From: Desulfobacteraceae bacterium | Lineage (GTDB): Bacteria; Desulfobacterota; Desulfobacteria; Desulfobacterales; Desulfosarcinaceae | NCBI GenBank assembly: GCA_013003715.1 | Contig: JABDIN010000027.1 | Location: 1-64,000 of the forward strand | Direction of reading: 5' to 3' | Length of the DNA stretch: 64,000 bases | Shown here: piece by piece, positions 1 through 64,000 of the stretch | How positions within the stretch are numbered: position 1 is the first letter of the stretch | How the letters are laid out: each line of letters starts with the position of its first letter | Translations under genes and position numbers: made by a program | Notes under the pieces: model-generated | What the model was told of the DNA's origin: nothing | The model's input: only the letters and a program-made list of their open reading frames with translations | Database searches by the model: none

Positions 1-173
1 GAAGTATCCATGATGATCAAATCCGGTGAAATGTGGTGGAGCATTTTCAATAATTCGGCACCATCACCGGCTTCGCCAACCACCCTGAGATCATCCACAC
101 CATCTATTATATTTTTTATACCGTGCCGCAGGATGACGTGGTCATCCGCAAGTATTATCCTGTATTCAGACAT
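1..173 (-). CDS. NarL/FixJ-type response regulator, N-terminal part (runs off left edge)
   Basis: Reading the minus strand from an ATG at 173 gives MSEYRIILADDHVILRHGIK and then a run ending LIIMD at the window edge. This is the start of a CheY-like receiver domain: the acidic pair DD is at residues 10-11 and the phospho-acceptor Asp falls in LIIMD. The ILADDHVILRHGI pattern is typical of the NarL/FixJ class, which normally carries a C-terminal LuxR-type helix-turn-helix; that part lies outside the window. The gene is divergent from a HisKA_3-type histidine kinase at 537, the usual partner class, so the two probably form one two-component system. Only about 57 residues are visible, so the output domain is inferred. 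Confidence 0.85.
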   Translation of the reverse strand, partial: MSEYRIILADDHVILRHGIKNIIDGVDDLRVVGEAGDGAELLKMLHHISPDLIIMDT

Positions 174-263
174 GAGCGCCTCGTTTGGGAAGGATGACGA
201 ATAGTAATCGTTTCGGGGTTTTCTGGCAAGTAATTTATGTCTAAACAGATGACGGGCAGACAA

Positions 264-440
264 TGTCAAATGACAAAGCCCAAATTTCAAATGAAGGTAT
301 TCTATCCTTTTTAAGGAATCGCTTTGACGATAAAGTGAAGATCTAACGACAGGATTCCGCCATTTGACATTAGAACCGCACCGTGTATCAAAGCAGAGCA
401 TAATTTTAAAGTATCCGATGCCATGATATATCTACATGTG
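264..440 (+). repeat. Dispersed repeat, copy A
   Basis: This segment matches copies at 24076-24290 and 39950-40155 in the same orientation. It starts with TGTCAAATGACAAAG and contains the shared blocks AAGGTATTCTATC, CGCTTTG, CATTTGACATT, GTATCAAAG and GTATCCGATGCCAT. Compared with copy C it lacks about 20 bases in the right inverted arm, consistent with loss between short CATTTGACA direct repeats. It lies in the 363-bp gap between the divergent regulator and kinase, about 100 bp before the kinase start. No ORF crosses it. The rest of the gap shows no clear promoter. Confidence 0.8.
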
Positions 441-536
441 TTTACTCGGGGGATCATCAGGCGTCATATGTCCTTTCTTTTATTTTTATGTTAAGGAAAT
501 CCATTCTGTATTGCATCTGAAACGAGCGGGCCCCTC

Positions 537-2333
537 ATGAGTATCTATTCAAAGATTGTCTGCCTGACGCTGCCTCTGGTCCTGGTGGCTTTGATTGCCG
601 GATCCGGGATCACCTATTATCTGTCGGGGCTGGCCATCAATGATCTTGCCGGGAACTGGCTGGAGACACAACTTTCCGAGGCTATTTCGGCTATTAACGA
701 AAACGAAGAATTCTTGAAGCGGTATAATCTGTTGGATGATGCTTTGGGTGAACGGCAGGTGATGCAGGACAGTCTTGTACTGTTGGATGGTATTCGGATC
801 GGCGAGCTGGGGTACATTTTCGTGGTTGACGCCAGCGGAGATATTATTGCCCATCCCTCGGAAGAACGAATCGGACTCAGTATCGCCGACACCCAATGGT
901 TTATGGAAATGAACAATCAACCCATGGGCCGGATGGCATTCACCTGGATGGGGTCCGACTATGTGTCCGTATACAAATGGTTTCCCCCATGGAAATGGTA
1001 CGTGATCGTGGTTGATCCGACGATTGAAGTTTTCGGCCCGGTGCGCAAAACGAGAGCTTACGTGTTGGCCCTGGCGATTTTCGGATCAGTGGGTATCGCC
1101 ATTGCCCTGATGTTTCTGACCCGGCAGTTGACTGCACCTTTACGCATACTGGTGTCGGGGACACAAAAGGTCGGCCGGGGGGATCTGGCAACCCGCATTC
1201 CCATCAACACCCGGGATGAATTCGGTCATCTGTCCGGGGTATTCAACGATATGGCCGAGGATCTCCAGAAAAGTCTGGGCGCCATCCGTCAACGAGAGGA
1301 ATACTATCGATCCCTGATCGAGAATGCGCCCGGGTTGATTATGGTCCTGGATGACAAGAAGGACTTCCAATACCTGAGCCCATCAGTGGAACGGGTTCTG
1401 GAACACCCTCTGAACACCGGCCATACCTATCGCATCATGGATTGGATACATCCGCATGAGCGGGAAGCGTTCCATGCATTTTGCGATGAAACCGTTGTAG
1501 GCACCGGCAAACGGCTGAACAGGGACTTTCGGTTGCGTCATCGCGACGGATCCTGGCGGCTGTTCCATTTTACAAGTCAGAGCCTACTGGATAATGACGC
1601 GGTAAAGGGAATTATCATCAATGCCAGGGATGTCACGCTTCAGAAGAAATTCAGTAGAGCACTCGTTGAATCCGAACACCAATTGAGAACATTGTCGGCT
1701 AAATTGCTTGCCGCCAGGGAACGTGAACAAAAACGGCTGTCCATCGAACTGCACGATGAGGTTGGACAATCTTTGACGGTGCTCAAATTAAAACTCACAC
1801 TCCTGGAAAACGGCCTGGAAGCCGGACAGGGAGAACTGATAGCGCAATGTGATGAAACTATGACTTACCTGGACACCGTGATCAAAAATGTCCGGCGGCT
1901 CTGTCGCGACTTAACACCTGCCGCCTTGGTGGACCTCGGACTGACATCATCCTTGCACTGGCTGATGGAGGAGTTTTCGCGCCATTATAATGTCCGGTCG
2001 GAAATCGACTTAGATGAAATAGATGATATTTTCGACAATGATGCCCAGATCCAGATCTACCGGATCGTTCAGGAATCCGTCACCAATATCGGTAAACACG
2101 CCGGCGCAACGGCAGCCTGGCTTACCGTGGAAAAAAACCGGCATGGGGTTTCGTTTACCATCAGAGACGAAGGGGTGGGATTTGACCTTGACGAGGTCAC
2201 CCGCCGAAAGATGAATGACAAGGGACTCGGCCTGTCCGCCATGCAGGAACGGGCTCGCATGCTGGGAACCGAATTCCGCATTCAAAGCCGAACCGGCGAA
2301 GGTACGACACTCTTTTTCACAATCCCAACCTAA
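537..2333 (+). CDS. Membrane sensor histidine kinase (Cache-HAMP-PAS-HisKA_3-HATPase)
   Basis: The 598-residue protein has a first membrane segment at about residues 9-30, a periplasmic region with a Cache-like core (GYIFVVDASGDIIAHPS, about 92-108), and a second membrane segment at about 175-196. A HAMP linker follows to about 243, then a PAS domain (about 255-370). The dimerisation/phosphoacceptor helix contains ELHDEVGQSLT with His406, the HisKA_3 type that pairs with NarL regulators. The HATPase has DEGVGFD and KGLGLSAMQERA. It should sense a periplasmic small-molecule signal and phosphorylate the divergent regulator at 1-173. The ATG at 537 lacks a strong Shine-Dalgarno. The signal is unknown. 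Confidence 0.93.
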   Translation: MSIYSKIVCLTLPLVLVALIAGSGITYYLSGLAINDLAGNWLETQLSEAISAINENEEFLKRYNLLDDALGERQVMQDSLVLLDGIRIGELGYIFVVDASGDIIAHPSEERIGLSIADTQWFMEMNNQPMGRMAFTWMGSDYVSVYKWFPPWKWYVIVVDPTIEVFGPVRKTRAYVLALAIFGSVGIAIALMFLTRQLTAPLRILVSGTQKVGRGDLATRIPINTRDEFGHLSGVFNDMAEDLQKSLGAIRQREEYYRSLIENAPGLIMVLDDKKDFQYLSPSVERVLEHPLNTGHTYRIMDWIHPHEREAFHAFCDETVVGTGKRLNRDFRLRHRDGSWRLFHFTSQSLLDNDAVKGIIINARDVTLQKKFSRALVESEHQLRTLSAKLLAAREREQKRLSIELHDEVGQSLTVLKLKLTLLENGLEAGQGELIAQCDETMTYLDTVIKNVRRLCRDLTPAALVDLGLTSSLHWLMEEFSRHYNVRSEIDLDEIDDIFDNDAQIQIYRIVQESVTNIGKHAGATAAWLTVEKNRHGVSFTIRDEGVGFDLDEVTRRKMNDKGLGLSAMQERARMLGTEFRIQSRTGEGTTLFFTIPT

Positions 2334-2747
2334 TTCGATACAGTCTATATTATCCGAATCTCAATAGCCCATCCGGTTCAGCGCGTCATTCCAGATGCCG
2401 TAAGCTCTTTCGACCAGACCGCTGATTGGATCATTATTCACGCCGTGTCCTTCCCGGACCATAACCCGCAGCCCCCACCGTAGGCACTAGTGCCCATAGG
2501 GAAATCCGCACTTATGCGAATATACAAATAAGTCGTGATGTTGATAAAAAGAATACGCACGAAGGAAAGTCTTTTCATTTCCTTTTTTTTATATGCCTCG
2601 CATGAACCATTGTTCAATTGTTCATGGTCGGAGCAGGACGGAATAGACGGCAAGAATGTGTCAGGACATCGGTCATAACATCGACATGCAATCGATGCAG
2701 CAGCCGGTTTTGTTGCCTAAATGTTAATTTCAACCTTTGGAGAGCTT
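2334..2747. other. Intergenic region with one doubtful small reading frame
   Basis: About 410 bp separate the kinase from the metal permease. On the minus strand, 2361-2462 encodes a 33-residue peptide ending GIWNDALNRMGY that looks coding-like. A GTG at 2441 is preceded by GGAAGGACA and would give 26 residues. It could be a micro-protein or the tail of a decayed gene. Nothing else was recognised, and no terminator hairpin was seen after the kinase. Confidence 0.3.
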
Positions 2748-4103
2748 ATGGGTGATATCACTTTATCGCAAATCGCAGATGCTATGATTCGATTTGTGGA
2801 ATCCTGCTGGGAAATGCTTGTGGAAATGGCGCCGTACATGTGTCTCGGGTTTTTTATGGCCGGATTATTACACATTTTCGTCAATCCCAGAATGATCATA
2901 AAATATCTTGGAAAGGGACGCATCAAATCCGTCTTTTATGCTGCCATTCTGGGGATTCCCCTCCCCTTGTGCTCCTGCGGAGTTCTGCCGACGGTAGCCG
3001 GTCTCAAACGCCAGGGTGCAAATGATGGTGCTTCCATGTCATTTATGATCGCCACACCTGAAACCGGTGCAGATTCCATTGCGGTCACCTATGCCCTTCT
3101 GGATCCGCTGATGACCATTTTCCGCCCGGTGGCGGCCTTTTTTACAGCGGTGGTGGCAGGATTAACCCAGAATTTTGTCGGAAAGACATATGATGAGAGT
3201 GAAAAAAACATCCAGTTGGATTTATCCTGCAAAATCGATAACTGCTGCGATGGTATCAATTGCCCGCCGGAAAAACACCGGCATCATCATACCCTTTGGG
3301 AAAAACTCAAGGCTTGCCTGCGATTCGGATTCGGAGAGATACTCGATGACATCTCCAAATGGCTGGTACTGGGTATTGCCATTGCCGGGGCCATCAACAT
3401 CATGGTCCCTGAAAGTTTCATGAGAACCTACCTGGACGGTGGTGTGCATTCCATGCTGATCATGCTGGTGGTCGGTATCCCCTTTTATATTTGTGCCACG
3501 TCTTCAACCCCCATCGCCGCCGCCCTGATTTTGAAGGGCGTCAGTCCGGGAGCGGCACTGGTCTTTCTGCTGGCCGGGCCCGCCACCAACGCAGCGACAA
3601 TCTCCGTCGTATACGGTCTTTTTAAAAAAAGAGCCGCCATCATTTACTTAAGCAGCATTGCCGTATGCGCCATTCTCATGGGATTGCTGCTGGATAAGGT
3701 TTATGCCGGTTTCAACATCTCGGCATCTTCGGTTGCCGGCACGGCAGGCGAGATCATCCCCCACTGGATAGCGGCTATCACGGCGGTGATTCTTCTGGTC
3801 TTGATCATCAACAGCTATGTAAAACAAATTCGGAATAAACGTGCCGGCATTGTCGGGTGCGGCTGCGGCCATGAAAACAATACACTGGAAGCATCCCCTG
3901 CTTCGGCATGTGGATGCGGTCATGACCATCCCAAACCGGTGGTGGATATCAAACCAATGGCAAGTGCCTGCGGGTGCGGACACGATCACAGCCCTCTTCT
4001 GGTACCGGACAATCCTGATGCCGGCACCTGCGACATGGAGGGGGAACATGGCCATGCACACAAAAATGAACCCGGACATTGCGGGTGCGGACACAAGCAT
4101 TAG
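2748..4103 (+). CDS. SO_0444-family Cu/Zn efflux permease with Cys/His-rich tail
   Basis: A polytopic permease of the DUF318/ArsP-like superfamily, closest in layout to the SO_0444-type Cu/Zn exporters. The first half has the conserved GIPLPLCSCGVLP segment and the second half has the matching GIPFYICATSSTPIAA segment, as in a duplicated permease. A cytoplasmic loop between the halves carries a Cys/His cluster (CKIDNCCDGINC then HRHHH). The C-terminal ~80 residues hold four CGCGH motifs plus further His and Cys, suited to soft-metal binding. The ATG at 2748 is chosen because GGAGAG sits just upstream; an ATG at 2721 would add nine residues. Predicted inner-membrane metal export; the exact metal is inferred. 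Confidence 0.88.
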   Translation: MGDITLSQIADAMIRFVESCWEMLVEMAPYMCLGFFMAGLLHIFVNPRMIIKYLGKGRIKSVFYAAILGIPLPLCSCGVLPTVAGLKRQGANDGASMSFMIATPETGADSIAVTYALLDPLMTIFRPVAAFFTAVVAGLTQNFVGKTYDESEKNIQLDLSCKIDNCCDGINCPPEKHRHHHTLWEKLKACLRFGFGEILDDISKWLVLGIAIAGAINIMVPESFMRTYLDGGVHSMLIMLVVGIPFYICATSSTPIAAALILKGVSPGAALVFLLAGPATNAATISVVYGLFKKRAAIIYLSSIAVCAILMGLLLDKVYAGFNISASSVAGTAGEIIPHWIAAITAVILLVLIINSYVKQIRNKRAGIVGCGCGHENNTLEASPASACGCGHDHPKPVVDIKPMASACGCGHDHSPLLVPDNPDAGTCDMEGEHGHAHKNEPGHCGCGHKH

Positions 4104-4278
4104 TCCAGGTATTGGAATCAATCATTGAAACATTGTTAAAAAACAGGCAGACATGACGAGGGGAGGTGATATCGGGAGTTGATGATGATTTGACCCTGCT
4201 GCGGTGACGATGCCAATGTTATTCTCATCGCGGCGATCCCTAAAGAATAAGGAAAGTCTTACATTCATGGAGGCAGGT

Positions 4279-5988
4279 ATGAAAACCAACAAATTCGCAT
4301 TCCTAATCTCGACAATTCTGATCACCTCATTGTTGCTCCCCCTTCCGGCGGTATCGGTGGATGCGGCTGACAAAAAGTCTCGGTTCTTCGATGTCACCCT
4401 CATGACCCCCATCGGCAACGTGGCCCGGGAGAAGGCCGGGCAGATTATCGCCAGGGATCTTGAAAAAATCGGTATCGGTGTAAATCTGCGTTACATGGAG
4501 TTTGCGACCCTGGCCAATCACTGGAAATCCGGCGGTGCCAACGGGACCCTGTTCGATGATGGCGGCTTCGATATGCTGATTCTCCAGACCTCCATGTTTG
4601 CCACCATCGATCCCGTAGGATTCTACAGGGCTTTTGCCAGCGACCAATTCCCTAAATCGGGCAAAAACTACACACGGTATATCAATCCCGAATTCGACAA
4701 ATACGCATACAAGGCATTGGTTACCGTTGACGATCAGGAGCGTTGGAACCTGGTTCAGGAAGCGGAGAAATTAATTTACAATGATCTGCCGACCATTCCG
4801 CTCTGGCATCCCGCCTATTTTCATGGCGTACGATCTGATGTAAAGTTCCCGGAATATAAGGATCCTGAAGATTGGTGGGCCTACTCCTTCAGGTGGGCAA
4901 AACGCGAGATAAAGGGAAAAACCAAAAAAGATATGACCCTTCGGGAGCGTACGCTCATCTATGCACAGCCATCGGATCTGGATGCATTCATTCCGGGATA
5001 CCGGGCTAGCGGATACAGCCTATTTGCCACCGGATACACCGTGTTTGACAGCCTTATTCACCAAACCGATGCCCCTTATTTCAGAGGTCCGAAGGAACAA
5101 CGCGGCCCTCAACCCGCGCTTGCTGAAAACTGGGATGTATCCATAGACGGCAAGATCTGGACTATGAATTTGAGAAAAAAAGCCACCTGGCATGACGGCA
5201 CACCTTTTACCGCGGATGATGTCATTTTCACCTACGACCTTATTGTAAACAAGGATGCGCTATACGAGTCCGAAGCGTTTATAAAAGAAGTCGGGATAAC
5301 CTGGAAAAAAATCGACAAGTATACGGTGGAGTTCACGTCCGAAAAATACAATCCCCTCTTTTCCAGTGAATTTCTGACACGCCATATCCTTCCCAAACAC
5401 CTGTTTTCCAAGGTACCTCCCCAGGACCTGATGAAATCCGACTACAACACGGGTAAAAAAGTCGTCGGCAACGGACCATGGGTATTTGATGAGTACAAAC
5501 CCGCGGAATATTTAAAACTCAAGGCCAATGACAATTACTATGGCGGACGCCCGGAATTCGATTACCTGATCGTCAAATTCATCCCCCAGGCCGCATCGGC
5601 CTGGTATGCATTGAAAACAGGCGACATCGATGTGACGAACCATATGTATGGGTTCAGCCGGGAATTGGATGACGCCAATTCAGATCCCAATATCTATGCG
5701 GTTATCGATCCCTTGACGGCCATACAGAATATCCAGATCAATGCTGAACACCCGATTCTGAGTAACATCTGGGTGAGAAGAGCCATCAGCCTGGCCAGCA
5801 ACCGCGACGTCATGGTAAAGGTTATCAGCAACGGGCTGGGCGTGGCGGCCCAACAACACCTCCCGCCATGGAGTCCTGGATTCGCTCCGGATCTTGAACC
5901 GATGGCGTATGACCTTAATGAGGCCAAGAAAATGATGGTCAAAGCGGGATATAACTATGACGACGTCACCATAAAAGGACCCAAATAA
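4279..5988 (+). CDS. Family 5 (peptide/nickel type) ABC substrate-binding protein, apparently circularly permuted
   Basis: A secreted solute receptor for the transporter that follows. Residues 1-29 form a signal peptide (LLLPLPAVSVDA). The order of family 5 blocks is rotated. Residues about 36-215 match the usual C-terminal lobe (LMTPIGNVAREKAGQIIARD, GKNYTRYINPEFD, DLPTIPLWHP). Residues about 219-569 then match the usual N-terminal and central part: ERTLIYAQPSDLDAF, LAENWDVSIDGKIW at 281-294, DGTPFTADDVIFTYD, GNGPWVF, and finally AYDLNEAKKMMVKAGY at the very end, a block normally followed by the LMTP segment. Total length (569) equals one ordinary receptor, so no segment is duplicated. The start at 4279 follows GGAGGCAGGT; a longer frame from 4204 lacks this. 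Confidence 0.9.
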   Translation: MKTNKFAFLISTILITSLLLPLPAVSVDAADKKSRFFDVTLMTPIGNVAREKAGQIIARDLEKIGIGVNLRYMEFATLANHWKSGGANGTLFDDGGFDMLILQTSMFATIDPVGFYRAFASDQFPKSGKNYTRYINPEFDKYAYKALVTVDDQERWNLVQEAEKLIYNDLPTIPLWHPAYFHGVRSDVKFPEYKDPEDWWAYSFRWAKREIKGKTKKDMTLRERTLIYAQPSDLDAFIPGYRASGYSLFATGYTVFDSLIHQTDAPYFRGPKEQRGPQPALAENWDVSIDGKIWTMNLRKKATWHDGTPFTADDVIFTYDLIVNKDALYESEAFIKEVGITWKKIDKYTVEFTSEKYNPLFSSEFLTRHILPKHLFSKVPPQDLMKSDYNTGKKVVGNGPWVFDEYKPAEYLKLKANDNYYGGRPEFDYLIVKFIPQAASAWYALKTGDIDVTNHMYGFSRELDDANSDPNIYAVIDPLTAIQNIQINAEHPILSNIWVRRAISLASNRDVMVKVISNGLGVAAQQHLPPWSPGFAPDLEPMAYDLNEAKKMMVKAGYNYDDVTIKGPK

Positions 5989-6005
5989 AAACACCGGAGA
6001 TAAAA

Positions 6006-6035
6006 AGAGGGGGCAAGCGACGGTTTTGCCCCTCT
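6006..6035 (+). terminator. Hairpin after the binding-protein gene
   Basis: AGAGGGGGCAA (6006-6016) pairs with TTTTGCCCCTCT (6024-6035) with one bulge and an 8-nt loop, followed by ATTAT. It lies 18 bp after the stop of the binding protein and before the ATPase gene. Such a partial terminator is often found after receptor genes that need higher expression than the membrane parts; that role is inferred. Confidence 0.6.
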
Positions 6036-6138
6036 ATTATCATTTGTGCCGATCTGATACTCGAGTCATCGGGGTCGTTTGGTTCTCATTCAACCTTTCT
6101 CCATAATTTCATCCATATGCGGTGTCGGGAAAACATAT

Positions 6139-7179
6139 ATGCGTTCTGATAATATTCTCCTCGACGTTAAACATCTGAAAAAATATTTCCCCATACGCAA
6201 GGGCCTGTTGCAACGAATTCAGAGCCATGTCAAGGCCGTTGATGATATTAACTTTTTTATCAAGCAGGGAGAAACCCTGGGTCTCGTGGGGGAAAGCGGA
6301 TGCGGGAAAACGACAACCGGCCGGACGATTCTCCGGTTGGAAGACCCGACGGCGGGCGAGATTATCTTCAGGAGGAAAAATCCGTCCATCACCGACAACG
6401 GCTGCCAGGAGATCGATATCGCCAAGGCGTCTCAGGCAGCATTGAAAGACCTGCGGCGGGATGCACAGCTGATATTCCAGGATCCCTATTCCTCACTGAA
6501 TCCCCGGATGACGGTGAAAGACATTGTCGGAGAGCCTTTACTTGTTAACAAAGAATCCAAAGATGCGGATCTTGAAGACCGGGTCCTCAAACTGATGAAG
6601 GCCGTGGGTCTCAAATCCGATCACATGAAACGCTATCCCCACGAGTTCTCAGGCGGTCAGCGCCAGCGCATCGGCATCGCCCGCGCGTTGGCGCTGGAAC
6701 CTCAGCTGATCGTGGCTGACGAGCCGGTGTCGGCGCTGGATGTTTCCATACAGGCACAAGTCGTCAACCTTTTGCAGGAAATCCAGGCACAATTCAGCCT
6801 AACCTACCTGTTCATCGCCCATGACCTGAGTGTGGTTAAATATATCAGTGACCGGGTGGCCGTGATGTACCTGGGAAAGATCGTGGAATTGGCGGAGACC
6901 GAAGCGTTGTTTTCAGACCCCCGGCATCCATATACCGAGGCCTTGATATCGGCGGTACCAATACCGGACCCCGATTATAAATGCAGCCGGATCATCCTCA
7001 AAGGGGACGTTCCGAGCCCCATGAAACCACCTTCGGGCTGCTATTTCCATCCACGCTGCCAGCATGCGAAAAAGGAGTGCAGTCGTTTGTCTCCGGAATA
7101 CAAGGAAATCGAACCCGGGCATTATGTATCGTGCCATTTCGCCGATACCGTCCGGCTCCAGGCTGTTTGCCTGAGTTAG
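6139..7179 (+). CDS. Oligopeptide/dipeptide ABC transporter ATPase, OppF/DppF type
   Basis: A cytoplasmic nucleotide-binding subunit of the peptide-type importer. It has Walker [17 protein letters not shown]-loop [15 protein letters not shown], signature [15 protein letters not shown], Walker [15 protein letters not shown] and the H-loop FIAHDLSVV. The C-terminal extension carries [10 protein letters not shown] and later cysteines, the oligopeptide-type C-terminal domain that in relatives binds an iron-sulfur cluster. The ATG at 6139 gives the usual N-terminus ([12 protein letters not shown]); a TTG at 6079 in frame is possible but unlikely. Ribosome-binding match is weak. Together with the genes at 7293, 8321 and 9243 it forms a complete importer. 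Confidence 0.92.
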
Positions 7180-7292
7180 CCGTATGAATGTGAGTGATCA
7201 ATTGCGGATGCCGGACATCCATTGACAAGATTACAGAATCAGTGTCAAAAAGTTCAAATTTCAGTTGCAAACAAACCTGGAGGTAACTTGCT

Positions 7293-8276
7293 TTGGGGTT
7301 AACAACGTATATCATACGAAGGATCGCGGTGGCCATTCCCACCTTTTTCGGCATCACCCTGATCATTTTCGTACTCATTCAAATGGCGCCCGGTGATATC
7401 ATCGATTTCTATACATCAGCCAATCCGGACGTAATCGAAGATGCGGAACAAATGGAAAAGCTGAAGGAGCGGCTTGGGCTGGGCCAACCGATTCCCATAC
7501 AGTATTTCAAATGGGTCAGTCGGCTTATCGTTTTTGATTTCGGCCATTCGTTTGAAACACACCGCAAGATATCCGAGGAGCTCAAGGCACGATTGGGGGC
7601 AACCACGGCCCTGTTCCTGTTCAGCCACTTGATCGGCTGGCCCATTGCCATTGCCATCGGCATCCTGTCGGCGATTAAACCCAATTCCGTATATGATCAC
7701 TTCGGCAGAGCCTTTGCGCTGGTGGGTATTGCCATGCCGGCGTTCTGGATCGGTTTGATGTTGATTCTCGTATTCGGCGTTAAATTGAGATGGTTTCCAT
7801 TGGGTGGCTCTGTATCCTCCAGTATTGAGTATACCGGCATATTTACGATGATGTGGGATCACGCCTGGCATCTGGTTCTCCCATCGGTAACCATCGCCCT
7901 GAGGAGTATCGCCACCACCATGCGTATGACAAGGGCGGAGATGCTGGAGGTTCTGAAAAAGGACTACATCATTACCGCCAGGGCAAAAGGGGTGGCTGAA
8001 AACGTTATCCGTATCAAGCATGCGCTCAGAAACTCCTTGATGTCTGTTGTAACGCTGATAGGGCTGAGCATGGGATATGTATTCTCGGGTGCCGTCCTGA
8101 CCGAAACGGTATTTGGCTGGCCCGGCATCGGCAGGTATATGGTTCATGCCGTTAATGTGAGAGATTATCCCGCAGTCATGGCCGTTGCGGTCCTGATTTC
8201 CATGATGGTTTTATTGGCCAACCTGATTACGGATATAACGTATTGCTGGATTAACCCAAGAATACGCTATGATTAA
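7293..8276 (+). CDS. ABC transporter permease, DppB/OppB type
   Basis: An inner-membrane permease subunit of 327 residues. It begins with the family hallmark IIRRIAVAIPTFFGITLIIFVLIQ, gives six predicted membrane spans, and has the extracytoplasmic loop with MAPGDIIDFY and RLGLGQPIPIQYF. The EAA-type coupling segment is ITARAKGVAENVIRIKHALR, followed by VFGWPGIGRYM. The start is TTG at 7293, supported by CTGGAGGTAA ten bases upstream; no better ATG exists. It pairs with the DppC-type subunit at 8321. Confidence 0.93.
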   Translation: MGLTTYIIRRIAVAIPTFFGITLIIFVLIQMAPGDIIDFYTSANPDVIEDAEQMEKLKERLGLGQPIPIQYFKWVSRLIVFDFGHSFETHRKISEELKARLGATTALFLFSHLIGWPIAIAIGILSAIKPNSVYDHFGRAFALVGIAMPAFWIGLMLILVFGVKLRWFPLGGSVSSSIEYTGIFTMMWDHAWHLVLPSVTIALRSIATTMRMTRAEMLEVLKKDYIITARAKGVAENVIRIKHALRNSLMSVVTLIGLSMGYVFSGAVLTETVFGWPGIGRYMVHAVNVRDYPAVMAVAVLISMMVLLANLITDITYCWINPRIRYD

Positions 8277-8320
8277 TTCCATATGCAAGAATAACGGACA
8301 CGAAACAGGAGAAGTTCCGG

Positions 8321-9160
8321 ATGGCTGCCGCAAGTTCCCGCAGTATTAAAAGACGTCTTTTAGCAAGCAAACTTTCCATATTCGGGCTACTGATTGTCTT
8401 GATATTGGTAATCACCGGTGTGTTTGCCCCATATCTGGCACCCTACGATCCGAATGAAATGATGTTTGAATATGTATATCATTCGCCGTCACAGGATTTT
8501 TTACTCGGTACTGATGCATTGGGACGCGATGTCTTGAGCAGGGTGGTATGGGGAGCGCGTACCTCCTTGTTCGTCGGCATCGGTGCTACCGTCGTTGCCC
8601 TGCTGGTCGGCGTCACTTTTGGTGGCTTGGCCGGTTTTTATGGTAAGATTACTTCTCAGGTGTTCATGCGTCTTGCCGATGTCCAATTGTCCATCCCCAG
8701 CCTGATACTCCTGATTGTCGCCGCCGCGGTGCTCGGTGAAAGGAATATGCCGGTCATCGTGGCCATCATCGGCATCACCATGTGGCCCACCCTTGGTCGG
8801 GTCACCCGAAGCAAAGTCCTGGATCTCAAAACAAGGGACTATGTGGAAGCCGCGAAGATTGCCGGTGCCAGCAATACCCGCATTCTGTGGCGCCATATTA
8901 TGCCCAACGGTCTCGGTCCCATAACCGTTATCGCCACCTTGGATATCGGGTCGGCCATTATTATGGAATCCAGTCTCAGTTTTCTGGGACTCGGTGATCC
9001 CCGCATGATTTCATGGGGCAACATGCTTTCCACCGGGCTGCAGGATATGATTCCGGCACCCTGGATGGCTGTATTTCCCGGATTCGCGATTTTTTTCACG
9101 GTGTGGGGATTGAACATGTTCGGTGATGCGCTGCGGGATGCACTGGATGTCGAAGCCTGA
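8321..9160 (+). CDS. ABC transporter permease, DppC/OppC type
   Basis: The second permease subunit, 279 residues. The N-terminal cytoplasmic stretch (SIKRRLLASKLSIFGLLIV) leads into the first span. The conserved loop LLGTDALGRDVLSRVVWGAR is the hallmark of this subunit. The EAA loop is YVEAAKIAGASNTRILWRHI, and the C-terminus has SSLSFLGLGDPRMISWGNML. The gene follows the DppB-type gene by 44 bp, with GGAGAAG before the ATG, so it is co-transcribed. It forms the heterodimeric channel with the 7293 product. Confidence 0.94.
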   Translation: MAAASSRSIKRRLLASKLSIFGLLIVLILVITGVFAPYLAPYDPNEMMFEYVYHSPSQDFLLGTDALGRDVLSRVVWGARTSLFVGIGATVVALLVGVTFGGLAGFYGKITSQVFMRLADVQLSIPSLILLIVAAAVLGERNMPVIVAIIGITMWPTLGRVTRSKVLDLKTRDYVEAAKIAGASNTRILWRHIMPNGLGPITVIATLDIGSAIIMESSLSFLGLGDPRMISWGNMLSTGLQDMIPAPWMAVFPGFAIFFTVWGLNMFGDALRDALDVEA

Positions 9161-9242
9161 AAATTGTACACCGGCGGCCGAAACGATGGCCCCTTCCCTT
9201 ATCGGTTGCTATATGGTCCAAAGATATTTATAGGAGTAGACG

Positions 9243-10247
9243 ATGTCCCTCATTGAAGTGAAAAATCTCAGAACCTATTTCGACACCTGGACCGGTACGG
9301 TCCGGGCGGTGGATAGTATCGATTTTACCATAGAGAGGGAAAAGACCCTTGGGGTTGTGGGTGAGAGCGGCTGCGGCAAATCCGTTACCGCAAGAACCAT
9401 CATGAACATCATTCCCATGCCGCCGGGCAGAATACAATCCGGTGAAATCTGGTTTCATGGAAACGGCGGCAAGATCGATCTTACCCGTCTCGGCCCCAAC
9501 AGCGACGACATGCGGACCATACGCGGTAACGAAATCGCCATGATCTTCCAGGAGCCCATGACGTCTTTGAATCCCGCGTATACCATCGGCAATCAGATCG
9601 TGGAAGCCATCATGCTGCACCAGGACCTGACCAAAAAAGAGGCTGCCCATAAGACCGTGGATATGCTCCGTGCCGTGGGGATATCGTCGCCCCGGCAGCG
9701 CAGCAGGGAATATCCCCATCAATTGTCCGGCGGCATGCGCCAGCGGGCCATGATTGCCATGGCGCTCTCGTGTAACCCGTCACTGCTTATCGCCGATGAA
9801 CCCACCACCGCGCTGGATGTGACCATACAGGCGCAGGTACTGGATCTGATGAACCGGTTACGGGAAGAATACCGGACATCAATCATGTTCATTACCCATG
9901 ATCTCGGGGTAATTGCCGAAATGGCGGACGACGTCATGGTAATGTATCTGGGCCGTGTAGTGGAAAGGGCTCCGGTGAGGGATCTGTTTCACAATCCGTT
10001 GCATCCGTATACCCGTGGACTATTGAATTCCATACCATCATTGACGGCCCGGCGGACCGACAAGCTGGTTCCCATCACCGGTACCGTACCCGATCCATTC
10101 GATGTCCCCATGGGATGCGGTTTTCAACCGAGGTGCCACCAGTCAAAGAAGAGCTGTAAGACAAACGCGCCCGGCTTGAAGAGTGTCGGCAATGGTCATC
10201 AGGTGGCTTGCTTTTCCGCCCAAACGGCCGCAACCGGCCAGGCATAG
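9243..10247 (+). CDS. Oligopeptide/dipeptide ABC transporter ATPase, OppD/DppD type
   Basis: The second ATPase, 334 residues. It has Walker A GESGCGKSVTARTIM, Q-loop MIFQEPMTSLNPAYT, signature LSGGMRQRAMIAMAL, Walker B LLIADEPTTALDVT and H-loop FITHDLGVIAEM. The C-terminal GCGFQPRCHQSKKSC cysteines match the oligopeptide-type extension. The start ATG at 9243 is preceded by TAGGAGTAGACG. Gene order here is receptor, F, B, C, D, a rearranged version of the common receptor-B-C-D-F order. Substrate (peptide, nickel or other) cannot be decided from sequence alone. Confidence 0.94.
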   Translation: MSLIEVKNLRTYFDTWTGTVRAVDSIDFTIEREKTLGVVGESGCGKSVTARTIMNIIPMPPGRIQSGEIWFHGNGGKIDLTRLGPNSDDMRTIRGNEIAMIFQEPMTSLNPAYTIGNQIVEAIMLHQDLTKKEAAHKTVDMLRAVGISSPRQRSREYPHQLSGGMRQRAMIAMALSCNPSLLIADEPTTALDVTIQAQVLDLMNRLREEYRTSIMFITHDLGVIAEMADDVMVMYLGRVVERAPVRDLFHNPLHPYTRGLLNSIPSLTARRTDKLVPITGTVPDPFDVPMGCGFQPRCHQSKKSCKTNAPGLKSVGNGHQVACFSAQTAATGQA

Positions 10248-10288
10248 AAAAGGTTTATAATTTAATTATTTATCGGTATTTACAACTC

Positions 10289-11206
10289 ATGGCAAATGGC
10301 ATCAATACATCAATGACGGCAGGATTTTCAGCCGGTAAAAAAGTCACCATTGTCGGTGCTCTGACCAATACTCTGCTCATTGCGGTTAAATTCGCGGCAG
10401 GATTTTTCGGCCACAGCCAGGCGTTGATTGCCGATGCCATACATTCCTTGTCGGATCTGTTTACGGATCTCATTGTGCTGGTCGGATTCAAGCTGGGCAG
10501 GAATGCACCGGATGAAAAACATCACTTCGGGCATGCGCGCATTGAAACCATGGCCTCCGCTGTCGTCGGGTTCGGATTGCTGGCGACCGCCATCTACATT
10601 GGTGTTGATGCGGGTATGGCCATCCATCGCCACGAAGAGTATTCACCCACAAGCATTGCCCTGATCGCCGCCGGGATGTCTATCCTGTTCAAGGAAATCC
10701 TGTTTCAATATACGATCCGCACGGGCCGTCGTGTCAAAAGTCAACTCATTGTCGCCAATGCCTGGCACCACCGCACCGATGCACTCTCTTCCATCGCTGT
10801 TTTCATCGGGGTGGGCGCCGCCATGCTCAATCCGGACTGGCACATTATGGATGCTTTTGCCGCCCTGCTGGTGTCCTTTTTCATATTGAAGGTCGGTCTG
10901 GACATCATCGGTAATTGTTTAAAAGAGTTTATCGACACGGCCCCGCATCCGGAGGTACTGGCAAAAATTACCTCCTGTGCATTGAGCATATCCGGCGTTC
11001 AGGATGTTCACGATCTTAGGGTACGGACATCCGGCGGTCTATATCTGATAGAAATCCACATTATTGTGGATGGCCGGTTGACCGTCATACAGGGGCACGA
11101 TATCGCCAAAAATGTCGAACGTTGTCTAGAAGATCGAATTGAAGATTTTGAGCGGGCGATCATTCATGTGGACCCTGCGGTTGCTCCGGCTAGGGCAGAA
11201 TTCTAA
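10289..11206 (+). CDS. Cation diffusion facilitator (divalent metal exporter)
   Basis: A CDF-family antiporter that exports Zn2+, Fe2+ or similar ions. Membrane helix 2 carries IADAIHSLSDLFTD and helix 5 carries WHHRTDALSS (HxxxD), the intramembrane metal site. The loop DEKHHFGHARIET follows helix 2. The C-terminal cytoplasmic domain has HDLRVRTSGGLYLIEIHI and ends with an IIHVDP stretch typical of the dimerising metal-sensing fold. The ATG at 10289 is taken as start, 41 bp after the ATPase gene; upstream in-frame codons overlap that gene. No clear Shine-Dalgarno is visible, so it may be read with the ABC operon. Confidence 0.88.
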   Translation: MANGINTSMTAGFSAGKKVTIVGALTNTLLIAVKFAAGFFGHSQALIADAIHSLSDLFTDLIVLVGFKLGRNAPDEKHHFGHARIETMASAVVGFGLLATAIYIGVDAGMAIHRHEEYSPTSIALIAAGMSILFKEILFQYTIRTGRRVKSQLIVANAWHHRTDALSSIAVFIGVGAAMLNPDWHIMDAFAALLVSFFILKVGLDIIGNCLKEFIDTAPHPEVLAKITSCALSISGVQDVHDLRVRTSGGLYLIEIHIIVDGRLTVIQGHDIAKNVERCLEDRIEDFERAIIHVDPAVAPARAEF

Positions 11207-11292
11207 GCCCGTGTAGCCCCCACACCATCCTTGATCTTGATTACGCCACCTGATTTGTATTCGAATATCCTGGCTCAAGGCCGCCTTTGTCC

Positions 11293-11355
11293 TTGACAAT
11301 TAAATTGAACCAATGCAAAATGCGTTCATAATGTATGCATCTTGCGTTCATAATG
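11293..11355 (+). promoter_or_regulatory. Promoter and tandem direct repeat upstream of the OsmC-like gene
   Basis: TTGACA at 11293-11298 is followed after 17 bp by CAAAAT (11316-11321), a plausible sigma-70 promoter. A 13-bp sequence TGCGTTCATAATG occurs twice, at 11321-11333 and 11343-11355, with starts 22 bp apart, which is two helical turns. The repeat overlaps the expected transcription start, as a repressor site would. The regulator is unknown. Confidence 0.5.
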
Positions 11356-11402
11356 AGTTCTAAATTACAATCCTATATTATTCAAAAATCAGGGGAGGTG
11401 GA

Positions 11403-11819
11403 ATGACATCGGAAACCAACACAACTCAATTTACGGTCACCTTTCGCAATGAAAAGGACTACACGCTCACGTTGGACGGTGTTGAAATGAATGCACGGAA
11501 TTTGATGGATGAGGAAATTCGTCAGAAAGTTTTATCGGCGCCGCGTATTTTTTTCGGCATGTTCGGGGTTTGAGGGGCTTCGGGAATCCGGACATTTTGT
11601 CTGGAAAGAGATATAGACCCCACAGGTCTGACACTTACACAGGAGGCCACCTGGAACACGGAAGAGATTATAAAGACCCGTGTGAAAACCCATGTCCGGC
11701 TACCGGACGGTTTTCCGGAAAAGTACAAACGGGCCATCGCTCCGATTACAGAGACCTGCACGGTGACGCGTCTTGCACTTCATTTGAACCCGTCGAGTTT
11801 CGAGTGTGCCGTGGATTGA
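11403..11819 (+). CDS. OsmC-family thiol peroxidase-like protein, predicted selenoprotein (UGA at codon 57)
   Basis: One frame from the ATG at 11403 (preceded by GGGGAGGTGGA) runs to the TGA at 11817 with a single internal TGA at 11571-11573. Read through, it gives 138 residues, the normal OsmC length. The internal codon falls at PRIFFGMFGV-U-GASGIR, exactly where OsmC proteins have the reactive Cys (…LG-x-C-x-G…). The second conserved Cys is present as TETCTVTRL, Cys119. The downstream half (GLTLTQEATW, RLPDGFPEKYKRAI) is well-preserved OsmC sequence, which argues against decay. Predicted reduction of organic hydroperoxides or related chemistry. Ordinary gene callers would give a 56-residue fragment or miss it. 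The alternative is a nonsense-mutated pseudogene. Confidence 0.75.
11574..11621 (+). promoter_or_regulatory. Candidate bacterial SECIS hairpin
   Basis: Immediately after the in-frame TGA, GGGG (11574-11577) can pair with CCCC (11618-11621). Inside, TCCGGAC (11587-11593) pairs with GTCTGGA (11599-11605), including one G-U pair, around the loop ATTTT. The apical loop begins 21 nt after the UGA, in the spacing expected for bacterial SECIS elements. The loop lacks the usual early G, which is a weak point. Confidence 0.45.
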
Positions 11820-11919
11820 TCCTATTCAATCTACCCATTCAATTAAAGTGTGATTTTGACTATATACGACCATTGTTCAGGTTAACCAACTTTCATTAAT
11901 AGGAAAACGGAGGCAAACC

Positions 11920-12330
11920 ATGGAAATCGTACACTATACAAGCTGTGAAGATGTAAAAATAGATCAATTCCCGTATCGGGGCAAGATGCACGATGTCATC
12001 GGCACCAGTATCCGCTGGTTGTCCAAATATGGCGACGACGGCACCGGCTATCCGGATTACGGACTGCGCTTTTTCACCATCCAGCCCGGGGGGCAAATCC
12101 CGATTCACAGTCATTTTTATCATCAGACCATGTACATCCTGACCGGAAACCTGGAATGCTATGCCTATAACGCCGAGTCGGATGAACTGCAAAACACGAC
12201 GAAATGCGGACCGGGTTCATCCATATTCGCACCGAGCATGGAACCCCACGGGATGAAAAACATCGGAGAGGAACCCGTGACATTTCTTTGCTGCATCTGC
12301 AATGTTTACGACAAAGAGGATAGCCTATAA
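11920..12330 (+). CDS. Single-domain cupin protein
   Basis: A 136-residue cytoplasmic protein with a single cupin fold. Motif 1 is GGQIPIHSHFYHQTMYILTG, giving two His and a further His. The second motif lies in FAPSMEPHGMKNIGEEP, giving the last metal His. Such proteins bind a divalent metal and act as small-molecule sensors, isomerases or dioxygenases; the substrate is not evident. It ends 14 bp before the aminotransferase start, with AGGAGAATC between, so both are in one transcript and may act on the same amino- or keto-acid. Start ATG follows AACGGAGGCAAACC. Confidence 0.85.
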   Translation: MEIVHYTSCEDVKIDQFPYRGKMHDVIGTSIRWLSKYGDDGTGYPDYGLRFFTIQPGGQIPIHSHFYHQTMYILTGNLECYAYNAESDELQNTTKCGPGSSIFAPSMEPHGMKNIGEEPVTFLCCICNVYDKEDSL

Positions 12331-12344
12331 TCCGGAGGAGAATC

Positions 12345-13514
12345 ATGAAAACAGCTGATCGCTTGAACAACTTTGACGCCTATCTCGGCACGGCCATGAA
12401 TCTCATCCTGACCAAAATGAGAGCGGAAGGCAAAGATGTCATCAATCTGGGTCTTGGTGATCCGGATGTCATGCCGACCAAAATGATGCGGGAAACGCTT
12501 GCGGATGCATGCATGGACCCAGGTAATCATCACTATCCCAGCTTCTATTCGCCCATGCCCTTGAAGGAAGCAATGGCCGCATGGTACAAGAAAAACTACA
12601 ATGTCACCTGCGATTCGGATACCGAAGTGTTGCCGCTATTGGGGTCTGCTGATGGCTTGTTCCATATCCATACCTGTCTGTTGGACCCCGGCGACATTGC
12701 ATTGGTGCCGGACCCTTGCTATCCCGCATATGTAGCAGGCGTCACTATCGCCGGTGGTAAAATAGAGACACTGCCGCTTCTGGAGAAAAATGGGTTCCTG
12801 CCCGATCTGGAAGCCATTGAGCCGGCGATCGCCGAACGGGCGAAAATGATCTGGGTAAACTACCCGAACAATCCGACTTCCGCCCATGCACCGGATGATT
12901 TTTATCCGCGGCTGATCGAATGGGCGCACAAATACAATGTGGCGGTCATCTCCGACAACCCTTATTCCGAAATTTGTTTCGATTGTTATCGTCCGCAATC
13001 TTTCCTCCAGTTTGATGGTGCCAAGGAGATCGGTATCGAATTCAATTCGTTGTCCAAGGCATATAACTCCTGCGGATGGCGAACCGGGATGGTCCTGGGC
13101 AACCCCGATATCATCGCCGGCATGGCCAAGATCAAATCACACTCGGACCGGGGTATGTTCTACCCGCTTCAAGTGGCGGCCAGGGAGGCACTCGAAGGCC
13201 CCACTGAATTCATGGCGGAACGGAACCGTATGTTTCAGGACCGCCGGGATGTCGTGGTCAATGCCCTCGAAAAGATGGATATCAAGCTGTACCGGCCCAA
13301 GGCGACCTTTTATGTCTGGGCGCGGGTTCCGGAAGGTGTGGAGATTTCAAAAGACTGGTGTTTCAAGGTGCTCGATGAAATCGCCGTATGGATGATCCCC
13401 GGTTCCATGTACGGTCAATACGGTGAGGGATTTTTTCGTATTGCACTGACGCATCCCACGGACCGGCTGGCCGAAGCAATGAATCGTTTAGGCAATTTTC
13501 TCACGGGAAGCTGA
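12345..13514 (+). CDS. Class I/II PLP aminotransferase
   Basis: A 389-residue fold-type I aminotransferase, close in pattern to the LL-diaminopimelate/aspartate aminotransferase branch. Visible are the N-terminal INLGLGDPDVMPTK, the cofactor-ring segment VNYPNNPTSAHAP, SDNPYSEICFD (Asp and Tyr contacting PLP), and the PLP-lysine in EFNSLSKAYNSCGWRTG. The C-terminal substrate Arg lies in GFFRIALTHP. It transfers an amino group between an amino acid and a 2-keto acid in the cytoplasm. The upstream cupin and downstream GntR regulator suggest a small dedicated catabolic or biosynthetic unit; exact substrates are unknown. Confidence 0.92.
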   Translation: MKTADRLNNFDAYLGTAMNLILTKMRAEGKDVINLGLGDPDVMPTKMMRETLADACMDPGNHHYPSFYSPMPLKEAMAAWYKKNYNVTCDSDTEVLPLLGSADGLFHIHTCLLDPGDIALVPDPCYPAYVAGVTIAGGKIETLPLLEKNGFLPDLEAIEPAIAERAKMIWVNYPNNPTSAHAPDDFYPRLIEWAHKYNVAVISDNPYSEICFDCYRPQSFLQFDGAKEIGIEFNSLSKAYNSCGWRTGMVLGNPDIIAGMAKIKSHSDRGMFYPLQVAAREALEGPTEFMAERNRMFQDRRDVVVNALEKMDIKLYRPKATFYVWARVPEGVEISKDWCFKVLDEIAVWMIPGSMYGQYGEGFFRIALTHPTDRLAEAMNRLGNFLTGS

Positions 13515-13672
13515 CCGGTCGGCAGCCAGGTATTCTAAGGCCATGTGCCTTCGATAAGATGTCGCTAAACCGGTAAACCCCGTCTCAAATCCGGCGATCC
13601 GACATTTTATGAAGGCCCATGGCCATATTTGTTTCGATATATGCACTGGCATCGCCAAAAGGAGTATTTTGT

Positions 13673-14302
13673 ATGAATCCGCTCGCCATCTATGAAGATC
13701 TCAAAGAAAAGATAATCTGGTTGGAGATCAAACCCGGCAGCACGCTGAATCTTGTGGAATTGGCCACCGCCTATAATGTCAGCCGAAATCCCGTGACCAT
13801 CGCGTTGACCCGCCTCGAGGCGGAGGAATGGGTGATACGCACCGGTTCACACTTTGTGGCAAGCCCACTCACCCTCGAACGGGTTCGGGAAATTACCGAA
13901 ATCAGACTCATCATGGAAGTTCAAGCCTGCGTATGGGCCATGCACCGTATTTCCACCGAAGGTATCAAGGAGCTGAAAGAAATCAAGCGAACCATTGCCG
14001 GATATGACTCAGCCACGAAAAATAAAGAGATCATAGCAATGGATGTCCGGTTCCATCGCTTGCTCTACCGTGAAACACAGAACAGCCAACTGGAAAACCT
14101 TCTCAATAGAATGCTCAGCCACTATTTCCGTTTCTGGTTGTCCAGCCCCAATCCCATAAATCTGACATCATTTTTCCAGGATACAATGGAATTGATCCAG
14201 GCCATCGAATCAAAAGATGAGATACGGGTCAAAGCCGCCAGCACCGCACACATAAAATCCTCATTAGATGAAATTATGGGGATTTCCAATGTGAGCGCAT
14301 AG
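13673..14302 (+). CDS. GntR-family transcriptional regulator (FCD type)
   Basis: A 209-residue DNA-binding regulator. The N-terminal winged helix-turn-helix covers about residues 8-70 (LNLVELATAYNVSRNPVTIA, then LEAEEWVIRTGSHFVASPL). The all-helical FCD ligand domain follows, with MDVRFHRLLYRE as a likely metal-binding helix. FadR/FCD regulators usually respond to carboxylic or amino acids. The start at 13673 is preceded by AAAAGGAGTATTTTGT; an in-frame ATG at 13619 would add 18 poorly conserved residues. It probably controls the adjacent cupin/aminotransferase unit or the convergent flavoenzyme; this is inference from position. Confidence 0.9.
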   Translation: MNPLAIYEDLKEKIIWLEIKPGSTLNLVELATAYNVSRNPVTIALTRLEAEEWVIRTGSHFVASPLTLERVREITEIRLIMEVQACVWAMHRISTEGIKELKEIKRTIAGYDSATKNKEIIAMDVRFHRLLYRETQNSQLENLLNRMLSHYFRFWLSSPNPINLTSFFQDTMELIQAIESKDEIRVKAASTAHIKSSLDEIMGISNVSA

Positions 14303-14355
14303 CCTGCGTATTTAACTTGAACTCCAGATTAAGGTATCGAAAAAACCGCTTCTCC

Positions 14356-14384
14356 GCCGGTTTTATTATCCGGAATAAACCGGC
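14356..14384. terminator. Inverted repeat between convergent genes
   Basis: GCCGGTTT (14356-14363) and AAACCGGC (14377-14384) form an 8-bp stem with a 13-nt loop, between the GntR gene and the convergent flavoenzyme. It could stop transcription from both sides. There is no long U-run. Confidence 0.4.
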
Positions 14385-14438
14385 TCATCCTTCAATCTGG
14401 ACATATAAAAGGGGCACTCTGCCAAACCACCATCCCGC

Positions 14439-16355
14439 TTAGACGATTCTGCCGATTTCGGCTCCCTCGAAAATGGCGGTTTGCGCACTTCCGGGATTTA
14501 CACAATCCCCAACCTGATAAACCGGAATATCCAGGGATTTGATGCGCTGATAAAGACCATTCCGGGGCGAGTTGCCGACGGCGAATACGATTTTATCTGC
14601 AAGGATTATTTTTTCCCGCCCGTTCCCATCAAGCGCCACGGCACCTTCATCCACGACCCTTACGAGTCGATGGTTCACCATAAATATGACGGATCGTGAT
14701 TTCAAGCGCTGAAAAAGCACTTTCCGGGTGATGGTCTCGATGTTGAGGCCGGTACCGTCCAGGGCTTCAAGAACGGTCACACGGCATCCCCTCCGGGCGA
14801 GGTGAAGGGCGGTCTCGCAGCCGGTGGCACCGGCGCCCACAACTAAATAGTGGCCGGTTTCCATTTGGTTGTCCCGAAGCACGTTATAAAGATCAGCGAC
14901 AATCGGCTTTTCAACCCCGTCCACTTCAGGCACAATGGGTATCGACCCGGCGGCGACGATGACCACATCGGGTGCAGCCTCCTTGATGATTTCCAGGTCA
15001 ACCTTTACATTCAAATGCCAGGAAACACCGGATTTTCTCAATTGAGTTACTTGGAATGCGATCAATGAGAGCAACTCCCGTTTATGAGATGGTTTCGCTC
15101 CCACCCGAAGAAGGCCACCGAATTCAGGCTCTTTTTCGAACAATTCGACATGATGTCCCCGCAAGGCCGCTATCCATGCGGCATTCAATCCGCCTGGCCC
15201 GCCACCGACGACCATCACCTTTTTGGGTGGGTTCGCCGGTGTGAGTTCCATTTCCGTTTCACGGCCCAATGTCGGGTTTACCAGGCATTCCACATGGCCT
15301 TTCCGGAATATGGACGCCATGCATGTATTGCAGGCGATACACTTTCGAATCTCGTCGAATCTGCCCTCCGCCGCCTTGATGGGCATATCGGGGTCGGCCA
15401 GCAACCCTCTGCCCATGCACACGAGATCCGCCAGACCATCGGCAATAATCGAATCCGCGATCACCGGATCATTGATGCGGCCGACGGTCATCACCGGAAT
15501 CCGAATCGCCGTTCTTATCTGTGCCGCCGATTCTGACAGGCAGGCCTTTTCCATAAACATGGGTTGACAAATCCACTCAGGTGTAGCGTCATTGCCTGCC
15601 GATACCTGGACGATATCAATCCCCATTTCAACCAGTTGTTTTAAAATCCGGATGCTGTCTCCAACTGTCAATCCGTCGGGCACGAATTCCTGGGCACTGA
15701 TTTTGAATGAAAGCGGATGGGGATGCCCGATTCTGCGTCTGATCTCCTCGACGACTTCCCTGGCGAATCTGTTTCGACGGGTCAAACCGCCCCCGTATTC
15801 ATCATCGCGGATGTTGGAGAATGCGGAAAGAAACTGGTTGATCAGATACCCGTGGGCACCGTGTATTTCGATCAGCTCGAATCCCGCGCGCACGGCTCTG
15901 TCGGCGGCATCGCCGAATTGACGAACAAGCGTTCGAATGGCGCCCTGGTCGAGAGCGGCCACCTCACCCTTGATGCTGGGGCACGGCAGCGGCGAGGGGG
16001 AGACGGGCCGCTGGCGGATCACCCGTTCGGAGGTCTGCCGTCCCGCATGATGTATTTGTACGGCTGGAACTGCCCCTTCGTTTTTCATTGCACTGGCGAG
16101 CCGTGATAGCCCTGGAATGAATCGATCATCATAGATACGCGCCTGATGGGTGGACACGAGTCCTTCGGGAGACACCGCACATGCCTCTACGATGACCATC
16201 CCAGGCCCCCCGGCAGCACGTCTCCGGTAATGCGCTATGGTTCGATCCGTAACAACACCGCCCTCTTCAAAAAGAAAAGAGGCCAGGCTGGGCATAACGA
16301 TTCTGTTTTTAAGCCGGAGGTTTTTGAGTTGAAATGGCGCAAACAGATTATTCAT
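14439..16355 (-). CDS. NADH:flavin oxidoreductase / 2,4-dienoyl-CoA reductase-like enzyme
   Basis: A 638-residue old-yellow-enzyme family protein with the full three-part layout. Residues 1 to ~330 are the FMN TIM barrel (RIVMPSLASFLFE, QIHHAGRQ, HGAHGYLINQFLSAFSN, GRGLLADPD). A 4Fe-4S binding segment follows (KCIACNTCMASI then GHVECLVNP). The C-terminal part holds FAD and NAD(P) folds (VVGGGPGGLNAAW and VVGAGATGCETALHLARRG) and ends with YQVGDCVNPG. Relatives reduce enoates, dienoyl-CoAs or amine substrates in anaerobes. It is transcribed toward the GntR gene. The physiological substrate is not evident. Confidence 0.92.
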   Translation of the reverse strand: MNNLFAPFQLKNLRLKNRIVMPSLASFLFEEGGVVTDRTIAHYRRRAAGGPGMVIVEACAVSPEGLVSTHQARIYDDRFIPGLSRLASAMKNEGAVPAVQIHHAGRQTSERVIRQRPVSPSPLPCPSIKGEVAALDQGAIRTLVRQFGDAADRAVRAGFELIEIHGAHGYLINQFLSAFSNIRDDEYGGGLTRRNRFAREVVEEIRRRIGHPHPLSFKISAQEFVPDGLTVGDSIRILKQLVEMGIDIVQVSAGNDATPEWICQPMFMEKACLSESAAQIRTAIRIPVMTVGRINDPVIADSIIADGLADLVCMGRGLLADPDMPIKAAEGRFDEIRKCIACNTCMASIFRKGHVECLVNPTLGRETEMELTPANPPKKVMVVGGGPGGLNAAWIAALRGHHVELFEKEPEFGGLLRVGAKPSHKRELLSLIAFQVTQLRKSGVSWHLNVKVDLEIIKEAAPDVVIVAAGSIPIVPEVDGVEKPIVADLYNVLRDNQMETGHYLVVGAGATGCETALHLARRGCRVTVLEALDGTGLNIETITRKVLFQRLKSRSVIFMVNHRLVRVVDEGAVALDGNGREKIILADKIVFAVGNSPRNGLYQRIKSLDIPVYQVGDCVNPGSAQTAIFEGAEIGRIV

Positions 16356-16414
16356 TCTTTCACCTATAGGGCAATAATGAGATTTTTGCTGATGTCCATA
16401 TGTAAAAGCACGCC

Positions 16415-16864
16415 TCAGATTGAGAAATATTTTTGGGTATTCGGATGGACTTCAGCATGACATCGCAGTTCATTTTTCAGCCACCATCGCATGTCGGAAT
16501 GCTGGTCATCCGGTTTGAGTTCACAATCTTCAGGCATAATGGTTCGGAATGCCAGTACGACATAGTGAGTATTAATCCCTGGCTCTCCATAATAATTATC
16601 ATTATATATATGATCGAAGGCGCCGATCAGCTCCATTTGACAGATGGACAACTCAAATCCCAATTCAACGGTGGAAATTCTTTTGAGTGCTCTTTCTATG
16701 GTCTCGTTTTTCACTATTCTGCCCCCGGGTACAAACCAAAAGTCCTGGGCCGGTCTGTTGGTGCGTTTTCCGAGAAGCACCTCACCCATGGCGTTTTCAA
16801 CAATCAAATCAATGGAAACCAGGGGTGTTTTATCAATGACATTCAGAAAGTCCATTTGATCCAT
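16415..16864 (-). CDS. gmm: GDP-mannose mannosyl hydrolase (Nudix family)
   Basis: A 149-residue protein matching Gmm/NudD along its whole length: TPLVSIDLIVENAMGEVLLG, KRTNRPAQDFWFVPGGR, then the modified Nudix box GGRIVKNETIERALKRISTV and a central THYVVLAFR. Gmm enzymes release mannose from GDP-mannose by attack on the sugar carbon, which fits the incomplete Nudix box. Role: GDP-sugar pool control for cell-surface polysaccharide. No polysaccharide genes adjoin it. AGGGA lies before the ATG. It is 59 bp from the end of the flavoenzyme start region and transcribed the same way. Confidence 0.9.
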   Translation of the reverse strand: MDQMDFLNVIDKTPLVSIDLIVENAMGEVLLGKRTNRPAQDFWFVPGGRIVKNETIERALKRISTVELGFELSICQMELIGAFDHIYNDNYYGEPGINTHYVVLAFRTIMPEDCELKPDDQHSDMRWWLKNELRCHAEVHPNTQKYFSI

Positions 16865-17103
16865 AAGTGTATCCCTGTCCGCTCTCCTATTATCCGGTGA
16901 ACCGGATAATTATAATAGTGAATATCCTGCCCTACACTGAATTTGCACCGATAAAACAGCCCTTGTATTGACAGATCACTTTAAAACCGCAATAAAACCT
17001 TACGCATAATAACCCGGCAACAAAGTAGGTAAAGTGACGGATGTCTGAATTGCGTAATAAGTTTCCGGCGGAGCGATAATAAATCGAAAGAGTATAGATA
17101 ACG

Positions 17104-18081
17104 ATGAAAAATGCGTTCTCCCCCCTGCCCTTTTTAAAAAACAAATATCTCCAAACCGCACTCAGCAGCAGCAGGGTACGTACATGGCGCCCAAGTGCTC
17201 TGCGAACGAAATCAGTACTTAAAATTCTTGAACTGGATGACGGTGTCCGGCTGTCCGGTGCATACACCACGCAGCACCAACGCCCCCCCAAGGGCGTGGT
17301 TATCCTCATCCACGGGTGGGAGGGCAGTATGGACTCCGCCTATATCCAGGCCACGGGCCGGACACTTTACAACAATGGTTATAATGTCTTCAGATTAAAC
17401 CTCAGGGATCATGGTGACAGCCATCATCTGAATGACGGTTTGTTTTTCGCCACACGCCTTCCGGAGGCCTGCCAGGCAGTTTCCCGAATAGCCGAAATGT
17501 CCGCGGGGTTACCGGTGTTTCTGACCGGGTTCTCCCTGGGCGGCAATTTCGCGTTGCGGATCGCCCGACAATGCGCAGAAAAACAAATAACTCATCTCAA
17601 ACACATCGTTGCGGTCAGTCCGGTGCTCGATCCGGATCGGGCTACCGACGCCGTGGACAATGAGCCCATGATTTTGCGATATTTTCTGAAGAAATGGTTC
17701 CGGTCACTCAGGAAAAAAGAAACTCTATTCCCCGCTTTATATGATTTCTCGGACGTTTACAACATGTCGTCCATCCGCGATATCACGGATGCCCTGGTGC
17801 CGCGGTTCAGCATGCACAAGGATACAGCGGAGTATTTCAGCAAATACACGCTGAATACGGCACAATTAAAAGAGATCACCATACCGACAACCATCGTCAC
17901 CGCCGCCGATGACCCGATAATACCCGTGGAGGACTTTCACAATCTCAGGCTGGGTCCGGGCACCGAGATTATTATTCATGACCATGGGGGCCATAACGGT
18001 TTCATTGACGGGTGGTTGTTCAGCACCTGGTATGAAAAAAAAATGACCCGCCTATTTCAGCGGCATGATGTCCGTTGTTGA
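17104..18081 (+). CDS. Alpha/beta hydrolase, YheT type
   Basis: A 325-residue cytoplasmic hydrolase. It starts with the family N-terminus (FLKNKYLQTALSS), has the oxyanion segment LIHGWEGS, the nucleophile elbow TGFSLGGNFALRIA with Ser144, the acid in TAADDPIIP, and the base in HDHGGHNGFID. The YheT/ABHD1-3 group acts on esters, probably lipids; the substrate is unknown. It is divergent from gmm, with a 239-bp gap in which no operator was recognised. The ATG at 17104 has no clear Shine-Dalgarno. Confidence 0.87.
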   Translation: MKNAFSPLPFLKNKYLQTALSSSRVRTWRPSALRTKSVLKILELDDGVRLSGAYTTQHQRPPKGVVILIHGWEGSMDSAYIQATGRTLYNNGYNVFRLNLRDHGDSHHLNDGLFFATRLPEACQAVSRIAEMSAGLPVFLTGFSLGGNFALRIARQCAEKQITHLKHIVAVSPVLDPDRATDAVDNEPMILRYFLKKWFRSLRKKETLFPALYDFSDVYNMSSIRDITDALVPRFSMHKDTAEYFSKYTLNTAQLKEITIPTTIVTAADDPIIPVEDFHNLRLGPGTEIIIHDHGGHNGFIDGWLFSTWYEKKMTRLFQRHDVRC

Positions 18082-18322
18082 CTGCCGCATGATAGTAAAA
18101 CTCGTGATAAAAAACAATCCCGCCGACGATCCGGTTGACAATAACCGGAATCATACAAAATATTCTGAAACGTTGAATTTTTAAAAAAATTACCGTTGCC
18201 TTCTCAAAAATACAAGGGTATTACAGCAGCGGTTCGATTGTTTTTGGACTATGCGGTGTAGATTTCAGTGGAAAAACCGCCCAGGGGGACGATTGACGCA
18301 ACAAGGGAAACAAGGAGTGCGG

Positions 18323-18937
18323 ATGGCAGAGAAACAGAAGACCTTGGATGGATATGTAAAAACGGAAAACATGATGCTGGTGGCGCTATTATCTCTGGCC
18401 ATCGGATTTTTACTGGGTGTGGTTTTCACTGTCTACCGGTCCGGATCCTCCGCGCCGGTAGCGGTGACGCAAACACCTGGCCAGCCACCTCAGACATCCC
18501 AGGGCATGCCGGACCGCTCGGCTGAAATTGCAGCACTTGAGGATGAAACCGTCAAAAATCCGGGAAGTGCAAGCGCATGGACATCATTAGGCAATATTTA
18601 CTTTGATACGGCACAACATGCCAAAGCGATCAGGGCGTATGAAAAAGCCCTGGAAATCTTCCCAAACAATCCCGATGTCTGGACGGATCTTGGTGTGATG
18701 TACCGGCGAAACCAGCAGCCGGAAAAAGCGGTTGCCGCCTTCGACAAGGCCATTGAGTTGTCGCCCAAACATGAGATATCCCGATTTAACAAGGGCATCG
18801 TGCTCTTGCATGATCTTGAAGATATGCAGGGGGCAATCGCTTCGTGGGAATTATTGTTATCCGTCAATCCCAATGCCAAGGCACCGAATGGGCAACCGGT
18901 TTCCGAAATGATCAAACAATTCAAGGCGGCCCAATAG
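18323..18937 (+). CDS. Membrane-anchored TPR protein
   Basis: A 204-residue protein with one N-terminal membrane anchor (MMLVALLSLAIGFLLGVVF, about residues 14-34), a Pro/Gln/Thr-rich linker, and about three tetratricopeptide repeats (ASAWTSLGNIYFDTAQHAKA, DVWTDLGVMYRRNQQPEKAV, ISRFNKGIVLLHDL). The layout resembles the TPR part of CcmH/NrfG-type cytochrome maturation factors, but no such partners are nearby. It probably acts as a periplasmic protein-protein adaptor. The ATG at 18323 is chosen because CAAGGAGTGCGG precedes it; an in-frame start at 18251 would place extra residues before the anchor. Confidence 0.85.
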   Translation: MAEKQKTLDGYVKTENMMLVALLSLAIGFLLGVVFTVYRSGSSAPVAVTQTPGQPPQTSQGMPDRSAEIAALEDETVKNPGSASAWTSLGNIYFDTAQHAKAIRAYEKALEIFPNNPDVWTDLGVMYRRNQQPEKAVAAFDKAIELSPKHEISRFNKGIVLLHDLEDMQGAIASWELLLSVNPNAKAPNGQPVSEMIKQFKAAQ

Positions 18938-18989
18938 GATAAGTCTCAGACACGAAAACGGCTTCTTAACCGGTACGGATAGTGTCGTG

Positions 18990-20183
18990 TCATACCGGTC
19001 GCCATTTTTTCCGCCCCCAGAGGAGACACGCAAATCCGATAAGGGTCGTCATCCCTGAAAAAACAGCGGTGGCGGAAATTCCCCCCGCCACCCACAGGGG
19101 ACCACCGAACACGGCACCGACCACCCGCCCGATACCGGCCGCAGCATAGAATCCGGACATCATCGTCGCACGGTATTCCGGTATCAGTTCCGTTCCCAGA
19201 GACATGCTGACCACCACGGTAAATTCAAAAAACAAAAAAATCAGGAACAGAATCAGCAGGGCGGAAATCAGGCTGCCGCCGGCAAGCGGAAGGAACGCGT
19301 AACCGGCGATGGTTAAAAAAACACCGGTGACCATCGATCGTTTCAATCCCAATCGATCCGAAAAAACGGCGACACCGGTTTCGCCTATCAACTCAGCCAA
19401 TCCGATGACACTGGTACCCGCACCCAAGCCCAGAATGCTCAATGCGTAATCTTGTTCCAACCAGGCGCCATAGATCACAAACAAAGCATCATTGCCGGTG
19501 CTGACAAAAAATACAAACCCCAGGAGGCCAAGCGCATGCCGCTTTTTGAGCAAAGACAACAGGGCCGCCAAAATACCGGCATCATGCGAAGCGGAACGGG
19601 CTGCGCCATTATCGGCCGGGAAGAAAGTCGAAATGACAAAGATGCCGATGAGCCCCAGTCCGCCGATAATAAAAAAAGGCGCGCGCCATCCCAGTCGATC
19701 AATAACCACTGCGACCACCGGAATCCCTACAATCGTGGAACCCGCCCATGCAAATTCCAGGATACCGATGACCTGCCCTCTTCGGTGATAGGGAACCTTT
19801 TTACCGACAAATCCTTGAATGGCCGGATCAAATATTGTTTTACCGCATCCGGCGAGGATCATACCGGCCATCAGTACGAGGTAGAACGGAAACAGGCCGG
19901 TGATAAACATCCCTAAAGTGAGCATGGCAATGCCGGCCATCATCATGATGCGATAGCCGAAACGGTCCGCGTACGGTCCGACGAACAACCCGAACACAGC
20001 CGCAAATTGATTGACGGCAATGACGGAGGTGATGGCGCTGAGCGGCACGTCTAATCCGCGGCTGAGCACAGGTGCGAAGGGATATGCCAACCGTTTTGCG
20101 GTGTTCAGGACGAGCTTGAAAAAGGTGGCAATGAAAACCTGGGAAATCAGCGCATTCTTTTCGGCATTGTCGGCATCCGGCAT
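18990..20183 (-). CDS. MFS transporter
   Basis: A 397-residue major facilitator with twelve predicted spans. The loop 2-3 motif is GPYADRFGYRIMMM, helix 4-5 has ILAGCGKTIFDPAIQGFVG, and the second-half counterpart is VFSDRLGLKRSMV. It is probably an efflux or small-molecule permease; the substrate cannot be told. The start is 2 bp from the end of hslO (20185), so the two genes are cotranscribed. It converges with the TPR gene, with a short inverted repeat (ACCGGTA…TACCGGT, 18969-18999) in the junction. Confidence 0.9.
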   Translation of the reverse strand: MPDADNAEKNALISQVFIATFFKLVLNTAKRLAYPFAPVLSRGLDVPLSAITSVIAVNQFAAVFGLFVGPYADRFGYRIMMMAGIAMLTLGMFITGLFPFYLVLMAGMILAGCGKTIFDPAIQGFVGKKVPYHRRGQVIGILEFAWAGSTIVGIPVVAVVIDRLGWRAPFFIIGGLGLIGIFVISTFFPADNGAARSASHDAGILAALLSLLKKRHALGLLGFVFFVSTGNDALFVIYGAWLEQDYALSILGLGAGTSVIGLAELIGETGVAVFSDRLGLKRSMVTGVFLTIAGYAFLPLAGGSLISALLILFLIFLFFEFTVVVSMSLGTELIPEYRATMMSGFYAAAGIGRVVGAVFGGPLWVAGGISATAVFSGMTTLIGFACLLWGRKKWRPV

Positions 20184-20184
20184 G

Positions 20185-21129
20185 TTATTTATTCTCGTTC
20201 ACCAATGCCTGATAAACGCCCTGTATATCATCCGCATCGAATTGGTGGACAGTATTACAATGGTGGCAGCGTATATCCAAGGGAAACGGGCCCTGGGTTG
20301 CCATCTCCTGTAAATCATCAATTGGAAAAAGGGCGATCATTTCCCTGATGGTCGTCTTGTTGCAATGGCAATAGAATTCAACGCGCCGGTTATCCAGAAT
20401 TTTAGGTGAGAATGCTGAAAAATTTTCGGCGATGAAGGCTGGCACTTCCCGTGGTTCCGAGAAAACAATGCCCAAAGAGGGCAGTTTGGTGACAATGGTC
20501 TCTATTGCCGTCAAGGTTTCATCATCAACACCGGGCATAGCTTGTAAAAATAAACCACCGGCCCCGGTGATCTTGCCGTCCGTATCAAAATGTATGCTGA
20601 GATTGAAGGCGGTTGGCAATTGCTCGGATTTGAGATAATAGAGTGTCAGATCCTTGGCCACCGACCCGTTTTCCATCATAACCTTGCCTGTGAAAGGGTG
20701 TTTGGCATCTACCATGTACTTGGTGACCGACAGAAAACCCGCGCCGAAAAACGGCGCGAGGTTGAAATCGGCCAATGGTTTTTCAATGGGTATGGGAACC
20801 TGTTTCAAGTACCCCCGGACCTCGCCGAACGCGTTGGTTTCCGCCACAAGCCCTTCGATGGGACCGGAACATTCAATCTGCAGACTCAGTCGATCAAATC
20901 CTTTGAGATTTGCGGACATCAATCCGGCCGCCAGATAAGCGTGTCCGAGTGCCAGGGTTTCAAGAATTCCAAGTTCATGGTTCTCCCGCATTTCCCGAAC
21001 CATTCGTGTGCCCCGCAGAATAACGCCCCGGACTTTGCCGCCGACGAGCATGAAATTATGGAGCCGATCGTTGGCCCGGTCTCTCAGTTGATCTTTCAAT
21101 GTTTCATTGGGTAGTGACTTTTTGATCAT
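20185..21129 (-). CDS. hslO: Redox-regulated chaperone Hsp33
   Basis: A 314-residue HslO protein. The N-terminal two thirds have the family segments LALGHAYLAAGLMSANLKG and QIECSGPIEGLVAETNAFGEVRGYL, followed by the linker. The zinc switch is complete: FYCHCNKTTI (CxC) and, 33 residues on, IRCHHCNTV (CxxC). Oxidation of these four Cys releases zinc and turns on holdase activity, protecting proteins during combined heat and oxidative stress. It lies between a lytic transglycosylase gene (23 bp upstream) and the MFS gene, probably in one operon. Confidence 0.95.
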   Translation of the reverse strand: MIKKSLPNETLKDQLRDRANDRLHNFMLVGGKVRGVILRGTRMVREMRENHELGILETLALGHAYLAAGLMSANLKGFDRLSLQIECSGPIEGLVAETNAFGEVRGYLKQVPIPIEKPLADFNLAPFFGAGFLSVTKYMVDAKHPFTGKVMMENGSVAKDLTLYYLKSEQLPTAFNLSIHFDTDGKITGAGGLFLQAMPGVDDETLTAIETIVTKLPSLGIVFSEPREVPAFIAENFSAFSPKILDNRRVEFYCHCNKTTIREMIALFPIDDLQEMATQGPFPLDIRCHHCNTVHQFDADDIQGVYQALVNENK

Positions 21130-21151
21130 GCGTATGCTCTCTTAAGCCGGC

Positions 21152-22279
21152 TCACTCTTCCACGACTCCGGTATGCGGACCACCGGGATAGATGACCAAG
21201 CGATCGCCGGGATGGATGGGGCGGCTGATGTCCATTCGATTCCAGATAATGATGGCGGCCAGCGGGACATTGAATTTTGCGGCGATGGTGGACAGGTTGT
21301 CCCCTTCGGATACAATATAGATTCTGTCACTTCGCTCTTTGCCGTATTCGGTCAATAGTTTCTCATATCTTTCGGCAAATTCCTTGCCGGCGCCTTTCGG
21401 AATCAGCAGGGTATGGCTGCCGACTGCCAGATAATGACCGCGAAATTGCGGATTCATATCCTTGATGGTTTTGAATTTCGTTTCTGCGGCGGCCGCGATC
21501 AGCCGGATAGGTGTTTCACGAAAGCAATTCACGGCAACATGATCACTGGTTACCGGCGGGTATGCCTCCAAAGGTGAAAGATGGAATCCGAATGCAGCGG
21601 GATCGGAAAGAATGAGCTTGGCTGAGATAATACGAAAAACAAAGCGCTGGGTTTCCAGCGGCAGGTAAAGATCGTAATAGTTATCGACTCCCTGCTCCAT
21701 CATCTCCGCCATGAGGCCCTGTTCTCCCATGTTATAAGCCGCAACCGCTAGCGCCCAGGATTTAAACTTGGCGTGGAGTGTTTTCAGATATGTGGCGGCG
21801 GCTCTGGTGGAGGCATAAATATTTCGCCTGTCATCGATTCGGTCATTGATCGTGAGGCCATATTTCCGTCCGGTTTCCGGAAGCAGCTGCCAAAAACCAA
21901 TGGCGCCTTTCCGGGAGCCTACATGGGGACGAAGTGCGCTCTCCGCAATGGCCACGTATTTCAAATCCGCCGGGAGTTGATCTTCAGTCAGCACCCGCTC
22001 GATGACGTTCATGTACCGGGCTGATCGTTTCAACCATAAAATGACCTGCGGCCGGTCCCATAGGGATAACATCATTTCTTTTTCGAACCGTTCTTTCACC
22101 TGCTGGTCGGCCATCGGCACCGGCTCATCGCAGAACGTAACGGATGGGTGCATCCGGATCGCGTCAAGGAGGGAGGGTGCCTTGATATGCGGTTCGGCGG
22201 ACACCGTCCCTGTTGACCATATGAGAACCGATGCAAACAGCACCGATGTCAACAAACAGGTATAGTATTTATTTCTCAT
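21152..22279 (-). CDS. Lytic transglycosylase with C-terminal LysM domain
   Basis: A 375-residue secreted murein hydrolase. The signal peptide covers about residues 1-28 (VLIWSTGTVSA). The SLT domain has the catalytic Glu in AIAESALRPHVGSRKGAIGF, then WQLLPETGRKYGL, ASTRAAATYLKTLH and AVAAYNMGEQGL. A LysM module is at the C-terminus (YIVSEGDNLSTIAAKFNVP). The organisation is MltD-like with fewer LysM repeats than the 54621 product. It cleaves the MurNAc-GlcNAc bond to make anhydro-muropeptides in the periplasm. Confidence 0.92.
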   Translation of the reverse strand: MRNKYYTCLLTSVLFASVLIWSTGTVSAEPHIKAPSLLDAIRMHPSVTFCDEPVPMADQQVKERFEKEMMLSLWDRPQVILWLKRSARYMNVIERVLTEDQLPADLKYVAIAESALRPHVGSRKGAIGFWQLLPETGRKYGLTINDRIDDRRNIYASTRAAATYLKTLHAKFKSWALAVAAYNMGEQGLMAEMMEQGVDNYYDLYLPLETQRFVFRIISAKLILSDPAAFGFHLSPLEAYPPVTSDHVAVNCFRETPIRLIAAAAETKFKTIKDMNPQFRGHYLAVGSHTLLIPKGAGKEFAERYEKLLTEYGKERSDRIYIVSEGDNLSTIAAKFNVPLAAIIIWNRMDISRPIHPGDRLVIYPGGPHTGVVEE

Positions 22280-22371
22280 GGAGACTCCCCTTCTAATTTC
22301 CTATAATTCGCCGTTTGATATGTTTTGCTGTGCTATGCCCGGATGGTAATCACCGGAAGGCAATCAAAGGA

Positions 22372-22764
22372 TCATAGTGTTTTAAATATTTCATCCAATC
22401 GATTGCGGGCGTGGTCGATCCGTTGAAAATTGGTCAGGCTCATCAGTGATTGGGATGCTTTTTCCGGTGATTCGGACCGGCTTTGCAATTTCAGCTTATA
22501 CCAGACCGGAATCTCATGATGATAAGCAGCCACAAGATCCATACAATGTTTTCTGGACGAAGTTAACAGTTTTCTGAGTTCCGGGTCTTTCGGTGAGACG
22601 GAACCGCTGTTGTCGAGCATCGCATCAATCCGCCGGAGGGCGAGCATAAACCGTTTTTTGGTCGTGGTATAGGTGTATATGGGCAACACCCAGAATTTGG
22701 TGATGATAAATCCTGCTGCGGCTATCGAAAAGCTTATCAGACTGGCCAATTGTAGTGATGTCAT
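22372..22764 (-). CDS. Conserved hypothetical protein with one N-terminal membrane helix
   Basis: A 130-residue protein of unknown function. One membrane segment lies at about residues 6-30 (LASLISFSIAAAGFIITKFW). The rest is soluble and helical, with DSSRKHC-like and HEIPVWYKLKLQSRSE segments. No catalytic motif is visible. It lies between dus and the transglycosylase gene, on the same strand with gaps of 43 and 92 bp, so it may belong to the same transcript. Confidence 0.65.
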   Translation of the reverse strand: MTSLQLASLISFSIAAAGFIITKFWVLPIYTYTTTKKRFMLALRRIDAMLDNSGSVSPKDPELRKLLTSSRKHCMDLVAAYHHEIPVWYKLKLQSRSESPEKASQSLMSLTNFQRIDHARNRLDEIFKTL

Positions 22765-22807
22765 AAAAACCGTTTCCGGAAATGGTTATGGGATCAAAGT
22801 GTTGGGT

Positions 22808-23767
22808 TCATGCAATCCAGACCGCGGATTGTTCAAAAAAAGATTCTATAAAATCGGTATAATGGTCAACACGGTTGATTTTCCGTACTTTCTTCAAGAC
22901 AGCATGTCCGTCGTCAAAAGAAGTGGAAAAATACCGCCAGAACCCTTTCATGCGATCCACGAGATGTCCGGGGCCACATAACACCTGCGCGTAATTTTGG
23001 TAAAGATCATCATGGAAAGCCTTGAATCGCCATAATTTATCCCGGTGATCAAGTCTTTTGTTTTTGATCTCCTCGGCAAGAAACGGGTCTGCCAGAATAC
23101 CTCTGCCGATCATCCAGGCCCTTACAGACGGATACCTTTGCTGCAGGCGTTCAAAGGATATCCGGTCGTTGATATCCCCATTGTAAACCAGGCGATGATT
23201 TGCGTTTTCCAGGCAGTATTCGAATGCGTTCAGATCGACGACACCGTCATACATCTGGATACCGGTTCGTGGATGAACGATCAGTTCGGATAACGGATAG
23301 GCATTGAAAACCTGAATTAAGGCTTCGAGTTCCCCGGAGGAGTTGCGCCCTATCCGTGTTTTAATGGACAGCCGTCCGGGGATTGCCGTTATGACCTTAT
23401 CCAGAAAGGCGTCTATCTTATCCGGATACGGCAGTAGACCGGACCCGCGCATTTTTTTGGCAACCTTGGGAAACGGGCAACCCAGATTCCAATTCACCGT
23501 GGGGTATCCCATATCAAACAAGGTCCTGGCAAGGGCAATAAAATCCGGTGATGAATTGCTCAATATCTGAGGTATGAGGACAAGGTCCGTATTGTTTTCG
23601 GGCCAGACATCCTTCAGATGAGACGGTTTTACGCGCCGTGCACTGAACGTCGTGACAAACGGTGCCACGGCGATATCGATTCCCTTGAAATGGCGAATAA
23701 ACGTGTTTCTGTAAATGTAATCGGTCAATCCCCGCATTGGGGCCAGACACAAAACTGTCTCCATCAT
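22808..23767 (-). CDS. tRNA-dihydrouridine synthase (Dus family, DusC-like)
   Basis: An FMN-dependent enzyme that reduces uridine in the tRNA D-loop. Visible motifs are the N-terminal LCLAPMRGLTDYIYRN, VNWNLGCPFPKVAKKMRGSG with the catalytic Cys in NLGCP, SIKTRIG, VHPRTGIQMYDG and VYNGDIND, then MIGRGILADPFL. The C-terminal helical domain follows. The length (about 319) fits. The ATG at 23767 gives the usual N-terminus; an in-frame start at 23797 would add ten residues, and a second ATG at 23764 is equally possible. Confidence 0.9.
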   Translation of the reverse strand: MMETVLCLAPMRGLTDYIYRNTFIRHFKGIDIAVAPFVTTFSARRVKPSHLKDVWPENNTDLVLIPQILSNSSPDFIALARTLFDMGYPTVNWNLGCPFPKVAKKMRGSGLLPYPDKIDAFLDKVITAIPGRLSIKTRIGRNSSGELEALIQVFNAYPLSELIVHPRTGIQMYDGVVDLNAFEYCLENANHRLVYNGDINDRISFERLQQRYPSVRAWMIGRGILADPFLAEEIKNKRLDHRDKLWRFKAFHDDLYQNYAQVLCGPGHLVDRMKGFWRYFSTSFDDGHAVLKKVRKINRVDHYTDFIESFFEQSAVWIA

Positions 23768-24075
23768 GATTCCCGGATTTCCGGCCTTGCAAGACATAAA
23801 GGCTATTCTATTCCAGGTTCAGGAATGCGCTTCCCGTGTTGTTCACTTGAAGACGCCGTTCGCCCAAAAAGATAGTTCTTGCAATGTTCACCGGTTGCAA
23901 GTCGATTTTGCGGTAAAAAACACGCAGCTACGATTATTGAAACTCGGGGACTATACCTTCTGCGTCAACCCAAAATCAAGGGGTTTAATACTGACCTGCA
24001 GGCGTAACCGCATTTATCTTTGTATGCGCCTATTCATGTCAGCCGTCACTCTTCCCATAGGGGAATACATGCAAT

Positions 24076-24290
24076 TCAATGTGAAATTTTAAAGCCCAAA
24101 TGTCAAATGGCGGCATGTTATCTATTATTAAGGATCGCTTTGATAATAAAGTGAGGATAAAACGACAGCATTCCTTCATTTGACATTTGGATTTTGTCAT
24201 TTGAAATTATAACCGTTCCTTGTATCAAAGCTTGAACAATATTTTAGAGTATCTGTTGCCATACCGAATCTACTTGCGATCACCCTCCCC
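24076..24290 (+). repeat. Dispersed repeat, copy B
   Basis: Second copy of the family seen at 264 and 39950. It shares TTAAGGATCGCTTTGATAAT, CGACAGCATTCC, CATTTGACATTTGGATTTTG, TCATTTGA, TTGTATCAAAGC, TTGAACAAT, TTTAGAGTATCTG and GCGATCACCCT. The left arm is more diverged than in A and C. It occupies the gap between the divergent dus gene and the hybrid kinase, ending 125 bp before the kinase start. The remainder of the gap (23768-24075) holds only poor frames, with no clear promoter. Confidence 0.8.
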
Positions 24291-24414
24291 ACCTTAGCCG
24301 GACTGGACAAATCAGAATAGCCGACATATAGTGCGGTTCTAAGGTCAGCAGCAACCGATCCAAAATCACCATTTGATCAAGCAAGCGGTTCAATCAGCAT
24401 TTAAGGCAGGTGTT

Positions 24415-27400
24415 ATGAAGATCTCGATACGCTGGACCCTCATTTTAGGCATTCTTGGGCTAATCTGGGGAACACATTTACTGGTCGCAACCTCGTCGTA
24501 TGTAACCTCCGAACGTGTATTGATACGTCATGCCAGGAATATCATGGGGAATATCACCGACCTGGCAATGGAACAGTCCAAACAACACCTGGCCAGCGCT
24601 CAGGCGGCAACCATACTGACCAAACGCCTAATTTTCGCTGATGTCGTCAGCAATGATTGGAATCGGTTAACCGCTTTAGAACGCTATTTTTACGATCAGC
24701 TTGTCATATATCAGCATTTCAGCGGTATATATCTCGGCACACCGGATGGTGGATTCTATGATGTGCGCCGACACAATGGAAAATCCGAAGGCGGATTCCG
24801 CTCCAAAATGATCACCGCAGCCGGAACACCTGACAGATCGGTCCAACTTATCTGGCGGGATGAAAACGGCCGTGAAATCATGTCGGAAGTCGACGATCAG
24901 GACAGCTATGATCCGCGTCTACGGCCATGGTATCAAAAAGCCGTGTCGGAAAAACGAATTGTATGGACCGATCCCTACATTTTCTATACTTCCCAAAAAC
25001 CGGGTATTACCATAGCGGGCCCCGTATTTGATGCCGGTGGGAAACTGAAGGGTGTTGTCGGTGTGGACATCGAGATCGACCAGCTTTCGACATTTCTGGC
25101 CAAACTGAACATCGGTGTAAACGGCATGGCCTTTATGATGAATAAAAACGGTGATGTAATCGCATTCCCGGAATTCGAGAAGATCAAGGCCAGGGATGGG
25201 AATGACAGCAGTAAAATCCGATTGGTGAAGATCACAGAACTAGACCATGTGATCAGCCGCAGGGCGTTTGCATCGGCGGACATCCAGATACAGAAAGACA
25301 ATGTCCTGACGCTTGAAGCGCCGCGGTTTGCGCGCTTCGAAAACGACGGTGAAATCTATCATGCCATGTTTACGCCATTTACTAGCCAGGATTGGCCCTG
25401 GATCATCGGTGTCCATTTGCCTGAAAATGATTACCTGGGCGACATAAAAGATAATCGCAAGACGAACCTGATGGTCACTCTAACCATTTCGGTCATTGCG
25501 ACTTTTGTCGGTTTCTGGCTCACCGGCGGCATCATCCGGCCCTTGTCCAATCTTGAAAAAGAATCGCACGCCATTAAAAACAACGATTTTCTTCAAACCC
25601 ATGAAATCCGGTCCATCTACAAGGAGATACAGGCGACGTCAAATTCTTTCACCCACATGAAACAGGCCATCAGATCCAGCCAGGAAAGGTATGAAAGCAT
25701 TTTTTGCAATATCCAGGATGTCTATTTTGAAACGTCAATTGATGGTACCATTCTGGAATTAAGTCCATCCGTTACAAAAATAACCAATTTCTCAAGGGAA
25801 GAGCTATTGGGGAAATCCATAAATCCCTTTTACGCAAAACCCGAGGACAGGGATACTTATCTCGAAAAGCTGATTGAAGAAGGCAGTGTTGAAAATTATG
25901 AGATCATTTTCAAAGGCTTCGGCAACAAACCTGGTTTCTACTCGATTAATTCTTCGTTGGTTAAAGGCGACAACGGCAGTCCTGAAAAAATAATCGGATC
26001 CCTGCGTAACATAACCAAGTTGAAAAATGCAGAAAACGAGCTTGAACGATATCGTAACCAATTGGAGGAGCAGGTTCACCAAAGAACCGCTGAACTGCTG
26101 AAATCAAATGCGGACCTCTTAAGGGAGATAGACCGCCGGCAGTTCACGGAGAAAGCCCTTAGAAATAGTGAGGAGAAATATCGATCCATTCTGGAAAGCA
26201 TTCAGGAAGCCTATTTTGAATTGGATCCGGATGGCAGGTTTACCTTTGCCAACGATGCAACGTATCGGATCTTCGGCCTCAGCCGGGATGAACTGCTGGG
26301 GACACAACACACTGCATTTGCCGAAGGAGAGAACGCGGAAAAGGCAAAGCGGCTGATGGATGATATATATAAAACCGGAAAACAGGAACAGATATATGAA
26401 TTTACGGTTGTCGGAAAGGGGCAACAAAAAGTGACGCTGGAGCTTTCATTGTCACTGATCAAAGATTCAGATGGAAACCCCATTGGGTTCAGGGGAGTCG
26501 GACGCGATATTACTGCACGCATTAAAATAGATGACGAGAAAAGAAAACTTGAAAACGAATTGCATCAATCCCAGCGTATGGAGGCCATCGGGACCCTTGC
26601 CGGCGGGATAGCCCACGATTTTAACAACCTATTGATGGGCATTCAGGGGAACCTTTCTTTAATGTATCTTCAGACGGATCCTTCCGAGTCTCTGCATGAA
26701 AACCTGGTCACCATCGAAAAATGCGTTGAAAGCGGGGCCAACCTCACCCGTCAACTCCTCGGATTCGCCCGGGGGGGTAAATACGTCATTACACTCATCG
26801 ACCTGAACAAAGTATTGCAGAATACGTCCTCTCTTTTCGGCAGAACCAAAAAAGAAATCCGTATTCATGGCAGCTATCAAAAGGATATCTGGGCAGTGGA
26901 AGCGGATCAGGGACAAATAGAACAAGTACTCGTTAATATTTATGTCAATGCATGGCAGGCCATCGACGAGACAGGTGATTTATATATAGAATCAGAAAAC
27001 CTGATACTTGGTGAGAAATTTGTCGAACCGTTTGACGTCAGACCGGGTAAATATATAAAGATATCTATTGCCGATACCGGTGTCGGGATGGACAAATTAA
27101 CCAAGGAACGCATTTTTGAACCATTTTTCTCAACAAAAAAAATGGGCCACGGCACCGGTCTTGGATTGGCGTCCGCTTTTGGCATTGTTAAAAATCATAG
27201 CGGTATTATAACCGTGGACAGCGAGAAGGGCAAGGGAAGCACGTTCAGAATTTATTTACCGGCATCTAAGAAACAATTGGATGTCACACCGCCGGAGACG
27301 GAAAAGACTGTCGCAGGTACAGAGACGCTATTGTTAATTGACGATGAATTGCATATACTCAATTCCCTCGAAAAACTACTCGAAAAATTGGGATACTCCA

Positions 27401-27690
27401 TTTTGACAGCGGCAAGCGGTAGGCAGGCCATAGATATATTCTCTTCGAATCGTGACCGGATAAGCCTTGTAATCTTGGACATGATAATGCCGGATATGGG
27501 TGGGAAAGAAGTCTATGAAAAACTGAAAGGACAGGATCCTGACATTAAAATTATACTATCGAGCGGTTACAGCATCAATCGGCTGGCGGATGATATCCTC
27601 AGTCAAGGATGCGATGGCTTCATTCAAAAACCATTTAATATAAACCGCCTGTCGCAAAAAATCCGGGATGTTTTAGATCACCCTTACTGA
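24415..27690 (+). CDS. Hybrid sensor kinase (dCache-HAMP-PAS-PAS-HisKA-HATPase-REC)
   Basis: A 1091-residue membrane sensor. After the first span (LILGILGLIWGTHLLVATSS) comes a long periplasmic double-Cache region (YDPRLRPWYQKAV, GVVGVDIEIDQLSTFL), then a second span near residue 355 and a HAMP. Two PAS domains follow, joined by a coiled coil (ENELERYRNQLEEQVHQRTA). HisKA has AGGIAHDFNNLLMGI with His734. The HATPase has DTGVGMD and GTGLGLASAFGIVK. A C-terminal receiver has Asp1022 in VILDMIMP. Such kinases read extracellular nutrients. Start 24415 follows AAGGCAGGTGTT; the TTG at 24373 is less likely. No output regulator is adjacent. Confidence 0.92.
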   Translation: MKISIRWTLILGILGLIWGTHLLVATSSYVTSERVLIRHARNIMGNITDLAMEQSKQHLASAQAATILTKRLIFADVVSNDWNRLTALERYFYDQLVIYQHFSGIYLGTPDGGFYDVRRHNGKSEGGFRSKMITAAGTPDRSVQLIWRDENGREIMSEVDDQDSYDPRLRPWYQKAVSEKRIVWTDPYIFYTSQKPGITIAGPVFDAGGKLKGVVGVDIEIDQLSTFLAKLNIGVNGMAFMMNKNGDVIAFPEFEKIKARDGNDSSKIRLVKITELDHVISRRAFASADIQIQKDNVLTLEAPRFARFENDGEIYHAMFTPFTSQDWPWIIGVHLPENDYLGDIKDNRKTNLMVTLTISVIATFVGFWLTGGIIRPLSNLEKESHAIKNNDFLQTHEIRSIYKEIQATSNSFTHMKQAIRSSQERYESIFCNIQDVYFETSIDGTILELSPSVTKITNFSREELLGKSINPFYAKPEDRDTYLEKLIEEGSVENYEIIFKGFGNKPGFYSINSSLVKGDNGSPEKIIGSLRNITKLKNAENELERYRNQLEEQVHQRTAELLKSNADLLREIDRRQFTEKALRNSEEKYRSILESIQEAYFELDPDGRFTFANDATYRIFGLSRDELLGTQHTAFAEGENAEKAKRLMDDIYKTGKQEQIYEFTVVGKGQQKVTLELSLSLIKDSDGNPIGFRGVGRDITARIKIDDEKRKLENELHQSQRMEAIGTLAGGIAHDFNNLLMGIQGNLSLMYLQTDPSESLHENLVTIEKCVESGANLTRQLLGFARGGKYVITLIDLNKVLQNTSSLFGRTKKEIRIHGSYQKDIWAVEADQGQIEQVLVNIYVNAWQAIDETGDLYIESENLILGEKFVEPFDVRPGKYIKISIADTGVGMDKLTKERIFEPFFSTKKMGHGTGLGLASAFGIVKNHSGIITVDSEKGKGSTFRIYLPASKKQLDVTPPETEKTVAGTETLLLIDDELHILNSLEKLLEKLGYSILTAASGRQAIDIFSSNRDRISLVILDMIMPDMGGKEVYEKLKGQDPDIKIILSSGYSINRLADDILSQGCDGFIQKPFNINRLSQKIRDVLDHPY

Positions 27691-27713
27691 GAATCGGTCC
27701 TGTCGTGTCGTTA

Positions 27714-28130
27714 TCAACGGTGCTGTTGCTTGTCCGAAACGGATATCGTCAACGGCACAACATGCTGTTCCCGTGATAGTTCCCGGGTGCGTTCAAGTTG
27801 CCAGGTATCACATAACGCCAGACCCTCAAGCAATTTTCCGATATTTTCCACAAGACCTTTGATATCGATGATCGGGTGACGTAGAAAAACCTCCGGCAGG
27901 CCGTAGGTAAGATTACAGGCCAGGCATTTCCCGGGTCGTTGATTCAGCAACAGGTCAAAATTCAGTTTGTGGTCACCAATTCCCTTAAACGTCAGGCTGA
28001 TGTCGAAGGCACCTTCTTCCGCCTCCCCAAACAGCGCCTCAAAGAAAAGATCCGAACGATCCGCAGGAAACAACTCTATTAACGTCTTCTCAGTGAATAT
28101 AGTGCGAATCTCTTTTTCGTTCAAAGGCAT
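27714..28130 (-). CDS. Conserved hypothetical protein
   Basis: A 138-residue soluble protein, well conserved in style but of unknown role. Notable parts are LIELFPADRSDLFFEALFGE, a pair of cysteines in RPGKCLACNLTYGLP, and a terminal helix. There are no membrane segments. A clear GGAG precedes the ATG. From memory, similar sequences occur in sulfate-reducing deltaproteobacteria, often under a misleading homeobox-protein name; that label should not be trusted. Confidence 0.7.
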   Translation of the reverse strand: MPLNEKEIRTIFTEKTLIELFPADRSDLFFEALFGEAEEGAFDISLTFKGIGDHKLNFDLLLNQRPGKCLACNLTYGLPEVFLRHPIIDIKGLVENIGKLLEGLALCDTWQLERTRELSREQHVVPLTISVSDKQQHR

Positions 28131-28435
28131 TTAAAACTCCGTTATTATCCCAGGATCCTCACAAAATTGATATGGTTGCCATCGCCGATCCCATTGAAGC
28201 AGCAACTCGTCTATCCGCAGATACATTGTTTACCCTTTTACCGTGTCAGGATTTTATTTGCAGGTTTTGCAAAACATGATATTTGTATACATAAATACTT
28301 TTGTCAAGATATTCGAACCGGTATAATTGAGCAATAATGCGGGTTTGTAAATCGAGTTGAATACAGTTTGTAAATATGATTCAGCCGCACAACCGGTCAT
28401 GAGCGGTATCCGGTGTTTTGATACTGCAATGGCGG

Positions 28436-29008
28436 ATGGCTACAATTGAAAACCGAAAGTTTGGACCCTTGAGGACGATACGAAAACCGATTATCAGGGC
28501 AATTAAAAGCTTCTTTTTGAATCGAACGCGAAACCGGGAAGGTATTGAAAGATACGGACGGTTCACTGAGCGGGAATCCGACCGTCTTGAGACTGCACTG
28601 AACCGCTGTTTTGTTGAGATTATTCTACCTGCAATATTCGATATTGAAAGAGATCTGATAGATTTCGACTACTGGTATCAACTCGACATCAGCCAGGACG
28701 GCACACTTCGCTCGGGCAAACCGAGAATCAAAAGGGTGACCTTGTCATTTTATCCTGAAAAGAAAAGCCGGCTCGGTCTGAGATCCCCCCGCATGGACTC
28801 AATAGATCACGCTGTTGTCAAACCTTCAGCGGATCTGAAAAATATCGTTTTCATCATAGAATATGCGACAGCTGTATCTTCGATGGATCCGGAGGAGACC
28901 CAAACCTATGCGCTGGAAGATATCTCGAAGAAAACGGTAAACCGTTTTCTTGAAGATTTTGTGATGGACGCCACAGACGCCTACAAGTCGGAACGCATTC
29001 TAAGGTGA
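28436..29008 (+). CDS. Hypothetical protein
   Basis: A 190-residue soluble protein not recognised as any family. The N-terminal 40 residues are very basic (TIRKPIIRAIKSFFLNRTRN). The body contains DFDYWYQLDISQDGTLRSG and a C-terminal helix RFLEDFVMDATDAYKSE. The ATG at 28436 is used; the TTG at 28418 is an alternative and neither has a good ribosome site. It is convergent with the Nudix gene, with 31 bp between stops. Confidence 0.6.
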   Translation: MATIENRKFGPLRTIRKPIIRAIKSFFLNRTRNREGIERYGRFTERESDRLETALNRCFVEIILPAIFDIERDLIDFDYWYQLDISQDGTLRSGKPRIKRVTLSFYPEKKSRLGLRSPRMDSIDHAVVKPSADLKNIVFIIEYATAVSSMDPEETQTYALEDISKKTVNRFLEDFVMDATDAYKSERILR

Positions 29009-29039
29009 CCGATCAGGAACCTCCTATTTCATTCCAAGT

Positions 29040-29879
29040 CTACACACGATCACCCTGTCCGGTCAGATACGGCTGGCGGATGGTGCCATTGAATACCGGC
29101 AGAGTGGTCATTTCCGGTGGCGAATAATCAAATATCAATCGAAGAAAATCAATGGTGATGCGATAGGTGGCGCCCCACAACAATTCCATGCCGGCTCGGC
29201 TATTATGGACGAAACAGGGAAAATCCTCCTCATCGCCGTCGGCCCGATAATGATGATTAATTTTAAATTCAAGCCGGTATCGCGCGTAATTTCCGTTTTG
29301 AATTAATTCACGCAGGGGTATGATAATGATCCGTTCAACCTCCCGGTTGGGAAAAAATCGTGTTTGATGCCGGATCCACCCGATAACGGGAAAGATGGTG
29401 CGGTGGAACATGATAAGCTCCTGAAGCGGAAGAATCCCCATAATGTCGACACCTAAAGGGTTCAAACGCATTTCTTCAAAACCTTCACGCAATCCGGTGG
29501 CCACCAGCTTGGCAAATATATGGGACAGGTTCGGATGGCCGGACCGCAGATGACGCCATTTCCGCCACTTGGCCAGTGGTGAAAATGGTAGTTTCAGTAA
29601 TGTGGCCAAGAGTGAATCCACAGGCTCGGATATCCCGCCGCCGGGGCAACATAGATCACCGGGTTGCCTGATCTGCTTGGAACGCTTGTTTAAAATGAGG
29701 CACGGTTCGGGTGCTCGCCCGTTAGCACCGGGCAATACACCAAGCAAGAACAATACGGAAGACAGATCAGCAGATCCCGCAGCTCTTGCGGCGGACAATT
29801 CACCAGACGGATCTTCCTGATTCAGGGAGTTATTAAGATACTCGAGGAAAGCATCCCTATCTTCAAGCAAGCCCCTCAT
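29040..29879 (-). CDS. CoA pyrophosphatase-type Nudix hydrolase with an insertion in the Nudix box
   Basis: A 279-residue protein. LILNKRSKQIRQPGDLCCPG, followed by GG, matches the CoA-pyrophosphatase Nudix subgroup, and ATGLREGFEEMRLNP supplies the REUxEE half of the Nudix box. Normally these halves are about ten residues apart; here about 45 residues rich in Leu, Trp, Lys and Arg (LLKLPFSPLAKWRKWRHLRS) lie between. A substrate segment follows (HRTIFPVIGWI). Its ATG overlaps the stop of the 29876 gene by four bases, indicating translational coupling. It is expected to cleave a nucleoside diphosphate linkage using Mg2+; substrate uncertain. Confidence 0.8.
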   Translation of the reverse strand: MRGLLEDRDAFLEYLNNSLNQEDPSGELSAARAAGSADLSSVLFLLGVLPGANGRAPEPCLILNKRSKQIRQPGDLCCPGGGISEPVDSLLATLLKLPFSPLAKWRKWRHLRSGHPNLSHIFAKLVATGLREGFEEMRLNPLGVDIMGILPLQELIMFHRTIFPVIGWIRHQTRFFPNREVERIIIIPLRELIQNGNYARYRLEFKINHHYRADGDEEDFPCFVHNSRAGMELLWGATYRITIDFLRLIFDYSPPEMTTLPVFNGTIRQPYLTGQGDRV

Positions 29880-30703
29880 TTAATACATCTGAGTTTGTGC
29901 GTTTTTTGAAGCTGTTGCCATAAGGATCGGATAATGACCGCGGGAATATCCTCCACTTCCAGTGTAATCATGTTCATATGTCCACGACAGGACTGAATTA
30001 AATCCGTGTTTCCCTGGTTCAATCTGAATTTGGTATGGATATAGTTCCCCAGGGTAAAATGCAGCGTCGGCAATTCGACTTCGGCCATGTTGGCGATCAT
30101 GGCCCGGTCTTTCAAGGGCAGGTTGTTGATCAGATGTTCGATGGCGCTGCCCAGTGAAGCCGGGGGATCAAAAGGCGACGATGGTGAGGTCTCCGAATGT
30201 CTGGGGCCATGAACGGTTTTGGGCATGTCGGCGTCCATCAAATCCAGAAAAAATACGGCCTCCATTATCCCCATCACCTGATCATAAATCGCACCATCCT
30301 GATTTTCGGATGGCCCGCTAACATTCAAGATACTGATATTGTTGGATTTAATCCATTCGGCAATCTGGCGGGAAGTTGTAAATGCCGATTGGGTGAGCAG
30401 ATTGACCTGAAAAACGGGTATTTGGCGCTTTTGTGCCAGCAAGAAAACATGATGCGGATGAGCAGCCAATTTTCCACGATAAATTACCAATGTACCATCG
30501 GACAGGGTTAAACTTTTTTCAGCGGCAACCAGTCGATTTGTGGACTCGATCTCGGTCAGACGATACTTGTCCGGCAACGCGCCTTCCTCGGTTGGGCAGC
30601 CTTTACAGATGTATCCACCATGCCGAATACCGAGCTTGATGGCCACATCGAGCGCTGCACGTTCAGCACCGGTTTCACCGCTTGAAATGATCTTTATTAT
30701 CAT
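29876..30703 (-). CDS. Putative molybdenum carrier (YpsA/SLOG-like) protein with C-terminal DUF6794-like domain
   Basis: A 275-residue two-part protein. Residues 1 to ~160 match the putative molybdenum carrier family: IISSGETGAERAALDVAIK, GGYICKGCPTEEGALPDKY, SDGTLVIYRG and LNVSGPSEN. This is a Rossmann-like nucleotide-binding fold. After a Ser/Pro-rich linker (ETSPSSPFDPP), residues ~190-275 (AIEHLINNLPLKDRAMIANM, LHFTLGNYIHTKFRLNQGNT) resemble the DUF6794 helical domain. The stop overlaps the start of the Nudix gene (ATGA), so the two products may work on one nucleotide-like ligand. Molybdenum binding in this family is not settled. Confidence 0.8.
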   Translation of the reverse strand: MIIKIISSGETGAERAALDVAIKLGIRHGGYICKGCPTEEGALPDKYRLTEIESTNRLVAAEKSLTLSDGTLVIYRGKLAAHPHHVFLLAQKRQIPVFQVNLLTQSAFTTSRQIAEWIKSNNISILNVSGPSENQDGAIYDQVMGIMEAVFFLDLMDADMPKTVHGPRHSETSPSSPFDPPASLGSAIEHLINNLPLKDRAMIANMAEVELPTLHFTLGNYIHTKFRLNQGNTDLIQSCRGHMNMITLEVEDIPAVIIRSLWQQLQKTHKLRCIK

Positions 30704-30741
30704 CTTAGGTTGTTAAGCTGTTGTATAAAAAAGTGTCGAAT

Positions 30742-30818
30742 GGAAAATAGTGGCGGATTTCATAAAAATCTATCGTTGATGTAAAACCATCATGGATCAG
30801 ACATTCGCCACTTTTTCC
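30742..30818. repeat. 77-nt branched palindrome (three-way-junction fold)
   Basis: GGAAAA plus AGTGGCG (30742-30755, one bulged T) pairs with CGCCACT plus TTTTCC (30806-30818), a 13-bp stem. Inside are two small hairpins, GATTT…AAATC and TGATG…CATCA. It lies in the 349-bp gap between divergent genes (molybdenum-carrier-like and MFS). It could be a structured leader RNA, a small mobile palindrome or a regulator site. No other feature was seen in this gap. Confidence 0.5.
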
Positions 30819-31052
30819 TGTGGCAGTTGCTCAGAGAAAATACCAAATGGGATTCGATTCCACAATATTTAAAAATTTTTATATAATGAAAAGTTGTTGA
30901 TTTTTTGGTGTGTGGTACTACAATCCCCATTCATTCCTGTACAGAGTCAGTCTATCTCCAAAATAACCTCGCTGTTGGATAATTCGGCGAAAAATCACTG
31001 CATTCGGATCTTTGGCCAGTCGAAAGCACAAGTTCTTCTGGGCGTTATACTC

Positions 31053-32336
31053 ATGGAATCAACTTTAAAGACGTTTTGGGGCATATCTTCATTTCAAATC
31101 CTCGCGATGTTCAGAAGGGGTTTGTTCTACAGCTACCTATCCATATATCTCAGACACTATCTGGGACTCAGTGTTACGGAAACGACCTTCTTCACGACAT
31201 TTCCAATGATTCTCAATATTATTTTCCAGACTTTTGTCTGGGGTGGTATTTCAGACAAGTACCAGCTTCGTCGCACACTGATTGTGTGGGGAGAATTGTT
31301 GGCAGGTATCGGCACGGTAATCGTGTGGTATGCCCACACCTGGACCACCAATACAACCATGGCCGGATATATCATCATTGCCGGCCTTTCGGTGATAGAA
31401 ATCTTCTGGTCCATGTCCAATATCGGCTGGAGCGCACTAATTTCGGATATTTACCGTCTGAAACAACGCACCGATGTGCAGGGTAAACTCGCCAGTTTGG
31501 GGGGTATCGGTCGCTACATCGGTGTATGGACCGGTGGCCTGTTGTATGACGGGTTGGGCAGGCAATATGATGGTTGGGGATTTGAAAGCGGTGCCTTGTT
31601 CTTTGTCGCTGCCGGTGTCATGTTTTTATCCATTATCCCCATGTATTTTGTCCCTGAAGGCGGAGCTCAAAAAACACGTTCACCTCTACAACCAACCGAT
31701 AACATAATAAATCCGACGTATAGTAGACTGTTTATCGGTTTTCTGGTGGCGATGCTGCTGGTCAATTTCGGAAGAAATTCCGTTGCGCTCATCCTGACAC
31801 AATACCTTGTGCTGGAATCCGGGTTGGCGGTATCCAGTCTGTCATTGAGCTATATTGTCAATACCCAGTCCATAGCCATGGTGCTCTCCGGCCTGATCGC
31901 AGGCCGGCTGGCCGCTAAAATCGGCGATGCCACCGTGTTAATGACGGGTACCATATGTGCCGTTGTATCACTGGTTATCATTGGCATAACATTCAATATG
32001 CCAATGATATACTTCAGTAATTTTATAAGGGGGGTTTCAGAAGTGGTGATCTCGGCTTCTGCATACACGTTTGCTTCAAGATTGATTCCACCGGAGAAAC
32101 GTGGCCGCCTGTTCGGTATGTTTAATGCCACTTTTTTTCTGAGCTGGGGGGTCGGGGCAACGCTTTTTACGGCACCGATCATCGACATCATGATTTTAAA
32201 GGGTTATACTCAGGTCTTTTCGTATCAGGTCGCATTTTTGTCGGCGGCTGTTCTGACGATGGCCGGGTTAGGTGTTCTGGCGGTGGTTATGGTTGCCGCC
32301 GGAAAACACCGGTATCGGAAAGATGCCGGAGATTAA
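31053..32336 (+). CDS. MFS transporter
   Basis: A 427-residue major facilitator with about twelve spans. Key parts are the first helix (FWGISSFQILAMFRRGLFYS), the loop motif GGISDKYQLRRTLI, and in the second half AGRLAAKIGDATVLMTGT, then LIPPEKRGRLFGMFNATFFL. It is likely a drug or metabolite permease; the substrate is unknown. The ATG at 31053 is chosen because the 53 residues before it in the open frame from 30894 are polar and not membrane-like; the ribosome site is weak. The branched palindrome at 30742 is in its probable leader. Confidence 0.85.
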   Translation: MESTLKTFWGISSFQILAMFRRGLFYSYLSIYLRHYLGLSVTETTFFTTFPMILNIIFQTFVWGGISDKYQLRRTLIVWGELLAGIGTVIVWYAHTWTTNTTMAGYIIIAGLSVIEIFWSMSNIGWSALISDIYRLKQRTDVQGKLASLGGIGRYIGVWTGGLLYDGLGRQYDGWGFESGALFFVAAGVMFLSIIPMYFVPEGGAQKTRSPLQPTDNIINPTYSRLFIGFLVAMLLVNFGRNSVALILTQYLVLESGLAVSSLSLSYIVNTQSIAMVLSGLIAGRLAAKIGDATVLMTGTICAVVSLVIIGITFNMPMIYFSNFIRGVSEVVISASAYTFASRLIPPEKRGRLFGMFNATFFLSWGVGATLFTAPIIDIMILKGYTQVFSYQVAFLSAAVLTMAGLGVLAVVMVAAGKHRYRKDAGD

Positions 32337-32444
32337 TATCGTTTTACATTGCTTGTTCATATCCGTATAGTGGGACGATGACGTTGAAGACGGTCATGTG
32401 AATCACATTTTGTTCAATCACCAATACCGATGGGGGGTAACACA

Positions 32445-32609
32445 ATGGCTTGTGACAATTGTAAATTTCGTGCCAAATACGATAATAAACCGACATCGCT
32501 GTTGGGGCGGTTATGGAAGTGGCATATCGGCTGGTGTCCGGGCTGGAAATCCTACCTGAAATCCGTTTCGGAAGAGGAGCGTGACCGCCTTAAAGTGCAA
32601 TATAAATAG
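32445..32609 (+). CDS. Small conserved Cys/Trp-rich protein (54 aa)
   Basis: An ATG at 32445, preceded by GGGGGGTAACACA, opens a 54-residue frame: MACDNCKFRAKYDNKPTSLL, then GRLWKWHIGWCPGWKSYLKS and a charged helix. A CxxC near the start and a third Cys in GWCPGW suggest metal or iron-sulfur binding. I recall similar short proteins in deltaproteobacteria, but no function is known to me. It is convergent with hdrB-like, 53 bp away. Too short for many gene callers. Confidence 0.7.
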   Translation: MACDNCKFRAKYDNKPTSLLGRLWKWHIGWCPGWKSYLKSVSEEERDRLKVQYK

Positions 32610-32662
32610 CCAGGATGAAGGGATTCGGGTACTGCGCTGCCAAATCGGTAATTTCATTGAGA

Positions 32663-33520
32663 TCAAGCGATCATCTGTTTTTTCCGGAGCAGGGGCCGCG
32701 GATCTATGAGATGCCGCGAAAACCATCCGTTTTGCACCTTTGCACCCACCGCCAGAGACAGTATTTCGGAAAAATGAAAAATGGGAACTTTCTGCTGGAG
32801 GTTGCACCGGATTTCAAGGTTCATGTGACACATGGCGCAGGCGGTCACCATGCAGTCCGCGCCGGCGGAGATCGCACCATCCATTATCTCATTGACCATG
32901 GGTGTGACCACATCGGGTCTAACCACCGACAGGAAAGTTCCACAGCACCGGTTGGAATACGCCCACTGAACCACATCCGCTCCCAAGGACGTGAGCACTT
33001 TTTCCATCAACCCGTGGTAGTTCTTTTCCCTTCTCATCTCAGGCGGTCTCGATAGCATGCATCCGTAATACGGAACAATTCGCATATTCCGAAGCCCTTC
33101 CCCGCTGAAACCGGCGGCCCTTTCCAAATCCATATGTTCCAGCAACTCAAAAAAATGTATAATTTCAAGGCTCCGGTTCGGTGCTTTCCCCCACATCCGT
33201 TCATAGCGGCCGGCGGCCTCCGCATCGGTTTTCAGATGTAATTGTGCCTGACTGAGGCGTAGCATACAGCTCGGGCAGGCCACCAGAAGCGGCCGATCCG
33301 GCGGGGCCAGAGACAAGTTCCGCTCAGCCAGGCTGCAGGCCATGTCCCTATTGATACTATGGGCGGACGAGCTACCGCAGCAACTCCAATCCTCCAATTC
33401 GATAAGCTCAATGCCCTGGGTCCGGCAAAATGCCACCAGAGATGAATTGTTTTCCCGGGCGGTGGTTGCCAGGGAGCACCCCGGAAAATAACTCAGGGTG
33501 GCCGGTATTGCATTATTCAT
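32663..33520 (-). CDS. hdrB: Heterodisulfide reductase subunit B-like protein (two CCG domains)
   Basis: A 285-residue protein with both cysteine-rich CCG domains of HdrB. The first has YFPGCSLATTA, EDWSCCGSSSAHS and ACPSCMLRL. The second has YYGCMLSRPPEM, NRCCGTFLSV and VTACAMCHMNLEIR. In HdrB these bind unusual 4Fe-4S clusters that reduce a disulfide substrate. It overlaps the HdrC-like gene by 8 bp. In sulfate reducers HdrBC-type pairs move electrons between ferredoxin, quinone or thiol pools. No HdrA flavoprotein gene is adjacent. Confidence 0.92.
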   Translation of the reverse strand: MNNAIPATLSYFPGCSLATTARENNSSLVAFCRTQGIELIELEDWSCCGSSSAHSINRDMACSLAERNLSLAPPDRPLLVACPSCMLRLSQAQLHLKTDAEAAGRYERMWGKAPNRSLEIIHFFELLEHMDLERAAGFSGEGLRNMRIVPYYGCMLSRPPEMRREKNYHGLMEKVLTSLGADVVQWAYSNRCCGTFLSVVRPDVVTPMVNEIMDGAISAGADCMVTACAMCHMNLEIRCNLQQKVPIFHFSEILSLAVGAKVQNGWFSRHLIDPRPLLRKKQMIA

Positions 33521-34100
33521 GGCGTTGCTCCATGCGGTTTTGAGAGAACAACCGCCGAATACGCTTTAAATCTGTTACGCGCGACGGGCTCAAATCCAAT
33601 TTACGCTTGGCCATCATCTTCAATCCCACATCAAGGTCACCGAACCAATCCCGGGTTTTCACCTTGTACCGGAGCATAATTTCCAGCTTATGCGTCCGGC
33701 CATGGCGTTCTATGGAATCCAACACTTCATTATGGAAATTCAAGACATCTGGCTCGGAAATAATGCCTTCGGCAATGGCGGACTGCCTCAGTGAATCCAT
33801 CAGTGCGGGAATGTCGATGGCCATTGGGCAAACGTATGAGCAGGTATTGCACCCGACGCAGGTCCAGATCGTGGAACAATTCAAGACCTCTTCGGTTTGA
33901 CCGAGTTGCAGCAGGCGGATCACTTCGTTCGGATAATAATCCATGGCTTTCAGAAACGGGCACCCATTTGTGCATGATCGGCAATGGTAGCAGCGATTAA
34001 AAATGACACCGCTTTTTTCCGATATTTTTATTGGTAACCGCTCGTCAGCGTTCTTAACCGATATGGGACCACTGTTGTTTTTTTTCGGATTCGTCGTCAT
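33513..34100 (-). CDS. hdrC: Heterodisulfide reductase subunit C-like 4Fe-4S protein
   Basis: A 195-residue protein with two 4Fe-4S motifs: CYHCRSCTNGCPFLKAMDY and CVGCNTCSYVCPMAID. The C-terminal helical region (ERHGRTHKLEIMLRYKVKTR) matches HdrC. It wires electrons to the HdrB active site. Stop and start overlap with hdrB (33513-33520), showing a tight operon. The upstream 140 bp to the DHFR-like gene was read for a promoter without a clear result. Confidence 0.92.
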   Translation of the reverse strand: MTTNPKKNNSGPISVKNADERLPIKISEKSGVIFNRCYHCRSCTNGCPFLKAMDYYPNEVIRLLQLGQTEEVLNCSTIWTCVGCNTCSYVCPMAIDIPALMDSLRQSAIAEGIISEPDVLNFHNEVLDSIERHGRTHKLEIMLRYKVKTRDWFGDLDVGLKMMAKRKLDLSPSRVTDLKRIRRLFSQNRMEQRHE

Positions 34101-34242
34101 GGCATCCAGGTTATACCTTTGGTGATGAAGATCCTTGACTTATATCAAGTTATAAGGATTTTCCCGATTATTTCCGGGCACAGTTCAATAGTAAGCACAG
34201 AATTCCAATTGTGCGAGGTGGCATATTTTTTCCGGATTGGGA

Positions 34243-34755
34243 TTATTCGGCAGGATAAATGACCTTATATCTGGCCAGCACGGTATTTGCGCCAAGGGTG
34301 GAGAGGTCCAATAACTCCAAAGCCAAGTCCACTTTCTCCGAAAAAAGCGACAATCCATGCCCGAACGTCAGGGGAGAGTAGGTAATCAGGAGTTCGTCAA
34401 TGAGTTTTTGCCTTGCAAATATGGTATTGATTTGTGATCCGCCGGCAAGAACAACTTGAGTATATCCCCTCTTCTCCAGATCTTTCAGGATCACATGAGG
34501 ATTTTCTCCGGTGAACATGAGGTTTTCAAAGGATGAAACTCTGTCGAATCTTCTGGTCAGTACGATATTCTCTCGTCCCGGCAAAGGTTTGCCTATGGCA
34601 TCGAATGTTTTTGATCCCATTATAATGACACCGGCTTCCGTACTCACGCGCTTAAACATTTTTTTATCTTCCGAGCCGGTCCAATCCGGAAAATGGCTGT
34701 CAGTGAGTCCGATTTTCCCATCTACTGTCAACGCCATTACCAGTGTCACTTTCAT
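34243..34755 (-). CDS. RibD C-terminal/dihydrofolate reductase-like protein
   Basis: A 170-residue NADPH-binding reductase fold. It has VTLVMALTVDGKIGLTDSHF at the start, GVIIMGSKTFDAIGKPLPGR (the NADP-binding loop), QVVLAGGSQINTIF, and LLITYSPLTFGHGLSLF. This pattern is the RibD-C/DHFR-like group, which reduces pteridine or riboflavin-type precursors; the true substrate is unknown. It lacks the deaminase half of RibD. Possibly linked to hdrCB by strand only; 142 bp separate them. Confidence 0.85.
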   Translation of the reverse strand: MKVTLVMALTVDGKIGLTDSHFPDWTGSEDKKMFKRVSTEAGVIIMGSKTFDAIGKPLPGRENIVLTRRFDRVSSFENLMFTGENPHVILKDLEKRGYTQVVLAGGSQINTIFARQKLIDELLITYSPLTFGHGLSLFSEKVDLALELLDLSTLGANTVLARYKVIYPAE

Positions 34756-34939
34756 TCGATCGGATCCTTTTGTCCAAAAAACAGGTGATTAATTCAGGGG
34801 TCAGGTTGTGATTAGTCAGTATATTTCCATGCTCTTGTTTTTTAACGGAGACACCGGAAGCCGTCCAACACTGCACAAGGGTGCTGACAAATCACAAAGC
34901 CGGCTTGCCCTTGGCAATAAAAACTCACCGACGCCTCAA

Positions 34940-35857
34940 TTAATTGGTTTCGAAACTAGACACGATCAACGGTTTTGCCGTTTCCAATTCTTCCATGGTG
35001 GCAAGTGTGATTTCGACGTTACCCGTACCGGCATGGTCCGTGTCTTTAACTGCTTTTGAAATATTTTTCAATAATCCGTTCCTGCCGATATCCAGTTTAA
35101 TATAAACCTTTAAATTCAGGTCTTCCGGATCAACAACTACCGATGCGAAATTCTTGATTCTTTTAAATGCAACATAATCCTGCAAGGTTATGCGCTGCAC
35201 ATCATCACCCAGGGCTAAAAGATAATAAGAAAGCGATTGAAACAGATCAATAAGCGGTGCTTCCGCTTTCTGAAGACATGATGCCACGCTGGTCCCGGCG
35301 GTATCGCTTCGGCCGATGATATTCTGCTTTTCCAATGATATGGGCATCGCCATGTTTGAATATTTAATCAGTTCAATCATTAAAAACCCGATATCAAATT
35401 GTCGAAGCCGTATCAGATCAATGTTGTGATTCATCCTTTCCACGAGATGAAGATCGTACTTGTTATAATCTCCCGCGATGCAAATCAGGCGTGGCTGTGC
35501 CCACTCAATGCTGTCTGCCACCTGTTTACCCAGACGATCTGTGATCAATGTTTCACATTCATCGCGATTCCCGGAAAACCAGTCCAATAAATAAATACCG
35601 CGATTGATGGCATTATCGTTTGTGGATCGCTTGTAACTGATCATTACCGGCAGGTTATTTTCATCAACACCCAGTGTGTCGATATGATCATTTTCCCCGT
35701 CACCTAATGCCGCTTCACTCTTAATCAATCGTATTGCAAACATTTCCAAAAGGTTATGTTCGATAAGCGTCTGCAGAGATTTTTCAATTACCACGGACCG
35801 GTTTTCAATTTCTTTGACGTGAACATCACCAATTCGAAACAATTTAAAATCACCCAT
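34940..35857 (-). CDS. DUF5655-containing nuclease-fold protein
   Basis: A 305-residue protein. The N-terminal part resembles a PD-(D/E)xK nuclease fold: DHIDTLGVDENNLPVMISYK, then RSTNDNAINRG and WAQPRLICIAGDYNKYD. The C-terminal ~110 residues match DUF5655 (YYLLALGDDVQRITLQDYVA, FKRIKNFASVVV, GTGNVEITLATMEELE). In relatives I know, the segment before YKR reads EYKR; here it is SYKR, so the expected Glu is absent. It may bind nucleic acid without cutting. The ATG at 35857 follows GCGGAGAAAAATACC; a TTG seven codons earlier would include that ribosome site in the coding region. Confidence 0.82.
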   Translation of the reverse strand: MGDFKLFRIGDVHVKEIENRSVVIEKSLQTLIEHNLLEMFAIRLIKSEAALGDGENDHIDTLGVDENNLPVMISYKRSTNDNAINRGIYLLDWFSGNRDECETLITDRLGKQVADSIEWAQPRLICIAGDYNKYDLHLVERMNHNIDLIRLRQFDIGFLMIELIKYSNMAMPISLEKQNIIGRSDTAGTSVASCLQKAEAPLIDLFQSLSYYLLALGDDVQRITLQDYVAFKRIKNFASVVVDPEDLNLKVYIKLDIGRNGLLKNISKAVKDTDHAGTGNVEITLATMEELETAKPLIVSSFETN

Positions 35858-35944
35858 GGTATTTTTCTCCGCCCCCAACGACCGGGTATTTTGATTGAGG
35901 TTTACCTGAAACTATGATGCATCAGGACTAAAACGAGACATATA

Positions 35945-37063
35945 TTAATAATAATATGTCTCGCCATGAGACAAATCGATCCACCCATTCATCAGACCCT
36001 GTTTCCGGAGTTCCGCCTTTAACGCTATGGGTGGAATGTATACAGGCTCATCTCCCAGCCGAAACGTACCCCAGTGCACAATGAGCAATTTCCCGGCACG
36101 TAACTCCTGAAAAGCACGTACCGTTTCCGGGGGATTCATATGACTGTCTTTCATGAACCATCTGGGCTCATATGCACCCAGACTCAGTATGGCCAAATCA
36201 ATATCAAATTGTTCGCCAATTTCCTTAAAACCATCATAATAAGCCGTATCACCGCTGATAAAGATGGTGAGTCCCGATGGCGTTTTGACCAGATAAGCCC
36301 CCCATAGTGAATGATTCGGGCCTACGATGGGATTTCGCATTGTCCAATGATTGCAGGGCAGCAAGATGATCTCAAAATTGGCATCCTCAAAGCGGTCATA
36401 CCAATCAAGCGCTGTATGATTCCGGGCATTCACTTCGTTCATCACTGCCTCATATCCCAAGGGTGCAATCACATGGGAGGCAGGGCTGAGGTATTTCAGG
36501 GATTCTTTATCCAGGTGATCATAATGACCGTGTGTGATCAATACATGGTCGGGAACAGGCATCGCACTAATATCAAACGTCAGCGGCGAAAAGTCATGGA
36601 TAGTGGGAAAAAGTCCGTAGAAAACAGGATCAACCACTACTGAATGCCCCTGATCCTTTATCATCACGGAGGCGTGCGCGATAAAGGTAACCGAAGCTCC
36701 CTGGTGATCGACGATGGGTTTGAAATCAATGTGAATGGGTGTTTCCACTTCAGTTGCATATTGCTTTTTAAAGTGATTTTTAGAGAGCATTTTCCATTTC
36801 AGAACCGATAAAAAGCTCTTCCGGCCTTGGCTGTTAAAAGGGTTGAGATAAACACCATTACCGTGATGCAGTTTTTGTTGAGATATTTCTCTCATTGAAA
36901 GACCGCTGAGTTTACTCATTAATAAGTCACCATATCCATGGTTCGAACGGTTTCGGCACGACAATGGCAAAAGGGACGCCCCAAAAAGCCTCATACCCAA
37001 AGAAAAAGCGTTTTGGATGAACAGGCGGCGGCTTTTTTGAAGTTTATTCATGGTCTCAGCCAT
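35945..37063 (-). CDS. Metallo-beta-lactamase-fold hydrolase with Tat-type lipoprotein signal
   Basis: A 372-residue protein of the UlaG/NAPE-PLD-like branch. The N-terminus has SRRLFIQNAFSLG, a twin-arginine-like motif, then LFGASLLPLSC, a lipobox-like Cys. The fold has VTFIAHASVMIKDQGHSVVV, the metal motif ITHGHYDHLDKESL (HxHxDH), LPCNHWTMR, ISGDTAYYDGF and a final His in LLIVHWGTFRL. Relatives hydrolyse phosphodiester or cyclic ester bonds of lipids or sugars. If the signal works the enzyme is folded before export and anchored to a membrane. Start 37063 or 37051 are both possible. Confidence 0.85.
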   Translation of the reverse strand: MAETMNKLQKSRRLFIQNAFSLGMRLFGASLLPLSCRNRSNHGYGDLLMSKLSGLSMREISQQKLHHGNGVYLNPFNSQGRKSFLSVLKWKMLSKNHFKKQYATEVETPIHIDFKPIVDHQGASVTFIAHASVMIKDQGHSVVVDPVFYGLFPTIHDFSPLTFDISAMPVPDHVLITHGHYDHLDKESLKYLSPASHVIAPLGYEAVMNEVNARNHTALDWYDRFEDANFEIILLPCNHWTMRNPIVGPNHSLWGAYLVKTPSGLTIFISGDTAYYDGFKEIGEQFDIDLAILSLGAYEPRWFMKDSHMNPPETVRAFQELRAGKLLIVHWGTFRLGDEPVYIPPIALKAELRKQGLMNGWIDLSHGETYYY

Positions 37064-37525
37064 ATCTTTTGGGGCTTTAGAGCATAATTCATCGCAAACC
37101 TACCAGCGATGGGATGCATAATAACATCACCAATGCAAATTGACAAAACCTAAAATTCAGACATAATTTTTTATAAAATAGTCCTGTTTATCAGTAGACC
37201 ATGAAAATCGGCGACAAGCCGGATAAATCGTGAACAATCGTGGTCAACCATCTCTTTCAGCGTATCATCCCGATGGCCGGTCAAACGAGTCCCACAGGCT
37301 AAACGATGACATTGATGGCGCATTCTACGATCTGGGAGTCCGGATTGTGCGATTCAAATACCTCGTCGCATTCACCGGAAGATGAAATCCTGGCAGGATT
37401 CGACACACCACTGCAAGCGACCGGCACCCATAGCAGTGGGTCGGAATATTTCAGCGAAACCGAACAAAAGGTTGCTGCCGCCCTCAACCAACTGATTCGG
37501 AAATATCATATAGATGACACCAATA
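37064..37525. other. Intergenic region, no supported gene
   Basis: This 460-bp gap lies upstream of the exported hydrolase and downstream of the PEBP gene. A plus-strand frame (37306-37650, 114 codons) has no ribosome site and its last third overlaps the PEBP gene antisense; I do not accept it. CATCGC/GCGATG form a short hairpin near 37107-37128. Nothing else was recognised. Confidence 0.4.
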
Positions 37526-37978
37526 TCATCGCTGATAGGTTCCCATCAGTTGAGCATGTTCCAGTATATGTCCCTTCATTCGATCGAGCAACTGGGGCTT
37601 GGAGCCACCGGCAGATAAATCAAGAACTGTGTCCAAAGCATATAATTTGAAAAAATACCGATGGATACCACTTGGAGGACATGGTCCGCCATATCCCATT
37701 CGTCTGAAATCATTCATACCCTGTGCCCCGCCGATTTCCGGTATCTGGTCAGCAGGTATTCCTTCCGGCAATCCGGCTGATGTTGCCGGGATATTGTAAT
37801 AGATCCAATGGACCCAGATCCTCATTGGTGCATCCGGATCATCGCATATCAACGCCAGGCTTTTTGCCTTGGACGGAACCCCTTCCCATGCCAACGGGGG
37901 AGATAAATCCGGTCCGTCGCAGGTATATTTGGCCGGAATCATCCCCTCATTCACAAAAGCGGGACTGAATAGCCTCAT
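37526..37978 (-). CDS. YbhB/YbcL family Raf kinase inhibitor-like (PEBP) protein
   Basis: A 150-residue PEBP-fold protein. It has MRLFSPAFVNEGMIPAKYTC, the ligand-site DGPDLSPPLAWEGVP, LICDDPDAPMRIWVHWIYYN and YGGPCPPSGIHRYFFKLYAL, all hallmarks of bacterial YbhB/YbcL. These bind small anionic ligands; bacterial function is unclear. No signal peptide, so cytoplasmic. CTATGAAGGAGG-like sequence precedes the ATG. It stands 91 bp before the quinone oxidoreductase stop on the same strand. Confidence 0.93.
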   Translation of the reverse strand: MRLFSPAFVNEGMIPAKYTCDGPDLSPPLAWEGVPSKAKSLALICDDPDAPMRIWVHWIYYNIPATSAGLPEGIPADQIPEIGGAQGMNDFRRMGYGGPCPPSGIHRYFFKLYALDTVLDLSAGGSKPQLLDRMKGHILEHAQLMGTYQR

Positions 37979-38069
37979 ATAGCCACCTCCTTCATAGGTT
38001 GATGCAATAGTGAATTATTTAAATCAACGTGCCGGGATATCGAAACAGATACCCTCAGCCCTCGGCAGA

Positions 38070-39047
38070 CTATGGCAACAGGACTGTCGACCCTTGGGTT
38101 TTCCTTCCTTCCAAGTCCATGTGCGCCTTGACCACATCAGCCAGTGGGTAGGTCCGGTTGACGTTTATACGAACCTGCCCCCCTTCGACTACACTAAAAA
38201 GATCTTCAGCATGGTCAACCAATGCATCCCGTTTTTCGGTATAGGTCATCAAGCTGGGGCGGGTGAGAAACAAGGATCCTTTTGCTGCCAGCAGACCGGT
38301 GTTGATTGGCGATACGGCGCCCGAGGACTGGCCGAAGCTGACCATGGTTCCCATGGGTCTGATACAATCCATGGATTGCATAAAGGTGGCCTCCCCCACT
38401 GAATCATATACGACATCCACACCGCCGCCGCCGGTGATTCGTCTGACTTCGTCAACAAAATTCTGTTTATTGTAAAGGATCGGATGGTGACAGCCAAGTG
38501 CCTGAACAGTTTGAGCCTTTTCTTCGGATCCAACCGTCCCGATTACCGTGGCACCAATATGGTTTGCCCATTGGCATACAATACTGCCGACGCCCCCTGC
38601 AGCGGCATGTATCAATATCGTATCCCCGGCTTTCAAAGGATAACAGCCGTGCAGCAGGTAGCGGGCTGTCATTCCCTTGAGCATCATGCCGGCAGCCTGC
38701 TGCATGGTAATTTTATCCGGCAGCCTCACCAACCGGTGAGAGGGAATTAATCGGACCTGGGCATACGCCCCCAGTGGGAGCCCCGCATAGGCGATCCGGT
38801 CGCCGGCCCGTACTTCGGTTACACCTTCGCCGATTTCTTCGACCACACCTGCGCCTTCCAGGCCTGGAATTGCGGGAAAACCGGTTAGTGGATATAGTCC
38901 CGTACGATGATAAATATCGATGAAATTCAACCCGACTGCATCTTGCCTGATCAAGGCCTCACCCGGGCCTGGATGCCCGGGGTCATGGTCTTCGTATTTC
39001 AATACTTCCGGGCCACCCGTGGTGTATATTTTAACCGCTTTTGCCAT
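38070..39047 (-). CDS. qorA: NADPH:quinone oxidoreductase (QorA/zeta-crystallin type)
   Basis: A 325-residue zinc-free medium-chain dehydrogenase. It has AVKIYTTGGPEVLKYEDHDP, DAVGLNFIDIYHRTGLYP, PAIPGLEGAGVVEEIGEGV, the NADPH loop IHAAAGGVGSIVCQWA, and VYDSVGEATFMQSMDCI. It reduces quinones by one-electron steps in the cytoplasm and counters oxidative or electrophile stress. The ATG at 39047 is chosen because AGGAGATCACAA precedes it and the family N-terminus starts there; the open frame extends further upstream to 39137. Confidence 0.93.
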   Translation of the reverse strand: MAKAVKIYTTGGPEVLKYEDHDPGHPGPGEALIRQDAVGLNFIDIYHRTGLYPLTGFPAIPGLEGAGVVEEIGEGVTEVRAGDRIAYAGLPLGAYAQVRLIPSHRLVRLPDKITMQQAAGMMLKGMTARYLLHGCYPLKAGDTILIHAAAGGVGSIVCQWANHIGATVIGTVGSEEKAQTVQALGCHHPILYNKQNFVDEVRRITGGGGVDVVYDSVGEATFMQSMDCIRPMGTMVSFGQSSGAVSPINTGLLAAKGSLFLTRPSLMTYTEKRDALVDHAEDLFSVVEGGQVRINVNRTYPLADVVKAHMDLEGRKTQGSTVLLP

Positions 39048-39441
39048 TTGTGATCTCCTGATATGATGGATAAATGGTGGTTCGAAAAAATGCCGGGCCG
39101 ATCCTTTGTTCGAGATCAGTAGAGACAATCCGATCATGGAAATTATCTGCAGGCGTCATTCGTCAGTGATATCACAATATATATGGAAATCACCGGCTGT
39201 CAACGAAAGGGACTTGATAATTTTAACAAGGGCAACAATTATAAACGGCCCGTGGATTCGTCGAGTCTTCATCTACCCCGTATTGATCATCTGATACGTA
39301 ACTATACTGTCAATGTTTTCGCTTGCATGCCCGATTGTTTGAAGGTGTATGGGTACGTAATGAATGGAGAATAATCAGCCCCACAGATGATACAGGAATA
39401 CGGCTGCAATATCTGTGGGGAGTACAGACATTTGCGATAAT
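39048..39441. other. Intergenic region after hpf; nothing but a hairpin
   Basis: The 394 bp between hpf and the quinone oxidoreductase have no gene that I can support. Short plus-strand frames at 39106 and 39183 lack ribosome sites. The only structure is the perfect inverted repeat at 39379-39420. Confidence 0.5.
39379..39420 (-). terminator. Long-loop hairpin downstream of hpf
   Basis: CCCCACAGAT (39379-39388) and ATCTGTGGGG (39411-39420) are a perfect 10-bp inverted repeat with a 22-nt loop, 22 bp after the hpf stop. No U-run follows on the minus strand, so it may be an RNA 3'-end protector or a protein site rather than a simple terminator. Confidence 0.45.
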
Positions 39442-39735
39442 CTACGCGCGGTGCTGCTGTAGCTTTTCTTTATTCTTGACGATCTGCTTTCTGATCCGAT
39501 CGAGAGCGAGGTCTATGGCGGCCTGCATATCCTCATGTTCCTTTTTGGCATGGATATCCAAGCGATCACCCAATAGATTGATCTCCACGATTTTCCTGAG
39601 TTTTTCGGTTTTTACAACGACATCGGCTTTACCGCTGGAATACAGGTATTTATCAAAGCGATCGAGTTTGTTCTGGAGGTAGGATTTAATTTGGTCTGAA
39701 GCACTGAGGTTCTTGAATGTAACAGATATTCGCAT
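39442..39735 (-). CDS. hpf: Ribosome hibernation factor, short HPF/RaiA type
   Basis: A 97-residue protein with the complete S30AE fold: MRISVTFKNLSASDQIKSYL, NKLDRFDKYLYSSGKADVVV, EINLLGDRLDIHAKKEHEDM and YAAIDLALDRIRKQ-like helix (AAIDLALDRIRKQIVKNKEK). It binds the 30S decoding region and shuts down idle ribosomes in slow growth or stress. It has the short form without a dimerisation domain. GGAGGCAAGTCT precedes the ATG at 39735. It stands alone rather than beside rpoN, its more usual neighbour; dispersed repeat C is upstream. Confidence 0.93.
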   Translation of the reverse strand: MRISVTFKNLSASDQIKSYLQNKLDRFDKYLYSSGKADVVVKTEKLRKIVEINLLGDRLDIHAKKEHEDMQAAIDLALDRIRKQIVKNKEKLQQHRA

Positions 39736-39949
39736 AGACTTGCCTCCAATCTGTTGGATTAAGGTGAATAGTTGAAAGAACATTTGGAACGGTGGCATTT
39801 CCTTCAGGTGAAATTACCAGCTGATTATTAATGTAAGGTTGTTGCAGTGGTTTTGTCAAGACAGTACAAGCTTATCCTCAGGGCTAACCCATGTTAAAAA
39901 TGATACGGTTGGAATCGTGTCTGATGAAAACAGGTAATGACACTGGTAA

Positions 39950-40155
39950 TGTCAAATGACAAAGCTCAAATTTCAAATGAAGGTATTCTATCTATTTAAG
40001 GATCGCTTTGTTCCTGAAGTGAAGCTAAACTGACAGCATCCCGCTATTTGACATTTGGATTTTGTCATTTGACACTATACCCGTATTTTGTATCAACACA
40101 TGAACAATAATTCAGAGTATCTGATGCCATGCCGAATCCACATGTGATCACCCTG
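39950..40155 (+). repeat. Dispersed repeat, copy C (most complete)
   Basis: The left arm, 39950-39979, begins TGTCAAATGACAAAGC. The right arm, 40045-40074, ends TTTGTCATTTGACA. The arms are inverted repeats with 25 of 30 matching positions, including a perfect terminal 14 bp. A conserved 3' part follows (TTGTATCAA, GAACAAT, AGAGTATCTGATGCCATGCC, CACATGTGATCACCCTG). It lies between the ferritin-like gene stop and the hpf start, which it precedes in antisense orientation. The rest of the 461-bp gap has no gene. Confidence 0.82.
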
Positions 40156-40196
40156 GGTCTGTCCCGGGCAATTCCATGTATATTCGGCAATGGCCT

Positions 40197-40700
40197 TCAT
40201 TCCATATCAAACTCTTTGATCCCGAACCAATAACCTGATTTCGTCAGATAATCCATCTGTGCCTGGACAATATTTATATGTTCGTTTTCGATGTCTAAAA
40301 ATCGTTGAAACAATCGTTGTCCCTCATTCTGCATACTTTCCACCATTTCCGAATAGAATTTGCTTGTGGCCAATTCCGCTTTGAGCGCCTTGCTGAGCAA
40401 CTGCTGCTCAAGGCCATGATCTTTTTCAGAAAGCCTCTTGGCGACCGCTTCGACATCTTTGATAATCCGTTCCGAATTGATATTAACAGTTGGTAACTCA
40501 TCGACGTTTAACAAGCCCGTTTCATGCCATTGACGCATCTTGTCTTCAAGATAGTCCACATGATTTTGCTCATCCTCGGCCAGTGAACGCATCAGGTTCT
40601 CGCCAACCCTGTTGCCAACGGCGTCTGCAGCCTGGTGATAAAGATCCCGGATGCCTTTTTCAAATTCTATGGCCGTTTTTATCGCTTCTTCTATTCTCAT
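40197..40700 (-). CDS. Ferritin-like (rubrerythrin-type) di-iron protein
   Basis: A 167-residue four-helix protein. Each half supplies a Glu helix and an ExxH helix: EFEKGIRDLYHQA with EDEQNHVDYL, and LKAELATSKFYSEMV with IENEHINIVQAQ. It lacks the rubredoxin domain of full rubrerythrin. Likely role: peroxide reduction or iron handling in anaerobes. The ATG at 40700 follows CTGCAGGAGGTAAAT, a very strong ribosome site. The stop of the J-domain gene is 16 bp upstream, so the two form an operon. Confidence 0.88.
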   Translation of the reverse strand: MRIEEAIKTAIEFEKGIRDLYHQAADAVGNRVGENLMRSLAEDEQNHVDYLEDKMRQWHETGLLNVDELPTVNINSERIIKDVEAVAKRLSEKDHGLEQQLLSKALKAELATSKFYSEMVESMQNEGQRLFQRFLDIENEHINIVQAQMDYLTKSGYWFGIKEFDME

Positions 40701-40716
40701 ATTTACCTCCTGCAGA

Positions 40717-41517
40717 TTAGGATTTGATGGCATTGATGAAATGTTTGATTTTTTCCAATAAGGGTTTCCGATATTGAACCTTAAGATAAAGATCCCCGGC
40801 AAGATCGGCGTTTCCATCCTCCCCCATACCGGCAAGCCTTATTTTTTGGCCTTCCTTGACACCCGTCGGAATTGTGATGACCAGTTTCTTTGTTCTCCGC
40901 CGATGATGATATGCAAAGGAACCGCCACTCATCGCGAATTCCCGGGATATGGTGATAACATCATGAATATCCCTGCCCTTTTGCGGCAGGCTTATTCCCG
41001 CCAGAAGCTTCAGTAAAAATCCGGTCAATTTACCAAGACCGAATGTTGTTCTACGCAGGTTATTCGCATCCCTCTTTTCTCCAATATGGCTTGAAAATAT
41101 GGTTCCCCGAGCACTCATTCCCGGCCGATTCATTTTGAATCCACTTTGATGTGTTCCATAAAATTCCCTGAATATCTCATTTCCCCCCCTAAGACCGAAA
41201 GCTCGGGCCATCTCCTCGAATATCTGTTGAATATCCGAATCCCGGAAAATATCCTGTTCGGTATATGAAGTTCTGAAATGACGGGTCGCAGACGATCCGT
41301 AACGATTTTTAAGGGCATCATATTCAGCGCGTTTCCCGGTATCGGACAAGACAGCATAGGCCTCATTCACGGCCTTCATTTTATCGGCGGCCCCCGAGGT
41401 CCCGGAATTTCGATCCGGATGATATTTAAACGCCAACTGACGGTAGGCGTCCTTTATGTCACGATTTGAAGATGATTCCGCGACCCCTAACACAGCGTAA
41501 TAATCAGGTTGGGCCAT
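40717..41517 (-). CDS. J-domain co-chaperone (DnaJ/CbpA-like)
   Basis: A 266-residue protein. Residues 4-70 form a J domain with the HPD motif (LAFKYHPDRNSG). A Gly-poor middle (DIQQIFEEMARAFGLRGG) follows, then a C-terminal substrate-binding piece with TKKLVITIPTGVKEGQKIRL and GMGEDGNADLAGDLYLKVQ. There is no zinc-finger domain, and the C-terminal part looks like a single half-domain, so it is shorter than CbpA. It stimulates Hsp70 in the cytoplasm. Cotranscribed with the ferritin-like gene downstream, a sign of an oxidative-stress unit. Confidence 0.9.
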   Translation of the reverse strand: MAQPDYYAVLGVAESSSNRDIKDAYRQLAFKYHPDRNSGTSGAADKMKAVNEAYAVLSDTGKRAEYDALKNRYGSSATRHFRTSYTEQDIFRDSDIQQIFEEMARAFGLRGGNEIFREFYGTHQSGFKMNRPGMSARGTIFSSHIGEKRDANNLRRTTFGLGKLTGFLLKLLAGISLPQKGRDIHDVITISREFAMSGGSFAYHHRRRTKKLVITIPTGVKEGQKIRLAGMGEDGNADLAGDLYLKVQYRKPLLEKIKHFINAIKS

Positions 41518-41762
41518 AGCTTTTGGGTTCCCTTTAATGGTTATGGTGAATACACTATATTTCCGGTCTGGTCACAAGCGGACGACTTAACATAACCACG
41601 CAATCGGTGGAGACAAGGTTGCATCCACCGGCACCGGTTGACGGTTCAGGTCCAGGTCTTATCATATGTTTTGTCTATGGGCTCGGGCAAAAAAATTAAT
41701 TGGCAGTTTTTCTGGGTCAGACGGAAAAAACCTTAAAACACCGAGAAAAAAGGACAAGTATC

Positions 41763-42005
41763 ATGATACGGATATCGAAATCGACTCGACTGAAACCGGA
41801 CCTGGTCATAGAAAAGGCATCCACTTTTTTCGGAAAGGGGGGTGTGGGGCTGAAAGAAACTGAACGCGGTGGATGCTGTATTTCCTTTGAAGGTGCCGGC
41901 GGCTATGTAACCGTATCCCTGGCTGAAGACAACCAATCCACCGACGTTGATGTGGAAGCCAGGGAATGGGAATATGATGCCAAGCGATTTCTTGGCCATA
42001 TATGA
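41763..42005 (+). CDS. Hypothetical protein (80 aa)
   Basis: A small soluble protein of unknown function. It begins MIRISKSTRLKPDLVIEKAS and continues with GKGGVGLKETERGGCCISFE and GYVTVSLAEDNQSTDVDVEA. The pattern of alternating strands with a Gly-rich loop suggests a small alpha/beta fold. An upstream in-frame start (41700) is possible but the ATG at 41763 gives the coherent protein. It lies alone on the plus strand between two stress genes. Confidence 0.6.
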   Translation: MIRISKSTRLKPDLVIEKASTFFGKGGVGLKETERGGCCISFEGAGGYVTVSLAEDNQSTDVDVEAREWEYDAKRFLGHI

Positions 42006-42065
42006 TCCGAATGAAAATAATCCGGTATAATAACTTCCGGGCCCACACCACCGACCTAATATTTG

Positions 42066-42542
42066 CTAACTGAATTCAACCTGTTTTGATAGTGTAAATT
42101 CCTTCAATTTGAGGATGTGGTTTTTTTCTTCCCGCATGATTATCTCCAATTGACGACTGGCGGGATCACCTTCGATCATGTTGCCGAGCAATTCGTAGAA
42201 TATGAGGGTGTCTTCTTCAAGTTGAATAGATTTCAGGAGAAGACGTGAAAGACAATCCGTATCCGAAAGGTCTTCCGCATCCAGGGAAAAACTATGCTCG
42301 CCTATCGCGTCTTCTATCAACGCCCGGCCTATCTGTTCCAGTTTGGACATTCTCACAGGGACCAATTTATCGGGATTCATATTCAGGAAAAATTCAGCAT
42401 GTGATGCCTCTTGGTCGGCAGCCCATTTCAGAAATTCCGCCAAATCGGTATCCACCACCTGGCTGGCAGCAGTTCTGTAAACTTGTTCACCGTTTTTTTC
42501 TATTTTAACGGCAATATCTATGATGTCCGTGGCTGTAAACAA
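42066..42542 (-). CDS. Ferritin-like (rubrerythrin-type) protein
   Basis: A 158-residue four-helix di-iron protein related in layout to the 40197 product. Helix pairs carry KIEKNGEQVYRTAA with ADQEASHAEFF, and QLEEDTLIFYELL with REEKNHILKLKEF, supplying the Glu and ExxH ligands. No rubredoxin domain. Expected to reduce peroxide or manage iron. Sequence similarity to the other copy is limited to the helix motifs, so it is not a recent duplicate. The ATG at 42542 follows AGGAGATCCATTTT. Confidence 0.86.
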   Translation of the reverse strand: MFTATDIIDIAVKIEKNGEQVYRTAASQVVDTDLAEFLKWAADQEASHAEFFLNMNPDKLVPVRMSKLEQIGRALIEDAIGEHSFSLDAEDLSDTDCLSRLLLKSIQLEEDTLIFYELLGNMIEGDPASRQLEIIMREEKNHILKLKEFTLSKQVEFS

Positions 42543-42913
42543 AATGGATCTCCTTTTACAGTATTCCGGTCAACCGTCTTTAATAATTTTCCCCGTCCGA
42601 TGCAAACCGGAATTTTAATGGTTTGGTGCACTGTCATGGTCTGTCGTGGCGGGTGAACAATACCCTATCCATATTTTTATATCAATGGGCCCGGAAGCAT
42701 GCAAATCAAAACGCCAGGTAGCCACCACAATCGACGGCAAGTTATTTTTTCCCGTGCATGCGGACAGCAGCACTTGTGTTTTCTGCTTGATTTTCCTGTT
42801 TGAAATATTTGAAGATATAAAGAATCAATTGCCTTAATCAGTTCATCATTTTATCATTAACGGCCCGGTGCACCGAAAAAAACCGGAACAAAAAAGGAGT
42901 GTGTAATCATACT
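42543..42913. other. Intergenic region upstream of guaC; no clear element
   Basis: The 371-bp divergent gap between the ferritin-like gene and the GMP reductase gene was read for riboswitch-like structure and promoters. Only short frames and AT-rich segments near 42780-42830 were seen. I recognise no guanine riboswitch consensus. Confidence 0.5.
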
Positions 42914-43942
42914 ATGACGGCTGCCATAACATATGACGATGTATTACTCGTCCCCTCATACAACCATTGGGAATCCAGAAAAATCGTGGACATTTCGATT
43001 ACCGATAAAACCGGAAAACTGTCCCTGGCACTGCCGGTGATGACATCAAATATGGACACGGTAACCGAATCGGAAATGGCCGATTTTATAGGAGAAAAAG
43101 GTGGGATCGGTGTATTGCACCGGTTTATGACCATCGAAGAGAACGTCAAGGCGTTTAAGAAATGCCGGCATAAGGCCTTTATCTCCATTGGATGCACGAC
43201 AGAGGATCTGGAACGGGCGGAAGCCCTGAGGGATGCGGGAGCTGACTATTACTGCGTGGACGTGGCTCATGCACACGCAAGATACGTAGGGAAAACGCTC
43301 AAGAAAATCAGGGACTTACTTGGCAAGGACAGGTGTATCATGGCCGGGAATGTGGCGACTTATGCCGGTGCGGACTATCTGGCCTCGTGCAGCGCCGATA
43401 TTATCAAAGTGGGCATCGGTGGTGGATCCGTCTGCACCACAAGGATAAAAACAGGGTTTGGTGTGCCAAATCTTACGGCCATCAAACACAGCACCCGCGT
43501 GGATCGGTCGATAGTGGCGGATGGGGGTATCAGAACCCCCGGAGACATTGTAAAGGCGTTGGCCTTCGGTGCCGATTTTGTCATGATCGGTAGTATTCTT
43601 GCCGGAACCCGCCCAACCCCGGGACCGGTCATTGAACAAAAAAATGCGGACGGCATAGTTACAAATGTCAAAATTTATCGTGGGATGGCCAGCCGGGAAG
43701 TTCAGGAGGAATATCACGGGGGTATGGCGGAGTGGAAGACTTCTGAAGGTGTATCCACCACCGTTCCGTACCAGGAAAACGAAAACCAGATTTTAGCGGA
43801 TATCATCGGCGGGTTAAGATCGGGTTTGACATACGGCGGCGCCTCCACCATCAGAGAGCTACAACGCAAACTGGACTATATTACCATCAGCACGGCCAGC
43901 AAGGTGGAAAGCCTGCCGCATCGCCTCATGGACAACCGATAA
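42914..43942 (+). CDS. guaC: GMP reductase (IMPDH/GMPR family)
   Basis: A TIM-barrel enzyme of about 342 residues, converting GMP to IMP with NADPH. It has ITYDDVLLVPSYNHWESRK, the strand VMTSNMDTVTESEMADF, the phosphate loop IKVGIGGGSVCTTRIKTGFG with the catalytic Cys, VADGGIRTPGDIVKALAFGA, and EVQEEYHGGMAEWKTSEGVS. There are no CBS domains, and length and the GVPNLTAIKHS segment fit GuaC rather than IMP dehydrogenase. ATG 42914 is taken as start; a GTG at 42899 overlaps the AAAGGAGTG ribosome site. A strong terminator follows. Confidence 0.9.
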   Translation: MTAAITYDDVLLVPSYNHWESRKIVDISITDKTGKLSLALPVMTSNMDTVTESEMADFIGEKGGIGVLHRFMTIEENVKAFKKCRHKAFISIGCTTEDLERAEALRDAGADYYCVDVAHAHARYVGKTLKKIRDLLGKDRCIMAGNVATYAGADYLASCSADIIKVGIGGGSVCTTRIKTGFGVPNLTAIKHSTRVDRSIVADGGIRTPGDIVKALAFGADFVMIGSILAGTRPTPGPVIEQKNADGIVTNVKIYRGMASREVQEEYHGGMAEWKTSEGVSTTVPYQENENQILADIIGGLRSGLTYGGASTIRELQRKLDYITISTASKVESLPHRLMDNR

Positions 43943-43989
43943 ATCAGCACCGGATGACTTGACACCCAAACGGCCCGGACAAGGCGTAA

Positions 43990-44019
43990 AACGGCGCTGC
44001 CGTTACGGTCAGCGCCGTT
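43990..44019. terminator. Strong hairpin between guaC and the convergent dehydrogenase
   Basis: AACGGCGCTG (43990-43999) and CAGCGCCGTT (44010-44019) form a perfect 10-bp GC-rich stem with a 10-nt loop, followed by ATCGATCATTTTT. It lies between guaC and the convergent 3-hydroxyacyl-CoA dehydrogenase gene. Confidence 0.75.
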
Positions 44020-44085
44020 ATCGATCATTTTTCGTATCCTGGTTCATGGGATGCCAGCTGATCTACCCGTGGAGCATATCCGCGC

Positions 44086-45213
44086 TTATAAGGCCCAGGC
44101 CTCAGGTGTATCGCCGGAAAACTTTTTCGGCATCTTAAAGTCACCGGCTTCAACAACGGTTTTCACCAAGCGGGCGGCCTCAGCCATCCCCATCTCATTC
44201 ATCAAGGAAAACGGTCCTTTAGGCCATGCGAGAGAGGTGCACACACCGAGTTCAAGGTCTTTTATACTCACCACATCGTTCTCTATTAAATGCGTTGAAA
44301 TCGCGAATATGGTCCCCAGCAAACGATCGGCCACTGCCTTTCGCAACGCCTCATCCTGTAGTACCTCGCCATCCGTCAAATCCCATGGCTTTCCACCTTC
44401 AAACTGGTTTATCAGCTGGGATGGTACACCCGGATATCCGATTTCAGAATGGCCAAGATAATCATACATGGACACGGCCGCATGGTAACAAGTACCCAAC
44501 CCGGATCCATTCTGTACCCACATAATGCCGAATCTCACACCTAGCGCTTTTTGGGATATATCCTCCAGGGTAGCGGCATTGTATTGTTTCCCGTTGTAAA
44601 AAGAATCCAATACCATATAGCTTGAAATAAATATCGGATTAATGGCAAAGCCGGGAAAATCCTTAACCGTAATCGCGGTTTTCCGGTTTTTTTCTGCAAA
44701 TCCCATGAGTGCATCGTAGGTGTCATCATTGGTCGCCTTCTGGCGGATGACTTCCACAAGGCGATTCACGTTTGCCGGAAAAAAATAATGCAAACCGGCG
44801 GTTCGTTCCGGATGGGTCGCCTTCGTCATCACTTTTTCAATTAAAAATGTTGATGTATTGCTGGCAAGAATCGTGTCTTTGCGGCAAACTTTTGATAAAT
44901 CGTCAAAAATCTGGACTTTCAGATCCATGTTTTCCACAGCAGCCTCGATGACAAGGTCACATTCCGCCAGGTCTTCGTAGTGACTTGTCCCTGAGATCAT
45001 GGAAACCACCTGATCCATTTGAGCCTGATCCATTTTGCCTTTTTCGATACGCTTGTTCAGGGGACTCACAATCCACCGGTCAAACATGGTCTTGACAAGC
45101 TCATCATTGAGTTCTTTAAAAACAACGCGATACCCGGACATAGCGGCATTCATGCCGATCGCTGCACCCATGACACCGAACCCCACGACACCGATTGTTG
45201 AAATTTCCGTCAT
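44086..45213 (-). CDS. 3-hydroxyacyl-CoA dehydrogenase family protein
   Basis: A 375-residue NAD-dependent dehydrogenase. Residues 1 to ~185 form the Rossmann domain (GVVGFGVMGAAIGMNAAMSG), with CDLVIEAAVENMDLKVQIFD, ILASNTSTFLI and the catalytic His segment GLHYFFPANVNRLVEVI. The C-terminal helical domain has KDFPGFAINPIFISSYM. A further region to the end (DVVSIKDLELGVCTSLAWPKG) makes it longer than ordinary 280-residue enzymes. It oxidises 3-hydroxyacyl-CoA in fatty-acid or aromatic degradation. ATG 45213 follows TCAGGAGGAGTTAGT. Confidence 0.9.
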   Translation of the reverse strand: MTEISTIGVVGFGVMGAAIGMNAAMSGYRVVFKELNDELVKTMFDRWIVSPLNKRIEKGKMDQAQMDQVVSMISGTSHYEDLAECDLVIEAAVENMDLKVQIFDDLSKVCRKDTILASNTSTFLIEKVMTKATHPERTAGLHYFFPANVNRLVEVIRQKATNDDTYDALMGFAEKNRKTAITVKDFPGFAINPIFISSYMVLDSFYNGKQYNAATLEDISQKALGVRFGIMWVQNGSGLGTCYHAAVSMYDYLGHSEIGYPGVPSQLINQFEGGKPWDLTDGEVLQDEALRKAVADRLLGTIFAISTHLIENDVVSIKDLELGVCTSLAWPKGPFSLMNEMGMAEAARLVKTVVEAGDFKMPKKFSGDTPEAWAL

Positions 45214-45754
45214 ACTAACTCCTCCTGAAGATATATAGGTTTATAGGTTGGGACATATTATGAAAGTTAGCCACACCTACCGCGGCTTGTTACGGATCAA
45301 CGCTTCTGCCGGGAGCAGATGGAACCCCGGGTTTTTGAAACGACATCCGAAACTTGGTCATATTCAAATTACACAGCTACAAAGTGATTACATCGTCCAT
45401 AACCCAGAAGATACCGCAAGTCAATAAACAAGCCGCTATTTGAAATTTGCGCTTTGACATTGCGCCTCACCAATATTCAATTGACATCATTTCCATTTCC
45501 ATCCTAAACTTGATGCACAATACGCGATGCCAAATATTCGGCGAATCGAGATCGCTATACATCACCTGCCGACGTTCATGCCTTTAGACATATAACCTGT
45601 AGCGCTTCCGGGGTTTCAGTGGAATATCGCTACTATTCATATCGGTTGATCGCCATTAGCGCTTTCAGCGTCTTAAATACCCTTAAATCAAAAATGGGAT
45701 GCGAATACCAGACACTTGGGTGAACCAATACCTGATTGGAGGCAGGTGAGCGAT
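45214..45754. other. Divergent intergenic region with a degenerate repeat fragment
   Basis: A 541-bp gap between the dehydrogenase and the Usp fusion gene. Around 45431-45465, CGCTATTTGAAATTTGCGCT resembles the right arm of the dispersed repeat. Near the Usp start, CCAAT/ATTGG (45725-45739) and ACCTG/CAGGT (45730-45747) are two overlapping, mutually exclusive small hairpins, the second covering part of the ribosome site. No gene is supported. Confidence 0.4.
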
Positions 45755-47512
45755 ATGAGAAAAACCTATAAATCCATCTTGTGCGCCATTGATTTTTCGG
45801 AATTTTCGGAATTCATTCTCCACTACGGCATCGTCCTGGCTGAAGAATTCAATGCAGTGCTCTATATCTGCCATGTGGTGGATATCAGATCCGCCGCCAT
45901 GTATGGCGATGCCGTTCTTGATTGGGAGCAGCAGGAGCGACGCGTCCAGCAATACGTTTCAGATAAGATGGCTTCCCTGATGGGAGCCGAAACCATTGGA
46001 TGGGAGCCGATTATTGTGTTCGGCCGTCCGGCAAACGAGATCGCCAAAATAGTGAACCGGGAAAAAATTGACCTTGTCATAACAGCCACCCATGGCAGGT
46101 CGGGTTTAAAGCGTATCGTATTGGGTTCAGTCACGGAAAGTCTCATGCGTGCGCTTGAATGCCCAATGCTGGTGGTCAAAAACAGAGAGGCTCGGACTGC
46201 CGGTGTATTGAAAAGGAAAGGCATATTCAAACGTATTCTAATCGGTTGTGATTTTTCAGAAGATTCCGGACTCGCTTTCGATTATGGATTAAGCCTGTCT
46301 CAGGAGTTTCAATCCAACGTGCATCTCGTTCATGTTGTGGAGTCAACTGACTACAAAGACATGATAGAGCTGGAAAAACTGGATATTGCTACGGACAACG
46401 GCGGTATCAGACAGGCGCTGAAAACCAGGTTATTGGATATGGTTCCGGGAGAAGCCGGTGATTGGTGCTCGTTTACATCTGTTCTGCTGGAAGGGAAACC
46501 ATACGACGAACTTTCACAATTCGCCCGGGATGAGAATATCGATCTGGTGGTTCTGGGTGTTCGCGGCCGCAGCGTCATGGAGACCTTGTTTTTAGGCTCA
46601 ACTGCAGACCGCATGGTACGAAAAGCATCCTGTCCCATCCTCCTCATTCGCCAAAAACGGAAGGAAAAGCCGAAGAAGAGCGCCACTAGCCGAACCCGTG
46701 CCGCAGAAAGCGGTCAGCAAATAAATACAAACAAAGGTTCTTTTTTTTCCGTGAGGATCGAAGAAAACATTGCGGTCTTGAAATTTACACAAAATCTTCT
46801 GTTGCATGGTACGGACCTCACCGCCAGAGAAAGTCTGTTTAACCGGCTGGATAGAATTTCGGAGGATCACTCCATTAAATCTCTAGTGATAATCGGCTCG
46901 GATTGTAAAACCGGCCGGGATGAATACGTTGATTTTTTCGGTCACATTCTGAATTCAAAGCTCGACGCGAATTCGATACATCGATTACTCAATAGTGTGG
47001 ATCAGTTTCTACTCAAAATGCAAGCTTACGATAAAATTGTCGTTCATGCGGATTGCGGACCGGTCATCTCACTTTATCTGAATATCAGTCTCGCATGTGA
47101 TTTCAGAATAATCGCCGACAATTGCATGTTCTATAATGAGTATCTTGACCTCGGTATGATCCCTAAGGGTGGCGGACCATACTTTCTGCGACGGATGATA
47201 GGCTCAGCCAAAGCATATCGGTATCTGATGACGACGACCGAATGTACGGCGCAGGAAGCGCTTGAATTCGGTTTGGTGGATGCGGTGGTACCCTCGGATC
47301 TACTTGAAAATTCGGCCGTCTCTTTTGCCGCACAATTCTCCGGCCGCGCCGCCGATGCATTAAGCGGTATGAAGCGGCTGATACGAAACGACCACAAGGA
47401 ACTCAAACAATATCTGGAAAAAGAGAACGAGGAGATCCTTAAAGTTATCGGTTCGCCGCTTCGACACAGCGAGTTCTGGAAGAACATCAAAAAATGTAAT
47501 TGCCCTCCCTGA
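45755..47512 (+). CDS. Fusion protein: two universal stress domains plus crotonase-like domain
   Basis: A 585-residue protein. Residues 4-145 and 155-305 are two Usp domains, each with the nucleotide loop (THGRSGLKRIVLGSVTE; GVRGRSVMETLFLGSTA) and ending CPMLVVKN and CPILLIRQ. A basic linker (RKEKPKKSATSRTRAA) leads to a crotonase/enoyl-CoA hydratase domain at about 340-560: SVRIEENIAVLKF, LACDFRIIADNCMFYNEYLD, GMIPKGGGPYFLRRMIG, CTAQEALEFGLVDAVVPSD. The usual Gly-rich oxyanion loop before LACDFRI is replaced by CGPVISLYLNIS, so classical hydratase activity is doubtful. Start 45755 follows GCAGGTGAGCGAT. Role, inferred: stress-responsive handling or sensing of an acyl-CoA. Confidence 0.85.
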   Translation: MRKTYKSILCAIDFSEFSEFILHYGIVLAEEFNAVLYICHVVDIRSAAMYGDAVLDWEQQERRVQQYVSDKMASLMGAETIGWEPIIVFGRPANEIAKIVNREKIDLVITATHGRSGLKRIVLGSVTESLMRALECPMLVVKNREARTAGVLKRKGIFKRILIGCDFSEDSGLAFDYGLSLSQEFQSNVHLVHVVESTDYKDMIELEKLDIATDNGGIRQALKTRLLDMVPGEAGDWCSFTSVLLEGKPYDELSQFARDENIDLVVLGVRGRSVMETLFLGSTADRMVRKASCPILLIRQKRKEKPKKSATSRTRAAESGQQINTNKGSFFSVRIEENIAVLKFTQNLLLHGTDLTARESLFNRLDRISEDHSIKSLVIIGSDCKTGRDEYVDFFGHILNSKLDANSIHRLLNSVDQFLLKMQAYDKIVVHADCGPVISLYLNISLACDFRIIADNCMFYNEYLDLGMIPKGGGPYFLRRMIGSAKAYRYLMTTTECTAQEALEFGLVDAVVPSDLLENSAVSFAAQFSGRAADALSGMKRLIRNDHKELKQYLEKENEEILKVIGSPLRHSEFWKNIKKCNCPP

Positions 47513-47750
47513 CCACTGCAATAATTCATTCTGATCGTGAAAGAAAGGTAACAAAAATTGTCAAATAATTGACCCATTTTTGTCGATTTGCGTTAAAAAA
47601 ATGAACGCCATTTAGAAAAAATAGCCAGAAACACGCCTCTTTGCCATCGGCATAAAAAATGCATAAATTGAATTAAGAGAGTGAATTAAAATTGAACTCG
47701 AGTTTTTGTTATGGTTCCAATAACATTCACCATTTGGCAAAGGGGGGATC

Positions 47751-47930
47751 ATGATTGCCTCACCGTGCAGCAAATGTACGAAAAAAAATTTTCCTAAAGA
47801 CAAATGTATAGACACGTGTAAAAAAATCAGACAATTACAATCACTCCACATCGCGACCGGCGATAGATTTCCGGGGAGTGCAATTGATCCCACAGCTGAT
47901 GATCGATATCGGGTGGTTTCACCAGTGTAG
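47751..47930 (+). CDS. Small Cys-rich protein (59 aa)
   Basis: An ATG at 47751 with AAAGGGGGGATC just before it opens a 59-residue frame. The N-terminal half reads MIASPCSKCTKKNFPKDKCI then DTCKKIRQLQ: a CxxC and a CxxxC, four Cys suited to one zinc or iron-sulfur site. The second half is polar. No known family is named here. It lies in a 794-bp gap after the Usp fusion; an AT-rich inverted repeat (CAAAAAT…ATTTTTG, 47552-47582) may end the Usp transcript. The remaining 376 bp to ftcD show nothing recognisable. Confidence 0.55.
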   Translation: MIASPCSKCTKKNFPKDKCIDTCKKIRQLQSLHIATGDRFPGSAIDPTADDRYRVVSPV

Positions 47931-48306
47931 TTCGCGGCACAATTGCCCCCCACAACAGCAGGTGAAAGCCCGTCGATCCGGGTAGTATTGTCATGCAGTC
48001 CTGATTTATAATTGCTCCCGAATTTCTTCGGGACAATACCCCGGCCATGATACCGATGGCAGATGGTGGCGCCTTCCCTGCTCGTATCCTTTTTAATTGA
48101 CACTTTTCCCATGTTTTCTTATCATCCTGGTATTCCCATTACATTCATGCCCTAAGGAACAAAATAGCATTAATTCGGACCTTATACGAATTGAATGACG
48201 CAGGTGCTCCATCGGATCCCTGAACGGCAATAGCAAGCCCATTCCTCGCAACCTCGCCGGGAGGGGCTTCAATTACCCGGCCCAAAGAATTAATTCGGGA
48301 GCAAAA

Positions 48307-49929
48307 ATGCAGAAAATCGTCGAATGTGTACCAAACTTCTCAGAAGGACGTGATTCCGAAACCATTAACGCCATCGCGGATGCCATCCGCCGGACCAAAG
48401 GATGTACCCTTTTGGATGTGGATCCGGGAAAATCAACCAACCGTACGGTGTATACTTTTGTGGGGTCGCCGGAGGCAATCGTTGAAGGGGCGCTCAACGC
48501 TGCCAAGGTCGGATATGAAAAAATCGATATGCGGCATCATACCGGAGAGCATCCGCGGATGGGCGCACTTGACGTTTGTCCGTTTATTCCCGTAGCAAAC
48601 GTCACCATGGCGGAATGCGTGGCGATATCCAAAAATTTCGCCGAAAGGGTGGCGCAAGACCTGGGGATACCGGTTTATCTGTATGAAGAAGCGGCTTCGG
48701 CGCCGCATCGACGAAAATTACCACAGATACGTGAGGGGGAGTACGAAGGTCTGGCGCAAAAAATCAACCGGAAGGAATGGAAACCGGATTTCGGACCAAA
48801 CCAATTTGTTCCCATGTGGGGTGCAACGGTTGCCGGTGCAAGATCTTTTTTAATTGCCTATAACGTGAACCTTTTGGCCACTCCGAATCAGGCACATCGA
48901 ATTGCGCTGAACCTAAGAGAAGCCGGCAGAGGCGATCAGGAACCAGGCAAACTGAAATCGGTGAAAGGCATGGGATGGTATGTGGATGAATACAACCTTG
49001 CCCAAGTGACGGTCAATTTGACCAATTACCATGAGACCCCACCACACTTATTGTTTGAAGAGGTTAAAAAAGAAGCCGCCGGACTCAAAATCGCTGTGGC
49101 GGGTTCGGAGATAGTCGGCCTTGTCCCGCTTGAAGCCATGCTACTGGCGGCTGAATTTTATATCAGGCTGGAAAATCTATTTATCCTCGATGAAGATCAA
49201 AAAATCCGGCTTGCCATTGAGAGGATGGGCTTGAATTCAGTGGCACCATTTGATCCGAAAGAAAAAATAATTGAATACAGGGTGATGCGGAAAAAAGAGG
49301 CCCCGCTCGCGGATACAACCCTTCGCGGATTCATTCAAGCAGTATCCGCTCGTTCGTCGGCACCTGGCGGTGGATCAGCCTCGGCTGCCATCGCCGCCAT
49401 AGGTGCGGGATTGGGTGGCATGGTGGCCAAGCTCACTTACGGTGTCAGAAAATTCGAGCATCTCGATGATAAGATGAGAGCCATAATTCCCCCCCTTCAT
49501 TTCGCCTGCGAAAAGCTGATTCCCATGATTGATGCCGATACCCATGCATTCAACGATTATGTGCATGCCACGAGGTTGCCCAAAGAGACGGCATCACAAG
49601 TCAAAAAGCGGGCGGTAAAAATGCAGGAAGGTTTGAAAAAGGCCATTGAGATCCCATTGACCACTATGAAAATCGGCGACCGTGCCTGGGAGGCCATGTG
49701 TGAAGTGGCGACATTTGGCAATATTGCCTCGAAATCGGATGTTGAAGTCGGCGCACGAGCTCTGGAAATGGGCATTTGGGGAGCATATAAAAACGTCCTC
49801 ATTAATATGACCGGGATTACTGATAACAAATACAAAAATGATACCACCGCCCTTGCGGAAGACATAAAAACACGTGCAAAACAAAAGTGCGAAGAGGTTC
49901 TCACGATATTATCAAAACGAGAGATATAA
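48307..49929 (+). CDS. ftcD: Bifunctional glutamate formimidoyltransferase / formimidoyl-THF cyclodeaminase
   Basis: A 540-residue protein with both FtcD activities. The N-terminal ~325 residues form the formiminotransferase (KIVECVPNFSEGRD, HHTGEHPRMGALDVCPFIPV, GARSFLIAYNVNLLATPNQA). The C-terminal ~200 form the cyclodeaminase (FIQAVSARSSAPGGGSASAA, DTHAFNDYVHATRLPKE, GNIASKSDVEVGARALE). It moves a formimino group from formiminoglutamate to tetrahydrofolate and releases ammonia, giving methenyl-THF. Histidine-degradation genes are not nearby, so it may serve one-carbon entry from purine or histidine fermentation. Start ATG has no strong ribosome site. Confidence 0.95.
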   Translation: MQKIVECVPNFSEGRDSETINAIADAIRRTKGCTLLDVDPGKSTNRTVYTFVGSPEAIVEGALNAAKVGYEKIDMRHHTGEHPRMGALDVCPFIPVANVTMAECVAISKNFAERVAQDLGIPVYLYEEAASAPHRRKLPQIREGEYEGLAQKINRKEWKPDFGPNQFVPMWGATVAGARSFLIAYNVNLLATPNQAHRIALNLREAGRGDQEPGKLKSVKGMGWYVDEYNLAQVTVNLTNYHETPPHLLFEEVKKEAAGLKIAVAGSEIVGLVPLEAMLLAAEFYIRLENLFILDEDQKIRLAIERMGLNSVAPFDPKEKIIEYRVMRKKEAPLADTTLRGFIQAVSARSSAPGGGSASAAIAAIGAGLGGMVAKLTYGVRKFEHLDDKMRAIIPPLHFACEKLIPMIDADTHAFNDYVHATRLPKETASQVKKRAVKMQEGLKKAIEIPLTTMKIGDRAWEAMCEVATFGNIASKSDVEVGARALEMGIWGAYKNVLINMTGITDNKYKNDTTALAEDIKTRAKQKCEEVLTILSKREI

Positions 49930-50282
49930 CACCGGCGACATCATCTGCACCTGAAACTGTGATCACATCCGATGCGTCCGATGGTCATTCTCAATCTAAC
50001 GATTCACTGCAACCTGCATATTCTCGTCTGACACTGGGCACGATACAGTTTTTGATCTGACATTCCCTCTCGATAAGCAGCCCTGGTTCCCGAAATTGTC
50101 GTTCACCCATCGGACATGTTCATTTTAATCCAGTTTTTCAGAAAATTGCCGATATTAAACCATAGCTGTTTTCAGAATATCGGACAGCCATCTGCGGAAA
50201 AGAATGGAAACGGCGGCTCTTGTGCGGATAGACCATACCGCCAATTATGTATAACGTGTAATCCATAATCAAACAGGGTTGA
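49930..50282. other. Intergenic region upstream of the HDOD gene
   Basis: The 353-bp gap contains an 8-bp inverted repeat, CCGATATT (50149-50156) and AATATCGG (50176-50183), with a 19-nt loop. TATAAC near 50253 could be a -10 element without an obvious -35. No gene is supported. Confidence 0.4.
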
Positions 50283-51143
50283 ATGAATATCACGGATAGA
50301 ATATCGGACCTGATCCGTAGCAAACACACTCAATTGCCCACATTACCGGTGATTATCCAAAAGATCATGGATGTGGTCAGTGATGAAGATTCGTCAGCAT
50401 CGCAACTTTCAGAGGTTATTAAAAAAGATCAGGCCATCTCCAATAAAATCCTGCGCCTGGCCAATTCAGCATACTTCGGTTTCCCCACCACGGTGGACTC
50501 TGTGGGTCATGCGGTGGCACTCATTGGTTTCAATGAGATCACCGGGATAGTGATCGGAATGAGTGTGATGAAGGTCTTTAAAACCCAAAACCCCAAACAC
50601 ATGGATATGGATGCCTTGTGGACCCATGCCATCGGCTGTGGAAATGCGGCGAAACATATCAGCAAGATGCTGTCTGTAGATTTCGAAGAGAACCTCTTTT
50701 TGGCCGGACTCCTCCACGACATCGGCAAAATTTTCTTTATAGAATACTTCCCCGACGAATATCAGAGGGTATTGACAGAGACGGCCCAGACCGGGAGGGC
50801 GTTGCATGAAGTAGAATACGATCTGATGGGGATTAACCATGCCCAAATCGCTGGAAAGCTGATGAATCAATGGAATTTTCCGGACACGCTGGTCGTTCCC
50901 TGCAGCTACCATCATGACACTACCGGTTGTCCCGAAGACCATCATCGATCTGCTCGTATTATCCAATATGCCAACTACTTGTGTCATATTTCCGGGCTCG
51001 GCAGCAGTGGGAACCCGTTGATAGAAGACAATCTTGACACCAGAAACGAATTGGGCTTCGGGAAAAACGATGAAGATACCATGAAAATGCATCTATATTC
51101 GCAAGTTGATAATATACAGCGCTTTTTACAGGTCATATCGTGA
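50283..51143 (+). CDS. HDOD domain protein
   Basis: A 286-residue signalling protein consisting of one HDOD domain plus a short tail. Motifs: LPTLPVIIQKIMDVVSDEDS, DQAISNKILRLANSAYFGFP, VALIGFNEITGIVIGMSVMK, and LFLAGLLHDIGKIFFIEYFP, where the HD pair is kept, unusual for HDOD. A second His region is CSYHHDTTGCPEDHHRSARI. HDOD proteins act with two-component or c-di-GMP networks. It stands 147 bp before the GAF/PAS hybrid kinase on the same strand. Confidence 0.92.
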   Translation: MNITDRISDLIRSKHTQLPTLPVIIQKIMDVVSDEDSSASQLSEVIKKDQAISNKILRLANSAYFGFPTTVDSVGHAVALIGFNEITGIVIGMSVMKVFKTQNPKHMDMDALWTHAIGCGNAAKHISKMLSVDFEENLFLAGLLHDIGKIFFIEYFPDEYQRVLTETAQTGRALHEVEYDLMGINHAQIAGKLMNQWNFPDTLVVPCSYHHDTTGCPEDHHRSARIIQYANYLCHISGLGSSGNPLIEDNLDTRNELGFGKNDEDTMKMHLYSQVDNIQRFLQVIS

Positions 51144-51290
51144 CAGCGCACACAAGTGCACACATGGTAAAAAGCACTAAGATCGCCATGGAACATTCAA
51201 CATATTGCCATGGGGAACATACAATTGTAACCAGACGAAATCGGATGGGCGCCAGACCAGCCCGGGTGTCGATGGTTCTCAGGATTTACC

Positions 51291-53429
51291 ATGCAGGAAG
51301 ATAAACAAAAAAAACTGGAACGGCAGAATCAGATACTATATGAGCAACTTCAAGGTGCCCAGCGCCGTTATGAAGAAAAAATTTCTGAAATATCTCTGAT
51401 TCTTGAAATGCAGGCGTTGTTGGTCCATGTTAACAGTTTTGAGAAGACCTGCAGTACGATTTTAGATATCGTCATCAATAATTCCACTGCCCGTAATTGC
51501 TCAATTATGCTGTATGATCAGAAAAAAGAGCAACTTTACCTTGCAGCCGCTATAGATCCGGGAGAACGGAACTATGTTCTAAAAGCGGAAGATGTTTTTT
51601 CCGGGGATAATATTCAATATACATTCAGACGTGGTGAAGGTATAGCCGGTAAAGCACTCGTGGCCGAAAGACCCCTTCTGGTAAATTGCACGGAAGATTC
51701 CGAGGCATTCGAGGTCACCCCATTGTCCAAGGTTAAAATCGGCAGCGTATTTAGTATCCCGATGATCTTGAATAGCAAACCCGTAGGCGTACTCAATCTA
51801 AGTCACACCAAACCCGGCGTCTTTGATCGCAGGGATAAGGCCATCTATATGATCATCGCCAATTCTGCGGCGATTTCCATTCACAGCTCACTCAACTATG
51901 AGCGTCTTCGACATTCACAGACTAATTACCGTGTTTTAACGGAAAGCCTTAACGATGGCATTGTAATTGTTCAGAATCGAAGGCACCTGTATGCCAATCC
52001 AAAATATCTGGATCTGACGGGTTTCACCTTCGCGGAACTGCGACACACCGATATATATGATATTCTCTCACCGGCTGACCATTACTCCAATTTTCTCAGC
52101 AGCCGAAGAAGCCATGAGTACCAAATATCTTCCCAGCCGTTTGAAGCCATACTTCGATGTAAAGACAAGGAATCCATATCTGTTGAAATTAATTCATCCG
52201 CCGTAGAGTATTATGGGAAAAAAGCAGTACTACTCTCCGTACGCGACCTCACAGACCGTAAAACATTGGAGAAACAACTCCAGAATGCGCGGAAAATGGA
52301 AGCGTTGGGTGCCTTGGCCGGAGGCGTGGCCCACGATTTGAATAATATCCTGTCCGGTATTGTCAGTTATCCGGATTTACTGCTCACGGATTTACCTGAA
52401 AAAAGCCCGTTGGTTGCACCGATAAAAACCATAAAAAAATCGGGAGAAAAGGCTGCATCCATCGTCCAGGACCTGTTGACGATGGCGCGGAGAAGTGTCA
52501 TATCGAAAAAAGCGGTTTCCCTGAACATGATAATCTCCGAATACTTGAACAGTCCGGAATATAAAAAACTGCTCCAATATCACCCTCACGTAAAGGTTGA
52601 GATGCATCTGGACAAACGATTACTCAATATCATGGGATCTGCCGTCCATCTATCAAAAACGATCATGAACATGGTATCAAACGCCGCCGAGGCGATGCCA
52701 CGGGATGGTAAGATTACCATCAGTACCGGCAACCAGTATTTTGAACCGGTCAACAGGGAAGTCCCGAAGTGTCCCATCGGGGAATTTGTTGTCCTGGAAG
52801 TGTCGGATACCGGTACCGGAATATCGGATAAAGACATGGAGCATATATATGATCCTTTTTATACCCGGAAAAAAATGGGACGAAGCGGCACCGGACTCGG
52901 TATGTCAGTAGTGTGGGCAACCGTTCAGGACCACGAAGGTGAAATTAAAGTAGAAAGCGAAAAAGATAAAGGAACACATTTCACCCTTTATTTTCCTGCA
53001 ACTCGAGAATCCGATGAAACAGACGAACGCAAATTTACCATTGATGAGTATATGGGAAATGGTGAGTCAATACTGGTTGTGGACGATGTCCCGGAGCAAC
53101 GGGAAATAGCAAGCAACATGATAAGCCGGCTGGGCTATAAAGTCGCCTCCGTATCGAGTGGAGAAGAGGCTGTAGACTATATTTCCAACAATCCGGTCCA
53201 ACTCATCTTGCTGGATATGATCATGCCAATGGGTATTGACGGATTGGAAACCTATAAACAGATTAGTAAAATCAGCCCCGGTCAAAAAGCGATTGTCACC
53301 AGTGGCTTCTCTCTGGAAGATCGCCTCATAGACATGAAGAAACTAGGCGTGCATTCCTTTCTGAAAAAACCATATCTACTCGAAGAAATCGGTTTATCCC
53401 TGAAAAAAATACTCAATCCCAAGAAATAA
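51291..53429 (+). CDS. Cytoplasmic hybrid sensor kinase (GAF-PAS-HisKA-HATPase-REC)
   Basis: A 712-residue soluble kinase with no membrane segments. An N-terminal coiled coil (KKLERQNQILYEQLQGAQRR) precedes a GAF domain at about 35-200 (RGEGIAGKALVAERPLLVNC). PAS follows (about 205-325). HisKA has AGGVAHDLNNILSGIVSYPD with His348. The HATPase has DTGTGISDKDMEHIYDPF and GTGLGMSVVWATVQ. A receiver ends the protein with Asp642 in LLDMIMPMGIDGLE. It probably senses an internal ligand or redox state. It follows the HDOD gene; the two may be one pathway. ATG 51291 has only a weak CAGGA ribosome site. Confidence 0.93.
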   Translation: MQEDKQKKLERQNQILYEQLQGAQRRYEEKISEISLILEMQALLVHVNSFEKTCSTILDIVINNSTARNCSIMLYDQKKEQLYLAAAIDPGERNYVLKAEDVFSGDNIQYTFRRGEGIAGKALVAERPLLVNCTEDSEAFEVTPLSKVKIGSVFSIPMILNSKPVGVLNLSHTKPGVFDRRDKAIYMIIANSAAISIHSSLNYERLRHSQTNYRVLTESLNDGIVIVQNRRHLYANPKYLDLTGFTFAELRHTDIYDILSPADHYSNFLSSRRSHEYQISSQPFEAILRCKDKESISVEINSSAVEYYGKKAVLLSVRDLTDRKTLEKQLQNARKMEALGALAGGVAHDLNNILSGIVSYPDLLLTDLPEKSPLVAPIKTIKKSGEKAASIVQDLLTMARRSVISKKAVSLNMIISEYLNSPEYKKLLQYHPHVKVEMHLDKRLLNIMGSAVHLSKTIMNMVSNAAEAMPRDGKITISTGNQYFEPVNREVPKCPIGEFVVLEVSDTGTGISDKDMEHIYDPFYTRKKMGRSGTGLGMSVVWATVQDHEGEIKVESEKDKGTHFTLYFPATRESDETDERKFTIDEYMGNGESILVVDDVPEQREIASNMISRLGYKVASVSSGEEAVDYISNNPVQLILLDMIMPMGIDGLETYKQISKISPGQKAIVTSGFSLEDRLIDMKKLGVHSFLKKPYLLEEIGLSLKKILNPKK

Positions 53430-53499
53430 TACACTTCATCGGCATTGATGACTTCAAAAACCGCCTGAACAAATAGCAAACGAGCTATTTATCCTGAAA

Positions 53500-53542
53500 G
53501 AGCCGGACGCAAATATGACATATTGATATTCTCCTCCGGCTC
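53500..53542. terminator. Inverted repeat between convergent kinase and peroxiredoxin genes
   Basis: GAGCCGGA (53500-53507) and TCCGGCTC (53535-53542) form a perfect 8-bp stem with a 27-nt loop in the 138-bp convergent gap. It is a probable bidirectional terminator; there is no long U-run. Confidence 0.45.
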
Positions 53543-53567
53543 GTCTCTAAACTATTGAACTACCGTG

Positions 53568-54167
53568 TTACAATTCATCAGATTTTTCTGACATATACCC
53601 GGCAACGCCTCCAGCGCTTGCCTCCATGCCGATGTCACCTTTCTGCCAACCGGCCGGGCACACCTCCCCGTGTGTTTCATGGAATTTGAGTGCATCGACC
53701 ATACGAATCATTTCATCCACATTTCTTCCCAGCGGCAGATTGTTTATGACCTGATGCTGGACAATTCCCTCTTTGTCAATAAGAAACGATGCGCGCAGGG
53801 CCACACCGTCCGGATGTTCAACACCATATGCTTTCACGATGTCATGGGTTACATCGGCGACCATTGGGAATTGGATTGGACCGATCCCGCCTTCGTTCAC
53901 TGGTGTATTGCGCCAGGCAAAATGGGTGAATTGTGAATCGATGGATACACCGATCACCTCCACACCACGTTCTTTAAAATGGTCAATACGCCGATCATAG
54001 GCGATGATTTCCGTTGGACAGACAAAAGTGAAATCCAATGGCCAGAAAAACAATGAGATGTATTTACCTCTAAAGTCAGAGAGCTTGGAATTTTCTTCTA
54101 TTATACCACTGGGCAATACCGCCGGAGATGTAAAATCCGGCGCTGATTTTGCGACTAGAACGCTCAT
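53568..54167 (-). CDS. Typical 2-Cys peroxiredoxin
   Basis: A 199-residue AhpC/Prx1-type peroxidase. The peroxidatic Cys lies in PLDFTFVCPTEIIAYD and the resolving Cys in HGEVCPAGWQKG. Also present are GVSIDSQFTHFAWRNTPVNE and the conserved Arg in ALRASFLIDKEGIVQH. The C-terminal tail GVAGYMSEKSDEL is near the sensitive-type Prx tail. It reduces H2O2 and organic peroxides using thioredoxin or an AhpF-like donor, which is not nearby. AAAGGAGATTTCC precedes the ATG. Confidence 0.95.
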   Translation of the reverse strand: MSVLVAKSAPDFTSPAVLPSGIIEENSKLSDFRGKYISLFFWPLDFTFVCPTEIIAYDRRIDHFKERGVEVIGVSIDSQFTHFAWRNTPVNEGGIGPIQFPMVADVTHDIVKAYGVEHPDGVALRASFLIDKEGIVQHQVINNLPLGRNVDEMIRMVDALKFHETHGEVCPAGWQKGDIGMEASAGGVAGYMSEKSDEL

Positions 54168-54620
54168 GGAAATCTCCTTTCACTTATACATAATTTGTTC
54201 GAATTTTTGGTTTTATCCATTGCATCCGATGCATCCGACACCTTATAGCATGATACGGATGGGTCTTCATATAATGGATATTGAATTCCGATTATCAAGT
54301 TGATTGTTCCAAAGAACCGCGGGTTTTTACAAAATTTTTCGACGATATCAGTGCGGGGGCATGTTCATATGAAGGCGTCAAATATTTGATGCTGGTCAAC
54401 ATATCGTGCCCTTGTTTATTTTTATAGAAACCAATATTCTTGTCCGGACTAAAGGCTAGGTCGTTCGTTCAAAAACAGGTGGTATCAGTGTTCGTTTCAA
54501 ATGGCTTGAAGGATAGTCTGTTGTTCCCCGAATGCAATTCCCCCATTATGGACCGGTGGTATGTTTTTTGCTCAATATGCTGACATACCAATTATGGCCG
54601 CATCGAGGGGGGAAAGCATA
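54168..54620. other. Divergent promoter region, no recognised element
   Basis: The 453 bp between the peroxiredoxin and the transglycosylase genes contain a short tandem repeat (GCATCCGATGCATCCGA, near 54222-54238). No OxyR- or PerR-type operator could be recognised by eye, and no gene is supported. Confidence 0.4.
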
Positions 54621-56591
54621 TTGATTGAAAAATATCGAACAATACATCCGAAAACATATCTTTTCATAGCGGCGTTTCTGTTGTTGGCAGCCGCTTCCAC
54701 CCCGGCAACGGAACATTTTCCGATATTTGACGAGCTTGAACCCAACGTTCATTTTTGGAAAAAGGTATTCACACAATATACGACCCGGCAGGCAATTATC
54801 CATGACGCCGACGATCTGAACATCATTTACGATGTCATCAACCTTGACGATCCCGACACGCCTGAAAATAAAATCATCAATCAACAGCGGGTAGATACCG
54901 CTAAAAAAAAGTATCGCCGAATTCTGTCTTTGCTGTTGCAAAAAAATAATGGCGAAACTGCCGAGACACAGCGCGTGGCCACCCTGTTCGGTGAAAAAAC
55001 AACGCGAAACCGGTTATCATCGGCTAAAGCCAATGTCCGGAGCCAAATCGGTCAGAGCGACCGGTTTCTGCAAGGGGTAATTCGTTCCGGTGCTTACTTG
55101 GTAACCATCAAGAAGATCCTCCGCAACCATGGTGTTCCTGAGGACATTGCGTATCTGCCGCATGTGGAATCATCCTTTTTGCCGAACGCCTACAGCAAAT
55201 TGGGGGCCACCGGCATGTGGCAGTTTACAAGCGCCACCGGCAGGCGGTTTCTCAAGATAGACAGATACCGGGACGAACGGCTGGACCCGGAGCTGTCCAC
55301 CCGTGCAGCCGCCGCCTACCTTCGCGAGAACTACGACAAACTCAATGATTGGCCGATGGCCATAACCGCGTATAATCATGGTGTGGGCGGTATGCTGCGT
55401 GCCAAACAAAAAAAAGGATCATTTAAAAATATTTTCAAGTCCTACAATAGCAGATCCTTCAAATTTGCCTCCCGGAATTTTTATGCGGAGTTTATTGCCG
55501 TAAGGGATATCGCCAAAAATATCGAATCTTATTTCGGAGAACTAAAGACTGCCGCGCCGGTGCCATACCATACCTGGATTCTGCCGGACAACGTGATGAT
55601 AGGCGAGATCTCATCCCACTTGAAAATCCCCATTGTTACCCTGCAGATGCTGAATCCCGCCTTAAGGTCATCTGTAATAAAAGGATCTCGCGCCATACCC
55701 AGAAACTATGGTCTAAGGCTCCCACCCCGGGCGAAACCGTTCATCGATTCCTATGCCGCCTTCACGGATAACCGGATTCGAACGATGGCTAAAAAGGGGG
55801 GGCTATATATTGTTCGAAAAGGCGATACGGCGGGCAAAATCGCTCGATTCCATGGCATTACGCTCGCCTCGCTTATCCGGGCAAACGACCTGAACCCAGA
55901 GGCAACCATTTATATCGATCAAAAACTAACGCTGCCGGCACTGGTTTCCCGGATATCATCGATAACGGAGGTGAGCATCACCGGGGCTGTGCATCATCAG
56001 AAAGATCGATCATTGAACCGGCCGGCAGTTTACAGGTCAAAAAATGTTGCGGGCTTGTCACATGAGCTGCACGACGCCGGAAACAAGCGGGATGAAAAAG
56101 CCCCTGGCGCCGATCCGGATATGCACGCACGGGCAGATCATCGACCGGCGTATGCATTAAATATCGTTGGCGAACACGATGGCCTCCGCCTCGGCAGGAT
56201 ACAAGTAATGCCCGAAGAAACACTGGGGCACTATACGAAATGGGCGAAAACGGACATACGGATACTGCATAAACTGAACGGGTTCACACGACAATCCGTG
56301 TTGAAGCTTCACCAGGATATCCTGATTCCAATCAAAAAAGGTGGTGGAGATAAATTCGTATTCCTGAGACACGCCTACCATCAGAACCTTCAGGACACGT
56401 TCTTTGCCCAATATCGGGTTGAAAACACAATAGCCTACCGTGTCAAACCCGGCGACAATGTGTGGCGGCTTGCGCAGATCATATTCAACGTGCCTTTGTG
56501 GTTAATCGACAGATATAACCCGCATGTTGACCTAACGCAATTGAAGCATTCGCAAAAGCTGATGATTCCTCAGGTGCAAAGGATTGTATAG
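54621..56591 (+). CDS. Lytic transglycosylase with several LysM domains (MltD-like)
   Basis: A protein of about 656 residues. After a signal peptide (TYLFIAAFLLLAAASTPATE), the SLT domain covers about 150-320: LPHVESSFLPNAYSKLGATG with the catalytic Glu, MWQFTSATGRRFLKID, and AITAYNHGVGGML. LysM repeats follow, the clearest being YIVRKGDTAGKIARFHGITL and the C-terminal YRVKPGDNVWRLAQIIFNVP, with more diverged units between. It trims peptidoglycan in the periplasm. Start choice: TTG at 54621 follows AGGGGGGAAAGCATA; an ATG at 54594 and another at 54561 are in frame but have no ribosome site. Confidence 0.88.
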   Translation: MIEKYRTIHPKTYLFIAAFLLLAAASTPATEHFPIFDELEPNVHFWKKVFTQYTTRQAIIHDADDLNIIYDVINLDDPDTPENKIINQQRVDTAKKKYRRILSLLLQKNNGETAETQRVATLFGEKTTRNRLSSAKANVRSQIGQSDRFLQGVIRSGAYLVTIKKILRNHGVPEDIAYLPHVESSFLPNAYSKLGATGMWQFTSATGRRFLKIDRYRDERLDPELSTRAAAAYLRENYDKLNDWPMAITAYNHGVGGMLRAKQKKGSFKNIFKSYNSRSFKFASRNFYAEFIAVRDIAKNIESYFGELKTAAPVPYHTWILPDNVMIGEISSHLKIPIVTLQMLNPALRSSVIKGSRAIPRNYGLRLPPRAKPFIDSYAAFTDNRIRTMAKKGGLYIVRKGDTAGKIARFHGITLASLIRANDLNPEATIYIDQKLTLPALVSRISSITEVSITGAVHHQKDRSLNRPAVYRSKNVAGLSHELHDAGNKRDEKAPGADPDMHARADHRPAYALNIVGEHDGLRLGRIQVMPEETLGHYTKWAKTDIRILHKLNGFTRQSVLKLHQDILIPIKKGGGDKFVFLRHAYHQNLQDTFFAQYRVENTIAYRVKPGDNVWRLAQIIFNVPLWLIDRYNPHVDLTQLKHSQKLMIPQVQRIV

Positions 56592-56608
56592 AACCAGGGT
56601 CACAAGAA

Positions 56609-58057
56609 TTACTCATACAACATATCAAACAATACATCCGCGGAGTGAGAATCAAGCTTCATGAGTATCTTATACTCCTCCAGGGCAGCGGCCTTCCTCC
56701 CGGCACGGAAATATGCCACCCCTAGTTTATAGTGCGCTGCAACCGAGTCCGGACTTAAACGCACGACCTGAATATGGGCGGCAATGGCTTCTTCAAGTCG
56801 ATCCAATTCACCAAGCAATGCCCCCATATCCGAAAATGCCGATACATGTTCCGGGTTGATCCGTACTGCGGTTTTATATGAGTCGATGGCATTTTCATAT
56901 TGCCCCATCCGTTCGTACATCACCCCCAGCAAATAGAAAGCTTCCGGCGAATCAGGGGATAAACGAATCACCTGTTTTTGTGATAAAATGGCTTCACCGT
57001 AACGACCGAGACGGGTAAGAAGCCCTCCCAGCTTTTCATGAGCGGCGGGATTGTCCGGTTCTATGGCGATTACCCGGCTATAGGCTTTTTCAGCGGCGTC
57101 CAGGTTTCCGAGATCATCATAAACCCGGGCAAGGCTAAAATGTAAACCGGGATCGGATGGATTTTCAACCACTGCCCGCTCATATGTCTTCATGGCTTCT
57201 TCGTTCTGTCCCATGCCGTTGTAACAATACCCGAGACCATGCCAGGCCATTGCGTCATTGGGGTTTATTTCAGTTGCATCCTGGTAAAATTGCAAAGCAT
57301 CCTGGTATTTGCCCTCCATGGTGAGTTGGAATCCTTCCCGGCACAACTTGCCGGCCAATTGCGGATATGCCTTACTCGATCCATATGTCCATTCGGCAAC
57401 GGTCAACCCATGTTCACTATTCGATAGTTCATGAATTCCCTCTACCGAAACGGCAAAGTTCAGATTCTGCCCCATCACCAACATGAACGTAACGACACCG
57501 AGTACCTGTCCTTCGGAATTCAGCACCGGCCCCCCGCTGGATCCCTGGCTGATGGGGGCGGATATTTGAAAAAAATTGCCAACATTCGGCATGAAACGGA
57601 TACCGGACACAATACCTTCGCTGACGGTCTGATCAAAACCCAACGGACTCCCCACAACAACGACGCGTTCCGCGACCGACGGTATGCTGGGATTCAATTC
57701 CAACCATTTCACTTGTGTGGACGGAATTTCGACCTGCACCTTAATGAGATCCTGGCCCCTGTTTTCAGCCAACACCATAGTGACCTTGTACACTTTTCCC
57801 TCTGATGTCCGGATATCCGCGGCAAATGCACCTTCCAACACGTGGCGGCTGGTTATCAACACGCCTTCACTATTTATAAAAAAACCGCTGCCGATCCCGT
57901 TGACCTCCTTGTCGATACCATATTTGATAACGGTTACGACTGCGGGCTGCGCGTTCCTAACCATGGACACCAGATCGGATTGTGTTTCGGCAATTGTCGT
58001 TCCACCCCACAGACCGATGGCCAGCGTTACCATAAAATGAATCCTGAATCGTTTCAT
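56609..58057 (-). CDS. Trypsin-like (S1C/DegP-type) protease domain fused to TPRs
   Basis: A 482-residue exported protein. After the signal peptide (TLAIGLWGGTTIAE), the protease domain (about 25-225) has the triad in TSRHVLEG (His), NRGQDLIKVQV (Asp) and SQGSSGGPVLNSEGQV (Ser). No PDZ domain follows. Instead about seven TPRs fill the second half (AMAWHGLGYCYNGMGQNEEA, HFSLARVYDDLGNLDAAEK, AFYLLGVMYERMGQYENA). It may cleave or hold periplasmic proteins in an assembly. The ATG at 58057 is preceded by GGGGGTTCGAAA; 58087 in frame is less likely. Only 17 bp separate its stop from the convergent transglycosylase. Confidence 0.9.
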   Translation of the reverse strand: MKRFRIHFMVTLAIGLWGGTTIAETQSDLVSMVRNAQPAVVTVIKYGIDKEVNGIGSGFFINSEGVLITSRHVLEGAFAADIRTSEGKVYKVTMVLAENRGQDLIKVQVEIPSTQVKWLELNPSIPSVAERVVVVGSPLGFDQTVSEGIVSGIRFMPNVGNFFQISAPISQGSSGGPVLNSEGQVLGVVTFMLVMGQNLNFAVSVEGIHELSNSEHGLTVAEWTYGSSKAYPQLAGKLCREGFQLTMEGKYQDALQFYQDATEINPNDAMAWHGLGYCYNGMGQNEEAMKTYERAVVENPSDPGLHFSLARVYDDLGNLDAAEKAYSRVIAIEPDNPAAHEKLGGLLTRLGRYGEAILSQKQVIRLSPDSPEAFYLLGVMYERMGQYENAIDSYKTAVRINPEHVSAFSDMGALLGELDRLEEAIAAHIQVVRLSPDSVAAHYKLGVAYFRAGRKAAALEEYKILMKLDSHSADVLFDMLYE

Positions 58058-58220
58058 TTTCGAACCCCCGATCCCATGGCCTTCCATGGTTTATCCGATT
58101 ACCGAATCATGAAGAACTTATAAAAAAATAACCAGACAACCAGTACCCGTCAAGAAAACCCGGCGCCATGGACAGGGTTACCGCAGGTATCGATAAAACG
58201 GAAGATAAACCGTCAATATA

Positions 58221-58270
58221 CCGCCATTTGGAATTTGGCGTTTGTCATTTAAAATTATAACCGTACCTTG
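58221..58270 (+). repeat. Dispersed repeat, fragment D
   Basis: About 50 bp match the right arm and following part of copy B: CCGCCATTTGGAATTTGGCG, TTTGTCATTT and AAATTATAACCGTACCTTG. The left arm and the 3' conserved part are missing. It lies in the 323-bp gap upstream of the protease gene, which otherwise shows nothing recognisable. Confidence 0.6.
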
Positions 58271-58380
58271 ACGATTTAGACGGACATCTTGTTTGCGCTT
58301 CACGGTGCGCAGTTGCTGCGGTTCATCGGACGAAGATGTAAGGGGGAATGAGGGGGGCGAATCAAACAGATTGCTCAGAA

Positions 58381-58605
58381 TCAGTCGAGTTTTTGAAAAA
58401 AGGTCAATTCCCAACGCCACTGTACGGTATCGTGCCTCAGGATATAAAGCGCACCATCATCTCCCAACAACTTGAAATACCGATGTTCAGGTGCGAGCCA
58501 TTGGTCGAGTATTCGTTCAACACCTATGGTATTATCACCTATCACAAATTGCCGGGGTGTTTGCTCGCCACGATAGCCCGCATAGCAATCAACATTGATT
58601 TTCAT
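58381..58605 (-). CDS. Small conserved hypothetical protein (74 aa)
   Basis: A small soluble protein beginning MKINVDCYAGYRGEQTPRQF, with VERILDQWLAPEHRYFKLLG and DGALYILRHDTVQWRWELTF. The compact mix of strands and conserved-looking aromatic and charged residues suggests a real gene; from memory, similar short proteins occur widely in deltaproteobacteria without known function. The ATG at 58605 gives that N-terminus; the frame is open to 58647. No ribosome site is obvious. Confidence 0.65.
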   Translation of the reverse strand: MKINVDCYAGYRGEQTPRQFVIGDNTIGVERILDQWLAPEHRYFKLLGDDGALYILRHDTVQWRWELTFFQKLD

Positions 58606-58783
58606 TGTTTTGACCACATGGTTCGCCGATGACGAAAGTCGAAGCATCGCTCATGCCACAGCCGGACACCACCACATATGGCATGAATAAAACTCCGGAT
58701 CCACATCCTGTGGTGGATTTTGATGTTCTGGGGGAATACCTTATACCACCGGTATTCTGTGCACATCATTCAATGGTCTAAAC

Positions 58784-59146
58784 TTACCGCCCGGGAACAA
58801 TTATCCGGGAGTCGTCTTTATGCTGTTCCTTCTCTTGCATTTTTTTAAATTCTTCGAGCATTTCACCCATTGCTTTTTCCATTGCACCGGGAAAAGCATT
58901 GAGGGCTTCCGTAAAATTATTGGCCGGCAACATGGACTGCAGGGGAATGGGGCCTTGCGGGGTCATGATTTGGGTGGAGCCGACAAAAAGCTCTGTTCGA
59001 TTCTTATCGGGCTCCCCATCCGGAGTCACCGGAATCAGACGGCGGATGGAGGCGACCTTCATATCGGTATATCCTTCTTCCCGGTAGAGGTTATTTTTTT
59101 CGACAGCAAAATCTATTTCGTTGTTTACGCTACCGGGACCGACCAT
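58784..59146 (-). CDS. Conserved hypothetical cytoplasmic protein (120 aa)
   Basis: A soluble protein of unknown role: MVGPGSVNNEIDFAVEKNNL, YREEGYTDMKVASIRRLIPV, then TELFVGSTQIMTPQGPIPLQ and a C-terminal Lys/Glu-rich helix (EEFKKMQEKEQHKDD). The ATG follows AAAAAGGAGATAATAA. No membrane segment or catalytic motif is visible. It is divergent from the dehydrogenase at 59290. Confidence 0.7.
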   Translation of the reverse strand: MVGPGSVNNEIDFAVEKNNLYREEGYTDMKVASIRRLIPVTPDGEPDKNRTELFVGSTQIMTPQGPIPLQSMLPANNFTEALNAFPGAMEKAMGEMLEEFKKMQEKEQHKDDSRIIVPGR

Positions 59147-59289
59147 TTATTATCTCCTTTTTCGAATAAAGTGTGTTTGGTTCCACAGGATTTGGCTTTA
59201 ATTCGGGTTTAGAATGCTATATATAGCAAACACTCGCATTTGTCACATGCTATTATATTTACGGTCAGGAATGAAATCAGGAGAACACA

Positions 59290-60171
59290 ATGAAGAAACA
59301 GAACCTGGGGTGGATAGGCACCGGCGTAATGGGCAGATGGATGTGTCGGCATCTGTTGGACGCCGGTCACCAAATGTTCGTATATTCCCGCACACGGGAC
59401 AAGGCGTCTGATTTGATTGAACATGGGGCGGTATGGTGCGAGTCCGCCAGACAAACGGCGGAAAGGAGCGATATCATATTTTCAATAGTCGGGTTTCCCC
59501 AGGATGTTGAAGCTGTCATTCTCGGAGAACATGGTGCCCTGGCTGGCACCCGTAAGAACAACATTATCGTGGACATGACCACATCCAGTCCCGATTTGGC
59601 CCAAAAAATCGCGGAAGCCGCCGGTATAAAAGGTGTTGGCGCACTGGATGCACCGGTTTCCGGCGGCGATGTGGGCGCACGCGAGGCAACACTGGCAATA
59701 ATGGTGGGCGGTGATTCCGGGATTTATGACCGGGTTCTACCATTGTTTGAAATCATGGGCAAAAATATCGCGTTAATGGGACCGGCCGGTATGGGACAGC
59801 ACACGAAGATGGCCAACCAGATCTCCATCGCGTCCGGGATGATCGGTGTCGTGGAGGCGTTATTATATGCCCACAAGGCAGGGCTGGATCTGAATCATGT
59901 AATCGATGTCATCGGCAAAGGTGCGGCCGGCTCATGGTCGTTGAACAACCTCGGGCGGCGTATTGCCAATAAAAACTTCGACCCGGGATTTTTCATTAAA
60001 CACTTTGTCAAGGATATGGGTGTGGCCTTAGACGAAGCACACCGCATGAAAATCGCCCTGCCCGGATTATCTTTGGCCAATCAATTTTATATCGCGGCGA
60101 TGGCCCAGGGGTTTGAAAACCTTGGCACCCACGGACTTTATCTCGTAATTCAGAAAATCAATGAAAAATAA
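59290..60171 (+). CDS. Beta-hydroxyacid dehydrogenase (3-hydroxyisobutyrate dehydrogenase-like)
   Basis: A 293-residue NAD(P)-dependent enzyme. It has the dinucleotide loop LGWIGTGVMGRWMCRHLLDA, VDMTTSSPDLAQKIAEAAG, the substrate motif DAPVSGGDVGAREATLAIMV, and the catalytic Lys segment GMGQHTKMANQISIASGMIG. It oxidises a 3-hydroxy acid to a semialdehyde, or reduces a short aldehyde such as succinic semialdehyde or glyoxylate. TCAGGAGAACACA precedes the ATG. A truncated HAD gene follows at 46 bp. Confidence 0.93.
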   Translation: MKKQNLGWIGTGVMGRWMCRHLLDAGHQMFVYSRTRDKASDLIEHGAVWCESARQTAERSDIIFSIVGFPQDVEAVILGEHGALAGTRKNNIIVDMTTSSPDLAQKIAEAAGIKGVGALDAPVSGGDVGAREATLAIMVGGDSGIYDRVLPLFEIMGKNIALMGPAGMGQHTKMANQISIASGMIGVVEALLYAHKAGLDLNHVIDVIGKGAAGSWSLNNLGRRIANKNFDPGFFIKHFVKDMGVALDEAHRMKIALPGLSLANQFYIAAMAQGFENLGTHGLYLVIQKINEK

Positions 60172-60216
60172 TGCCCGGATCTATCAACCCGGCAACCAAA
60201 ACAGATAAAGGGACGA

Positions 60217-60480
60217 ATGCCTGACACGCGTATTCCGAACAAGGATGAATCCGTTCCAAGAATCAATCGGCATCCTTCATTTCATCAATGGCTTTCAGCC
60301 CGGAGAGAGCGTATAGAAGCCGTCGTCTTTGACATTGATGGGGTATTGATTGCCAATGGTGCCGCCGCCAACGGGACCAAGCAAATCATCATTAGATCTT
60401 TTGCGCCGGACTCGATGGGTTGGACAAGGGCTCCAGCAAGCGGGTTATCTTTTCAAAAATATTGTTGTTTTCTCTTATAA
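60217..60480 (+). pseudogene. Truncated HAD-like hydrolase, N-terminal fragment
   Basis: The ATG at 60217, after AAAGGGACGA, starts a frame with RIEAVVFDIDGVLIANGAAA, the HAD motif I with both catalytic Asp residues (DIDGVL). The protein then loses homology: from about 60392 on it runs antisense through the lipoprotein gene and stops at 60480, after 87 codons. Ordinary HAD phosphatases have over 200 residues with motifs II-IV, all absent. It is therefore likely a gene cut by a deletion or rearrangement, formerly in an operon with the dehydrogenase. Confidence 0.6.
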
Positions 60481-60967
60481 TTTCAGCCGCGGATTGGATA
60501 TCAACCACGGCATTTTCATTTTCAATATAGGGGAGATAGGTATTGAGCGACATCAAATCGTACATGTTTTCGAATAATGCCGCTTTCAGGTTCCGCACCC
60601 GGTATGTGTAATAAACCTGCCGCTGGTCCGGGTTGATATAGTCGATCATGGCCAGCACATCCCATTGATGGCATGCCGTTTGTTTTGCCTTGCCGATATG
60701 AATCTGTGATTTCTGGATATAGTTCAACTGATCATCGGGACCGTAAAAATAACCTTCCGCCACCGAACGGACATCTTTGGCGATCCGGTCAAGCTCCTTG
60801 CAATTCAACATCAGATCTCCGATGAGGGGATCGATGTCTGCGCGCAGTGCATCGTACCCGGCGAACGAACCATTTGTATTCACGGCGCTTCCGGTGGCAC
60901 TGCACCCCGCAAAGGCCGACCATATCATCAGCAACATTATTATTTCTTTTAATCCGAATGTTTTCAT
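60392..60967 (-). CDS. Hypothetical lipoprotein
   Basis: A 191-residue predicted lipoprotein. The signal peptide IIMLLMIWSAFAGCSATGS has a lipobox (AFAGC) with Cys at about residue 21. The mature part is helical and acidic (ADIDPLIGDLMLNCKELDRI, QVYYTYRVRNLKAALFENMY). No family was recognised. Its 3' end overlaps the broken HAD frame on the other strand; the junction of a past rearrangement may lie here. Confidence 0.7.
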   Translation of the reverse strand: MKTFGLKEIIMLLMIWSAFAGCSATGSAVNTNGSFAGYDALRADIDPLIGDLMLNCKELDRIAKDVRSVAEGYFYGPDDQLNYIQKSQIHIGKAKQTACHQWDVLAMIDYINPDQRQVYYTYRVRNLKAALFENMYDLMSLNTYLPYIENENAVVDIQSAAEIIRENNNIFEKITRLLEPLSNPSSPAQKI

Positions 60968-61079
60968 TTCGAACCGCCATTATGCTATTGAAGTTTAATA
61001 ATACCCATAATATAAATATTTCAGATTATTAAACAAGCAATAATCAGGAACCCGAAAAACCATCGTTACGAAACACCAC

Positions 61080-62096
61080 ATGCCACCCACACTTGGAAAT
61101 CGAAGCAATAAACCGGGGTACTGGACAAAGCCACTGAAAAAACGCTTGGTTGCCATCACTATTTCCCTGTTCATCGGCATCGTTATCATGGCGGCTAAAT
61201 TCTACACTTATCATTTGACGCTGTCATCAGCCGTTCTTTCCGATGCCCTCGAATCCATCATCAATGTTGTGGCCTCCTTGTTCGCCATGGGCAGCATTTT
61301 ACTCTCCGCGAAACCACCGGACGAGGAACACCCTTATGGGCACGGGAAAATAGAATTCTTTTCAGCCGGCTTCGAAGGCGCCCTTATCGTATTGGCCGCC
61401 ATCGGTATCTTTAAATCCGGAATAGACAGCTTCATTGAACCCCGGGCGCTGCCAAACTTGGGCATCGGATTATTGGTCCTGATGTGCGCAGCCGCCCTGA
61501 ATCTTTTTCTGGCCATCGGGTTGATACGAACCGGTAAACAAACCGGTTCCATCGTTTTGGATGCTGATGGAAAGCATATTTTATCCGATGTTTATACCTC
61601 CCTTGGAGTTCTCCTCGGACTCGTTCTGGTGTATTGGACAAACTGGCTGTGGCTTGATGGATTGGTCGCATGCCTGGTGGGCCTCAATATTCTTTTCATC
61701 GGTTTTAAACTTGTTCGTGAATCATACACCGGGCTGATGGACACATCCGATCCTGAAATTGTCGATCAAATTACCAACTTGATACTCACGCATAAAAAGG
61801 ACTTTTGGATAGATATTCATAAATTGCGTACCTGGCGATCCGGAAACCACATTCATGTTGATTTCCACCTTGTTCTTCCGGCCAATTTCTCCTTGGAGAG
61901 AGCCCATATGGAAGTTCGTGAACTCGAGACCATTCTGATCACGCATTTCAATCGCAATGCCAGTGTACTCATCCATACCGATCCTTGCAGCAAGCCGGAA
62001 TGCCCCATCTGTGAAAATTACGATTGTACCCTTCGCGATGGCGTTGACACCATCGATGACAAGGACGATATACCTTCGAATTCCACACACATTTGA
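61080..62096 (+). CDS. Cation diffusion facilitator with Cys-rich C-terminus
   Basis: A 338-residue CDF exporter. The metal site helices are SSAVLSDALESIINVV and HILSDVYTSLGVLLGL, and the loop DEEHPYGHGKIEF follows helix 2. The first site helix has Ser in place of the more usual second acidic residue, typical of the broader FieF/MamM-like group. The cytoplasmic domain has KLRTWRSGNHIHVDFHLVLP and closes with LIHTDPCSKPECPICENYDC, five Cys in a short stretch. Different from the 10289 CDF in sequence, so not a recent copy. Confidence 0.9.
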   Translation: MPPTLGNRSNKPGYWTKPLKKRLVAITISLFIGIVIMAAKFYTYHLTLSSAVLSDALESIINVVASLFAMGSILLSAKPPDEEHPYGHGKIEFFSAGFEGALIVLAAIGIFKSGIDSFIEPRALPNLGIGLLVLMCAAALNLFLAIGLIRTGKQTGSIVLDADGKHILSDVYTSLGVLLGLVLVYWTNWLWLDGLVACLVGLNILFIGFKLVRESYTGLMDTSDPEIVDQITNLILTHKKDFWIDIHKLRTWRSGNHIHVDFHLVLPANFSLERAHMEVRELETILITHFNRNASVLIHTDPCSKPECPICENYDCTLRDGVDTIDDKDDIPSNSTHI

Positions 62097-62132
62097 AATC
62101 GTCAATTTACAATGAAAATAAAGCGCTTTTAA

Positions 62133-62384
62133 ATGTCGATGACTGTCCAAAAACAAACCAATGACCTGGGTTTCACCTTCACGAAAACAAAGAAGGCAGA
62201 ATTCATCATTCACCACAACGGACGACGGGCCGCCGTACTTCGCGGCAAGCGGGCATTGGCGTTCAGGGAAGATATGATATCGCTGTCATTTGCAGATCTG
62301 CAACAATTAATGGCTCGCCTGACAGGCAACTACAAACACGGAAACGAAAGAACAGCAAAAAATCACCCCCGGAACAGATCATAG
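62133..62384 (+). CDS. Hypothetical protein (83 aa)
   Basis: A small basic soluble protein: TNDLGFTFTKTKKAEFIIHH, then GRRAAVLRGKRALAFREDMI and a helix LSFADLQQLMARLTGNY. It has no recognised family; it lies 36 bp after the CDF gene on the same strand and could be cotranscribed. No strong ribosome site is visible. Confidence 0.55.
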   Translation: MSMTVQKQTNDLGFTFTKTKKAEFIIHHNGRRAAVLRGKRALAFREDMISLSFADLQQLMARLTGNYKHGNERTAKNHPRNRS

Positions 62385-62519
62385 ACCGAGGTTGAAAATA
62401 CGACCCTGTAATTGACAGCAGGATCGAGCCGAAAATGTTTTTTGTTTTATTTCATTCACTTTTCCACCAGTCATATGGTATCTATCGCTGCAATATTCGC
62501 ATAAGGAGGTTTCTGTTAC

Positions 62520-63326
62520 ATGGGAAATGAGAATATATTATTTGCTCTCAGTTTAACACTGTTTGCCGGTCTTTCGACAGGTGTAGGCAGTGGGCTCGCG
62601 TTCTTTTCAAAAAAATTTAACCCCAAATTTCTGTCCGGTTCACTGGGATTCTCAGCCGGTGTGATGATTTATGTCTCTTTCGTTGAAATTTTTGTTAAGG
62701 CCAAGGATTCCCTGACGTTGGTTTATGGTGCCAAACAGGCTTATTGGATTACGGTTATTGCATTTTTTGGCGGAATTGCCCTGATCGGCTTGATCGATAA
62801 GCTCGTACCATCTTTTGAAAATCCACATGAATTGAAGAATCTGACCACCGATCAAACCGAGATTGCCCAAGATAACCGCTTGATGCGAATGGGACTTTTT
62901 TCAGCCCTGGCAATCGGTATCCATAACTTTCCGGAGGGCCTGGCAACCTTCATCGCTGCGCTACAGGACCCGGCGTTGGGCATCAGCATTGCCGTTGCCA
63001 TTGCGATTCATAATATTCCCGAAGGTATAGCCGTATCCGTACCGATTTACTATGCCACCAAAAGCCGGCGAAAAGCGTTTACCTTTTCATTTCTTTCCGG
63101 CCTGGCTGAACCCATTGGCGCACTACTGGGATATTTTCTATTACTCAGCATAATGAACGAAGCTATTTTCGGAATTATATTTGCCGGAGTAGCCGGTATT
63201 ATGGTATACATCTCACTTGATGAATTACTGCCGACTGCCGAGGAGTACGGTGAACACCATATCGCCATCTGGGGGCTCATCGCCGGCATGATTATCATGG
63301 CGTTGAGTCTCCTCCTGTTTGCATAG
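62520..63326 (+). CDS. zupT: ZIP-family zinc transporter ZupT
   Basis: A 268-residue inner-membrane metal importer with eight predicted spans. The metal-site helices are [19 protein letters not shown] (HNxPEG) and [19 protein letters not shown] (HNxPEG), and [16 protein letters not shown] follows. It takes up Zn2+ and possibly Fe, Mn or Co. TAAGGAGGTTTCTGTTAC precedes the ATG, an excellent ribosome site. It pairs functionally with the CDF exporter 424 bp upstream. Confidence 0.95.
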
Positions 63327-63395
63327 CAAGGATGGCCATCGAATACAAAAGTTATCGTTTCTTAATCATGACTGTCTGAAAAAACAAAACTCGAG

Positions 63396-63773
63396 GTGGC
63401 CACGTTGATAAGCACATCCTATGATGTATCTAAAGCACTTACCGTCTTCAAGGCAACGGGTGAAATCACCGTACAGGAAATCATCCAGGCCATAGAGACC
63501 TTTTATGCGGAGACACCAACAAAATTAACACTATGGGATCTCCGGCATGCAGAAAATAATACAGTTTCATCTGAAGATATTGACCGGATCATTGAAATCA
63601 TCCGGAGACACTCCGACGAACGTGAAGGCGGTAAATCCGCGCTGGTGGTTTCACGGGATTTTGCATTCGGTATGTCACGCATGCATATCGCCAAGACGGA
63701 GATCAGCAAGATTAATATTTCCTACTATGTGACGCGGAGTATACCCGAAGCCATGGAATGGTTGGGGCTTTAA
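63396..63773 (+). CDS. Hypothetical protein, STAS/SpoIIAA-like size and pattern
   Basis: A 125-residue soluble protein with an alternating strand-helix pattern: ALTVFKATGEITVQEIIQAI, LTLWDLRHAENNTVSSEDID and KSALVVSRDFAFGMSRMHIA, then SIPEAMEWLGL. The ending and layout resemble SpoIIAA/STAS-like proteins, but no strong motif is present. Start is GTG at 63396, or TTG at 63405 with AGGTGG before it. Confidence 0.65.
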   Translation: MATLISTSYDVSKALTVFKATGEITVQEIIQAIETFYAETPTKLTLWDLRHAENNTVSSEDIDRIIEIIRRHSDEREGGKSALVVSRDFAFGMSRMHIAKTEISKINISYYVTRSIPEAMEWLGL

Positions 63774-63977
63774 TATCGTCGGGACCATTGCACCGACATC
63801 GAAGATCCTACCGGCAAGCCATGGGGAATGTGGTTGGCATTTAGTGCCCATCGGTTATTTCTGTGACGTATCGATACAATCCTCTTGAGCGTAGTCGTCC
63901 CGAGTCGTTGGCATTCAGGAAAAAAACGCCATTCTCGATGAAAAATCAGGTATGCAAATAAGAGGAGAATAAATATC

Positions 63978-64000
63978 ATGGGAACAGCCAAGATTCACGT
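63978..64000 (+). CDS. Start of an unidentified gene at the right edge
   Basis: AGAGGAGAATAAATATC precedes an ATG at 63978 that opens MGTAKIH before the window ends. The ribosome site is strong, but only seven codons are visible, so no product can be named. Confidence 0.4.

Follow-up and report, generated by a model that had tools for sequence, protein, structure and literature searches.

A circularly permuted family 5 solute-binding protein encoded next to a Dpp/Opp-type ABC transporter in a Desulfobacteraceae bacterium

Few kinds of ABC-importer receptor are as numerous as those of family 5 and, to our knowledge, all of these are annotated as if the order of their chains was equal. The window studied here, a stretch of 64,000 nucleotides from a Desulfobacteraceae bacterium, carries at positions 4279–5988 of the forward strand a gene for which an earlier note had claimed that the normal end of such a receptor comes first and the normal start second. 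Is this order real, does the product still make up one receptor for a transporter, and does it stand alone?

Gene, operon and order of the blocks

The gene encodes a protein of 569 amino acids which we assign to the family 5 (Cluster C) solute-binding proteins, with a circularly permuted chain, on the basis of its reading frame, its Pfam match, its match to Bacillus subtilis AppA and an AlphaFold2 model. The frame runs unbroken from the ATG at 4279 through a signal peptide to the stop codon at 5986–5988. The ATG was preferred over a GTG at 4204 because a Shine-Dalgarno-like GGAGG, read directly from the forward strand at 4269–4273, stands 5 nt 5′ of it. Judged by eye, residues 1–29 (4279–4365) form a Sec-type signal peptide with cleavage between VDA and AD and without a lipobox; residues 1–31 have a pLDDT of ~40 in the AlphaFold2 model.

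SBP_bac_5 (PF00496) is the only Pfam family matched by the protein at E ≤ 0.001, with 263.4 bits against a curated cut-off of 32.4, and the match is split in two: residues 37–122 correspond to profile positions 288–363 and residues 277–562 to positions 2–282 of 368. The same profile stretches were recovered when the two parts were scanned alone, namely 288–363 with residues 1–223 (E = 3.7e-7) and 2–282 with residues 224–569 (E = 2.1e-70). Since positions 288–363 precede positions 2–282 along the chain, the order is not canonical and the protein was therefore filed as a permuted variant and not as a canonical member. Its best sequence relative in the PDB, AppA (1xoc_A), likewise aligns in two stretches of swapped order, query 276–559 with chain 64–345 and query 30–199 with chain 353–510.

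By sequence and structure comparison, block X (residues 36–210; 4384–4908) represents the C-terminal third of a normal receptor (1dpp_A ~341–504, 1xoc_A ~351–515). Block Y (residues 222–569; 4942–5985), assigned from Pfam and structure comparison, represents the N-terminal two thirds (1dpp_A 1–342) and ends just past an AGY motif. According to the AlphaFold2 model, the two former termini are connected by a linker of residues ~211–222 (4909–4944). The conserved family 5 motifs stand in order within each block. The claimed order is thus borne out far beyond chance by the Pfam and AppA matches, and each part, compared separately with DppA/OppA-type receptors, fell on its expected region. The normal start, previously put at about residue 219, was located by structure comparison near residues 213–224, and the claim that the chain ends where the first block would normally follow agrees with the AGY at residue 558, after which only 11 residues remain. 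Blocks X and Y occur once each and sum to one complete receptor, not two, as the note had also held. The protein therefore satisfies the definition of a circular permutant, in which both parts are present once, swapped, and together give one complete protein.

Directly 3′ of the gene, both permeases and both ATPases of a Dpp/Opp-type transporter are encoded on the forward strand, so that the transporter is indeed complete, as had been proposed. Domain matches identify an OppF/DppF-type ATPase (ABC_tran and oligo_HPY; 6079–7179), a DppB/OppB-type permease (7293–8276), a DppC/OppC-type permease with OppC_N (8321–9160) and an OppD/DppD-type ATPase (ABC_tran and oligo_HPY; 9243–10247). With this linkage to DppB/C/D/F-type genes, the likeliest function of the product is that of the receptor of the downstream importer; its secretion, ligand binding and part in transport are inferred, and there are no biochemical data. 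No NCBIfam equivalog cut-off was reached by the protein, NikA scoring best with 147 of the required 393 bits and DppA reaching 122.5 of 1005. Further 3′ of the transporter, at 11920–14302, lie genes for a cupin, a class I/II aminotransferase and a GntR/FCD regulator, which are possibly linked to the imported substrate. On the other side, at 2721–4103, an ArsP_1-type permease is encoded whose C-terminal tail carries repeated, probably metal-binding CGCGH motifs.

Predicted fold and position of the cut

AlphaFold2 modelled the window protein with a mean pLDDT of 81.7 and a pTM of 0.82. Besides the window protein, the input alignment contained five permutants and, from 35 normal receptors, the N-terminal parts; an earlier version had been dropped because MAFFT aligned fragments of block X from normal receptors with block Y. 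Few permuted rows cover block X, and the placement of X relative to Y was judged from the pTM only. Sequential structure aligners match only residues 213–569 of the model, with residues 1–342 of DppA (1dpp_A) and 17–352 of AppA (Z 24–26), and reach a TM-score of roughly 0.5. Residues 34–220 folded alone gave a pLDDT of 75.7 and a pTM of 0.57, and this partial model matches 341–504 of 1dpp_A and 351–515 of 1xoc_A with Z ~7, which is weak by itself. All 29 Foldseek matches of the block X model at E ≤ 0.001 were family 5 receptors, matched at the expected place. The two blocks tile one receptor exactly and meet near DppA residue 341.

The earlier note had suggested checking for one intact two-lobe fold with the new termini in the hinge region. 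The former stood: the model is one confident fold with complete receptor content, in which the two lobes and the extra domain are all present, as far as a prediction can tell. The latter did not, as the cut lies within domain III, where it separates the AK-x-AGY helix from the strand that comes after it. This assignment uses the domain limits of DppA, whose domain III spans ~261–478, so that a seam at ~341 falls inside it. The modelling hence supports, within its limits, a receptor fold that is intact despite the permutation.

We propose that the short linker, which appears ordered in the model (pLDDT of 94–96 for residues 211–230), would join the former ends of the chain, which both belong to domain I, and that the new termini would have been opened at the site in domain III described above. 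Fold, binding cleft and permease docking would then be like those of a normal receptor, as we infer. We are highly confident that the product serves the downstream Dpp/Opp-type importer as its extracytoplasmic substrate receptor and that this Cluster C receptor has a circularly permuted chain. With DppA, OppA, AppA and NikA of family 5 (Cluster C, PF00496) it shares the sequence blocks, the predicted fold and the neighbouring Dpp/Opp-type permeases and ATPases, whereas it differs from them in the permuted order, the termini within domain III and the joined old termini.

Permuted receptors in other genomes

A single-protein search of genome contigs returned no relative, and among 389 genomes of the same order the query alone was matched at E ≤ 1e-40; a close orthologue is therefore not known. 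No conserved stretch usable for scanning was present in a broad alignment. The first relative was one colinear tblastn match on plasmids, in Neorhizobium, and a search from this permutant then gave Salipiger, Natrinema, Halobacterium, Halobaculum and Nitratireductor. All six plasmid permutants carry early Pfam profile positions in their C-terminal part, the N-terminal parts fall on block X of the window protein in an alignment of all seven permutants, and the genes on the complete plasmids of these six genera adjoin permeases and ATPases. Flavin-dependent monooxygenase genes, annotated as nitrilotriacetate monooxygenase or LLM class, lie 3′ of the permutants of Neorhizobium (L031:5908-9198) and Salipiger (L033:5914-9120) and give a hint to the substrates of these two receptors. 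Nitratireductor sp. OM-1 encodes two different permuted receptors on one plasmid (W02, NZ_CP029209.1, 248577-250136, locus L132).

Open reading frames were classed by which of two profile blocks, X (residues 36–210) or Y (222–559), comes first; 43 of 137 genes had the order X-Y versus 94 with Y-X. A permutant profile search found X-Y genes in Desulfobacterota, Alphaproteobacteria, Bacillota, Chloroflexota, haloarchaea and Thermoproteota. Because scoring was limited to a few candidates in each genome, the counts per taxon are minimum values. Other Desulfobacterota, where the earlier note had suggested looking for the same order, do have it, with permutants in at least 7 of 395 genomes of the phylum. 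They occur in at least 8 of 190 genomes of the class of Neoroseomonas, 5 of 200 of the phylum of the Thermoprotei archaeon L074, 5 of 179 of the phylum of Cytobacillus and 1 of 201 of the phylum of a Caldilineaceae genome; none were found in 185 genomes of the class of Burkholderia, with the same few candidates scored per genome. An eighth profile match in the window's phylum (L046) has the normal order and is not a permutant; it was kept as a control together with the other normal-order candidates L032 (Cytobacillus), L038 (Pararhizobium) and L057. The genome of the window itself has ~30 family 5 loci and contains a second permutant on another contig (G000 contig C98:121910-123481; L048:1498-3117, minus strand), which belongs to a different, larger permutant group. 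It is thus confirmed that the permuted receptor is a member of a widespread group and not a unique case.

Nearly all of the 43 permutants end at most ~50 residues past AGY, the exceptions being one archaeal protein with a C-terminal stalk and membrane anchor and one protein that ends early relative to AGY (L159). The alphaproteobacterial P0002 group stops one or two residues past AGYxY, the large group after AGYxWDxxGRLHYP, and haloarchaeal permutants have up to 40 further residues. Haloarchaeal permutants and several of those in Bacillota have an N-terminal lipobox. Those of Gram-negative bacteria are exported by plain Sec or Tat signals, most of them, including the window protein, with a cleavable signal and without a lipobox; two matches to the lipobox pattern, in L040 and L042, lie inside the hydrophobic signal and look spurious. 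Thermoproteota permutants (L074:5322-7259, L147-L150) possess a hydrophobic anchor past the new C terminus in domain III, preceded in L074 by a Thr/Pro-rich stalk. A normal-order Thermoproteota receptor of the same family, L057, has the same kind of C-terminal anchor, but its stalk and anchor follow domain I. From this we infer that the permutation moves the tether to the opposite lobe where a tether exists, and also that such a shift cannot have been selected for in soluble lineages.

Precedent, origin and meaning

As a precedent, TpMglB-2 (Tp0684) of Treponema pallidum comes closest; it is a natural circularly permuted Cluster B receptor for which its authors proposed the name "Cluster Bc". 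It is a type I sugar receptor permuted in the N lobe, with a fourth hinge crossing; by experiment it still binds glucose and closes, and its family occurs in several other bacteria (PMC4990184). Both cases are natural permutations of ABC-importer receptors, whereas the present group belongs to Cluster C, is cut in domain III and extends to archaea. The window protein has no Cluster B (MglB) homology, PF00496 being its only match at E ≤ 0.001, and cannot be placed in "Cluster Bc". The anchoring hypothesis for TpMglB-2 fails here as a general cause, since most Gram-negative permutants have no lipobox. The earlier note knew of no described natural permutant in family 5, and we found none in the open-licence literature, which is weak evidence of absence, nor any solved chain in permuted order among the 60 best PDB profile-search matches with the permutants; the text of the CIRPIN survey does not mention transporters or periplasmic receptors. 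These receptors form a real and apparently undescribed class.

That the permutant group arose at least once, long ago, is the best explanation of our data, but the number of origins remains open. One ancient origin would be simplest given the shared seam, and, as far as trees of sequences allow, one to three may be considered. Alternatively, the chain may have been permuted two or three times independently at one loop, once in the group of the window, Thermoproteota and alphaproteobacterial P0002 proteins, once in the large group and perhaps once in the archaeal L074. We regard this as a tentative possibility that falls short of being our expectation. In a 92-row alignment of un-permuted sequences (Y then X), the free tree shows three changes of order, yet the tree with all permutants held together was better by 19.8 log units (p-AU 0.81). 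In a 51-row tree, the window protein, P0002, P0003, L099 and the Thermoproteota L147 and L150 form a separate group (support 98/97), the large group has support of 99/98, L074 stands apart and none of 200 bootstrap trees contains a single permutant clade. However, one clade was not rejected there by the AU test either (p 0.35; 0.52 without L074). Similarly, the differing C-terminal ends of the P0002 and large groups favour several events, while the breakpoints of all groups fall within the same short stretch. For the path itself, duplication, fusion and loss is a plausible but untested inference; no Y-X-Y intermediate was seen among the 137 classified genes, a small sample.

The window protein could also be a permuted but decayed copy or one without a transport function, for instance a sensor-only protein, which we consider improbable. 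Its long branch (1.47–1.55 changes per column) and the lack of any near relative among the genomes sampled leave some room for relaxed constraint, but the intact frame, the signal peptide, the family 5 motifs kept in order per block and the complete transporter directly downstream speak for a working receptor. That the order is an artefact of assembly, a chimera of two tandem receptor genes, is hardly credible. The genome is indeed a draft of 115 contigs, and adjacent family 5 receptor genes exist elsewhere (e.g. Y-X pairs in L075 and in L052). However, the frame is uninterrupted between start site and stop, signal peptide included; unrelated organisms share the order and breakpoint in their closed replicons, as does a second gene of this genome; and no residual X or Y fragment adjoins the gene.

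In conclusion, we think it likely that an ancient, undescribed group of Cluster C permutants, for which we suggest "Cluster Cc", spans Bacteria and Archaea, with the tether, in lineages that have one, shifted from domain I to domain III and maybe more than one origin at one loop. Standard annotation misses the permutation, and the plasmid permutants carry only the label ABC transporter substrate-binding protein. A widespread permuted group provides natural pairs with which the dependence of fold, folding path, lobe closure and permease docking on chain order could be tested, and permuted and normal pairs would also allow asking whether the position of the tether matters. The group marks a tolerated cut site that designers of biosensors could use and, if it had more than one origin at this loop, the loop would be a natural hot spot of permutation.
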